37,936 nt of DNA, from the NCBI GenBank assembly GCA_005798335.1, contig SYJV01000451.1:1-37936 (forward strand), given 5' to 3'. Source of the stretch: Planctomycetaceae bacterium (lineage in GTDB: Bacteria; Planctomycetota; Planctomycetia; Pirellulales; Pirellulaceae). Positions within the stretch are counted from its first letter, which is position 1; each line of letters begins with the position of its first letter. Below the pieces are notes generated by a model. That model was not told where the DNA came from, searched no databases, and was given only the letters and a program-made list of their open reading frames with translations. Shown in pieces: positions 1 through 37,936 of the stretch. The position numbers and the translations under genes were made by a program.

Positions 1-69
1 AGGTGATTCGCGTTGACTCCTCGCTCACGCGTCGGGTTACAATTGGTAACCTTGCATCTGCCGCTCGCC
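1..69. repeat. MITE-like palindromic repeat, family A, partial copy at window edge
   Basis: The first 69 bases match, in reverse complement, the left part of the repeat at 25018-25133, with one mismatch noticed by eye. The copy ends in ATCTGCCGCTCGCC, the terminal sequence shared by all family A copies. The other arm would lie outside the window. The rest of 1-402 has no gene I can support apart from the palindrome at 249-348. Confidence 0.75.
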
Positions 70-248
70 CAAGAAGAATCTGTCGTAGATCGCTATTGGT
101 GAGTCGATTTTCTCGCTTCACCGCGATTAGTACGCGCAGAATCTGCGTAACGTCGCTCCTTGTCAAAATTGATTTTCAACAACCATTGACTAGATGGACA
201 GCGCCACTTTCATTTGCAGTGGAAAGAACAAGTCGTTGCAGCGAAATC

Positions 249-348
249 GTTTAACCCGCAGCCGCTAGGCGAGGCTTGGGTTGAGTTTTCGAACTTATTG
301 CAAAGCCAAGCTCAACCCAATCCTCGCCTAGCGGCTGCGGGTTAAACG
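249..348. repeat. Long perfect-arm palindrome (hairpin element B)
   Basis: Two arms of about 38 bases are near-perfect reverse complements. The left arm starts CGTTTAACCCGCAGCCGC and the right arm ends GCGGCTGCGGGTTAAACG, with a loop of about 24 bases around 288-311. It lies just beyond the 3' end of the Uma2 gene on the opposite strand, so it could end that transcript. I see no second copy in the window. Confidence 0.8.
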
Positions 349-402
349 ACGAAATGGCTAGGGCGAAAAGCCATGCCTTGCACACAAAATGGCGCTGTCC
401 AA

Positions 403-966
403 CTAGTCCAGCCAGCGATCCGCGGCCGCAAGAAGTTCGTCCAGCGGAAGCAAGAATCCGGGCAGATGCATGGTTTCGTAGTGTACGCCTTCGGTGACGA
501 TGATCTCGTGTTCTTCGTCGCGATCGAATCGAATTGCCGACATACATCGCTTGAATCGATCGATGATCCAGTGTTCTTTGACGCCAGAGAGTTTGTAGTC
601 GTGTCGTTTCTCGAAGTAGTCGCGCGTCTGATTGCGCTTACCCTTGGATACGAATTCAACGCAAATCGTGGGGACCTCACCTCGCCGCGGCTTTCGTCCC
701 AGTCCACACCAAATCGCTCGATCCACCCTACGACGGTCTGCACCCAACAGCACGTCATGCTCGGGGAGAGTCGCATCCATCGAGTTGCCCGCAATGTGAG
801 TTCTTCGATATAGCCGTAGCATCACTCCCAATTCTTCATTTGGGTCTCGTTCTTCTTCGCGTGGAGCCGGATTCACAATTAATACTCCATGGATCAGCTC
901 GTACCGATAGCCCGAAATCGAATCCGCTTCGTCGAACTCCCAAGGCGCCAGAATAACGCCGTTCAT
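403..966 (-). CDS. Uma2 family (DUF820) restriction-endonuclease-like protein
   Basis: 187 residues, the usual size for Uma2 proteins, which have a PD-(D/E)XK-type nuclease fold and are very numerous in planctomycetes and cyanobacteria. Their physiological role is not settled. Family features seen: an N-terminal YELIHGVLIVNPAP strand-turn, a central VEFVSKGKRNQTRDYFEKR stretch corresponding to the catalytic E-x-(S)-x-(K) region, and GVKEHWIIDR near residue 140, where the family usually has GV-EYW-VD. Starts at ATG 966. It stands alone: the next gene leftward is outside the window and the region to the right (967-1140) has no gene. It is not paired with an obvious antitoxin or methylase. Confidence 0.85.
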   Translation of the reverse strand: MNGVILAPWEFDEADSISGYRYELIHGVLIVNPAPREEERDPNEELGVMLRLYRRTHIAGNSMDATLPEHDVLLGADRRRVDRAIWCGLGRKPRRGEVPTICVEFVSKGKRNQTRDYFEKRHDYKLSGVKEHWIIDRFKRCMSAIRFDRDEEHEIIVTEGVHYETMHLPGFLLPLDELLAAADRWLD

Positions 967-1140
967 CGATGGATCGAGTGCAAGCCCTGGCGATGTCGAA
1001 CTCGATTGCGTGGCGACCCAATTCCAACGGCCAAGTTGATTGGCGAGTTCATTGGTTCTTTGTCAAGGCTCGCAGACATTGCCCAAATCCTTTACGAAGT
1101 TGAGTTTGATTCTTTGAGGTTGGCGCAAATGGAAAGGCTG

Positions 1141-1575
1141 TCACGGTTGGACCTGCAAATCCACAATGTTGTCCAGGCCTTCAACCACGTCTGCCACCAG
1201 CGGCGATGTATTGGGCAGCTCGTATTTCTTGGGAATCTGTGACCGCACGGCCACTTCCGATGTTCCTTCTTCGGCGGCTCCCAAAACAACTTTGTGTTTA
1301 CCCAACGGGGCACCGTCGCCGGGCCGAACCGTCATCATCACGAATTTCCCACTTGAATCCGTCCGCCCGCTTGCGCTCGGACCACCCGCGCTTGGAAAAA
1401 ACGTCACACCGATGTTTGCCAGCGGCTTGCCATTGAGCGTGACGGTTCCTGTTACTTTTGCCAGTGGAGGTGTATCGTCCAAACCGAAACAGCCGGACAG
1501 CATCAACAATCCAGCTATCCCGATTAACCGGAATGTTACTATCCGAGCGCGGATTACCACGTAGCCGATCTCCAT
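1141..1575 (-). CDS. Carboxypeptidase-regulatory-like lipoprotein paired with DUF1559 protein
   Basis: 144 residues. The N-terminus has a hydrophobic signal segment ending in a lipobox (LLMLSGCFG, Cys near residue 29), so it is probably a lipoprotein. The body has a transthyretin/carboxypeptidase-regulatory-like beta pattern: VTGTVTLNGKPLANIGVTF, then SGRTDSSGKF, then PLGKHKVVL. This is the standard architecture of the small lipoproteins that accompany DUF1559 proteins in planctomycetes; their function is unknown. The ATG at 1575 directly abuts the stop codon of the upstream DUF1559 gene (1576), so the two are almost certainly co-transcribed and perhaps translationally coupled. Confidence 0.88.
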   Translation of the reverse strand: MEIGYVVIRARIVTFRLIGIAGLLMLSGCFGLDDTPPLAKVTGTVTLNGKPLANIGVTFFPSAGGPSASGRTDSSGKFVMMTVRPGDGAPLGKHKVVLGAAEEGTSEVAVRSQIPKKYELPNTSPLVADVVEGLDNIVDLQVQP

Positions 1576-2544
1576 CTATTCCAAGTTCAAAATTTCTCCG
1601 TCGGCGCGATCGGCCACGCGATCGATCATGACGCCGTCAGCATTTTGACTGATAAATCGCACGGAGCCATCGGCTAATACGAACTGTACGCCTCCGGTGT
1701 GAGCACTGCTGAATGCGTTACTGCTGTCGGGAGTATTGAGTTTGCGGAATCGGACGTTGGCTCCCGCTGCGAATCCGCACAACGAAAGCTGATTCGAGAC
1801 GTTGGACGTGCCCAGTGGATCGTCGTAAGTACCGACCCAAACACCGCCGTTGTATCGACGAGGCGCCCCGGTCGCGTCCTTGACGCCATTGGGTCCATAG
1901 TTCATTTCGCCAACGAGGACTGTGTTCGAAGTTCCGTCGGAAATATCGCCAAAGCGAATCGCACTGTTGGGTGAAAAGACACCTGTACCCGCATTCTCGC
2001 GACTACCATACACCAGAGTCCCAGCGCTGGGAGCAGCTTGATCGTACAATGATCCGAATACGGCGATATAATTCGAGGTTGCATAGTTAGCTCGATTCGC
2101 GTTCTGTGGTCCGCCGCTGTCGCTCGGACATCGATAGGTTGCAATGGGAGTTTGCCCCAATACCTTAACGGCGGCTATCCTTCCGTCCAAACGTGCAATT
2201 GAAGTATTGAGTGAATTGTAAAGGTTACTCTGTTCAATGTAGGGCAAGATCATGGTTCCCCATCCCCACCCAGGCGTACCGAAAGTTCCTCCCAAGGTCG
2301 TCGGCCAGGCTCGATAGAATGAAGCTGGAAATTTTCGGACCGTGTCGGCATAGTTATGCATGGCCAGTCCAATTTGTTTCAAGTTGTTGCTACATTGCAT
2401 GCGACGCGCTGCCTCCCGCGCCGCTTGGACCGCAGGCAACAACAACCCAACCAAGACGCCTATGATCGCTATCACCACCAGCAGTTCGACTAACGTGAAC
2501 CCTCGCGACGAAGCGGATCGTTTTGGTGCCAAAGAAAATCTCAT
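1576..2544 (-). CDS. DUF1559 prepilin-like protein (type II pseudopilin N-terminus)
   Basis: About 322 residues from the ATG at 2544. Longer readings need a non-ATG start and add residues before the basic leader. MRFSLAPKRSASSRG precedes the prepilin cleavage/methylation motif [19 protein letters not shown], followed by [20 protein letters not shown], the DUF1559 signature. The C-terminal part ends with an H-x-G-G-V-x-F-x-x-x-D-G-S-V-R-F motif (SAHTGGVQFVLADGSVRF), also typical. The family is hugely expanded in planctomycetes, and the N-terminal helix implies processing by a prepilin peptidase and export through a type II/IV pilus-like machine. First gene of a two-gene unit with the lipoprotein downstream. 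This is one of three such pairs in the window. Confidence 0.93.
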   Translation of the reverse strand: MRFSLAPKRSASSRGFTLVELLVVIAIIGVLVGLLLPAVQAAREAARRMQCSNNLKQIGLAMHNYADTVRKFPASFYRAWPTTLGGTFGTPGWGWGTMILPYIEQSNLYNSLNTSIARLDGRIAAVKVLGQTPIATYRCPSDSGGPQNANRANYATSNYIAVFGSLYDQAAPSAGTLVYGSRENAGTGVFSPNSAIRFGDISDGTSNTVLVGEMNYGPNGVKDATGAPRRYNGGVWVGTYDDPLGTSNVSNQLSLCGFAAGANVRFRKLNTPDSSNAFSSAHTGGVQFVLADGSVRFISQNADGVMIDRVADRADGEILNLE

Positions 2545-2667
2545 GTGACGATCGGCCAATTGTTCAGCTACCGCAATATGCAAAAATCAGTTCGGAGACT
2601 ATTTGGAATGATAGTTTACTTCTTCAGTCGCGACAATTCTGCCGTCATGAGAAATGGTGAACGGTTG

Positions 2668-4320
2668 ATGCCAACCATTCAACGAAGTAAAGGGCCTTTG
2701 CTGTGGCTGTTGGCAACGTTGCAAATTGCATTGCACGCTTGCATGCTCCCAGCTCAGGATAAATCGGCCAACTCGTCCACAAGTAGATTTGTCTTCTCAC
2801 AGTCCGGTGATTTACCGATCATCATCTCAGCGCCCCATGGTGGTACCGGCCAAATTCCTAATGTGTCGGAACGCAAAGGAGAGGGATTGCCGACGGGTGG
2901 CGCCGGATTTGTTACTGGCCGCGACATCGGCACCGAAGAACTTGCCCGTCAGGTGATCATCGAGATCGAGCAACGCTTTGGTAGAAAACCTTTTGCAGTC
3001 ATTTCGTTGGTGCATCGAAAGTACCTTGACCCCAATCGTCCACCGGACATTGCTTTCGATGATCCCGATGCGCGACCCGTTTACGACCTCTATCATGAAA
3101 CTCTGGCAAGCTACTGTCGCACAATTGCCAATCGATACCGCTGCGGATTGCTAATTGATATCCACGGCCAAGGTTCGCGTCGCGACACAGTTTTTCGCGG
3201 GACCAAGAATGGTCTGACAGTAACGCATCTGCGCGAGACTTTTGGCCCAGCAGCTCACAATGGCCCAACCAGTCTTTTTGGAATTCTTCAATCCCGAGGC
3301 TGGACCGTACATCCTCAACCACTTTCGGCACCGGAGCAAGTCGGTTATTCAGGTGGCTACATCGTGCGCACATATGGCAGCCACATGGCGACCCCGATCG
3401 ATGCGATCCAATTGGAATTTGGTTCGATCTACCGTATCGCCAGCCGACGAACCGAAACCGCTCGAATACTCGCCAACAGCCTGGCCAAATACGCTCGGCA
3501 GTATCTCAATGTAGAGGTATTCGCTTCCGCATCAATCGACGTTAGTCATATCAGTGCCGAGCAAGCCAAAGTCGATAGTTCGGGAAAGACAACTTCAACG
3601 ACCGAGGCCAGATCTTCTCCAATCAAGGTTGCCGTATTTGTCGACGAAGGAGTTAGTTCAACACAAACGTTATTCGAAGTTCTGGACGCCGACAAGAATA
3701 TTCTGGCTGGGACGATTTCGGCCGAGCAAATTCGCCTAGGGCAATTGACTGGGTATGACGTGATTGTTCACCCTGGCGGCTCGGGTAGCGCACAAGGAAA
3801 ATCTCTTGGGGAATTGGGGCGCAAAAAAGTTCGTGATTTCATTCGTGCCGGAAATGGCATGGTCGGAATTTGCGCGGGAGCTTACCTGGCAACCTGCGAC
3901 TACGAATGGTCACTGAACGTATTGGACGCCAAAGTAATCGACCGCAAGCATTGGAATCGCGGTACTGGAACTGTCGCGATCGATTTCAGCTCCCGGGGGC
4001 TCGAGGCGTTCAGCCTGGCTAACAATAAATCGGACATTTACTATCACCAGGGGCCGCTGTTAGCACCGGCGGAGAATCCGAACATTCCAGACTATCAAAT
4101 CTTGGCAACTTTCGCTGGCGAGATCGCCAAGAACGGTGCGCCTACCGGCGTGATGATTGGAACTACCGCAATTGCCCGTGGCAACTTTGAGCGCGGGCGC
4201 GTTATATGCTTCAGTCCTCATCCAGAGAAAAGCACCCAACAAAACTTCATTCTGTTGAACGGCATTCGTTGGGCAGCAGATGTCGAGAAATCCAATTCGA
4301 ATGTAGTTACACCTGAATAG
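2668..4320 (+). CDS. N-formylglutamate amidohydrolase-like domain fused to BPL_N (glutamine-amidotransferase-like) domain, exported
   Basis: About 550 residues. I chose ATG 2668 because it gives a plausible signal peptide (MPTIQRSKGPLLWLLATLQI) and has a weak GGTGA upstream; ATG 2647 is the main alternative. The N-terminal half resembles the N-formylglutamate amidohydrolase/hydrolase family: IISAPHGGTG early on, LVHRKYLDPNR, LLIDIHGQG and IQLEFGS give the metal-binding His/Glu pattern. The C-terminal half, from VAVFVDEGVSS, resembles the N-terminal domain of eukaryotic-type biotin-protein ligase (BPL_N), a class I glutamine-amidotransferase-like fold: HPGGSGSAQG, a nucleophile-elbow-like VGICAGAYLA with Cys, and CFSPHPE near the end. 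It is the first gene of a block with RidA and a PLP enzyme. A role in releasing amino acids from modified amides is inference only. Confidence 0.8.
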   Translation: MPTIQRSKGPLLWLLATLQIALHACMLPAQDKSANSSTSRFVFSQSGDLPIIISAPHGGTGQIPNVSERKGEGLPTGGAGFVTGRDIGTEELARQVIIEIEQRFGRKPFAVISLVHRKYLDPNRPPDIAFDDPDARPVYDLYHETLASYCRTIANRYRCGLLIDIHGQGSRRDTVFRGTKNGLTVTHLRETFGPAAHNGPTSLFGILQSRGWTVHPQPLSAPEQVGYSGGYIVRTYGSHMATPIDAIQLEFGSIYRIASRRTETARILANSLAKYARQYLNVEVFASASIDVSHISAEQAKVDSSGKTTSTTEARSSPIKVAVFVDEGVSSTQTLFEVLDADKNILAGTISAEQIRLGQLTGYDVIVHPGGSGSAQGKSLGELGRKKVRDFIRAGNGMVGICAGAYLATCDYEWSLNVLDAKVIDRKHWNRGTGTVAIDFSSRGLEAFSLANNKSDIYYHQGPLLAPAENPNIPDYQILATFAGEIAKNGAPTGVMIGTTAIARGNFERGRVICFSPHPEKSTQQNFILLNGIRWAADVEKSNSNVVTPE

Positions 4321-4426
4321 CACTACTGGCAGACCGGAATTTTCAGGCTTTCTGCAACTGTACCTTCGATCCAGTGGGTCCGGACGCTTTATACTGCGGA
4401 CAATCCTATACCAAGGAGTTACTAAA

Positions 4427-5026
4427 ATGCACAGTTTTCAAAATCGCAGGACTTTGATTCGCCAAGGAGTGTTGATCGGTATCGGCCTTTGCGCCGGTGC
4501 GAGTTTGACGGATGAGTTCGACAACGGGTGGATGCCCCTTGCAAATGGACAAAGCCCGAGCTCTGGTGCGGAGAAGCGACTCAAGGAATTGGGCATCGTT
4601 CTGCCCCAGCCTCCCAAGCCCGTTGCGGTTTACGAACCAGCGGTCAGAGTTGGAAACGTTCTTTACACTTCTGGCCATGGTCCGAATCGCCCTGACGGCT
4701 CATCGGTACAAGGAAAAGTCGGCCGGGAATTGACTCGGGAACAGGGCTACGATGCGGCGAAATTGGTTGGAATGAACATACTCAGCACAGTGAGAAATAC
4801 GCTTGGCAGCCTCGACAAAGTTGTGCGCCTAGTTAAGGTACTTGGCCTGGTCAATTGCACCGATGATTTCGCTCACCAACCCCAAGTGATCAATGGATTT
4901 AGCGAGTTGATGGTTCAAGTGTTTGGTGAAATGGCAGGCAAAGGAGCGCGCAGCGCCGTCGGTACAAACTCGCTGCCCAATAATATCGCAGTAGAAATCG
5001 AAGCTATTTTTGAGGTACGTGAATGA
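4427..5026 (+). CDS. RidA family (YjgF/YER057c/UK114) enamine/imine deaminase-like protein with Tat-like signal
   Basis: 199 residues, about 70 longer than ordinary RidA because of an N-terminal extension holding a twin-arginine-like leader (NRRTLIRQGVLIGIGLCAG). The RidA fold follows: VRVGNVLYTSGHGPN, LGSLDKVVRLVKVLGLVNC, then KGARSAVGTNSLPNN and VEIEAIFEV. The Arg in ARSAVG (about residue 175) matches the conserved substrate-carboxylate-binding Arg of RidA. Known RidA enzymes hydrolyse reactive 2-aminoacrylate and related imines made by PLP-dependent dehydratases. The next gene is a PLP enzyme whose ATG overlaps this stop by four bases (ATGA at 5023), strongly suggesting functional coupling. 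Both seem to be exported. Confidence 0.88.
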   Translation: MHSFQNRRTLIRQGVLIGIGLCAGASLTDEFDNGWMPLANGQSPSSGAEKRLKELGIVLPQPPKPVAVYEPAVRVGNVLYTSGHGPNRPDGSSVQGKVGRELTREQGYDAAKLVGMNILSTVRNTLGSLDKVVRLVKVLGLVNCTDDFAHQPQVINGFSELMVQVFGEMAGKGARSAVGTNSLPNNIAVEIEAIFEVRE

Positions 5027-6258
5027 ACATGGACAAGAATAATCTACATCGGCGTACGTTGCTGTTATCCGGTGCCGGTGGCGCGGCTACGTCCTTGCTT
5101 GCTGGCCAGTCGCTGGCGATGGGAACTCAAATCGAATCGAAAACAATGGATGTCTATCAAGCTCTAGGCGTTCGCAAACTCATCAATGCAGCAGGGACGA
5201 TCACGGCGCTGGGCGGTTCGTTGATGCCTCCAGAAGTTTTGGCGGCGTGGAATGCTGCGGCCACGAGCTTTGTCAATTTGGCTGAACTACAAGATCGCGT
5301 GGGTGAGCGAATCGCCAGCCTTATCGGGGTCGAAGCCGCTTTGGTCACGACCGGAGCTGCGGGGAGCATCGTATTGGGTACGGCGGCCGCACTAACGCGT
5401 CGCGAGCGCGGCTTCGTTGATCAATTGCCTTTGTCGCCTGACCTTGATCTTCAAGTTATTCGCCAAAAGTCGCACCGCCAGTGCTACGATCATCAAGTGA
5501 AGAGTTGCGGCGTTCGCTTGGTCGACGTGGAAACACGGGACGACCTGCTGCGCGCGATCAACGCACGAACCGTGATGATGTTTGCATATAACATTCACGA
5601 GCAAGACGGACTGATTAAACACTCCGAGTGGATAGACATTGCTCGACGCAATGCGATTCCCACTTTGTTGGATGCCGCTGCCGATACACCGCCGGCTCAA
5701 ACACTGTCCGAATTTAACCGTCTGGGATTCGATCTGGTGGCGTTCAGTGGTGGCAAAGCGATTCGAGGGCCGCAGAATGCTGGGCTGTTGCTCGGACGCA
5801 AGGATCTAATCGAACTCGCCAAACTCAATACGTCCCCTCGATGCGGCACCATTGGCCGATGCATGAAGGTTAGCAAGGAAGACATGGTTGCTATGTGGGC
5901 TGCGGTCGATCGGTTCGTCAAATTAGATCATCAAGCTGAGACGATCGAATGGGAACACAGAATTGCGACTATCGAGAACTCTCTCCGTGATATTCGCACT
6001 GTTGTAACCAGGCGCATCGTGCCGCCGATCGCCAATCGAGTTCCTCATCTGCTGATCCACTGGGACGAGCAACAGATTAAGATCACTCCCGAACAGCTCA
6101 AACAGAGCCTGGCGGATGGAGATCCATCGATCGTGACGGCCCGCGTTCACGGTACTGGAGACACAGGCTTTCTAATATCGGTCTTCATGTTACAGTCGAA
6201 CGAAGAAAAGATAGTTGCCCAGCGACTGGCCGAGATTCTTCGAGGTGCCGCAGCGTGA
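5023..6258 (+). CDS. SelA-like PLP-dependent enzyme (aminotransferase fold type I) with Tat signal
   Basis: 411 residues. A twin-arginine leader (HRRTLLLSGAGGAATSLL) is followed by a SelA-like PLP-enzyme core starting VYQALGVRKLINAAGTITALGG. That opening is typical of the SelA / D-glucosaminate-6-phosphate ammonia-lyase-like group rather than of true selenocysteine synthase. The PLP-pyridine Asp is likely D217 in LLDAAAD, and the Schiff-base Lys is likely K245 in FSGGKAIRGPQ. The group includes eliminating/deaminating enzymes, which would explain the RidA gene fused into the same translational unit. Its substrate cannot be told from sequence. A 14-bp perfect inverted repeat follows the stop codon. 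Confidence 0.87.
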   Translation: MNMDKNNLHRRTLLLSGAGGAATSLLAGQSLAMGTQIESKTMDVYQALGVRKLINAAGTITALGGSLMPPEVLAAWNAAATSFVNLAELQDRVGERIASLIGVEAALVTTGAAGSIVLGTAAALTRRERGFVDQLPLSPDLDLQVIRQKSHRQCYDHQVKSCGVRLVDVETRDDLLRAINARTVMMFAYNIHEQDGLIKHSEWIDIARRNAIPTLLDAAADTPPAQTLSEFNRLGFDLVAFSGGKAIRGPQNAGLLLGRKDLIELAKLNTSPRCGTIGRCMKVSKEDMVAMWAAVDRFVKLDHQAETIEWEHRIATIENSLRDIRTVVTRRIVPPIANRVPHLLIHWDEQQIKITPEQLKQSLADGDPSIVTARVHGTGDTGFLISVFMLQSNEEKIVAQRLAEILRGAAA

Positions 6259-6263
6259 GCGTC

Positions 6264-6292
6264 GCGCGAATAAGCAAGTTGCTTATTCGCGC
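6264..6292. terminator. Perfect 14-bp palindrome between convergent genes
   Basis: GCGCGAATAAGCAA is followed after one base by its exact reverse complement. It sits 5 bases after the stop of the PLP-enzyme gene and 28 bases before the stop of the convergent DUF1559 gene, so it could end transcription from both sides. There is no T-run on either side, so a classical intrinsic terminator is not certain. Confidence 0.6.
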
Positions 6293-6319
6293 ACCAAAGT
6301 ATCGCTGTGCCGCTGATTC

Positions 6320-7312
6320 TTAATCATCGACGGTTACTACTTCACCACCTCGGGTTGTTCCCAGAGCTCGCCATGTATCCAAGTTGATACTATTGCTGAA
6401 GAACTTTACCGAGCCATCGCCCAGAGCGGCATTTACGCCACCGATATGGCGACTGCGCGCTGAGACAATTTGTTCGAAAACAGTCGGCGTAGCGCCAATA
6501 CACGGTGGATTTAGGCGATTCGCCGTCCGACAGTAGCTTGGCGCTTCCATGCGATCCGGAGCGGCAGAATTGGGAGGATTGTACGTTTCGAAATGCGAAC
6601 CACCTTGCCACCATGCAAATCCCCGTAGGTCGCCGTCCTTGCCTTGAATGGTCTCACCCAACACCAGAGTATTGCTCAGACCATCGGTCACACTCCCAAA
6701 GGTAGGCCAAGGCGGAATCTGCGATGGATGAATATTGGGTTTGTTCGCATGACCAACCGGCCAACCCAACAGACCAACGAACGGGGCACCGCCCCAGGTG
6801 TTTGGTCGTCCGGCAGTGTCCGTTCCAAACGTAAGGCGATTCAAAGTGGTATTCCCAAAATTTCCGACAATGTTGTGAAACGTGATGCCCGAAATGATGC
6901 TGGGCGAGGCCGAGATCGAGTCGCTGGGGCAAGTGAACGCTTGGACTTGGACCTTAGTTACCGCTTGGTTAACGACAGCAGAATATCCCGGAGGAGCAGG
7001 ACTGAATGAACCGTCAAAACCGTGTCCCACATAGAGCACCGCAAGATTCTTTTGCTCAAGATACGGCAAGACCGACACAAGCCAGGTACCCCAGCAGCAA
7101 CCATGCTGTCCCAGTGGATACTTCGCACTGTAGGTATCCGCATAATTGTGCAGCGCCAAAGCCGTCTGTTTGAAATTATTCGAACACTGCATTCGTCGAG
7201 CCGCTTCGCGAGCGGACTGAACCGCTGGCAACAGTAATCCGACCAGCACGCCAATAATGGCAATCACGACCAAAAGCTCGACCAGTGTGAACCCGTGCCC
7301 TTTCCTACGCAT
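6320..7312 (-). CDS. DUF1559 prepilin-like protein
   Basis: 330 residues from ATG 7312. [21 protein letters not shown] is the short basic leader plus prepilin helix, followed by [20 protein letters not shown]. The C-terminus has [20 protein letters not shown], the DUF1559 tail motif, and [21 protein letters not shown] in the middle. In contrast to the pair at 1141-2544, here the lipoprotein gene comes first (7386-7829) and this gene second, with 73 bases between. Role unknown; surface or pilus-like structure is inferred from the N-terminus. Confidence 0.93.
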
Positions 7313-7385
7313 ACATCACCTCAATTATCAATGCCTATGAAACAGTCACTACGACGAACGAACATTGAGCAGGTGCAACCGCTCG

Positions 7386-7829
7386 TCATTTGCGTTTGCT
7401 CGAAATATCATGCTGAAACTCAGTTGCACCCGACTCGGTAACTTCGATAAAATTTTTGCTGTTGGTATTCCAATTAGCTGGAATCAGTTCTTGCTGAGGC
7501 GTCCCGACTTCCTCTCCTGGAAATTTGCCTTCTGGTAACGTCATTCCTGTTCCTGGTTTGATCGCATTTACGACGACCCGATACTTGCCAGGCGGTAGCC
7601 CTTGGTCTTTGGAAATCGAGTACTTTCCGCCGACGATCATGTCACCACTGGAGGTGGTTGATTTCTCCACGGGCTCAAACGTAATGCTGCCGTCGGCGAG
7701 CGGTTTGCCATCTAGGTTCACTGTCCCCGAAATGGCTCTCCGCCCCAACCCGTCATCGCTCCCGCATCCCACCAACCCTGCGAGCATGCACGCAACCGCA
7801 ACAACAACCGAACTTCGACCGTGACTCAT
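7386..7829 (-). CDS. Carboxypeptidase-regulatory-like lipoprotein paired with DUF1559 protein
   Basis: 147 residues. Signal peptide with lipobox: VVAVACMLAGLVGCGSDDG (Cys at about residue 22). The body has the same layout as the other two lipoproteins of this kind in the window: ISGTVNLDGKPLADGSITFEP, then GGKYSI, GLPPGKYRVVV, and the PANWNTNSK stretch near the C-terminus that recurs as PANYNDQT in the copy at 13532-13978. It lies upstream of, and in the same orientation as, the DUF1559 gene at 6320-7312. Function unknown. Confidence 0.88.
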   Translation of the reverse strand: MSHGRSSVVVAVACMLAGLVGCGSDDGLGRRAISGTVNLDGKPLADGSITFEPVEKSTTSSGDMIVGGKYSISKDQGLPPGKYRVVVNAIKPGTGMTLPEGKFPGEEVGTPQQELIPANWNTNSKNFIEVTESGATEFQHDISSKRK

Positions 7830-8108
7830 TGCACACCAAATTCAACGTCGAAATATTAGTAGTAAATGAAACTTGTGTGTGTTTTGTAACATACTCACCA
7901 GCACGTGTCAAATTTTGGTAGCGTGCAAAGTGGCCACCAAGCGCCAAGAATTGATTCAATCTCATCTCGATCGCGCCAATTCCACGAGCTGTTATAATTC
8001 TAGAATTCTGAAAGACGCAATCTATTTGGCCTCTGTCGTTTGACTGCGACTCAGCCTGACCCTGGTTCTGTTTTCGGAATTAACACAAATTCGGCTACAA
8101 GGCTTCGA

Positions 8109-8420
8109 ATGCAACTTGCTGAGAAATACCCAATTCAAATTGTGCTGGCCGTGTGTCGAAGAACTCTTTTTGTCTTGGCCTTTCTCGGAACTGGAGTTGT
8201 TTCCTCTTTGATCACGGGTGCCTACTCGAACGAAAGGGAGCATCCGTTTAACATGACGAGCCCCGAAAGTTGGACTGGCATTCATATACTAGCGATTTAC
8301 CGACACTTTACCGGCTTTTCGGGATTGTGGATTGGCGATCGGGTCGATTTTGAAATCAACATCGCTCGCGCCGGCCTGAAGCCGCATGCATGGGATGGGA
8401 CCTTATTTCGATCCGAATAG
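8109..8420 (+). CDS. Possible small hypothetical protein upstream of DUF1552 gene
   Basis: A 103-residue reading from ATG 8109 has a hydrophobic segment (IVLAVCRRTLFVLAFLGTG) near its N-terminus, then no recognisable domain. DUF1552 genes in planctomycetes usually follow a large DUF1592/DUF1588/DUF1585 cytochrome-like gene, which is absent here; this reading may be a real small secreted protein, the remnant of such a neighbour, or chance. It ends 43 bases before the DUF1552 start. In the rest of 7830-8463 I see nothing else. Confidence 0.25.
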   Translation: MQLAEKYPIQIVLAVCRRTLFVLAFLGTGVVSSLITGAYSNEREHPFNMTSPESWTGIHILAIYRHFTGFSGLWIGDRVDFEINIARAGLKPHAWDGTLFRSE

Positions 8421-8463
8421 TTTTGGCGTGAAATTACAAATGGGTTCGTCAAAGGCATTAACA

Positions 8464-9744
8464 ATGAGCCGATTGCATGTCCGATTGGATCGCAGAACTG
8501 CGCTGCGAGGTTTGGGAGTCTGCATCGCGCTACCGCTGCTCGAGCGTGATCTTTGCTTGCGCGCAAGTAGTGCGAACGAAGAACCACGCCGTATGTTGCT
8601 TATTGCGAACAACCTTGGTGTGTTACCAAAGCCGTTCTTTCCGCAACAGGCTGGCACAACGTACGTGCTTTCGCCCTACTTGGAAGAACTTAAAGATTTT
8701 CGCCATGACTTCACTGTATTCAGTGGCCTGTCTCATCCGGGTGTCATCGGCGGCCATTCGACCGAGAATTGCTTTCTGACCGCCGCGCGTGGTCCTACAT
8801 TAAGTGGATTCAGAAATCAAATCTCATTAGACCAATTGGCTGCGGAGTTGATGGGACCGAAGACACGATTCCCAACCTTGAATTTGGGAGTCAATATCGA
8901 TCGCGCCAATCGCAGTCTATCGTGGACACGCGATGGAGCCCTACTGCCCGCCGAAGACCGTCCGTCCACTCTGTTTGCAACTTTGTTTCTCGACGGCAGC
9001 GCGAACCAGCGCCGACGGAGAATAAATGAACTACGACTACGTGGGAGTATTCTTGACGCTGTTGACGAAGAAACTCGCAGCTTTAGCCGCTCGCTTGGGC
9101 AGAACGATCGTCGCCGTTTGGACCAGTATTTCAGCTCGGTCCGAGAGCTCGAGCAGCGATTGGAACAGGCCGGCCAATGGGAGAATCGGGCCAAGCCAAT
9201 TGTCAAAATTCCGCCGCCGCGGGACATCGAAGATCGCTCGCAGTTCTTCGAAAAAATATCTCTGATGTTGTCGCTAGCTCGGTTGGCACTGGAAACAGAT
9301 TCCACTCGTATTATCACGCTGATGATCGATGGCTTTGCCACCCCAGCCTTTCAGATCGACCAACAAGTTAAATCCATGAACGATTATCACAACCTTAGTC
9401 ATCATGGAAATGTTGTTGAAAAAGTCCAGCAGCTTGAATCGGTCGATCGTCGGCAAATGATATTGCTACGCGATCTGCTCACCTCGCTGTCCGAACAGCG
9501 CGATGGTACTGGGAGAATGCTTGACAATACCATGGTCTTGTACGGCAGCAATATGGGCGACTCAAACACGCACGACAATACCAATCTACCAATCTTGTTG
9601 GCCGGCGGCAGCTTGCCCCATGGTCGGCACATGGCCTTCGACACCACCAACAATACTCCGCTGAGCAATCTCTTTGTTTCAATGTTGCGAGAATTGAAAT
9701 TGCCAGTGGACTCGTTTGGTTCCAGCAACGGCACAATATTCTAG
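8464..9744 (+). CDS. DUF1552 domain-containing protein with Tat signal
   Basis: 426 residues from ATG 8464, chosen because it places the twin-arginine leader (LDRRTALRGLGVCIALPLL) close to the N-terminus; upstream in-frame ATGs at 8440 and 8386 only lengthen the leader. Family features: RMLLIANNLGV, LSHPGVIGGHSTENCFLTA, DQLAAELMG, SSVRELEQRL and DNTMVLYGSNMGDSNTHDN. DUF1552 proteins are related to the DUF1501/alkaline-phosphatase-like superfamily and are usually next to cytochrome-like PSD/DUF1592 proteins in planctomycetes; their biochemical role is not known. That partner is missing here, leaving an orphan copy. 9745-9953 downstream holds no gene. Confidence 0.93.
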   Translation: MSRLHVRLDRRTALRGLGVCIALPLLERDLCLRASSANEEPRRMLLIANNLGVLPKPFFPQQAGTTYVLSPYLEELKDFRHDFTVFSGLSHPGVIGGHSTENCFLTAARGPTLSGFRNQISLDQLAAELMGPKTRFPTLNLGVNIDRANRSLSWTRDGALLPAEDRPSTLFATLFLDGSANQRRRRINELRLRGSILDAVDEETRSFSRSLGQNDRRRLDQYFSSVRELEQRLEQAGQWENRAKPIVKIPPPRDIEDRSQFFEKISLMLSLARLALETDSTRIITLMIDGFATPAFQIDQQVKSMNDYHNLSHHGNVVEKVQQLESVDRRQMILLRDLLTSLSEQRDGTGRMLDNTMVLYGSNMGDSNTHDNTNLPILLAGGSLPHGRHMAFDTTNNTPLSNLFVSMLRELKLPVDSFGSSNGTIF

Positions 9745-9953
9745 TCGTCGTAAATTCAGTTCGCAGAGCGTGGGCTATGCGTAGCGAGGTCGAGCCGCAA
9801 GAGATAGTAGAACATCTTGTCCTCAAGTGTTCATGGATCGGGAAGCGATGAACGAATTGGTACCCGACGCCTAACACAAAACGTGACGCAACCTCATGAG
9901 CATTCGAGAACGCACTGGTCTTGAATCACGCCGCCGCAACAACAAACGTCGCG

Positions 9954-11003
9954 CTAGTGAAATAGAGGTCGTTTGTGACTTTCGCCAGCTACTTCGCGGA
10001 CATACTTTGGTACTCCATAGCCTGGCAAGCGTTCACGCAAGAACTCGATAATTCGTAGTCCTTGATCGACCGGCACTTCAAAATGTGCGGCTCCGTCAAC
10101 GCGGTCCAATTGGTGCAGGTAATAAGGTAAAATCTGCATGTCGAGCAGTTTCTCGCAGAGGTCGAACTGAACCTGAGGATCGTCGTTGATTCCGCTTAGC
10201 AAAACGGCTTGATTCAACAGCGTAACTCCCGCCAGGCGAAGAGCGTTTGCAGATTGCTCAACGTTGGCATCCAACTCGCGCGGATGATTGATGTGCAGCA
10301 CAATGAAGACAGGCACGCGGACCGCGCCTAACCATTCAAGCAGACTCGGACAAATTCGCGAGGGAACAATCGTCGGCATCCGCGTGTGAATTCTCAGTCG
10401 CCGAACGTGCGGAATTTGGTTAACTTGATTGACCAACCATGCATGGCTCGCGTCGGGTAACATCAGTGGATCGCCGCCGCTGAGAATTATCTCCTCCAGA
10501 GTTTCGTCTGCCTTGATCTCATCGATCAACGGCATCCATGCTAGAGGTGACTTGGGCACCAGTGAATAGGGATACTGGCGCCTGAAACAATATCGACAAT
10601 GAACCGCGCAGGCACCGGTGAGCACCATCAGGGCACGCCCACGATATTTCCGCAGCAAGCCTGGCTGCGTTTGACTTGTCAAGTCCCCGACCGGATCACT
10701 CGAAAATCCATCCACATGCAATGATTCTTCTGGGGCAGCGAGCACTTGGCGCAGTAGCGGGTCGTTCCGATCGCCGCGCCGCATGCGCAGCATAAACTCT
10801 CGCGGCACAAAGACCGGAAAATCAAGCTCGCAAGATTCTTCGAGTGGGCTGTTGGGCAAACCGAGCTCGGCGAGCAATTCCCGCGAAGTTCGAATCGCGG
10901 TACGCAGCGATTCCTGCCAACTTGGTACCCGATTTTCGTTCTTCGCCTGCATCTGGAAAGTGGCTTCGACAGAGGTAGAGCCGGTCGTTACAATCTGCGA
11001 CAT
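9954..11003 (-). CDS. epmB: EF-P beta-lysylation protein EpmB (lysine 2,3-aminomutase-like radical SAM)
   Basis: 349 residues from ATG 11003; a longer reading would need a TTG start. The radical-SAM cysteine triad is present as CAVHCRYC (C132, C136, C139), preceded by YRGRALMVLTGAC and followed by FRRQYPYSL. EIILSGGDPLML and IHTRMPTIVPSRI are lysine-2,3-aminomutase family motifs, as is LPYYLHQLDRV near the C-terminus. EpmB converts (S)-lysine to (R)-beta-lysine, which EpmA attaches to a lysine of elongation factor P. The efp gene starts 42 bases away in the opposite direction, which supports this role over generic lysine aminomutase. EpmA is not in the window. Confidence 0.93.
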   Translation of the reverse strand: MSQIVTTGSTSVEATFQMQAKNENRVPSWQESLRTAIRTSRELLAELGLPNSPLEESCELDFPVFVPREFMLRMRRGDRNDPLLRQVLAAPEESLHVDGFSSDPVGDLTSQTQPGLLRKYRGRALMVLTGACAVHCRYCFRRQYPYSLVPKSPLAWMPLIDEIKADETLEEIILSGGDPLMLPDASHAWLVNQVNQIPHVRRLRIHTRMPTIVPSRICPSLLEWLGAVRVPVFIVLHINHPRELDANVEQSANALRLAGVTLLNQAVLLSGINDDPQVQFDLCEKLLDMQILPYYLHQLDRVDGAAHFEVPVDQGLRIIEFLRERLPGYGVPKYVREVAGESHKRPLFH

Positions 11004-11045
11004 AAGTTCAGGCAATAGAAATTAACTTGTTGAAAGAAATCATCC

Positions 11046-11615
11046 GTGGGCACATACAAGACTAACGATTTTCGCAAAGGCTTAAAGGTACAAATCGACG
11101 GTGAACCCTACTTGATGGTTGAAATGAACTTTGTTAAGCCCGGAAAAGGCAACGCATTATACAAGTGCAAGCTGCGTAACTTAGTTCGGAACACCGTCCT
11201 AGATCGCACTTATAAGGGGGGCGACGAGCTCGAAGCTGCCGATGTCGAGGAAATTGATACGCAGTTCCTCTACAAGCAAGCGGATTCCTTTGTGTTCATG
11301 GATACATCCAGTTTCGAGCAGTACGAGCTATCTGCCGATCAGGTAGATGATAACTGGAAGTATCTCAAGGATGGCATGCTGTGCACGATGATGCTTTTCA
11401 ACGGCGCCCCAATCACTATGTCGCCGCCCAATCACGTCGAAATGAAAGTCGTCGAATGCGAACCGGGGGCCAAAGGCGACACCGCCACCAACGTCACCAA
11501 ACCAGCCAAAGTTGAAACCGGCGGAGAATTCATCGTCCCTGGTTTCATCAAAGAGGGCAACGTTATCAAGATCGACACGCGAACGGGCGAATACGTCGAA
11601 CGAGTCAGCAATTAA
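11046..11615 (+). CDS. efp: Translation elongation factor P
   Basis: 189 residues, the standard EF-P length, reading from a GTG at 11046. Three OB/KOW-like domains: KOW-like N-domain (YKTNDFRKGLKVQIDGEPY), central domain, and C-domain ending VPGFIKEGNVIKIDTRTGEY, which contains the EF-P signature. K34 in the loop PGKGNALYK is the residue that EpmA/EpmB-type systems beta-lysylate; the loop and the neighbouring epmB gene agree. EF-P relieves ribosome stalling at polyproline. The 42-base divergent gap with epmB is too short for two ordinary independent promoters, so the two are probably co-regulated. Confidence 0.96.
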   Translation: MGTYKTNDFRKGLKVQIDGEPYLMVEMNFVKPGKGNALYKCKLRNLVRNTVLDRTYKGGDELEAADVEEIDTQFLYKQADSFVFMDTSSFEQYELSADQVDDNWKYLKDGMLCTMMLFNGAPITMSPPNHVEMKVVECEPGAKGDTATNVTKPAKVETGGEFIVPGFIKEGNVIKIDTRTGEYVERVSN

Positions 11616-11630
11616 GAACTCGAGTCGCAG

Positions 11631-11646
11631 CCACGCGGTCGCGTGG
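11631..11646 (+). terminator. Short GC-rich hairpin after efp
   Basis: CCACGCG and CGCGTGG form a 7-bp inverted repeat with a 2-base gap, 15 bases after the efp stop, followed by GTTTAG-type sequence with only a weak T-run. It is a candidate terminator for efp; the short loop means the real stem is probably 6 bp. Confidence 0.45.
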
Positions 11647-11713
11647 TTTAGATTCAGGTCGGCAGTTTCCGCAGACCTCTATCTAATTCAGCACAATAAC
11701 CCCAATCTGGATC

Positions 11714-11742
11714 AGTACCCCCGACAGGATTTGAACCTGTGA
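11714..11742. repeat. attachment-site copy (att, distal end of island)
   Basis: 29 bases identical to 16594-16622, the T-arm and acceptor 3' part of tRNA-Arg(CCT) on the minus strand. The remaining tRNA parts (D-arm, anticodon arm) are absent on its left and right, so this is an att copy, not a gene. Confidence 0.85.
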
Positions 11743-11744
11743 TC

Positions 11745-12190
11745 CCTTTGATCAAGACCCTTGGCTTCGAGCACGTCGCAAAACCGCCGATGCTCAGCGA
11801 CCGGGTTGACGACGGAACCCGCCTCGAACGTGCCCACTTCCAGGTAGAACCGCAGCGGCAAGCGGGGTGTCGCCACGAACTGGTGGGTCAGCCATCCATA
11901 TTCCCGGGTAAAGACGTTGGCGCTCGGCTTCGGGTTGGAAAGTACGGTAGGTTGCCGGACTGCGACAGCACGTTGCCGAACACCTTGGGGTGCTTCCACG
12001 CCGTGTAGGCCGCGCAGAGGCCGCCATCACTGGAGCTGGCTAGGACGACTTGGGTCGGCTGTTCGCCGATTCGGTACTTGGCGCGGACCCAGGAGACTAG
12101 CTCTTGAGCCAGAAAATCGGCGAACGGCGCGGAGCACACCAGGTCTCGGTCGCGCGCCTTTTGGCTCATGTTGTCCACGAGGACCCCGCT
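11745..12190 (-). pseudogene. Frameshifted, truncated esterase (enterochelin-esterase-like alpha/beta hydrolase)
   Basis: Two frames on the minus strand carry successive parts of one esterase-type protein (PF00756-like). The first (down to about 11950) reads VDNMSQKARDRDLVC, FLAQELVSWVRAKYRIG, then the nucleophile elbow ASSSDGGLCAAYTAWKHP and NVLSQSG. The second frame then continues EYGWLTHQFVATPRLPLRFY, LEVGTFE and HRRFCDVLEAKG. The frame change lies around 11930-11960. The N-terminal half is missing beyond about 12190, and the C-terminal catalytic His segment is cut off at the att repeat. The gene must therefore have been damaged at both ends, the 3' end by the island boundary. GC-richer than flanking host genes. 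Confidence 0.75.
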
Positions 12191-12219
12191 CAAATTCCTA
12201 TACAATAGTTCTCCACACG

Positions 12220-12351
12220 ACACTTCGGATCGAGCTGATGCGTCGACTGAGCAATGACGTGCCCGCCGTGATTGCGCTGAAGGACAATTTTCTTGGCGAG
12301 TTTATTCGCAAGACGCGCCGACCCCCACTTCTTGCGTTCGAGTACGACTAG
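12220..12351 (+). pseudogene. Possible fragment of dihydrodipicolinate-synthase-like protein
   Basis: A short open stretch reads RIELMRRLSNDVPAVIALKD followed by NFLGEFIRKTRRPP and stops at 12351. The VPAVIALKD part resembles the lysine-bearing strand of DapA-family aldolases (Schiff-base Lys in an I-A/G-x-K-D context). The length is far too short for a gene and the similarity is from memory, so this is tentative. 12352-12576 holds nothing else I recognise other than the upstream region of the next gene. Confidence 0.25.
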
Positions 12352-12576
12352 TGATAAAAAATGCCACTTCAAGATCTTGTTACTGCGCTTAAATCAGAAA
12401 TCTGAATCGCAGAATTCCCAGGAATTTAGCGGAATAACGAAACATAAGCATTACGCTATGTATGAAGTTGGGGGAATCCAGGCATACAAGCGATACACTC
12501 TTTCGAACGCGCAGAGCAGGATGGTTTATTTCGAATTATCTTCGCGCAGCTCAAGGTTCAAAATGGAGAGTTAAAG

Positions 12577-13509
12577 ATGCGATCGAATCGTGCGTCTGGA
12601 TTTACACTTGTCGAACTGTTAGTCGTGATTGCGATTATCGGAGTCTTGGTTGGGTTGTTGTTGCCCGCCGTACAGGCTGCTCGTGAGGCGGCACGACGAA
12701 TGCAGTGTTCGAACAACCTTAAACAAATGGGGCTGGGTCTGCACAACTTCCACGACACCAGAAACCGCTTGCCCTCGGGCAGTTACTGGCCTTTGGGCTC
12801 AGGCGGCGACCGCAACGGCACCGAGGCCACCTGGATTACCCACCTCTTGCCGTTTGTCGAACAGGAGAACCTGTTCAAGACCGGTGACTTCACGCGCGGC
12901 TTTGGCAACGGCTCCGCGACGCATCCGAACACGCGCATCACCTCCACGTTCCTGCCGCTCTTTAAGTGTCCTTCGGACGTGGACGTCGAGCTGTCGGCCT
13001 GGGGTGCCTCGGTGGCCTGGGCTCGGGGCAACTACGCGGCCAACAACGGCATCGGCCCAATGACCGAGGTCACGGCCCCGGTCCTAACCCGACCGCAAGG
13101 CGTCTTCATGATGAACAGCCAGAACCGCTTGACCGACATCAAAGATGGCACGACGAACACGGTAATGGTGTCCGAATTGCTCAAGAGTCCGGGAGCCGCT
13201 GACTGGCGTGGAGTAATGCACTACCCCGAGGGGGCACTGTATCACCACAACCAAACGCCGAACAGTCCCGTGCCTGACGAGTTCCGCCGCAACATGTGTC
13301 TTACGATTCCCCGGGCACCTTGCATCCCGACGACGACCAGCTTTAGCCCGAAGCGGATCACCCTCACGGCCCGTAGTAACCACACCGGCGGAGTCAATGT
13401 GCTCCTGGGCGACGGCAGCGTGCATTTCGTCTCTAACAACATCAACCTGAGCACCTGGCGGGCACTGTCCTCGCCCAGCCTGGGCGAAGTGCTCGGCAGC
13501 GATTTCTAA
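12577..13509 (+). CDS. DUF1559 prepilin-like protein (island copy, GC-rich body)
   Basis: 310 residues from ATG 12577, with GGAGAG about 8 bases upstream as ribosome-binding site. [17 protein letters not shown] opens the prepilin helix, followed by [20 protein letters not shown]. The tail has TGGVNVLLGDGSVHFVSNNI. After about codon 50 the sequence becomes much richer in G+C at third positions than the host-style 5' end (42 of 60 bases G/C at 13021-13080), unlike the other two DUF1559 genes of the window. This points to acquisition with the island, or to a hybrid gene. The lipoprotein gene follows 22 bases later. Confidence 0.93.
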   Translation: MRSNRASGFTLVELLVVIAIIGVLVGLLLPAVQAAREAARRMQCSNNLKQMGLGLHNFHDTRNRLPSGSYWPLGSGGDRNGTEATWITHLLPFVEQENLFKTGDFTRGFGNGSATHPNTRITSTFLPLFKCPSDVDVELSAWGASVAWARGNYAANNGIGPMTEVTAPVLTRPQGVFMMNSQNRLTDIKDGTTNTVMVSELLKSPGAADWRGVMHYPEGALYHHNQTPNSPVPDEFRRNMCLTIPRAPCIPTTTSFSPKRITLTARSNHTGGVNVLLGDGSVHFVSNNINLSTWRALSSPSLGEVLGSDF

Positions 13510-13531
13510 GACCCTTCGCGGAAAGGCGAAT

Positions 13532-13978
13532 ATGACAATTCTGATGCGATGGAACTGGGCACGGGCTTCGTTGTCCCTGGCCTGCGGTGCCGCATTGCTC
13601 GTTGGTTGTGACGACGGCAAGGTGGAAATACGGGGCCTAGTCCAGTATGAGGAAAAGCCGCTCGAAGAGGGAATGATCACATTCGAGCCGGCCGACGGCA
13701 AGGGGCCATCGACCGGCGAAATGATTGCCAACGGCAAGTATGAGTTGACCGGCGATAAGAGAGCGATGCCGGGCGACAAGATCGTGCGTATCGTCGGAAT
13801 GCGCGCAACGGGGCGGAAGGTCCCCGCAGGCAGTCCCTCACCCCCCGGCACGATGATCGACGAGGTCATCCAGTGCATTCCCGCCAATTACAACGACCAG
13901 ACGACGCTCAACATCACTGTCACCCCTGGGAAGGCGAATACCCACGACTTCGACCTCAAGCTGGCCGGCGAACGCTGA
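13532..13978 (+). CDS. Carboxypeptidase-regulatory-like lipoprotein (island copy)
   Basis: 148 residues. Signal segment and lipobox: LACGAALLVGCDDGK (Cys near residue 26). The body follows the standard layout VEIRGLVQYEEKPLEEGMI, TFEPADGKG, MIANGKYEL and IPANYNDQTTLNITV. It is the downstream partner of the island DUF1559 gene (22-base gap) and shares its GC-rich composition. The C-terminal PANYNDQT corresponds to PANWNTNS in the copy at 7386-7829, which shows the lipoproteins are true homologues and not merely similar in layout. Function unknown. Confidence 0.88.
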   Translation: MTILMRWNWARASLSLACGAALLVGCDDGKVEIRGLVQYEEKPLEEGMITFEPADGKGPSTGEMIANGKYELTGDKRAMPGDKIVRIVGMRATGRKVPAGSPSPPGTMIDEVIQCIPANYNDQTTLNITVTPGKANTHDFDLKLAGER

Positions 13979-13992
13979 GGGGTGAATTGGAT

Positions 13993-14038
13993 CAGCGTAG
14001 CAGAATTCGGTAGTTCAGCGTAGCAGAATTCGGTAGTT
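13993..14038. repeat. Two tandem copies of a 23-bp unit
   Basis: The 23-base unit CAGCGTAGCAGAATTCGGTA + GTT occurs twice back to back (13993-14015 and 14016-14038), and a degenerate GATAGAATTCGAACT follows. Two units only. In the rest of 13979-14407 I see no gene except the antitoxin tail at 14352-14411. Confidence 0.8.
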
Positions 14039-14351
14039 ACGATAGAATTCGAACTCAACACGCTACTTGCTGGCCGGCCAAGGCCAGCTTCTGCATACAC
14101 TTAGGGCGAAGCGATAAGCGATAGGCTCCCGGTTGTTCTTCCGCGAAGTGGTCTTCAACTTGAGTTGAGGCCCTGAATCGGGCGCGTCATTGCGCAACGT
14201 CACCTACCGACTTGATTGCGCGGGGCAGCGGACGATGTGGTTTGCTGCCGATCTATCGAGTTGGCCAGCGGCGACGAGTGTCTGATGCCAGCCCAGGCAA
14301 ATCTCGACCCCTTGCATTTGGGCTGGCACCCCTCAAATCGTCGAAAAATGA

Positions 14352-14411
14352 TTAGCGGAGCGGCTCGTCGATGATAGCCGCGAAAGTATCTATGAAGGTC
14401 GAGGTCTGTGA
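14352..14411 (+). pseudogene. C-terminal tail of a lost antitoxin upstream of the PIN gene
   Basis: After a TGA at 14349 an open stretch reads LAERLVDDSRESIYEGRGL and stops at TGA 14409-14411, overlapping the GTG start of the PIN gene (GTGA). That overlap is what one expects of a VapB-VapC type operon, and the DDSRESIYEGRG ending resembles C-termini of planctomycete antitoxins as I remember them. The N-terminal DNA-binding part is not present upstream in any frame I examined. Confidence 0.4.
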
Positions 14412-14848
14412 GGATTCTGCTCGATACCAATATCCTCGTCCGTACCGCTGAACCTGGTACTCAAGCATGCACTTCCGCATTGACAGCCCTTGGGAACATG
14501 TCGTCGAGAGATTTGCAACCTTGCATTGTGCCTCAAAAACTGTACGAGTACTGGGTCGTTAGCACTCGACCAACTTCACAAAACGGATTGGGGTTTACCA
14601 TTGCTCAAGCGGAGTCGGATATTTCACGGTTGAAAGCCCTGTTCAACTTTCTGAAAGACGAACGAGCCATTTTTGAACAATGGAATGCACCGGTGGTTTG
14701 CAATGGAGTTTCAGGCCGCAACGCGCATGACGCTCGGCTTGTCGCCGCGATGCAAAGGCACAGCGTCACGCACATTCTCACGTTCAACAAGTCCGACTTT
14801 ACCCGCTACCCTCACATCATTGTGTTGACGCCAGAAGATTTGCTCTGA
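14408..14848 (+). CDS. PIN domain ribonuclease (VapC-like toxin)
   Basis: 146 residues from GTG 14408. The four acidic PIN positions are visible: D6 in ILLDTNIL, E47 in KLYEYW, D108 in NAHDARLVAAM, and D130 in FNKSDF. PIN toxins are Mg-dependent RNases usually held in check by an antitoxin encoded just upstream. Here only an antitoxin tail survives upstream, so either the toxin is now inactive in practice, controlled by an antitoxin elsewhere, or weakly expressed from its GTG. Its key residues are all intact. It sits inside the integrative island, convergent with a broken antitoxin gene at 14970-15265. Confidence 0.87.
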   Translation: MRILLDTNILVRTAEPGTQACTSALTALGNMSSRDLQPCIVPQKLYEYWVVSTRPTSQNGLGFTIAQAESDISRLKALFNFLKDERAIFEQWNAPVVCNGVSGRNAHDARLVAAMQRHSVTHILTFNKSDFTRYPHIIVLTPEDLL

Positions 14849-14969
14849 CGTTCGTTCATAGGCGATCGTTGCGACCGTCACATACGTCATCGGATAATTT
14901 GCCAACTATGCCCGGCATAGCCGAATGAATTTCTGCCAGTGGTACCGGTGCAAGGCACTGCTTCCCAAT

Positions 14970-15265
14970 TGATTCTACGCGGTCACGACGCGATTCTCTC
15001 AGAAACGCCAGAAACTCGTCGGTTGGTTCATTGCTCGGCCACAGATCCGTCTTCAGGCCTTCTGGGTTTGTGCAAGGTTTGACATTCTGCTCAGTCAATA
15101 TCGTGGATAACTCAACTCGATCGGGCATCGGCGGTAGTGTATCGCGACTGATTCCCGCTTGATGCCGTTTCCATTGCTAATGAATTCCTCCACGCTGGCA
15201 AACTTTCCGACTGCCAGAGCTGCTTGAATGAGTCGTTCTGTTTCGCCGGTGATTTCGATTTGCAT
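14970..15265 (-). pseudogene. Frameshifted antitoxin gene (two frame changes)
   Basis: From ATG 15265 the sequence reads MQIEITGETERLIQAALAVG and KFASVEEFIS, a typical start of a planctomycete type II antitoxin. The frame is lost near 15180; a second frame carries AMETASSGNQSRYTTA, and a third, from about 15133, carries MPDRVELSTILTEQNV, DLWPSNEPTDEFLAFLRE and SRRDR, the expected acidic tail. Assembled, these give a protein of about 95 residues. Two single-base indels therefore break one otherwise complete gene. No intact toxin partner lies next to it on this strand. Confidence 0.65.
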
Positions 15266-15666
15266 TGCTGTCCCCTCGCTCCGTTCTTTGGCGGCATCCT
15301 TGGTTAACTCTGGCACAAACGGTCCGGCAAGTTAACGGTTTCCCATGAAGGGGCTGGCGCCGCAATATGGTTTTTTCTAAAGCGAATTCAGTCACTTGGC
15401 TTGGCAGTGTCGGTGATACGCGATGCTGTTCCTTCTCGATTGTAACTGATCCGCCGACGATGCCTCAGCCAGCTTTATGGCGTGCTTAAACCCGTCGGCG
15501 GGGCATGCAAGAACAAAATCGGTTCCCCCGTCCGCAAGCGGACGGTCCCGCCAATTTTGATTCTTGCACGCACGCTTCGCTCCCGCCTGTGACGGGTTTC
15601 TATGCTCGCCATCAGGCTGCGGCAGTTCGTAGCCGGATATCACAACCCAAAGAAAGGAACTACCTC

Positions 15667-15990
15667 ATGTCTAACACCAACACATCCACGTCAACTGCGA
15701 AAAAGCCGGTCTTCAGAAAAATCCTGCCGGGCGGCATCAGTGCAGCCGTCTTCGAAAACACTCGCGATGGCCGGGCGTATCGTAGCTTCAACCTCCAGCC
15801 AGTGCTTTCGGTAGTCGAAATTGCTTTCGTTACTGGTTCATCAGCCAATCCTCCGTGCGACTTTGATGGCCTTAGCGTGGTCTGCTTCAGCGTATATTTG
15901 CGTGACACCTATTTCGCTATGGCCGTGGATGATGCTTGCCGCTTCAAGCCCATACTCTTTGCGAATCTTGGTTGCGGTCGCGTGCCTTAG
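15667..15990 (+). pseudogene. Truncated small island-associated protein, fused at about 15799 to foreign sequence
   Basis: ATG 15667 has AAAGGAA at a suitable distance. The first 44 codons read MSNTNTSTSTAKKPVFRKIL, PGGISAAVFENTRDGR and AYRSFNLQ. This resembles the N-terminus of a small protein common in planctomycete islands next to integrases; family unnamed to my knowledge. At SFNLQ, where the family would continue with an RSY/K-rich strand, the sequence jumps into unrelated codons and, from 15841, into the antisense of the recombinase 3' end, stopping at 15990. The reading is therefore a deletion product, not a whole gene. Confidence 0.55.
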
Positions 15991-16477
15991 TCTGTTTGGT
16001 GCCCAGGGTTCGATACTGGCTTTCACGCAACCTCGTGCGATCGCTCGACGGTAAGACGCGGTGTCGTACCGGGTTCCCGGTTGCCGTTTCGGATGGCGTT
16101 TGACATTGGTCCCTGGTCACGCTTTCTCTGATCGCTTTGAATTGAAGCGGCCCGAATTCCGCCGCCAAATTCGTGGCATAGACTTGTTTGACAGGTCTTA
16201 GCGCCAGCTTGATCCTTTGCAGTTCGTCCCGCGATCGCTCCCCGTAGTGCTTCCGGCAATGGCTCAAGTAGCCCGCCATGACCTCGACGATGGTTAGCGA
16301 ATCTTTGGGTTTGCCAAACGCACTCGGATCGGAAGCCAAGTATTCGCCAACGAGTCGCTTGTACTCCCGCTTGCTTTCCGGCGTGCCGTGCTGCCCCAAG
16401 TAGTAATCCCGACCGGCCAACGTCACCACAGCCCGACCACTGGCTTTATGCTTGCGATACCCTGGAATTTTTGCCAT
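15841..16477 (-). pseudogene. Tyrosine recombinase (integrase) with internal deletion
   Basis: The N-terminal part from ATG 16477 reads MAKIPGYRKHKASGRAVVTL, YLGQHGTPESKREYKRLVGE, YLSHCRKHYGE, and LAAEFGPLQFKAIRES, the SAM-like and arm-binding part of planctomycete integrases. The frame then degenerates. The C-terminal part (15841-16026, different frame) reads APNRLRHATATKIRKEYGLE, AASIIHGHSEIGVTQIYAE, holding the R-H catalytic motif and the nucleophile Tyr. About 200 residues of the catalytic domain, with the first catalytic Arg, are missing between the two. It lies just inside the tRNA-side end of the island and must be inactive. Confidence 0.8.
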
Positions 16478-16503
16478 TTTGAGCGCCTTTCATGGTCACA
16501 ACT

Positions 16504-16515
16504 CGGTAATTACCG
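16504..16515. promoter_or_regulatory. Perfect 12-bp palindrome upstream of integrase start
   Basis: CGGTAATTACCG, 27 bases upstream of the integrase ATG and 79 bases from the att repeat. Position and symmetry fit an operator or a recombination-accessory site; no known protein is assigned. Confidence 0.3.
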
Positions 16516-16593
16516 GGTTTGGACTTTTGAAAACAGCGCTCTCACAACGGCGTGAGGTAACGTTTTTATCAACGAATCGCTTGGTAAACTGAG

Positions 16594-16622
16594 AGTACCC
16601 CCGACAGGATTTGAACCTGTGA
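16594..16622. repeat. attachment-site copy (att, inside tRNA-Arg 3' end)
   Basis: 29 bases identical to 11714-11742. It covers the T-arm and 3' acceptor strand of the tRNA gene plus two bases beyond it, the usual target of tyrosine-recombinase islands. Confidence 0.85.
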
Positions 16623-16669
16623 CCCCAGCTTTAGGAAAGCTGTGCTCTATCCAACTGAGCTACGAGGGC
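16596..16669 (-). tRNA. tRNA-Arg (anticodon CCT)
   Basis: 74 bases read on the minus strand. Acceptor stem GCCCTCG with CGGGGGT (one G-U at the end, one U-G inside); D-arm GCTC/GAGC; anticodon stem CAGCT/AGCTG around loop TTCCTAA, anticodon CCT; 5-base variable loop; T-arm ACAGG/CCTGT with loop TTCAAAT; discriminator A. CCA is not encoded. CCT reads AGG codons. Its 3' end serves as island attachment site, regenerated intact after integration. Confidence 0.93.
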
Positions 16670-16692
16670 ATAGCGGTGATTCCAGTGGACGC

Positions 16693-16720
16693 ATTCTACC
16701 GCGCGAAGAGCAACCGGCAA
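16693..16720 (-). promoter_or_regulatory. sigma-70-type promoter of tRNA-Arg
   Basis: On the minus strand TTGCCG (16715-16720) and TAGAAT (16693-16698) are separated by 16 bases. The expected start site would be about 16686, giving a leader of about 17 bases to the tRNA 5' end at 16669. Good agreement with the housekeeping consensus and position. Confidence 0.6.
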
Positions 16721-16772
16721 TCTGTATTTGGCTTGATTACTTCTGACCAGTATAGGTCCCAATAACGATAGT

Positions 16773-16908
16773 AAGGCGAGCAGCAGATAGTTTCTTACCA
16801 ATACAAGCCCGAAGCGCAAGCGAGTGTATGCCAGGATTGACGCACTTGCTTGCGCATCCGGCTTGTATTCGCTGAGGCCTTGGTAAATTCCCATCTGCCG
16901 CTCGCCTA
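16773..16908. repeat. MITE-like palindromic repeat, family A, subtype 1
   Basis: Ends AGGCGAGCAGCAGAT and ATCTGCCGCTCGCCT are inverted repeats; an inner stem pairs CCCGAAGCGCAAGCGAGT with the matching strand near 16842-16865. The element is nearly the same as 23474-23608 in the opposite orientation, internal loop included. It sits between the tRNA-Arg promoter and the DUF805-SRPBCC gene; apart from the promoter, the rest of 16670-17067 shows nothing. Confidence 0.85.
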
Positions 16909-17067
16909 AGTACGAGACTCTGTTCGTAGTTTTCTGGCAGACGTCGATAACGTCCGCTGGCAAGCCGAACGATGCTTGACGTTTTGCAGTAGAATAGATC
17001 CTGTCGCTTCGTACGCTCGACATTTATTTGCTCGGCAATCCAAGTTCACAGGCTTCATTTTTGTCAC

Positions 17068-18609
17068 ATGTCCAAGCCTAGTTCGGTCGCAACCATCATG
17101 CAGTCTCGTACTCGCTGCAAGGCGTTGAGCAACCTGTTTGGTCTTCATGGGTCAGTGTCGCGAGCCGCATATGTTGTGGCTGGTTTGATTTTGGCACCCC
17201 TAAAGTACTGCGTCGAAGCTGCCGCAATCTACGGTTTATCTGGCAAGTTCTTTACGCCAATCGACTTCTTTAATCCATGGTTATCGGGGCGCGAGTATTT
17301 TACCGCTGACGCACCTACGTGGTTCGGCATGGTCTGGGTTTTGTGGACGCTCCCGTTTCTATGGATTGGAGTCACGATGAGTGTTCGGCGTTCACAGGAT
17401 ATTGGCTTTTCGCCATGGTTGGGATTGCTGATCGTTGTCCCGATTGCCAACTTTGTTTGCATTGCGATGTGGGCTGCGTTGCCGACAAATTTGCGGCGCA
17501 CAAGTCGCATTGTGCCGCAATCTGGCGACCCAAGCAGTGCCAACGCAGTGCCGCACGACAGCGACAAAATCGAAATCTCGGAGCAGCAGTTTCACGAAAT
17601 TTATCGACCAACGATGACGGCCGATCTGCCTGAGCCATCGGGCATAACCGGCGGAGGATTCGCCGCGGCGGTCATGGGAATAGTAGCAGGCATAGTCTAC
17701 ATGGTCTCAATCGTCTTGCTGTCGGTCTACTTGTTCGGCAGCTACGGTGCAGCCCTCTTCTTCGGCACTCCGATAGTCACTGGAGCAGTTGCGGCATTCT
17801 TTCTCAACCGGCTAGAACCAGTTTCCATCTTGGCAACCATCCTGCATTCGTTTGCAACGATGTCGCTCACGTGCTGCGTGTTGTTATTTGTTGGACTCGA
17901 GGGCATCATTTGTATCTTTATGGCCATCCCGATCGTCGTTCCCCTGGGACTGATCGGCGCGGTCGTGGGGCGCGCGATTGCGATCGATAGTTACAACTCC
18001 TGGGATTCCTCTCAGCGCGGACTGTACAGTTGCATGACCATCGTCCCGCTGCTAATACCGTTGGAAAACCAACTGAGTCCATCACCGCAATACGAGGTTC
18101 GCTCTGTGGTGGAAATCGCTGCGCCTATCGAAGCAGTGTGGAACAACGTCATTGATTTTCCGGAAATCAACGAAACGCCCGATTGGTATTTTCGCATGGG
18201 GATTGCGTATCCCAAGCGAGCGAGAATCGACGGTGCAGGCGTAGGGGCGACTCGTTATTGTGAATTTACAACCGGTGTGTTCGTCGAGCCCATTACGAAT
18301 TGGAGCAAGCCAACCAGGCTGTCGTTTGATGTAACGGAACAACCCGATCCGATGTTCGAGTTATCACCTTATCGGCATCTCCATCCGCCGCATTTGGACG
18401 GCGCTTTTCGCAGCGTACGCGGAGAGTTTCGGCTAACATCGCTCAGCCCAGCACGCACGCGCCTTGAGGGCAGTACCTGGTACACGCTGGATATTCGGCC
18501 AGTTACCTATTGGACTATCTGGACGGACTGGATTATTCATCGCATCCACATGCGAGTCCTATCGCACATTCAGCGCAACGCGGAAGCGAATCGCAACTGG
18601 TCGTCCTAA
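17068..18609 (+). CDS. DUF805 membrane domain fused to C-terminal SRPBCC (polyketide cyclase/START-like) domain
   Basis: 513 residues from ATG 17068. N-terminal DUF805-like part: FGLHGSVSRAAYVVAGLILA, WFGMVWVLWTLPFLWIGVTM and SVRRSQDIGFSPWLGLL, the last matching the DUF805 R-x-x-D-I-G-x-x-x-W motif, with about three membrane spans before residue 140. A cytoplasmic linker (about 145-190) leads to a second membrane block of four or five spans (about 195-310). From about residue 340 a soluble domain reads YEVRSVVEIAAPIEAVWNNV and IDFPEI, the start of an SRPBCC hydrophobic-ligand fold, ending in helix VLSHIQRNAEAN. DUF805 proteins have no known function; a lipid- or ligand-linked role is a guess from the SRPBCC part. 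Confidence 0.8.
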   Translation: MSKPSSVATIMQSRTRCKALSNLFGLHGSVSRAAYVVAGLILAPLKYCVEAAAIYGLSGKFFTPIDFFNPWLSGREYFTADAPTWFGMVWVLWTLPFLWIGVTMSVRRSQDIGFSPWLGLLIVVPIANFVCIAMWAALPTNLRRTSRIVPQSGDPSSANAVPHDSDKIEISEQQFHEIYRPTMTADLPEPSGITGGGFAAAVMGIVAGIVYMVSIVLLSVYLFGSYGAALFFGTPIVTGAVAAFFLNRLEPVSILATILHSFATMSLTCCVLLFVGLEGIICIFMAIPIVVPLGLIGAVVGRAIAIDSYNSWDSSQRGLYSCMTIVPLLIPLENQLSPSPQYEVRSVVEIAAPIEAVWNNVIDFPEINETPDWYFRMGIAYPKRARIDGAGVGATRYCEFTTGVFVEPITNWSKPTRLSFDVTEQPDPMFELSPYRHLHPPHLDGAFRSVRGEFRLTSLSPARTRLEGSTWYTLDIRPVTYWTIWTDWIIHRIHMRVLSHIQRNAEANRNWSS

Positions 18610-18734
18610 GTAATTGCTCGTGAAATTGCGGCGTTGAGTGATATGCAGCGCTCTGGACATAAGCCTTCGACGGCAGTTATGGTTTTATCAGCCACAGTCC
18701 ACATAAATGATTGAACCAGACCCAAGGACCCAAC

Positions 18735-19724
18735 ATGACGACATTCAAGGCCCTGCGCATTTACGAAATCGATCGCAAAATTGTGGCACGAATTGATTCG
18801 CTGCAGTTGTCAGATTTGAATCCAGGTGGCGTTGTTATCAAAGTCCTGTACTCCAGTATTAACTACAAAGACGCCCTGGCCGCGACTGGTGCGGGGCGAA
18901 TCTTACGTCGATTTCCGTTGGTGGGTGGAATTGATTTAGCGGGAGTCGTTCAAACTTCGGATGACGCAAGGTACCATCCTGGCGACCACGTCCTGGTCAC
19001 TGGCTGTGGCCTGTCCGAAACGCACGATGGCGGTTTCGCCGAATACGCGCGAGTCAATGCAGATTGGGTCGTTCCGCTGCCGGACAGCCTGGGAGCGTTC
19101 AAGGCCATGGCGATTGGCACAGCAGGTTTTACCGCTGCGATGGCAATCCAGAAAATGGAGCGTAACGGACAATCGCCTGCCCGTGGGCCAGTCGCGGTGA
19201 CGGGAGCATCTGGCGGCGTCGGCAGCTTGGCCATCGATATGCTTTCCACTAGAGGTTACGAAGTAGTGGCCATCACCGGCAAGGCGTCATCAGAAGAATA
19301 TCTAAAATCGATCGGCGCGCATCGTGTACTGTTCCGCGATCAAATCAGCTTTGGCACCAAGCCTCTGGAAAGCGCTCAATTCGCTGGTGCTGTCGATAAT
19401 CTTGGTGGCAATATGCTAGCGTGGCTGACAAGAATAACGTCGGATGGGGGCAACATCGCATCTATTGGTCTGGCGGCTGGCCACGAACTGTCAACCACAG
19501 TCATGCCATTCATTCTGCGCGGAGTGAATCTGCTGGGGATCAATGCTGCTGCGCAAAAGCCGTCCGAACGACAGGCAATCTGGAGTCTATTAGCCTCAGA
19601 CCTAATGCCTCGCAATCTTTTGCGAATTGCACACAAGACGATCGCCTTTGACGAATTGCTTAGTGAATTTCCCGAATACATGGCCGGCGCTGTTGTTGGA
19701 CGCTCGGTGGTTAAGATCGCATGA
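18735..19724 (+). CDS. YhdH/YhfP-type quinone oxidoreductase, acrylyl-CoA reductase AcuI-like
   Basis: 329 residues from ATG 18735; an earlier TTG reading lacks support. Zinc-independent MDR family: SSINYKDALAATGAGRILRR and FPLVGGIDLAGVV match the AcuI/YhdH opening, DDARYHPGDHVLVTG the catalytic-domain core, AIGTAGFTAAMAIQKME the hinge, and VAVTGASGGVGSLAIDML the NADPH-binding Rossmann loop; GHELSTTVMPFILRGVNLLG and INAA follow. AcuI reduces acryloyl-CoA to propionyl-CoA with NADPH. Single gene; a long palindrome follows directly after its stop. Assignment to the subfamily is firm, the exact substrate less so. Confidence 0.9.
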   Translation: MTTFKALRIYEIDRKIVARIDSLQLSDLNPGGVVIKVLYSSINYKDALAATGAGRILRRFPLVGGIDLAGVVQTSDDARYHPGDHVLVTGCGLSETHDGGFAEYARVNADWVVPLPDSLGAFKAMAIGTAGFTAAMAIQKMERNGQSPARGPVAVTGASGGVGSLAIDMLSTRGYEVVAITGKASSEEYLKSIGAHRVLFRDQISFGTKPLESAQFAGAVDNLGGNMLAWLTRITSDGGNIASIGLAAGHELSTTVMPFILRGVNLLGINAAAQKPSERQAIWSLLASDLMPRNLLRIAHKTIAFDELLSEFPEYMAGAVVGRSVVKIA

Positions 19725-19737
19725 ACCTGAGTAATGG

Positions 19738-19881
19738 GCGTTTAGTTGCAATACCGTTCAACGAACGTGGGATAAGCTTCCAGCTTGTCAACCTGTAGCG
19801 GAGTTTCGCCATTGCTTGCACAAGATATTGACAAGCTGGAAGCTTATCCCACGTTCGTTGAACGGTATTGCGTTTAGTTGC
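19738..19881. mobile_element. 120-bp palindromic MITE-like element with 12-bp flanking direct repeats
   Basis: Two 44-base arms (19748-19791 and 19828-19871) are perfect reverse complements, separated by 36 bases. GCGTTTAGTTGC stands at both outer edges (19738-19749 and 19870-19881) in direct orientation, overlapping the arms by two bases, exactly as a target-site duplication would. No coding capacity. It lies 13 bases after the AcuI-like stop codon. In the rest of 19725-20246 I see nothing but the upstream region of korA. Confidence 0.75.
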
Positions 19882-20246
19882 TCATCTGTCTTTGAATTCC
19901 CATTGGCACCAGCAACTCGCAAATAATTGAGGCAATTTTTGATCGCGATTATTTACCAATTACGGCAATGCACCAATCGTAATTGCTACCAATTGCGAAA
20001 TGACGACTGCGGCTAGCGATAGCATGATGCACACTGCGGCTTATGTCGGCGAATCCGCCGCAAAACTAGCAAAGCGGGCGGCTATAATTGCCGCATTATC
20101 GAAACGATCTGGAATTTGAACGCAAATTAGTGACCCAACCACTGTTCATTTGTCAACTTTGCATTTACTCTAGCAGTTGGAAAATTCGATACAATCCTGG
20201 CCATCGTTTCAACCCAAACAACCTCAATTACGGACACAAAAACGAT

Positions 20247-22148
20247 ATGTCTATGGACGTCGCGCCTAAAGCAAATGGGGCAAAGCAGGTAAAACAGGTA
20301 AGCGGCATTACCGTGCGATTGGTCGGCGATTCGGGTGACGGGATGCAGTTGCTCGGCACTCAGTTAACTAATACATCAGCCCTTTCGGGCAATGACGTGG
20401 CGACGTTTCCTGATTTTCCGGCAGAGATTCGTGCTCCTCGAGGTACTCGTGCTGGCGTGAGTGGTTTTCAGGTTCAGTTTGCGTCTCACGAAGTTCATAC
20501 GCCCGGCGATACGCTGGACGGATTGGTGGCGATGAACCCTGCTGCCTTGGTGACCAATATTGCCGACTTGTGCCCAGGTGGTTTGTTGATCGTCGACGAG
20601 GATAGTTTCGAGGACAAGGATCTGAAACTTGCCAATCTTGGGACCGATCCCCTTGAAGATCCTGCGATGGAAAATTATCGGCTGGTCAAAGTGCCGATGA
20701 CGAAGCTAACGAGAACGGCGGTTCAGTCGCTGGGCTTGAGTGTTAAAGAGGCAGATCGATGCCGCAACTTTTTTGCAATGGGGTTGGTTTATTGGTTGTA
20801 TGGACGCGATACCGAATCGACACTGCGATTTATCCGTTCCAAGTTTTCTAAATCTGAGCAAATACAACAGGCGAACGAACGTGCCTTGCAAGCTGGTTGG
20901 GCTTATGGCGAAACGACCGAACAGCTCGACATCAGTTATCGCGTCGAGGCGGCCGCGCTACCGCCGGGTCACTATCGGAATGTGATGGGCAATCAAGCTC
21001 TAGCTTGGGGGCTGATGGCGGCCGCTGAACTGAGTAAGAAGGAATTGTTTTACGGTTCCTATCCTATTACTCCAGCCAGCGACATTCTTCATGAACTTTG
21101 CAAGTACAAGAATTTCGGAGTGATCACGTTTCAGGCGGAAGACGAAATTGCGGCGGTCTGTGGCGCGATTGGCGCAGCCTATGGTGGTTCGATGGCAGTA
21201 ACGACCAGTTCCGGACCGGGCATTGCGCTCAAAGCCGAAGCCATGGGTTTGGCAGTGATGCTAGAGTTGCCTTTAATAGTGATCGATGTTCAGCGCGGTG
21301 GCCCAAGCACCGGATTACCGACCAAGACTGAGCAAGCCGATTTATTGCAAGTCCTGTTCGGACGCAATGGCGAAGCGCCCGTCCCGGTACTGGCAGCTCG
21401 CAGCCCCGGCGATTGCTTCGACACAGCGGTTGAAGCGTGGCGCATCGCAACTCGTTTGATGATTCCGGTGGTCATTCTGTCCGACGGCTATATTGCCAAC
21501 GGTGCTGAACCTTGGGAAATCCCGGACATGAACAAGCTCGCTGCAATTGAAATAGAACATCCAGGGCCAATTTCGAAGGACGAGAAATTTCGCCCCTATC
21601 AACGCGATGAAATGTTGGCGCGTCCTTGGGCTTTGCCCGGCACCAAGGGTTTGGAGCACCGCGTCGGCGGCATCGAGAAACAGGACGGTACGGGCAACAT
21701 CAGTTACGATCCTGAAAATCATCAGAAGATGGTGAACATCCGCGCACAAAAGGTTGCCAATGTCGCGAAGATGATTGGACCCCAAGAAGTCTTTGGACCG
21801 CGCGAAGGCGAACTGCTAGTGTTGTCATGGGGTGGCACCTACGGAGCTTGTCGAACAGCCGTGATTGAATCAATCGCTGCCGGCCGGCGAGTCGCTCACT
21901 GCCACTTGCGACATCTAAATCCATTTCCATCGGATTTGGCGGATATTCTGTCGCGATATGAATCAGTGTTGGTTCCAGAATTGAATATGGGACAACTATT
22001 GATGTTGATTCGCTCGCGCTATTTGATCGATGCAGAAGGATTCAATAAAGTCAAAGGCAAGCCGTTTGCCGTCAGTGAGCTGGTGAGCAAGATCGCTGCC
22101 ATGACGACTGTCACCCAGGAAGAAGTTCTTGCCGGAGCATCGGCATAA
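20247..22148 (+). CDS. korA: 2-oxoacid:ferredoxin oxidoreductase, alpha subunit with fused gamma domain (KorA-type)
   Basis: 633 residues from ATG 20247 (MSMDVAPK); the frame stays open upstream only through non-ATG starts. An N-terminal gamma domain (about 20-200) begins VRLVGDSGDGMQLLGTQLTN and includes FPAEIRAPRGT. The alpha/pyrimidine-binding domain follows: GSYPITPASDILHEL (about 270), FQAEDEIAAVCGAIGAAYGG, TTSSGPGIALKAEA and QRGGPSTGLPTKTEQADLLQ. This gamma-alpha fusion with a short beta partner is the standard 2-oxoglutarate or 2-oxoacid:ferredoxin oxidoreductase of aerobic bacteria, which decarboxylates the 2-oxoacid and reduces ferredoxin. korB follows 74 bases downstream. Substrate (2-oxoglutarate versus pyruvate) is inferred from the family layout. 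Confidence 0.93.
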   Translation: MSMDVAPKANGAKQVKQVSGITVRLVGDSGDGMQLLGTQLTNTSALSGNDVATFPDFPAEIRAPRGTRAGVSGFQVQFASHEVHTPGDTLDGLVAMNPAALVTNIADLCPGGLLIVDEDSFEDKDLKLANLGTDPLEDPAMENYRLVKVPMTKLTRTAVQSLGLSVKEADRCRNFFAMGLVYWLYGRDTESTLRFIRSKFSKSEQIQQANERALQAGWAYGETTEQLDISYRVEAAALPPGHYRNVMGNQALAWGLMAAAELSKKELFYGSYPITPASDILHELCKYKNFGVITFQAEDEIAAVCGAIGAAYGGSMAVTTSSGPGIALKAEAMGLAVMLELPLIVIDVQRGGPSTGLPTKTEQADLLQVLFGRNGEAPVPVLAARSPGDCFDTAVEAWRIATRLMIPVVILSDGYIANGAEPWEIPDMNKLAAIEIEHPGPISKDEKFRPYQRDEMLARPWALPGTKGLEHRVGGIEKQDGTGNISYDPENHQKMVNIRAQKVANVAKMIGPQEVFGPREGELLVLSWGGTYGACRTAVIESIAAGRRVAHCHLRHLNPFPSDLADILSRYESVLVPELNMGQLLMLIRSRYLIDAEGFNKVKGKPFAVSELVSKIAAMTTVTQEEVLAGASA

Positions 22149-22222
22149 CATGATTGCGATGAAATTCTAGCACGAAATATTATCTTTCACCCAATACTCA
22201 ATATTCATAGAATCAATTAACC

Positions 22223-23242
22223 ATGAGTACTGCCACCGCTTTGCCCGTACTGACTGCTAATGATTTCGCGAGCGATCAAGAGATTCGCTGGTGCCCAGGT
22301 TGCGGCGACTATTCCATATTAGCGCAGATGAAAAAGATGCTGCCAGAGCTGGGCTTGCCGACTGAACAAATCGTATTTGTTTCGGGCATCGGATGTTCAA
22401 GCCGATTTCCGTATTACATGAATACGTACGGAGTTCACAGCATTCATGGTCGAGCACCTGCGGTCGCAACCGGCCTCAAGGTTGCCCGTCCGGACTTGAA
22501 GGTATTTGTGATCACAGGCGATGGCGACGCGCTGAGCATCGGCGGTAATCACTTCATTCATATGCTAAGGCGCAACGTCAATATTACGTTGGTGTTGTTC
22601 AACAACAGAATCTACGGCCTGACCAAAGGCCAGTATTCGCCAACCAGTTTGGAAGGTGCCGTTACCAAGAGCACGCCGATGGGTGTCGTCGACCATCCGC
22701 TGAATCCGATTTTGCTGGCACTCGGCGCGGAAGCTACTTTTATTGCGCGCAGTGTTGATACTCAAATCAAGCATCTGTCTGCGACTCTGAAACGCGCTGC
22801 CGAGCACAAGGGTACAGCGGTTGTCGAGGTCTATCAAAACTGCAACGTCTTTAATGATGGCGCCTGGAGCTATGCCCAAGACAAAGCCACTCGCGAGGAC
22901 ACTACGCTTGAGCTGGAAAATGGCAAGCCGATGATCTTTGGTAAGAATCGCGATAAGGGGATTCGGTTGAACGGCTTTCAGCCAGAAGTTGTCGAGCTTA
23001 AGGGCGGCATTGCCGAAGACGATTTGCTGTTTCACGACGAGAAAGCCGATTCGACGCTAGTTTACATGCTCGCACGCATGCGGCATCCCAATTTTCCGGA
23101 ACCAATCGGCGTCTTCCGCGATGTTGAGTCCACTGTATTCGAAGAGCAAATGCGCAATCAAGTCAAGGAAGCGATTCTCACTCGAGGCAAAGGCGATCTC
23201 AACAAACTGTTTCGCAGCGGCGATACATGGCATGTAAAGTAG
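22223..23242 (+). CDS. korB: 2-oxoacid:ferredoxin oxidoreductase, beta subunit (KorB-type)
   Basis: 339 residues from ATG 22223. WCPGCGDYSILAQMKK carries C24 and C27 of the [4Fe-4S] site; further Cys in GIGCSSRFPYYMNTYG and QNCNVFNDGAW fit the remaining ligands. ThDP-binding motif: VFVITGDGDALSIGGNHFIH with LVLFNNRIYGLTKGQYSPTS. The subunit pairs with KorA upstream; together they form the enzyme, with electrons leaving through the cluster to ferredoxin. A palindrome (23264-23369) starts 22 bases after the stop and probably closes the transcription unit. Confidence 0.95.
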   Translation: MSTATALPVLTANDFASDQEIRWCPGCGDYSILAQMKKMLPELGLPTEQIVFVSGIGCSSRFPYYMNTYGVHSIHGRAPAVATGLKVARPDLKVFVITGDGDALSIGGNHFIHMLRRNVNITLVLFNNRIYGLTKGQYSPTSLEGAVTKSTPMGVVDHPLNPILLALGAEATFIARSVDTQIKHLSATLKRAAEHKGTAVVEVYQNCNVFNDGAWSYAQDKATREDTTLELENGKPMIFGKNRDKGIRLNGFQPEVVELKGGIAEDDLLFHDEKADSTLVYMLARMRHPNFPEPIGVFRDVESTVFEEQMRNQVKEAILTRGKGDLNKLFRSGDTWHVK

Positions 23243-23263
23243 ACCCTGGGGCTAGTTTGGACT

Positions 23264-23369
23264 CTAGGCTTTGTTTCTAAAGTCGCCTTTCGCTCCGCGA
23301 AAGATTGGAAAAGACAGAGCTTTCGCGGAGCGAAAGTCGACAATCTGGTTGTTTAGAAACAGAGCCTAG
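23264..23369. repeat. Palindromic repeat (hairpin element D) after korB
   Basis: Outer arms CTAGGCTTTGTTTCTAAA and TTTAGAAACAGAGCCTAG pair with one mismatch, and inner arms CTTTCGCTCCGCGAAAG and CTTTCGCGGAGCGAAAG also pair. A long hairpin results. It may end korB transcription. I see no other copy in the window. Confidence 0.8.
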
Positions 23370-23473
23370 TCCTGCCACGCCATGCGCACGCAACTGTACT
23401 GCAAGTTAATGTGGTGCTGGATGACTGCTGCACGAAACGTTCCGACAGGAATTATCACGCAGCGGACTTTGGT

Positions 23474-23608
23474 TAGGCGAGCGGCAGATGGGAATTTACC
23501 AAGGCCTAAGCGAATACACGCCCGAAGCGCAAGCGAGTGCGTCAATCCTGGCATACACTCGCGTGCGCTTCGGGCTTGTATTGGTAAGAAACTATCTGCC
23601 GCTCGCTT
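23474..23608. repeat. MITE-like palindromic repeat, family A, subtype 1
   Basis: TAGGCGAGCGGCAGAT and ATCTGCCGCTCGC are the ends; the body is nearly identical to 16773-16908 in reverse complement, including the loop CAATCCTGGCATACACTCG. It lies between korB and the convergent Gfo/Idh/MocA gene. Confidence 0.88.
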
Positions 23609-23639
23609 TAGCACACAACTGCGAAAGAAACTAGCTACG

Positions 23640-24941
23640 TTAGACCAGTTTGTACTTGCCAGGAATCGCGATTTCGACTTTGGGTGGAGCAGTTTCGCGA
23701 AGGTAGTTTAGAGGCGAAAGATCCATTGGAGAATTTAGCAACTTGTCCCACTGGATCGCCGTTCCACTGTAACAAGCTTCGCGTCCCATGATCGCCATCA
23801 ATGTGCTGTAGCACATGTACTTGCCATTATTGATCGCCGTGCCCGAACGAATGGCTTTGTACATTTCACGATGTTCTTCGTCGTACATATTTGGCTTGGG
23901 GCCGTCGTATTTCCAGGACGAATCGTAGGCATCAACGACATTGGCCAGTACTTTGGCCGTGCCTTTGGTTCCGTAAATAAAGTCCTCAGTCTGATTAAAG
24001 CAATCGGCCATCTGACGAGTATGCGCAAACGTGCGCGTTCCGTCAGCCCACTCATAGACCACCGAGAAATGGTCGTAGACGTCGCCAAATTCTTCTCCCA
24101 CACGAACTTGGCGACCTCCCAAACCATAGGCCAGCTTGGGCGGCTCGTCGTTATGCAGCCACAATGACTTGTCCAGGCTGTGAATGAACTGTTCCACGAT
24201 ATGGTCTCCGGACAGCCATTTGTAATACAGCCAATTGCGCAATTGGTAATCCATGTCGGTCCATCCATCGCGGCGGTTCCTTTGCCACAGCGTTCCGGTG
24301 AGATAGTTCTCTTGAGTTGCGACAATATTCCCAATCATTCCATCCTTGATGCGATTAATTGTTGCTTTTACTCCCAAGTCGTAACGCCAACACAATCCCG
24401 ATACGAGGTTAAGTTTCTTGCTTTCAGCAATTCTCGTCAGTTCGAGAACTTTGCGCACGCCCGTTGGGTCGGTCGCAATTGGTTTTTCGCAGAAGATATG
24501 CTTGCCGGCGTTGATCGCAGCTTCGAGGTGGGCCGGTCGAAAATGCGGAGGTGTGCAAAGCAGCACGATATCCACATCCGCCTCGGCAATCAGTTTCTGG
24601 TAGGCGTCCACACCGACGTAGCAGTGCTCGTCTTTGATCGGAGATTGTTCCGCATAACGGCGCGAAAGGCTTTCGCGACAGCTCTGCAATCGGTCCTCAT
24701 AGGCGTCGGCCAGCGCAACGACGTGAGCATATTTGTCGGCGTTCATCGTATTCTGTGCTGCACCGGTACCCCTGCCACCACAGCCAACAAGGCCAACTCG
24801 CAATACCTCATTGCCTTGGGCGTGTACCATTCTTTGCGCCATCGATAACGCAGCGATCCCAACGGCCGCAGACTTGATTGCACCGCGTCTGGTTGCTTTG
24901 GCGGGCTCCATTGTAGGATTGGGTTTGTTTTGATCGTTCAT
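23640..24941 (-). CDS. Gfo/Idh/MocA family oxidoreductase with Tat signal
   Basis: 433 residues from ATG 24941. Twin-arginine leader KATRRGAIKSAAVGIAALSM; then the Rossmann motif LRVGLVGCGGRGTGAAQNTM, VVALADAYEDRL, and the catalytic-region motif GKHIFCEKPIATDPTGVRKV (EKP Lys). The C-terminal sheet domain includes DHIVEQFIHSLDKSLWL and TEDFIYGTKGTAKV. Such exported NAD(P)-dependent sugar or inositol dehydrogenase-like proteins are numerous in planctomycetes and thought to act in periplasmic carbohydrate processing; the actual substrate is unknown. Part of this gene (24108-24565) occurs again at 27913-28370. Confidence 0.93.
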   Translation of the reverse strand: MNDQNKPNPTMEPAKATRRGAIKSAAVGIAALSMAQRMVHAQGNEVLRVGLVGCGGRGTGAAQNTMNADKYAHVVALADAYEDRLQSCRESLSRRYAEQSPIKDEHCYVGVDAYQKLIAEADVDIVLLCTPPHFRPAHLEAAINAGKHIFCEKPIATDPTGVRKVLELTRIAESKKLNLVSGLCWRYDLGVKATINRIKDGMIGNIVATQENYLTGTLWQRNRRDGWTDMDYQLRNWLYYKWLSGDHIVEQFIHSLDKSLWLHNDEPPKLAYGLGGRQVRVGEEFGDVYDHFSVVYEWADGTRTFAHTRQMADCFNQTEDFIYGTKGTAKVLANVVDAYDSSWKYDGPKPNMYDEEHREMYKAIRSGTAINNGKYMCYSTLMAIMGREACYSGTAIQWDKLLNSPMDLSPLNYLRETAPPKVEIAIPGKYKLV

Positions 24942-25017
24942 TCGGATTCCCAGTTCTGAATTATGGGTGAGGATTTAAGCAGAGATGTTGGACGGACGAT
25001 TGCCGGAAAATTCGATA

Positions 25018-25133
25018 AGGCGAGCGGCAGATGCAAGGTTACCAATTGTAACCCGAAGCGTGAGCGAGGAGTCAACGCGAATCACCTCGCTCACGCGTCG
25101 GGTTACGGTAGACTCTCCTCTGCCGCTCGCCTA
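25018..25133. repeat. MITE-like palindromic repeat, family A, subtype 2
   Basis: Ends AGGCGAGCGGCAGAT and CTCTGCCGCTCGCCT match subtype 1 in the outer arms, but the inner stem is different: GGTTACCAATTGTAACCCGA and the TGAGCGAGG / CCTCGCTCA pair. The partial element at 1-69 is the same subtype. Lies upstream of the Gfo/Idh/MocA gene. In the rest of 24942-25424 I see no gene. Confidence 0.88.
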
Positions 25134-25424
25134 GCACCAAATCAATTTAGTAGTCGGCGGAAGTGAAGTCCCTAAATTCCACCTGACAGCTCAGTCGTTT
25201 GGCGCTTGCAGTGGTTATTGTAGCTATCGGCATATCTGCATCGCAACCGTACTCTCGTGCTGGCAGCAGAGAGTACCGAGAATTGACTCACCAGTGTGGC
25301 AATCAAAACTCGACTTGGTTCAGAAACGCGGTGCCGTCCGCCAAGTTAGTCTTTGTTTCACCTAGACGAGCAATTTTGAGTAGCGTTTTTTAGGGCAGTG
25401 CTTGTATACCGTCGTGCCTAGGCC

Positions 25425-26164
25425 TTACCGGCAATGCGAATCGGTAAAGACAAGCTCCGATTGCAATAGGCTCGTTCTCAGTTCGTTGTAACCCGCCTTG
25501 TCTCCGGCCAGCAAAAGCACTGCGGCCAATTCATGCGAAATGGAAGTGGGACTGCGCTGTGGTCCCTCTTGCATTGGTTGATTCGGTCGAATTGGTTCAG
25601 CTTTCAAAAGCAGTCGTCGCGTCTTATGGAGAATTTCGCAAGAATTCTGCCACTGCTGTTTGCTGGCGAGAATCCTCCCGTGCGCGAACCACACTCTTGA
25701 ATCGTCGGGTCTGATTTCTAGAATTGCCTTGAACAGATCCGGCTGGCTGGCTATTTCCGCGCAAAAAAACATTTCCTGGGATGATGCGCGAAATCCAGGC
25801 GGCAGTTGGTCAAGAACTTTGGAGAAACTGGCAGCAGCGTCCTTCCATTGGCCCCGAGTTGTGTGGGCTCGCCCAGCCTCCATCAGCGAAAAAGTATCAC
25901 CGGCAGTGATGGCATTCTGGGCTCGATCGTGGATCGCTACCAGCCGAGGATGGGCGACAGCAGGCGAACCATGGATTTCCAACTTGGCCTGGTTGAAATA
26001 GGGGAGCGCTTCCAACCAATCGAAACAACTGATCGGCATTCTTCCTATCGTGCCCGAGGAAATTTGTGCCGTCCATTCGTCAATCGCGTCTTCGAGTTTG
26101 GCAAGTACTCGGGGGCGGCATCATCTAGCTTTCCCATACGATGAAGCGTAACGGCATGGAGCAC
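25425..26164 (-). pseudogene. Decayed TPR protein (C-terminal part, frameshifted)
   Basis: Reading minus-strand, VLHAVTLHRMGKLDDAAPEY starts at 26164 in one frame, and LAKLEDAIDEWTAQISSGTI plus RMPISCFDWLEALPYFNQAK continues in another from about 26110; a single frame change joins them. The second part, stop at 25425, has TPR-like helices (GRAHTTRGQWKDAAASFSKV) and ends HELAAVLLLAGDKAGYNELR, a C-terminal motif of planctomycete TPR kinases and sigma-factor-linked TPR proteins. The N-terminal kinase-like part expected for that family is not present upstream (26165-26376 shows nothing). I therefore call it a remnant. Confidence 0.65.
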
Positions 26165-26376
26165 TCATCCAATGCGATGAACGCCACCGGGTATCGCTCC
26201 GCGGACTTTGGAACGCCCTCGGCCACAGTACCGGTCGATCAACTCAACCAGCCCAAAGAAAGAAACCAGATGGCTCGAAAATAAAAACAAAAAAATCCAA
26301 ATTCATCCTTGCCACCACTAGGACTTAATAGCCGATTGTCCTCAATCTCTTTATGGTCGCCAACTGAATTGTCCGC

Positions 26377-27795
26377 TTACTTCAATGCACGTGGAATCGG
26401 TGGTGGTTGGCCAACCTGAGGCAGTTTCGTGGATTGGAAGGTCGGACGAATCGCCGAAAGCGAAAACTGCAGGATCTTCAGGATGCCGAAAGCGTTGAGA
26501 AGGAGTCCGCCAACAACGATAGCGGCAGAAACAAGCATGGCGATCCATTCGTACGGTAACATGAGTATCGAAATCGTGAAAGCAAAAATCATGGCGAGAT
26601 TGCATGCCGCCAGCACGAGTAAGATGCGAAACAACTGAGTCTTCAACGGCGTTCCAGCTTGTAATTCTGCGTGCCAAAACTCGACGCGTTTAATCAGGAT
26701 AATAAAACTGGCAATCATTAGGTGGAAAGCATAAAGCGCCCCAACGATAGACAATCCAAGAGGTACGCTCGCTCGAAAAACACCCATAATGCTCGCCCAA
26801 TAAACCAAAATCAAAAAACAGACGATTACAATGCGAAGCCAATATGGAAGCTTGCTGAGCGTAACCATGATTCGCTGTATTGGCGTCGATTTGAATGAGA
26901 GGAGCGAGAGTTCGGCCAAGAAAAATAGTTGGAAACATAGTGCTGGTATCGCAAACAGGGGGAGCGTTATCAGCAGCCAGGCGATGAACACCAGCACTCC
27001 CTTAAACGCAATTATCCAAACGATCCAAACAAGCCAGCCGCCATGGCACAATGTGTTGAATGCCGATGTAGCAGCCGATAGCGGCAAGAACAACGACTGC
27101 GTAAAGACATTCTGTTTGGGTATCTGTGAAACCAGTTTTTGTTGGCATTCAATATTCGAGGGGTCGCACATCAAAGCGGATTTATACAACTCGATGGCTC
27201 GCTTGGCATTTTGAAGCTGGTCGGCATTGAAATCGCCGAGCATTTCAAGCAGCAAGGCATTGTTTGGATCCCTGGCCAAAAGCTCGTTCAAATCTGACTT
27301 TTGTTTAACGGCGTCTTCTGCGGAAGTTTGAACGATTGCCCTGACTTGCAACTCAATCGCTCCATAGAAAGTTTCGTCAGGTGCAAGCGATCTTGCCCTA
27401 GAAAGCATTTGCAGTGCCAAACCTATCTTTCCTTGCGACAGCAATGCTTGTCCCATAATGAAACTCGTCTCGGCGTCTTCCGGGTCCAATTCCAGCGCCC
27501 TAACCGCATGCCAGTAAGCGAAGTCCGGTTTATTGCGATGCGACCAGTACTTTACTAAAAACCGATGAGTCGAAGCTTCATTCGGTCCCAGCCGCAGTAG
27601 AGCCTGAAGGCAAGGCTCTACGTTTCCCTGCCAGTCGAGTCCGACGTACGCCGTCGCGAGAAGTTGATGGAGGTGAAAATTCTCAGGATCATGTGCAAGC
27701 AATTTAACGCACTTCTGTGCCAGCGTTTGCCAATCGCAACGCGAAACCAGGAAACTTAGCATTTGATACTGTCGGTTCAATTCACGTTCAGGCAT
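26377..27795 (-). CDS. TPR repeat protein with C-terminal membrane domain
   Basis: 472 residues. Residues about 1-235 are helical TPR repeats: LAHDPENFHLHQLLATAYVG, ALELDPEDAETSFIMGQALL, LARDPNNALLLEMLGDFNAD and YKSALMCDPSN. From about 245 the protein turns into a run of six or so membrane spans (GGWLVWIVWIIAFKGVLVFI; LITLPLFAIPALCFQLFFLA; LRIVIVCFLILVYWAS and others), ending in a proline-rich tail. The TPR part would face the cytoplasm since there is no signal peptide. No known name; a scaffold at the membrane is only suggested by layout. Next to a broken TPR gene in the same orientation. Confidence 0.85.
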   Translation of the reverse strand: MPERELNRQYQMLSFLVSRCDWQTLAQKCVKLLAHDPENFHLHQLLATAYVGLDWQGNVEPCLQALLRLGPNEASTHRFLVKYWSHRNKPDFAYWHAVRALELDPEDAETSFIMGQALLSQGKIGLALQMLSRARSLAPDETFYGAIELQVRAIVQTSAEDAVKQKSDLNELLARDPNNALLLEMLGDFNADQLQNAKRAIELYKSALMCDPSNIECQQKLVSQIPKQNVFTQSLFLPLSAATSAFNTLCHGGWLVWIVWIIAFKGVLVFIAWLLITLPLFAIPALCFQLFFLAELSLLSFKSTPIQRIMVTLSKLPYWLRIVIVCFLILVYWASIMGVFRASVPLGLSIVGALYAFHLMIASFIILIKRVEFWHAELQAGTPLKTQLFRILLVLAACNLAMIFAFTISILMLPYEWIAMLVSAAIVVGGLLLNAFGILKILQFSLSAIRPTFQSTKLPQVGQPPPIPRALK

Positions 27796-27912
27796 GAGAC
27801 CTCTGAAACCTGCTAATGAGCTTTACGCGTTCATCGAATCTTGAGGAAGGAAATGGAATTGCGAGATTGGTTCTACTAGCTAGCTCAGCCTTTCGCGGTG
27901 AACGTTCGGCTA

Positions 27913-28370
27913 TTGGCGACGTCCCAAGCCGTAGGCCAGCTTGGGCGGCTCGTCGTTGTGCAGCCACAATGACTTGTCAAGACTGTGAATGAACTGTTCC
28001 ACGATATGGTCTCCGGACAGCCAATTGTAATACAGCCAATTGCGCAATTGGTAAGCCATGTTGGTCCATCCATCGCGGCGGTTCCTTTGCCACAGCGTTC
28101 CGGTGAGATAGTTCTCCTGAGTCGCGACAATATTCCCAATCATTCCATCCTTGATAAGATTAATTGTTGCTTTTACTCCCAAGTCGTAACGCCAACACAA
28201 TCCCGATACGAGGTTAAGTTTCTTGCTTTCAGCAATTCTCGTCAGTTCGAGAACTTTGCGCACGCCCGTTGGGTCGGTCGCTATTGGTTTTTCGCAGAAA
28301 ATATGCTTGCCAGCGTTGATCGCAGTTTCGAGGTGGGCCGGTCGAAAATGCGGAGGCGTGCAAAGCGGCA
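27913..28370 (-). pseudogene. Gfo/Idh/MocA gene fragment, 458-bp duplicate of 24108-24565
   Basis: This segment matches the middle of the gene at 23640-24941 with a constant offset of 3805 and no indels; about 19 mismatches by eye (roughly 96% identity). It encodes the region from LCTPPHFRPAHLE through EKPIATDPTG to EPPKLAYGLG, without the Rossmann N-terminus or the C-terminus, so it cannot function. Several differences are amino-acid-changing (for example DMDYQ to NMAYQ), consistent with relaxed selection. It ends precisely where a membrane-protein gene begins to be readable. Confidence 0.88.
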
Positions 28371-28805
28371 TTGGCATCGGGGTCTTTACCTTCTGCTACG
28401 AGAAGGACGATTTCGCGTCCTTTTTTGTCGCCGGTCGCCATTGTTGGCACGACCATCTGCTGTACCTACAGCGCGGTGCGGATCGGTTTGGTGACCAACG
28501 CTTGGTTGGTTTATGCACTCGTCGTGAGCCTATTGTCCGCGTTGATTGGCGGTTACGTTTGCCAACTCGTAGGTCAGTGCAGCAGGACAGTGGTGTTGTT
28601 TGCATTTATTGTGTTGGTGTTCGGCGTCGGACAAGCGTTTGCCAACACGAAAAAGCCTGTTGTTTCATTGTCGCACGATCAGGTCGCGGCTATGTCCGCA
28701 ATGGATCGAGCTGGCTTGGCACGCCAGCCGAATTGGTTCGCATGGATCTTGCCAATGATGGCCTTCAGTGGGATTCTCATGGGCGGCCGATTGCGAGGAA
28801 GTTAA
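28371..28805 (+). pseudogene. 5'-truncated membrane protein
   Basis: Open frame with no ATG until residue 108; the only starts are TTG at 28371 and later TTG or GTG. The readable part has three membrane spans (VAIVGTTICC region; NAWLVYALVVSLLSALIGGY; VVLFAFIVLVFGVGQAFANT) and a final one (NWFAWILPMMAFSGILMGGR). It looks like the remaining part of a small integral membrane protein whose start was replaced by the duplicated segment at 27913-28370. Alternatively a TTG-started intact protein; the N-terminal serine/arginine-rich stretch does not look genuine. Confidence 0.5.
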
Positions 28806-29151
28806 CTGATCGAGTCGGTAACTGCTCAATGTGCAGATTGGCGCTGATACTCTTGCGCCTCTGGAAGCCGGTGCTCGCTTTAGCAGAACAAGTTTCAGAT
28901 GAGGAATGGGTTATGCCGGAGGACGTCAAAGCTGATCTGCCAGTTGTTTTCGCCTGGCAATGAGGGCACGCTCGAGATACCGATGAAGATTGTCTCCAGG
29001 TGCTCCGGAGTTCATAGACCATATTGCATCCAGTAGAATACAAGGAGCCTTTCTGGGAACTGGAGGAATCATGCAAATCCGCCGATGGTATGATGACGGG
29101 ATTGCACCTATACAATGGATCTATCGCCGCCCAAAAGTTTTTTTCCAACGA
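28806..29151. other. Non-coding stretch, nothing recognised
   Basis: No open frame here has a plausible start, composition or motif. An inverted repeat CCAACG/CGTTGG at 29145-29161 overlaps the end of hisS, but the A-run follows it on the hisS strand, so it is not a classical terminator. Confidence 0.4.
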
Positions 29152-30501
29152 TCAACGTTGGGGAATTTGGGCTAAGATCCGCTTGATTGCTTGAATTAAC
29201 GATTCACCGCCATCGGTAAAGGCAACTTCTTCGCTGGCTTGACTGGCCAAGTTTTTGACTTGGCATGTGCATTGTTCTAATTCTCGGCTGCCGGCGATGA
29301 CGGCGACTGCAAATCCTCGCTGATCAGCGTATTTCAACTGTGCTCCCAATTTCTTGGGCTCTGGAAATAACTCAACCCCCAGCCCTGCCGCACGAATCCA
29401 ACTGGCGATGCGCAAATAATCGTGCAGTCGCTCTTTGTCGAAATAAGCCATGAAAACTGGAGCCGGAGTGCGCACTGGTTCAAGCATATTGAGGCTCTCC
29501 ATTGCCGCCAGCAGTCGGTCCAGTCCCAGCGACGCACCGATTCCAGGTAGATGCTGTTTGGTGAATAGTCCCGCCAAGTTATCGTATCGCCCGCCCGAAC
29601 AAACGCTACCAATCGCAGGCAGCTTGTCCAGCATCGTTTCGTAGATGGTCCCAGTGTAGTAATCTAAACCGCGGGCAATAGAAACGTCGATGCGATATCG
29701 AGACTCCGGAATGCCGACAGCCTGCATCGCGGATGTAACCGCTCGCAGGCGCTCGATGCCAGCTTGACCAAGTTCGCTGCCCATCAGAAGTTGATCCAGT
29801 TCTTTGAGTATCGCGCCGCAATCACCTTCCAATGCTGCGAGTTTTAGAACTTGGCTGGCCTGCTCGGTCGTTAAGCCAACCTGCTGTTCCAATTCATTGG
29901 CGACTCCCCCGGTACCGATCTTGCCAAGCTTATCAATCGATCGCAATATCGCTACCGATTTTTCATCGAGATGCAGTTTGCTCAGCAGCCCGTTCAAGAC
30001 CTGGCGATTATTGATTCGCAAAGAAAATTCAGTGATCCCAATCTCACAAAACAGCTCCTGAATTACCATGGCCGTTTCGATATCGGCCACGACCGACTCG
30101 GTGCCGATGGTGTCGAAATCGCATTGCACGAATTCTCGGTATCTGCCAGCTTGAGTGTTTTCTCCGCGCCACACCGGGGCAATGTGGTAACGTTTGAACG
30201 GAGTCCCCAGGCTGCCGATGTGCTGGGCGGCAAATCGAGCCAGCGGTACGGTCAAGTCAAACCGCATGCCTACACGCCGACCACCGTGATCCTCGAACCG
30301 GTAAAGTTGGCGGTCCGTTTCGTCGCTTCCTTTGCCGGTCAAGATCTCCAAGTACTCAAGCGCAGGAGTATCGATCGGACTGAACCCAAATCGCCGATAG
30401 ACCCGCCGCGAGATTTCCATAATCTTCTCACGCGGAATCATCGTTTCGGGAAGATAATCGCGAAAACCCTTGAGTGTTCGAGGCTCAATCAATGAACTCA
30501 T
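29152..30501 (-). CDS. hisS: Histidyl-tRNA synthetase
   Basis: 449 residues from ATG 30501. Class II aminoacyl-tRNA synthetase: LKGFRDYLPETMIPREKIME at the N-terminus; motif 2 region GMRFDLTVPLARFAAQH and FKRYHIAPVWRGENTQAGRY (REFVQCDFD), and histidine-specific motifs IARGLDYYTGTIYE and SVCSGGRYDNL, then GIGASLGLDRLLAAM (motif 3). The C-terminal anticodon-binding domain includes GVELFPEPKKLGAQLKYADQ and FAVAVIAGSRELE. It charges tRNA-His. It stands alone, divergent from the sulfatase gene. Confidence 0.97.
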   Translation of the reverse strand: MSSLIEPRTLKGFRDYLPETMIPREKIMEISRRVYRRFGFSPIDTPALEYLEILTGKGSDETDRQLYRFEDHGGRRVGMRFDLTVPLARFAAQHIGSLGTPFKRYHIAPVWRGENTQAGRYREFVQCDFDTIGTESVVADIETAMVIQELFCEIGITEFSLRINNRQVLNGLLSKLHLDEKSVAILRSIDKLGKIGTGGVANELEQQVGLTTEQASQVLKLAALEGDCGAILKELDQLLMGSELGQAGIERLRAVTSAMQAVGIPESRYRIDVSIARGLDYYTGTIYETMLDKLPAIGSVCSGGRYDNLAGLFTKQHLPGIGASLGLDRLLAAMESLNMLEPVRTPAPVFMAYFDKERLHDYLRIASWIRAAGLGVELFPEPKKLGAQLKYADQRGFAVAVIAGSRELEQCTCQVKNLASQASEEVAFTDGGESLIQAIKRILAQIPQR

Positions 30502-30765
30502 ACTCTACTTCTATTGTGGAAAACGAAGCTGGTGCAGTGGCGACATTCTATGACGCGACCCAATATTCCACCAGCAACCATTCCAGCACCGACCAATCGG
30601 AATTGTCCGTAGGCTCTCGCAAAGTCACTCACTTTCGGCTGTGCCTGATTCGAATGCAATGCGAGGTCAGAAAGCTCAACAAGCGTGATTTGCAGGTGAC
30701 GGCCAGCAGAGTAACATGATCACAACGTGTCATTTGTCATACAACTTTCGCAAAGTCTAGCTCCA

Positions 30766-32307
30766 ATGCCGCCGTACATTTCGCCACACCATCGTTGCTC
30801 AGTTTTCCACATGTGGATATTGTTGGCAGCTGGGATGCTAACCAGCGCCATTGCCGTTGCTAACGTTGCACAGGCGGCTCCCAATATTATTTTGATGATG
30901 GGCGACGACCATGGTCGGGAGGAAACCGGTTACAACGGACATCCTCATGTTCGCACTCCAGTCTTGGACGAAATTGCGGCCAGCGGACTGCGGTTCGAGA
31001 ATTTCTATTCGGCTCATCCCAGTTGCTCGCCGACGCGAGGCAGTTTTCTGACTGGGAGGCATCCGAATCGGTATGGGACCTTCGCTCCGGGTTGGTCGTT
31101 TCGCCCCGAAGAAATTACGCTGGCCCATGTTTTACGAAAGTCCGGTTATTCATGTGCCCACTTTGGCAAGTGGCATGTCGGAGCAGTCAAAGCAGGATCG
31201 CCGACTAGTCCAGGCGCCATGGGTTTCGATTATTGGCTGTCTCATGACAATTTTTTTGAGTTGAATCCGTCGTTGTCGCGCAACGGAGCGCCACCTCAGG
31301 TTATTTCCGGTGAGAGTTCCGAGGTCATCATTCACGAAGCAATTCAGTTCATCGATCGGGCCAGGCAAGATAAAAAGCCGTTCTTCACGATCATCTGGTT
31401 TGGTTCGCCACACGAACCGTACAGCGGTTTGCCTGCGGATCTTGCATTATATGACGATCTACCGAAAAAGTACGCCACAAAGAAAGTGCGTTTGATTTCG
31501 AACGAGTCCGGTTCGCAGGTCAGTCGAAGTCAGGGTGAAGTGTTGCGCGAACGTTACGCTGAAATCACGGCGATGGATCGAGCAATTGGCAAATTGAGAA
31601 ACCACTTGGCATCGCAAAGACTGCGCGACAATACGCTGTTGTTCTATTGTGGTGACAATGGAACGTCGGCAGATGCTTCGCTGGCTTCGCCTCACCGCGG
31701 CGTCAAGGGACAGGTATACGAAGGTGGTGTCCTGGTGCCCGGACTGATTGAATGGCCAGCTCGAATTGCCAAACCCACTACCGTACAAGTTCGCGCAACC
31801 ACCAGCGACCTGCTGCCGACGCTGTGCGCACTGGTGGGCCAAGTGCTGCCGCAGCGCCCGATCGACGGCATCAATTTGCTACCAGTGATCGATCGCCAAG
31901 TTACTGCGCGTGCCAAACCGCTATACTTTTGGGCTTTCAATTCCGGACGCTTGGCGAACTCCGATCGAGTCCCATACATCGATCCAGAACTTCAAAAGGG
32001 TACCACTCCCTTGGCAAAGCTGGCAGGCGGAAAAGCCACGCGCGATTTCAATAACTATCACCATCCAACGATCACGGACGACGACTATTTGGGACCGCGA
32101 GCGATCATCGATGGCCAACTGAAGCTGGTCATTCACGATCAAAACAAGGCTGCTCCGAAACACGAATTGTTCAACCTAACGGACGACCCGGGCGAGCGGA
32201 CGAACTTGGTGGATAAACAGCCCGAGCAGGCCAAAGCGCTGCTTAGTCAACTGCGCAGTTGGCAAGCATCCGTGTTGCAAAGTCTTACCGGGGCCGATTA
32301 TCGGTAA
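30766..32307 (+). CDS. Sulfatase (arylsulfatase family), secreted
   Basis: 513 residues from ATG 30766; a GTG reading at 30727 is possible but adds nothing. Signal peptide MWILLAAGMLTSAIAVANVA(QAA). Metal site NIILMMGDDHGREETGYNGH (D47, D48), sulfatase signature SCSPTRGSFLTGRHPNRYG with the Cys (C87) that is oxidised to formylglycine by FGE, and HFGKWHVG with the conserved Lys/His, plus LLFYCGDNGTSAD. C-terminus LFNLTDDPGERTNLVDKQPE is typical of sulfatases. The expanded sulfatase sets of planctomycetes attack sulfated polysaccharides; the substrate is unknown. It ends inside the 3' end of the convergent trmB gene. Confidence 0.95.
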   Translation: MPPYISPHHRCSVFHMWILLAAGMLTSAIAVANVAQAAPNIILMMGDDHGREETGYNGHPHVRTPVLDEIAASGLRFENFYSAHPSCSPTRGSFLTGRHPNRYGTFAPGWSFRPEEITLAHVLRKSGYSCAHFGKWHVGAVKAGSPTSPGAMGFDYWLSHDNFFELNPSLSRNGAPPQVISGESSEVIIHEAIQFIDRARQDKKPFFTIIWFGSPHEPYSGLPADLALYDDLPKKYATKKVRLISNESGSQVSRSQGEVLRERYAEITAMDRAIGKLRNHLASQRLRDNTLLFYCGDNGTSADASLASPHRGVKGQVYEGGVLVPGLIEWPARIAKPTTVQVRATTSDLLPTLCALVGQVLPQRPIDGINLLPVIDRQVTARAKPLYFWAFNSGRLANSDRVPYIDPELQKGTTPLAKLAGGKATRDFNNYHHPTITDDDYLGPRAIIDGQLKLVIHDQNKAAPKHELFNLTDDPGERTNLVDKQPEQAKALLSQLRSWQASVLQSLTGADYR

Positions 32308-32962
32308 CGGTCGCAGCTTTCGTGAAAATCGCTCGATAGATCGGCTGACCGTGGCGGCGCGCACGCCGCTCGAAATGAGTCGTATAGTCCATATCGTGTT
32401 GCGGAGTTCGTTCCGGAACGAATTGTGGGCCAATCAACTCAGTGTGGTCCATCAAGAAACCGCAAATTAGTTCGTAGTAGTCCAATACGTCGGTCCAAAA
32501 ATGGAATTGGCCGCCGGCAGTAAGAACTCTCTGAATGTGGTGAAGAGAATCCTCGTTTAGTACTCGACGTTTTTTGTGCTTGCGTCGCCACCAAGGATCT
32601 GGAAAGTAGACATGCACACAGGTAACGGACTCCGCGGGGACTTTGTCCCTCACAAATGCCTCAGCGTCACCTTGGAGCATAACCACATTGCCAAGCTCCG
32701 CGGCAGTCAATCGTTGGGCCGCACGATCCGCGAATTTGGCAGCCAGCTCGATGCCGATAAACTGATTTCCGGGACGTTGCTCAGACGCTGACTGCAAGAA
32801 CAGGCCTTTGCCAGATCCGATCTCCAATTCAATCACAGAAGAATTGCCGACCAGGTTTTTCCACAGTGCGTTCTCGGCGAGCATTGCGCGCCCAAACTTA
32901 TGGTTGGCGTTGGCCAAGCTTTCCGTGAGTTCCACATTGATGGTCTTGATACGAGGGCGCAT
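32285..32962 (-). CDS. trmB: tRNA (guanine(46)-N7)-methyltransferase
   Basis: 225 residues from ATG 32962; longer readings begin upstream with unrelated hydrophobic residues. SAM-binding motif VIELEIGSGKGLFLQSASEQ, FIGIELAAKFADRAAQRL, VHVYFPDPWWRRKHKKRR (the TrmB-specific motif) and HFWTDVLDYYELI; C-terminus TTHFERRARRHGQPIYRAIF. It methylates G46 of tRNA. Its stop codon region overlaps the 3' end of the sulfatase gene by 23 bases. Downstream of the kinase/tubulin-like gene in the same orientation, 173 bases away, so possibly but not surely co-transcribed. Confidence 0.95.
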   Translation of the reverse strand: MRPRIKTINVELTESLANANHKFGRAMLAENALWKNLVGNSSVIELEIGSGKGLFLQSASEQRPGNQFIGIELAAKFADRAAQRLTAAELGNVVMLQGDAEAFVRDKVPAESVTCVHVYFPDPWWRRKHKKRRVLNEDSLHHIQRVLTAGGQFHFWTDVLDYYELICGFLMDHTELIGPQFVPERTPQHDMDYTTHFERRARRHGQPIYRAIFTKAATVTDNRPR

Positions 32963-33135
32963 AACAGGTTTGGCCGAGATTGAATTGATGCGCGGCAAAT
33001 AGTCCGCGATCTTGCAATGTATCGCCAGCATAGCCAAGTATGCAAGGGAGACCGGAGCCACAGTTGCACCATATCGATGAGAACACACCAACGGTTGATG
33101 AACAGTTTCGCGTTCTCAAAAGTTCGACGTGCGAA

Positions 33136-36100
33136 TTACACGACCGATTGGGATTCTGATTGCAGCAGTCGGTCTGCGCTCAGCCATGTTCGATCGACAC
33201 GGATGTGCAACCGTTGGGCCAACCGCAGCGTTTCGCCGTTTGGCCGCAACATCGTGGTGATGATTGCGGGCAAGTTTAATTCCGTGGCCTCGCAGATCAC
33301 GTACGGGGGCTCTCCTGCGCAAGAAGGAACAAGAGTGGTCAGGTCTTCGACAGCCTGGTTCTTCAGAAAACCTACTGCGTCGTTCGATTGTTCCGCATCG
33401 AGCATAAGCAATCGATGATGCCGGCCGCCGCATTCGGTCAATTGTGGATAGAACTCGCGCAGTTCATCGAGAGATTGGCTTGCATCCCCTTGCGCGTTAT
33501 CAAGGGATTCGAAATCGCTTTCTTTAAGTTTCATTTCGCTCATCATACGTCGAACTAAGTTTGACGCCAGTTGTAGCAGTTCGGGCAAACTCAAGTGGAT
33601 CGCCTGCGCCGCCGCTTTCCCTTTCGCTGAAGAGTCTGCCGGATTGCGACCCATAATGGACGCGAGTTGCTCTTGAAAACACTGTCCGGCGGCGTATTTT
33701 AGCACCGTCGAGTCCAGTACTGACGTGATGCGTTCGAATAGCTGCTTCCACTGAAAAGGCAAACCAACCGTCGCTGATACGTGCATTTTTGTTTTGCCAT
33801 CGCTCATCGATAGTTCGGCTTCGATCGAACCAGCCCAATTGCGAAGCTGCCGCGTGAGTTGCTCCACCGACTTGCGCAGGTTCTGCAATTCCACCAGCGC
33901 CACTTGGCACAAACGACGCAGATGATCTCGAAGCGCCTGAATCTCTAGTTTGTCGGGACGCTCGAACTGCTCGCGGCGATCGGTAATATAATTGGATAGG
34001 ACTTCCCCGTCGGTCTCGGATAAATCCACGACACGTGCGATGAACCGAATAAACAGCTTTTCAAGGCTCTCCCAGCTCAATCGCCGTTGTTCGAACAGGC
34101 CGCGAATCCACTTGCGCAGCCACGTTATTTCGTGCGAAATCTGCTGCGCATTCAGGGTCTGATCTAGCGAAATTCGGCGCGCGATCGTGGTGCAGGCTGT
34201 CGAATTCGTTTCGCGATGTATCGCGCTTGATTCGGTAGCATTTGCATCGTCGGAACTGGTGTCAGTGGTATGATGCAAGTCGAGATCGCGCAGAATTCTC
34301 GATATGTAGAGCTGCTCCATATCAGGAGTCAACGTCAGTTTACTATCGAACGAAACTTCAGTTTGCGATGCAACTGTCGAGTCCTTTACTCCACAGGAAA
34401 CGGGGGCCAAGAACCCGATACAGCGTTGCAATGCGCTATTGCAACACCAGCGCGCAAAGCGATGCAAGTTGGCATTCTGTGTAAAGCGAATCTTCGAAGT
34501 ACGCACCGTGCGCAGCCAAACGCGACTTTGCGAATCGTCACTCGTTTCTGTGGCGTGCGTTCTGATTTTATCCAATGTGCTACCGACCAATGTGTGACTA
34601 TCGATCCACACAGCGTCGGCGATCGTCTCCGGTGCATGTTGGGCGTTGCAGCCACCTTCATTGAGACCACCATCCACTAATGAGATCCAATCAAATGGTC
34701 GGCGTCCAGCTTCGCTGCCGGTGGACAAATTGGGACACAGCGGCGCGTAGACCGCTCCCGGGTACATCAGCTCGTCGATTTCCGATAAACACGAAATTGC
34801 GGCTGCTGCGCGCAGATTACTGCTCGCGTCGCCTGTCATCGTCGCCAGGGATATTAATCCCGAAAGGCGATAATCGGAATACTTCAGATTTCCCATGATT
34901 TGTCGAACGATGTAGGCGACTTCACACACCAAGGCGCTGCCAGTTCCGCCGTGCGCTGAACCGACAACGTAGACGCGCAGCGGCTCATTGACATCCTCAG
35001 CATCTAATTTCCTCTTGCGCGTGAGTTCCATTAGTTGCAGTGCAACGTTCTTGGCAACTAATTCGTAGTTATCCAGCAGTGCCAATGCGGCCAAAGGACG
35101 AACGCCTTCGGTTCGTTGCGTACGAGGGATGTTGTACAACCATCGTCGTGAGATAGGAGCAAAGCGGTCCAAGTCGCGGTTCCGATACTCCTGAGGCTTG
35201 TGCAATCGCAACAAGACAGTCTCGACAGAAGTTAGGCGTCCCGTCTTATCTTCGGAAACACAGGCATCAAGAGTCTCCGGGTCGGTATCGATTCCCAACC
35301 AACCATGATCGAAGATAGTGCGCCGACTGTCGACTCTTGAGTGCATTAGTTCGCGAAGCCTGTTGAGACTACGACAGCCAATGCCACCCAAGCCGATAAA
35401 CATACAGCGTGGAGCTTGCCAACCAATCGCGGACTCGGCTGCTGGTAGTCGTGGAGCCAACACTCGCGCGCCTCGTTGTTGGATTGCAGTCTGAGCCCAG
35501 GCAGTCTGCAGCATGCTTGAATGGCATGTGGCAGTCAGAGACTTACTCTCTGAATCGTCATCCGTTGTGACCCCAGGCCAGTTCCCAGGCCGTCCTTGAC
35601 TCGGTGGGATGTACGTAGATCCAACTTGCCTAAGTTTGTCAATAAACTCGCGGCAACTCCCATAACGGTCGCGAGGATGCTTGGCCAATGCTCGCGCCAC
35701 GATAGGACGGTCCGGCGGTGGCAGCGATTCCAGATCGGGCGCTTGCGAGAGGTGCTGGCGTGCAAGTTCACCGGTGGTACGGCCAGGAAAAGGAACCTTG
35801 CCAGTCAACATCTCGATGTAGACGATGCCCAGAGAATATTGGTCACTACGCAAGTCCGGCCGTCCATCGAACATTTCTGGCGCAGCGTAAATCGGTGTCA
35901 GCCCACTGATCATCGATTGATTTTGTTCGTGCAGATCTTTGATCAGTCCAAAGTCAGCGACTTTGATCCGGTCGGCAATCAACAAGAGATTCCCAGGCTT
36001 GACGTCGAGATGCTGTAAATTGTGTTTTTGCCACAAAAAGTCCAACGCGTCCGCGGTATCGCGCAGGAAATCCAGGAGTTGGTCACGCGGAATTCCATCC

Positions 36101-36432
36101 AGACCTTTGCGACGGCAGGCCTGATAGCGTTCCAGCAAATTGCTCTCGGCCAGTTCAGTCACGATCACCAGTTGGCGATCGACAATTTCGATACGTTCGA
36201 GAGACAATAGGAATGGGTGATGGACTGAGCGAATTCGCTGCAAGCTACGCAGTTCACCACTCGCGCGATCGTCGTCCAATGAGCCGAATACCAGCTTGAT
36301 GGCCTTCTGCAATCCACCTGGCGCGTCGGCAAGCCAAACTTCGCCGTAGCCGCCCGCACCCAGGCGATGCTTAAGCACATAGCCCGGAATTGGCTCAACG
36401 CCAGCTTGTGGAACGCTGCATACTCCGACCAT
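33136..36432 (-). CDS. Ser/Thr protein kinase fused to tubulin-like GTPase domain
   Basis: 1098 residues from ATG 36432. Kinase domain about 17-270: Gly-rich loop GAGGYGEVWL (25-34), K46 in AIKLVF, catalytic loop HLDVKPGNLL (141-150; Arg of HRD replaced by Leu), DFG at 160-162, YAAPEMFDGRPDLRSDQYSL. A polar linker follows to about 335. Then a tubulin/FtsZ-like Rossmann domain: PRCMFIGLGGIGCRSLNRL (341-359, nucleotide loop), GWLGIDTDPETLD, and a glycine-rich VVGSAHGGTGSALVCEV (489-505), comparable to the tubulin signature G-G-G-T-G-[ST]-G. The last 400 residues are mostly helical and unrecognised. Related bacterial Tubulin_2-like proteins exist, but the fusion with a kinase is uncommon. An AAA+ ATPase gene precedes it by 51 bases. 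Confidence 0.85.
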   Translation of the reverse strand: MVGVCSVPQAGVEPIPGYVLKHRLGAGGYGEVWLADAPGGLQKAIKLVFGSLDDDRASGELRSLQRIRSVHHPFLLSLERIEIVDRQLVIVTELAESNLLERYQACRRKGLDGIPRDQLLDFLRDTADALDFLWQKHNLQHLDVKPGNLLLIADRIKVADFGLIKDLHEQNQSMISGLTPIYAAPEMFDGRPDLRSDQYSLGIVYIEMLTGKVPFPGRTTGELARQHLSQAPDLESLPPPDRPIVARALAKHPRDRYGSCREFIDKLRQVGSTYIPPSQGRPGNWPGVTTDDDSESKSLTATCHSSMLQTAWAQTAIQQRGARVLAPRLPAAESAIGWQAPRCMFIGLGGIGCRSLNRLRELMHSRVDSRRTIFDHGWLGIDTDPETLDACVSEDKTGRLTSVETVLLRLHKPQEYRNRDLDRFAPISRRWLYNIPRTQRTEGVRPLAALALLDNYELVAKNVALQLMELTRKRKLDAEDVNEPLRVYVVGSAHGGTGSALVCEVAYIVRQIMGNLKYSDYRLSGLISLATMTGDASSNLRAAAAISCLSEIDELMYPGAVYAPLCPNLSTGSEAGRRPFDWISLVDGGLNEGGCNAQHAPETIADAVWIDSHTLVGSTLDKIRTHATETSDDSQSRVWLRTVRTSKIRFTQNANLHRFARWCCNSALQRCIGFLAPVSCGVKDSTVASQTEVSFDSKLTLTPDMEQLYISRILRDLDLHHTTDTSSDDANATESSAIHRETNSTACTTIARRISLDQTLNAQQISHEITWLRKWIRGLFEQRRLSWESLEKLFIRFIARVVDLSETDGEVLSNYITDRREQFERPDKLEIQALRDHLRRLCQVALVELQNLRKSVEQLTRQLRNWAGSIEAELSMSDGKTKMHVSATVGLPFQWKQLFERITSVLDSTVLKYAAGQCFQEQLASIMGRNPADSSAKGKAAAQAIHLSLPELLQLASNLVRRMMSEMKLKESDFESLDNAQGDASQSLDELREFYPQLTECGGRHHRLLMLDAEQSNDAVGFLKNQAVEDLTTLVPSCAGEPPYVICEATELNLPAIITTMLRPNGETLRLAQRLHIRVDRTWLSADRLLQSESQSVV

Positions 36433-36483
36433 CGTTCGCTCCGATTACTTGCTCGGCCTAACCTCAACGTGGCTTATCATCGA

Positions 36484-37936
36484 TCAATTCCCCAAGACAG
36501 CAGTTGCCACGGGAGAGGACACGCTCACGTTTCGAGGCAGAGTTACACAGTTTGCCGTGCGCTCCGGAGCGACTGGGGCCTGCACAACGTTCTCAGCTCC
36601 CAACGTGCCAAAGTAATTGCGACATGCATGCTGCAGGAAATCCAATCTTAGGTCCAGCGGTTCGCCTCGATACACGCAGAACGCTTTCACTTGAGTCAGC
36701 AAATCTCGTGCATGGCAACGCCGCATGGGTCGGCCAAAGCGTCGGTAGAAACTCTGAATGAATTGCTGTACAACTTCCGGGCGCCAGGGAAAACCCAAGG
36801 ACTGGCATGCTCGCCGGAAGAGGCCCGTAAATTCCGCTTCGCAAGGATTAGTAATCTCGATCTTAAAAGGGACTCGACGCAAGAATGCTTCGTCCACCAA
36901 GTCCTCTGGCTTCAAGTTTGTTGAGAATAGAATGATCTGTTCGAAAGGCATACAGATTTTCTTTCCCGTTGGTAGCGTGAGAAAATCCAAACGGCTTTCC
37001 AAAGGTACGATCCAGCGGTTCAGCAAGTCCTCTGGCGCAACGCGTTGTCTACCGAAATCATCGATTAGCAGACAGCCGCAGTTGCTTTTCAGTTGTAATG
37101 GCGCTTCGCACGTATTGCTACGCGCATCGTGCCGTACTTCTAAACTGTCGAGCGTAAGTTCGCCGCCGACGACCACCGTCGGACGTTCGATGCGAATCCA
37201 GCGGCGGTCAAAACTCTGGAAATTGCAAACTCGGCTGGAGTCGTGGCTCGTGTTTTCCGCTCGATGATAGGCGGGATCGTACAGCTTGATGATAATTCCG
37301 TCGTCCAACAGCGCATGCGGAATCCAGATTTTCTCGCCACGCAAAGCGGTTAAGCACTTGGCGAGAGTTGTCTTGCCATTGCCTGGAGGTCCGTACAGGA
37401 ATATGCCACTGTTGCTGTTCACAGCCGGTCCGAGAAAGTCGAGCCATGTTGGCTCGTACGATATATTCGACAGAGAGGCCATTAACTGGTCGCGACGAAT
37501 GGGTTCGTACTGGCTGGCCTGGGCTTCGACCGAGGTAATGTAATCGGCCAACGGAACTGGAGCGGGACCAATGTAACTAAATATCTTTTGGTGCCCCATT
37601 GCTCGTTTTTGACCGGCTTCGGTCAAACTATAGTAATAGTCGTTCAACGGCGCTGTACGAGCATGTGCAATCAATTGACGGGTGCGCAATGCGGCCATCT
37701 GCTGATCGATAATGCCGAAGGGCAATCCCAAGCGTTCGGCGACTTTACGCCCGCTGAGCGTTCCGGCGGCCAACAAGTGTTGGCAAATTAGCGATTCGAC
37801 AAGGACTTCGCTGAGACCCGCATCCTCCAGACTCGTTGGTTCGGGAGGGAAGTAGCTATCCTCGCTCAACACACTGGGCAGCGGTGCGACAGATACCGAG
37901 GCGGTATCGGTATTTAGAGTTGACGAATTGCGACTG
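36484..37936 (-). CDS. AAA+ ATPase with winged-helix-like N-terminus (5' end outside window)
   Basis: At least 462 residues. The frame is open to the window's edge; the first possible start inside is GTG 37872, so the true start is probably beyond 37936. N-terminal helix-turn-helix-like part: LICQHLLAAGTLSGRKVAER, LGLPFGIIDQQMAALRTRQL, YYYSLTEAGQKRAMG (winged-helix pattern), followed by YIGPAPVPLADY. Walker A is GIFLYGPPGNGKTTLAK, Walker B CGCLLIDDFGRQRV, sensor-like IILFSTNLKPEDLVDEAFLR and RRVPFKIE with arginine-finger candidates; RRCHARDLLTQVKAF near the C-terminus. The gene and the kinase/tubulin-like gene lie in one direction 51 bases apart, probably one operon. No exact function known. 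Confidence 0.87.
   Translation of the reverse strand, partial: SRNSSTLNTDTASVSVAPLPSVLSEDSYFPPEPTSLEDAGLSEVLVESLICQHLLAAGTLSGRKVAERLGLPFGIIDQQMAALRTRQLIAHARTAPLNDYYYSLTEAGQKRAMGHQKIFSYIGPAPVPLADYITSVEAQASQYEPIRRDQLMASLSNISYEPTWLDFLGPAVNSNSGIFLYGPPGNGKTTLAKCLTALRGEKIWIPHALLDDGIIIKLYDPAYHRAENTSHDSSRVCNFQSFDRRWIRIERPTVVVGGELTLDSLEVRHDARSNTCEAPLQLKSNCGCLLIDDFGRQRVAPEDLLNRWIVPLESRLDFLTLPTGKKICMPFEQIILFSTNLKPEDLVDEAFLRRVPFKIEITNPCEAEFTGLFRRACQSLGFPWRPEVVQQFIQSFYRRFGRPMRRCHARDLLTQVKAFCVYRGEPLDLRLDFLQHACRNYFGTLGAENVVQAPVAPERTANCVTLPRNVSVSSPVATAVLGN

Follow-up and report, generated by a model that had tools for sequence, protein, structure and literature searches.

The kinase-tubulin fusion encoded in the window, i.e. 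the whole analysed stretch of 37,936 nucleotides, which is a complete contig (C416), is best read as part of a soluble phospho-signalling module built on a tubulin-like scaffold and not as a general FtsZ replacement. We put at roughly 55% the probability that the soluble kinase-FtsZl1 fusion, a dedicated AAA+ ATPase and an FHA-EAL protein form a three-gene signalling module conserved in the class. Kinase-FtsZl1 fusions of planctomycetes were described in 2010 by Makarova and Koonin (PMC2875224), with further mentions in 2023 and 2024, so that the fusion as such is not new. The three-gene set, in contrast, appears to be new and is not described among the literature matches listed, PMC2875224 being covered by its main text.

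Architecture of the kinase-FtsZl1 fusion

The open reading frame at 33136–36432 (minus strand, as all features below) combines an intact-looking Ser/Thr kinase and a Tubulin_2 (FtsZl1) domain in one polypeptide of 1098 residues. A preceding sequence-only reading had described it in this way and had correctly placed HLD, GLGGIG and GGTGS at residues 141–143, 347–352 and 495–499. The kinase domain (residues 18–256; 35665–36381) is of the non-RD type (HLD), matches the Pfam profile PF00069 (Pkinase) with E=7.8e-30 and, together with the AAA+ core, is the best conserved part, both having a median identity to the window protein of 59%. Judged from the sequence, the residues which we take to be the Hanks-type catalytic set (Gly loop, VAIK Lys, C-helix Glu, HxD, DFG, APE) are present, as expected of a Ser/Thr kinase of this type. 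K, E, HxD, N and the DFG Asp are retained in 74 of the 75 aligned fusions, the remaining row being gapped at the early sites, and the DFG Phe is replaced by Tyr in two of the 75.

Residues 345–649 (34486–35400) match the Tubulin_2 profile PF13809 with E=1.6e-21 and 77.4 bits (curated cut-off 27). Together with the fold of the AlphaFold model of residues 336–1098 (pLDDT 85), this match supports the tubulin-like nature previously claimed for the second half. A Foldseek search of the PDB with this predicted structure gave 943 matches, the best 50 of which are all tubulin-superfamily proteins or tubulin assemblies, the tubulin chain in the latter being inferred from chain length; 17 of these 50 lie at E<=0.001, with CetZ (3zid, E=5.7e-6) as the best. 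PF00091 (FtsZ/tubulin) was not matched by the window protein in the Pfam profile search, and a relative (L112) matched it weakly, below the cut-off (2.3e-4). Of the marks of canonical FtsZ/tubulin, a PF00091 match is thus absent from the window protein, and the T7 catalytic acid is not conserved among the fusions.

Conservation of the tubulin-like part was analysed in 62 aligned fusions (the window protein plus 61 of the 74 collected). In the GLGGIG nucleotide loop (T1; 35377–35394), the second Gly is kept in 62/62, the first and third in 50/62 and the last in 33/62, with Ala in 29. The GGTGS motif of the T4 loop (34936–34950) retains, in model numbering, G160 in 62/62, G161 in 61/62, T162 in 48/62, G163 in 57/62 and S164 in 49/62. 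Within the subfamily signature SRRWLYNIP (residues 428–436; 35125–35151), R-R-W-x-Y-N-x-P is invariant in 62/62, part of the signature having served as the search pattern of one scan, whose loci were selected by it. The C-terminal RLxxRxDxxW motif (residues 1074–1083; 33184–33213) preserves R739 in 62/62, R743 in 61/62, D745 in 57/62 and W748 in 59/62 (model numbering). A T7-type acidic residue (D276 in the model), located from the order of structural elements, occurs in 33/62 fusions, and this lack of conservation makes GTP hydrolysis doubtful.

Identity to the window protein has a median of 30% in the tubulin core and falls to 12% in the coiled coil (11.6% for residues 676–995). The latter, a coiled-coil or helical insertion at residues 703–1001 (33430–34326), extends behind the FtsZ-like domain, with long helices predicted within 368–666 of the model. 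When the C-terminal part was compared by profile with solved structures, the matches were mostly helical-bundle or coiled-coil proteins, with one CetZ (3zid, E 0.03). In the model, the strands 669–676, 697–701 and 709–715 may form the rest of the tubulin C-terminal sheet that starts with 305–314; the coiled coil would then sit inserted within a split sheet, in agreement with the predicted order of elements.

Conserved partner genes

Upstream of the fusion gene, separated by 51 bases as already reported, lies an AAA+ gene (36484–37935), which runs past the contig end, so that its start codon is located outside the window. Walker A (GPPGNGKTT; 37366–37392) is invariant as G-x-P-G-N-G-K and Walker B (LLIDDFG; 37051–37071) as DDFG, both in 45/45 aligned proteins (the window protein plus 44 of 53 collected). 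According to the helix and strand order of the model (pLDDT 84.7), the N-terminal domain (residues 43–104 of the partial frame; 37624–37809) looks like a winged helix, as the sequence-only reading had suspected. An assignment to AAA_5 did not hold: AAA_5/MoxR scored E=0.064 and 13.7 bits (cut-off 22), and no Pfam or NCBIfam model exceeded its cut-off for the window protein. Membership in IetAS was likewise rejected (IetA, 29.4 bits vs the curated 510). Orthologues are present in 45 class genomes, each of which has Tubulin_2 (45/45), at a cut of E<=1e-138 that was chosen after inspecting the list; the tree backs two clades and not the exact cut, at which the best paralogue-like match sits (5.5e-139, a second match in G079, which also has an orthologue). 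The separate paralogue clade (support 1.0) had no fusion in any of the 12 stretches examined.

The third conserved gene near the fusion combines an FHA domain with an EAL domain of the c-di-GMP phosphodiesterase type. It was invisible to the sequence-only reading and points to c-di-GMP signalling. FHA-EAL was not found in the assembly of the window's genome; the site where it would be expected lies beyond the contig end, which may account for this absence. The FHA residues G-R, S, H and N, presumably those reading phosphothreonine, are kept in all 50 aligned proteins (of 57 collected), and what we assume to be the eight-residue EAL catalytic set is intact in 38/50, which are consequently candidate phosphodiesterases. 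Of the 12 altered EALs, 11 form one clade and L177 is changed at one site, so that not every member of the family can have c-di-GMP breakdown as its function. A GGDEF protein neighbours 10 of the 12 altered EALs; near the 38 intact ones GGDEF was seen at L196 and L206 alone, both weak matches further downstream. Since 11 of the 12 belong to one clade, the association between EAL loss and GGDEF counts as about one event. One lineage adds a REC-GGDEF-CBS protein to the gene set.

Of the 199 genomes sampled in the family, 132 contain relatives of residues 325–1098, far beyond chance and mostly with one match per genome; in 98 of these 132 the AAA+ gene is found upstream within 2.5 kb on the same strand, which confirms the gene pair. 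The fusion is linked to the dedicated AAA+ clade and to FHA-EAL in at least two planctomycete orders and several gene orders, the arrangements by lineage being <F A>T>, A>T>F>, F>A>T>, T>A>F> and <G F>T>. Cultivated Pirellulales that carry all three genes include Rhodopirellula baltica and Lacipirellula limnantheis (loci L182 and L175). All-against-all clustering of 41 neighbourhoods, centred on Tubulin_2 or fusion matches and 40 of them picked for spread and not randomly, recovered the fusion in 39 (by construction), AAA+ in 29, FHA-EAL in 28 and, as the next family, the REC-GGDEF-CBS protein in 7. Neither partner lay within the stretch examined at 9 of 78 named fusion loci, some of which are contig ends. 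The simple ORF caller missed some genes (AAA+ in L144 and L145; FHA-EAL in L234, found in another listing), and the alignments omit truncated, mis-started and near-duplicate sequences and a few more to limit size. A single-protein scan of genome contigs matched 25 stretches, none of them confirmed as a relative, and an alignment-based scan succeeded.

Fusion part and FHA-EAL are found together in 114 of the 199 family genomes, with 18 having the fusion only, 10 FHA-EAL only and 57 neither. At least three of the 18 (G005, G090, G293) possess a diverged FHA-EAL beside the fusion, and the FHA-EAL of G279, which has no listed row, would shift 114/18 to 115/17. The family counts include AAA+ matches down to a strength of about E 4e-138 and leave out the second match in G285 and most secondary fusion fragments, and the co-occurrence tests ignore shared ancestry. 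Outside the families f17 and f20, 12 of 52 Tubulin_2 genomes show no FHA-EAL match, and the AAA+ orthologue was not detected in 7 of these 52; conversely, Tubulin_2 is missing from 22 of the 62 class genomes that have FHA-EAL. In f17 and f20, 60 Tubulin_2 genomes are devoid of the AAA+ orthologue and all but 2 of them also of FHA-EAL. In f16, represented by the 66 genomes among the matches listed, FHA-EAL is present in 31 and Tubulin_2 in 12.

Proposed mechanism and alternative explanations

In the proposed signalling module, the FtsZl1 part would bind nucleotide and oligomerise via the tubulin core and the long coiled coil, thereby gathering the kinase domains. These might phosphorylate threonines on the fusion itself or on partners, and the FHA domain would dock on the phosphothreonines and thus place or switch the EAL domain for degradation of c-di-GMP; in the clade with lost catalytic residues the EAL domain could only sense or scaffold. 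AAA+ ATPases of the partner's kind remodel protein complexes, and this one might assemble or dismantle the fusion oligomer. The output would be a local control of c-di-GMP which, we speculate, may help cells to change between a sessile and a motile or budding state. More tentatively, one may envisage a bacterial cytoskeletal element, namely a tubulin-like polymer equipped with its own kinases, which a dedicated AAA+ motor would take apart and to which a c-di-GMP phosphodiesterase able to read phosphothreonine would be recruited; the polymer's assembly state would then write a local second-messenger signal in FtsZ-less bacteria. The conserved partners provide a concrete and testable hypothesis for the kinase-fused branch, namely that phosphorylation is relayed to c-di-GMP on a tubulin-like scaffold, here in a bacterium that has no detectable FtsZ.

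A possible though less probable scenario is that FtsZl1 is a degenerate tubulin which neither polymerises nor hydrolyses GTP and serves the kinase only as a scaffold for dimerisation or as a regulatory domain. The much faster evolution of the core compared with the kinase (30% vs 59% median identity) and the incomplete retention of the T7-type Asp (33/62) and the T4 Thr (48/62) fit this scenario, as does the 2010 paper, whose authors could not identify T6-H7 and considered it possible that the family does not form filaments (PMC2875224). However, G14 and G160 (both 62/62) and G161 (61/62) are conserved as expected of a nucleotide binder, and the predicted structure keeps the tubulin fold. Degenerate tubulin and signalling module overlap and are not exclusive, as the latter requires a scaffold and not hydrolysis. 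That the fusion stands in for FtsZ in division or budding is, on the other hand, very improbable. The window's genome indeed gave no PF00091 match, with 13 of 14 control genomes positive, in line with the earlier remark on lineages without FtsZ. However, Tubulin_2 was not matched at E<=0.001 in 136 of 248 class genomes, including G011 and other single-contig genomes with a completeness of 99%, nor in 54 of the 66 listed f16 genomes; the former count makes a general replacement unlikely and led to its rejection.

In 2010, FtsZl1 was interpreted as part of a system for membrane remodelling or vesicle formation because other lineages have vWA, GTPase and OmpA genes next to it (PMC2875224); we regard such a system as unlikely for the kinase-fused branch. 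No hydrophobic stretch of transmembrane strength was detected in the fusion, the AAA+ protein and one FHA-EAL (19-residue maxima 1.1–1.4), and a vWA/OmpA-type operon was rejected, as 10 neighbours from five loci contained no vWA or OmpA domain (Pfam; 3 without any match). Moreover, the vWA-linked Tubulin_2 of the class looks like a different, kinase-less subfamily (L121, its vWA being read from sequence and not by profile). Of the kinase-gated cytoskeletal or membrane-trafficking device envisaged in the sequence-only reading, the tubulin-like fold and the gene pair therefore persist, and membrane trafficking is left without direct support. An anti-phage or conflict system built from NTPase and kinase is quite improbable: the AAA+ proteins resemble IetA (45/45 members, best E 3.4e-8) and the kinase resembles defence kinases, both weakly, and tubulin-containing conflict systems occur in other phyla (PMC7159879). 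The score of the window AAA+ is, however, far below that curated for IetA, the same 10 neighbours contain no protease domain (3 without Pfam match), and the distribution argues against it, two thirds of the sampled family genomes having a match, in most cases a single one. Finally, adjoining genes might be merely co-inherited without a shared pathway, as related genomes have gene order in common by descent and the co-occurrence is uncorrected for it. This explanation has very little probability in view of the same partners in at least five gene orders and at least two taxonomic orders, and of f16, where the AAA+ orthologue is present in 11 of 12 Tubulin_2 genomes and in 0 of 54 others, the twelfth (G037) carrying the kinase-less type (L121).

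Relation to known systems

Regarding its predicted fold, the AAA+ partner resembles Pyrococcus furiosus Q8U0N8 (8p49, E=6.1e-13), for which a literature search found no papers, BchI (E=3e-10) and the MoxR-type NorQ (E=1.7e-7). Among the matches listed, MoxR/NorQ, RuvB, BchI and Q8U0N8 share 11–17% identity with it, and it differs from them by the N-terminal winged-helix-like domain and by having no profile above cut-off. The fusion would share with CetZ, TubZ, FtsZ and tubulin the predicted fold and the T1 and T4 loops, with ca. 14% identity to CetZ; the coiled-coil insertion, the fused kinase and the non-conserved T7-type Asp set it apart. In Planctomycetota, tubulin-like domains were reported in 2024 as the commonest among those confined to cytoplasmic Ser/Thr kinases, and the available part of that paper (PMC11032199) gives no gene neighbourhood and no AAA+ or FHA-EAL partner for them.

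The closest known system is FtsZl1/Tubulin_2 itself (PMC2875224), with which the window fusion shares PF13809, the long coiled coil and the C-terminal domain. The majority trend of FtsZl1, whose partners centre on vWA, GTPase and OmpA, is an operon of this type, whereas vWA and OmpA are unseen among the 10 neighbours (3 without Pfam match) of the kinase-fused branch. The main text of the 2010 paper, in which filament formation of the family is unproven, reports four planctomycete members with N-terminal kinase, does not mention FHA and mentions AAA once, concerning chelatases. A referee pointed there to a diguanylate phosphodiesterase adjoining the Pirellula staleyi gene, in one genome, and the authors set the c-di-GMP link aside because such neighbours were too rare to count. 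Broad sampling now answers this disagreement: the c-di-GMP link is widespread.

The fusion gene and its AAA+ neighbour

The fusion gene (33136–36432, minus strand, 1098 residues) lies 51 bases after an AAA+ ORF (36484–37935, minus strand), which is open at the contig end and is one of the contig's last two minus-strand genes; the host assembly comprises 8.46 Mb in 558 contigs, of which the window is one complete contig (C416). This spacing agrees with the sequence-only reading, and the motifs it had pointed out are present in the protein (HLD at residues 141–143, GLGGIG at 347–352 and a GGTGS-type motif at 495–499). The kinase plus tubulin/FtsZ-like architecture it proposed was recovered by profile search, as Pkinase (residues 18–256, 7.8e-30) and Tubulin_2 (PF13809, residues 345–649, 1.6e-21) both score above their Pfam cut-offs. 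The whole protein as query matches 63 places in its own genome including itself, nearly all via the kinase, and the fusion locus is the sole Tubulin_2 match. PF00091 (tubulin/FtsZ) found no match in this genome; the same search was positive in 13 of 14 control genomes. Elsewhere in the window, a cassette of two genes, one for a DUF1559 protein whose N terminus bears a methylation motif (PF07596, PF07963) and the other for a small partner of ~145 aa, occurs in three copies (1141–2583, 6320–7829 and 12577–13978).

The catalytic residues of the kinase are retained in 74 of 75 fusions, the remaining row being gapped; HLD replaces HRD in 74/74, and the Phe of DFG is Tyr in two. For the second half, a structure predicted from residues 336–1098 and 61 relatives (mean pLDDT 85.1, pTM 0.78) gave 943 PDB matches. 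All 50 listed are tubulin-superfamily entries or tubulin assemblies, among them CetZ, TubZ, gamma- and beta-tubulin, PhuZ and FtsZ (best E 5.7e-6; E≤0.001 for 17 of the 50), so that the suspected tubulin/FtsZ-like fold is upheld at the level of a predicted model. Nearly invariant among the fusion relatives are the T1 and T4 glycines, the signature RRWxYNxP, which was also used to find these loci, and a C-terminal RxxxRxDxxW; a long, very poorly conserved helical region separates the conserved features of the C-terminal part. Predicted fold and conserved features together indicate that the window protein is a member of FtsZl1.

The window AAA+ protein reached the cut-off of no Pfam or NCBIfam model. 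Its predicted structure (pLDDT 84.7) matches 8p49 (Pyrococcus furiosus), BchI, Lon, RuvB and NorQ among 50 listed of 1971 matches. Across 45 AAA+ sequences there is little or no variation in Walker A, in Walker B (DDFG), at a sensor-1-like Asn or at the LRR arginines, the sensor and finger labels being presumptive. The host genome encodes another member of this AAA+ family at C529:27905–29173, with 46% identity to the window AAA+ protein; such second copies are common in relatives, and the fetched ones have no fusion nearby. In a tree of 101 distinct sequences, 12 paralogues without a fusion in their fetched stretches form a clade (support 1.0) apart from the other 89, of which 73 adjoin a fusion, 10 share a stretch with one and 6 are without a recognised fusion there.

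A partner set in several gene orders

The predicted conservation of the AAA+/fusion pair was found in 98 of the 132 family genomes (199 searched) with the fusion part, the AAA+ gene lying upstream in the same orientation at a distance of no more than 2.5 kb, a count not corrected for kinship. Of 248 genomes of the class, 45 have the AAA+ orthologue (E≤1e-138), and every one of these also has Tubulin_2. Tubulin_2 itself occurs in 112, and in the 52 of these outside two families (f17 and f20) it is accompanied by the AAA+ orthologue in 45 and by an FHA-EAL gene in 40. Orthologue or paralogue (E≤1e-60) occurs in 21 of 294 genomes sampled across the phylum, 20 of them within the class.

This third gene emerged when the ORFs of 41 neighbourhoods (the window plus 40 retrieved around matches to the fusion or to Tubulin_2) were clustered all against all: the fusion was present in 39, the AAA+ in 29, the third family in 28 and the next, with a REC-GGDEF-CBS member, in 7. 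A member of the third family (L083) carries FHA (7e-19) and EAL (3e-40) domains. FHA-EAL occurs in 125 of the 199 family genomes; both genes are listed for 114, the fusion only for 18, FHA-EAL only for 10 and neither for 57, and 86 of 87 close AAA+/FHA-EAL pairs are divergent, shared ancestry being ignored throughout. No fewer than three of the 18 fusion-only genomes (G005, G090, G293) do carry a diverged FHA-EAL next to the fusion (L108, L110, L099). Since 22 further class genomes hold FHA-EAL without Tubulin_2, the family has members outside the module. The host assembly contains no FHA-EAL gene, the best matches being separate FHA (8.2e-12, C115) and EAL (9.1e-12, C28) parts; the AAA+ gene is cut by the contig end, on the side where FHA-EAL would come next in relatives, and by analogy with these we expect the organism to possess it.

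The partner association is widespread in this survey, and the genes come in several orders. Of the best 80 of 134 candidates from named genomes, mostly labelled Pirellulales or Planctomycetota and several short or cut at contig ends, 78 showed a recognisable fusion (76 with the kinase), 53 AAA+, 58 FHA-EAL and 46 both partners. With F for FHA-EAL, A for AAA+, T for the fusion, G for REC-GGDEF-CBS and arrowheads for strand, the orders are <F A>T> (34), T alone (9), A>T>F> (6), <G F>T> (6), A>T> (5), A><G F>T> (4), <G T> (4) and others once or twice each. In f16, a family of another order of the class, the three genes make up a single F>A>T> operon in 9 of the 11 fusion regions fetched (L228–L230, L232, L233, L235–L238), the exceptions being L231 (<F A>T>) and, by the ORF caller used, L234 (A>T>); of the family f18 loci, L239 has the order T>A>F> and L240 is split. 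At the Rhodopirellula baltica locus L182 an HDOD-domain gene (9642–10598) follows the fusion.

A putative phospho-relay

The FHA residues are intact in 50/50 FHA-EAL proteins but the eight-residue EAL set is complete in only 38/50. As judged from residues, what stays constant in the third protein is therefore phosphothreonine reading; c-di-GMP breakdown would be a usual but dispensable part. Eleven of the other 12 form one clade (support 1.0), and a REC-GGDEF-CBS neighbour stands beside 10 of the 12; GG(D/E)EF is present in 1 of 18 checked members of that family. Ten loci (L163, L173, L178, L185, L191, L201, L207–L210) of one clade carry a catalytically degenerate EAL and a mostly degenerate REC-GGDEF-CBS beside the fusion.

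The most economical scenario is a putative soluble phospho-relay on a tubulin-like scaffold, in which the fused kinase might write phosphothreonine, FHA-EAL would read it and the AAA+ ATPase might remodel the scaffold. Its strongest rival holds that the tubulin part is a scaffold only and has lost its GTPase, in favour of which the T7-type residue is poorly conserved.

Relation to known FtsZl1 systems

The kinase–tubulin fusion is already known: PMC2875224 reported the kinase-fused FtsZl1 form in planctomycetes in 2010, and PMC9871819 and PMC11032199 mention and count it, respectively. PMC4672568 also lists FtsZl1 for Gemmata massiliana. The literature matches listed include no printed account of the three-gene set, the supplements of PMC2875224 (context families) lying outside the search scope. 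Kinase–Tubulin_2 fusions of other families (L118 7495–14753, two in tandem; L119 7612–11307; L120 7195–10614) have neither AAA+ nor FHA-EAL in the fetched stretch nor RRWxYNxP, and are probably a separate branch. In the same class, a Tubulin_2 protein without kinase adjoins a protein reading like a secreted vWA protein (L121 1410–7780), an arrangement corresponding to the classic FtsZl1 setting.
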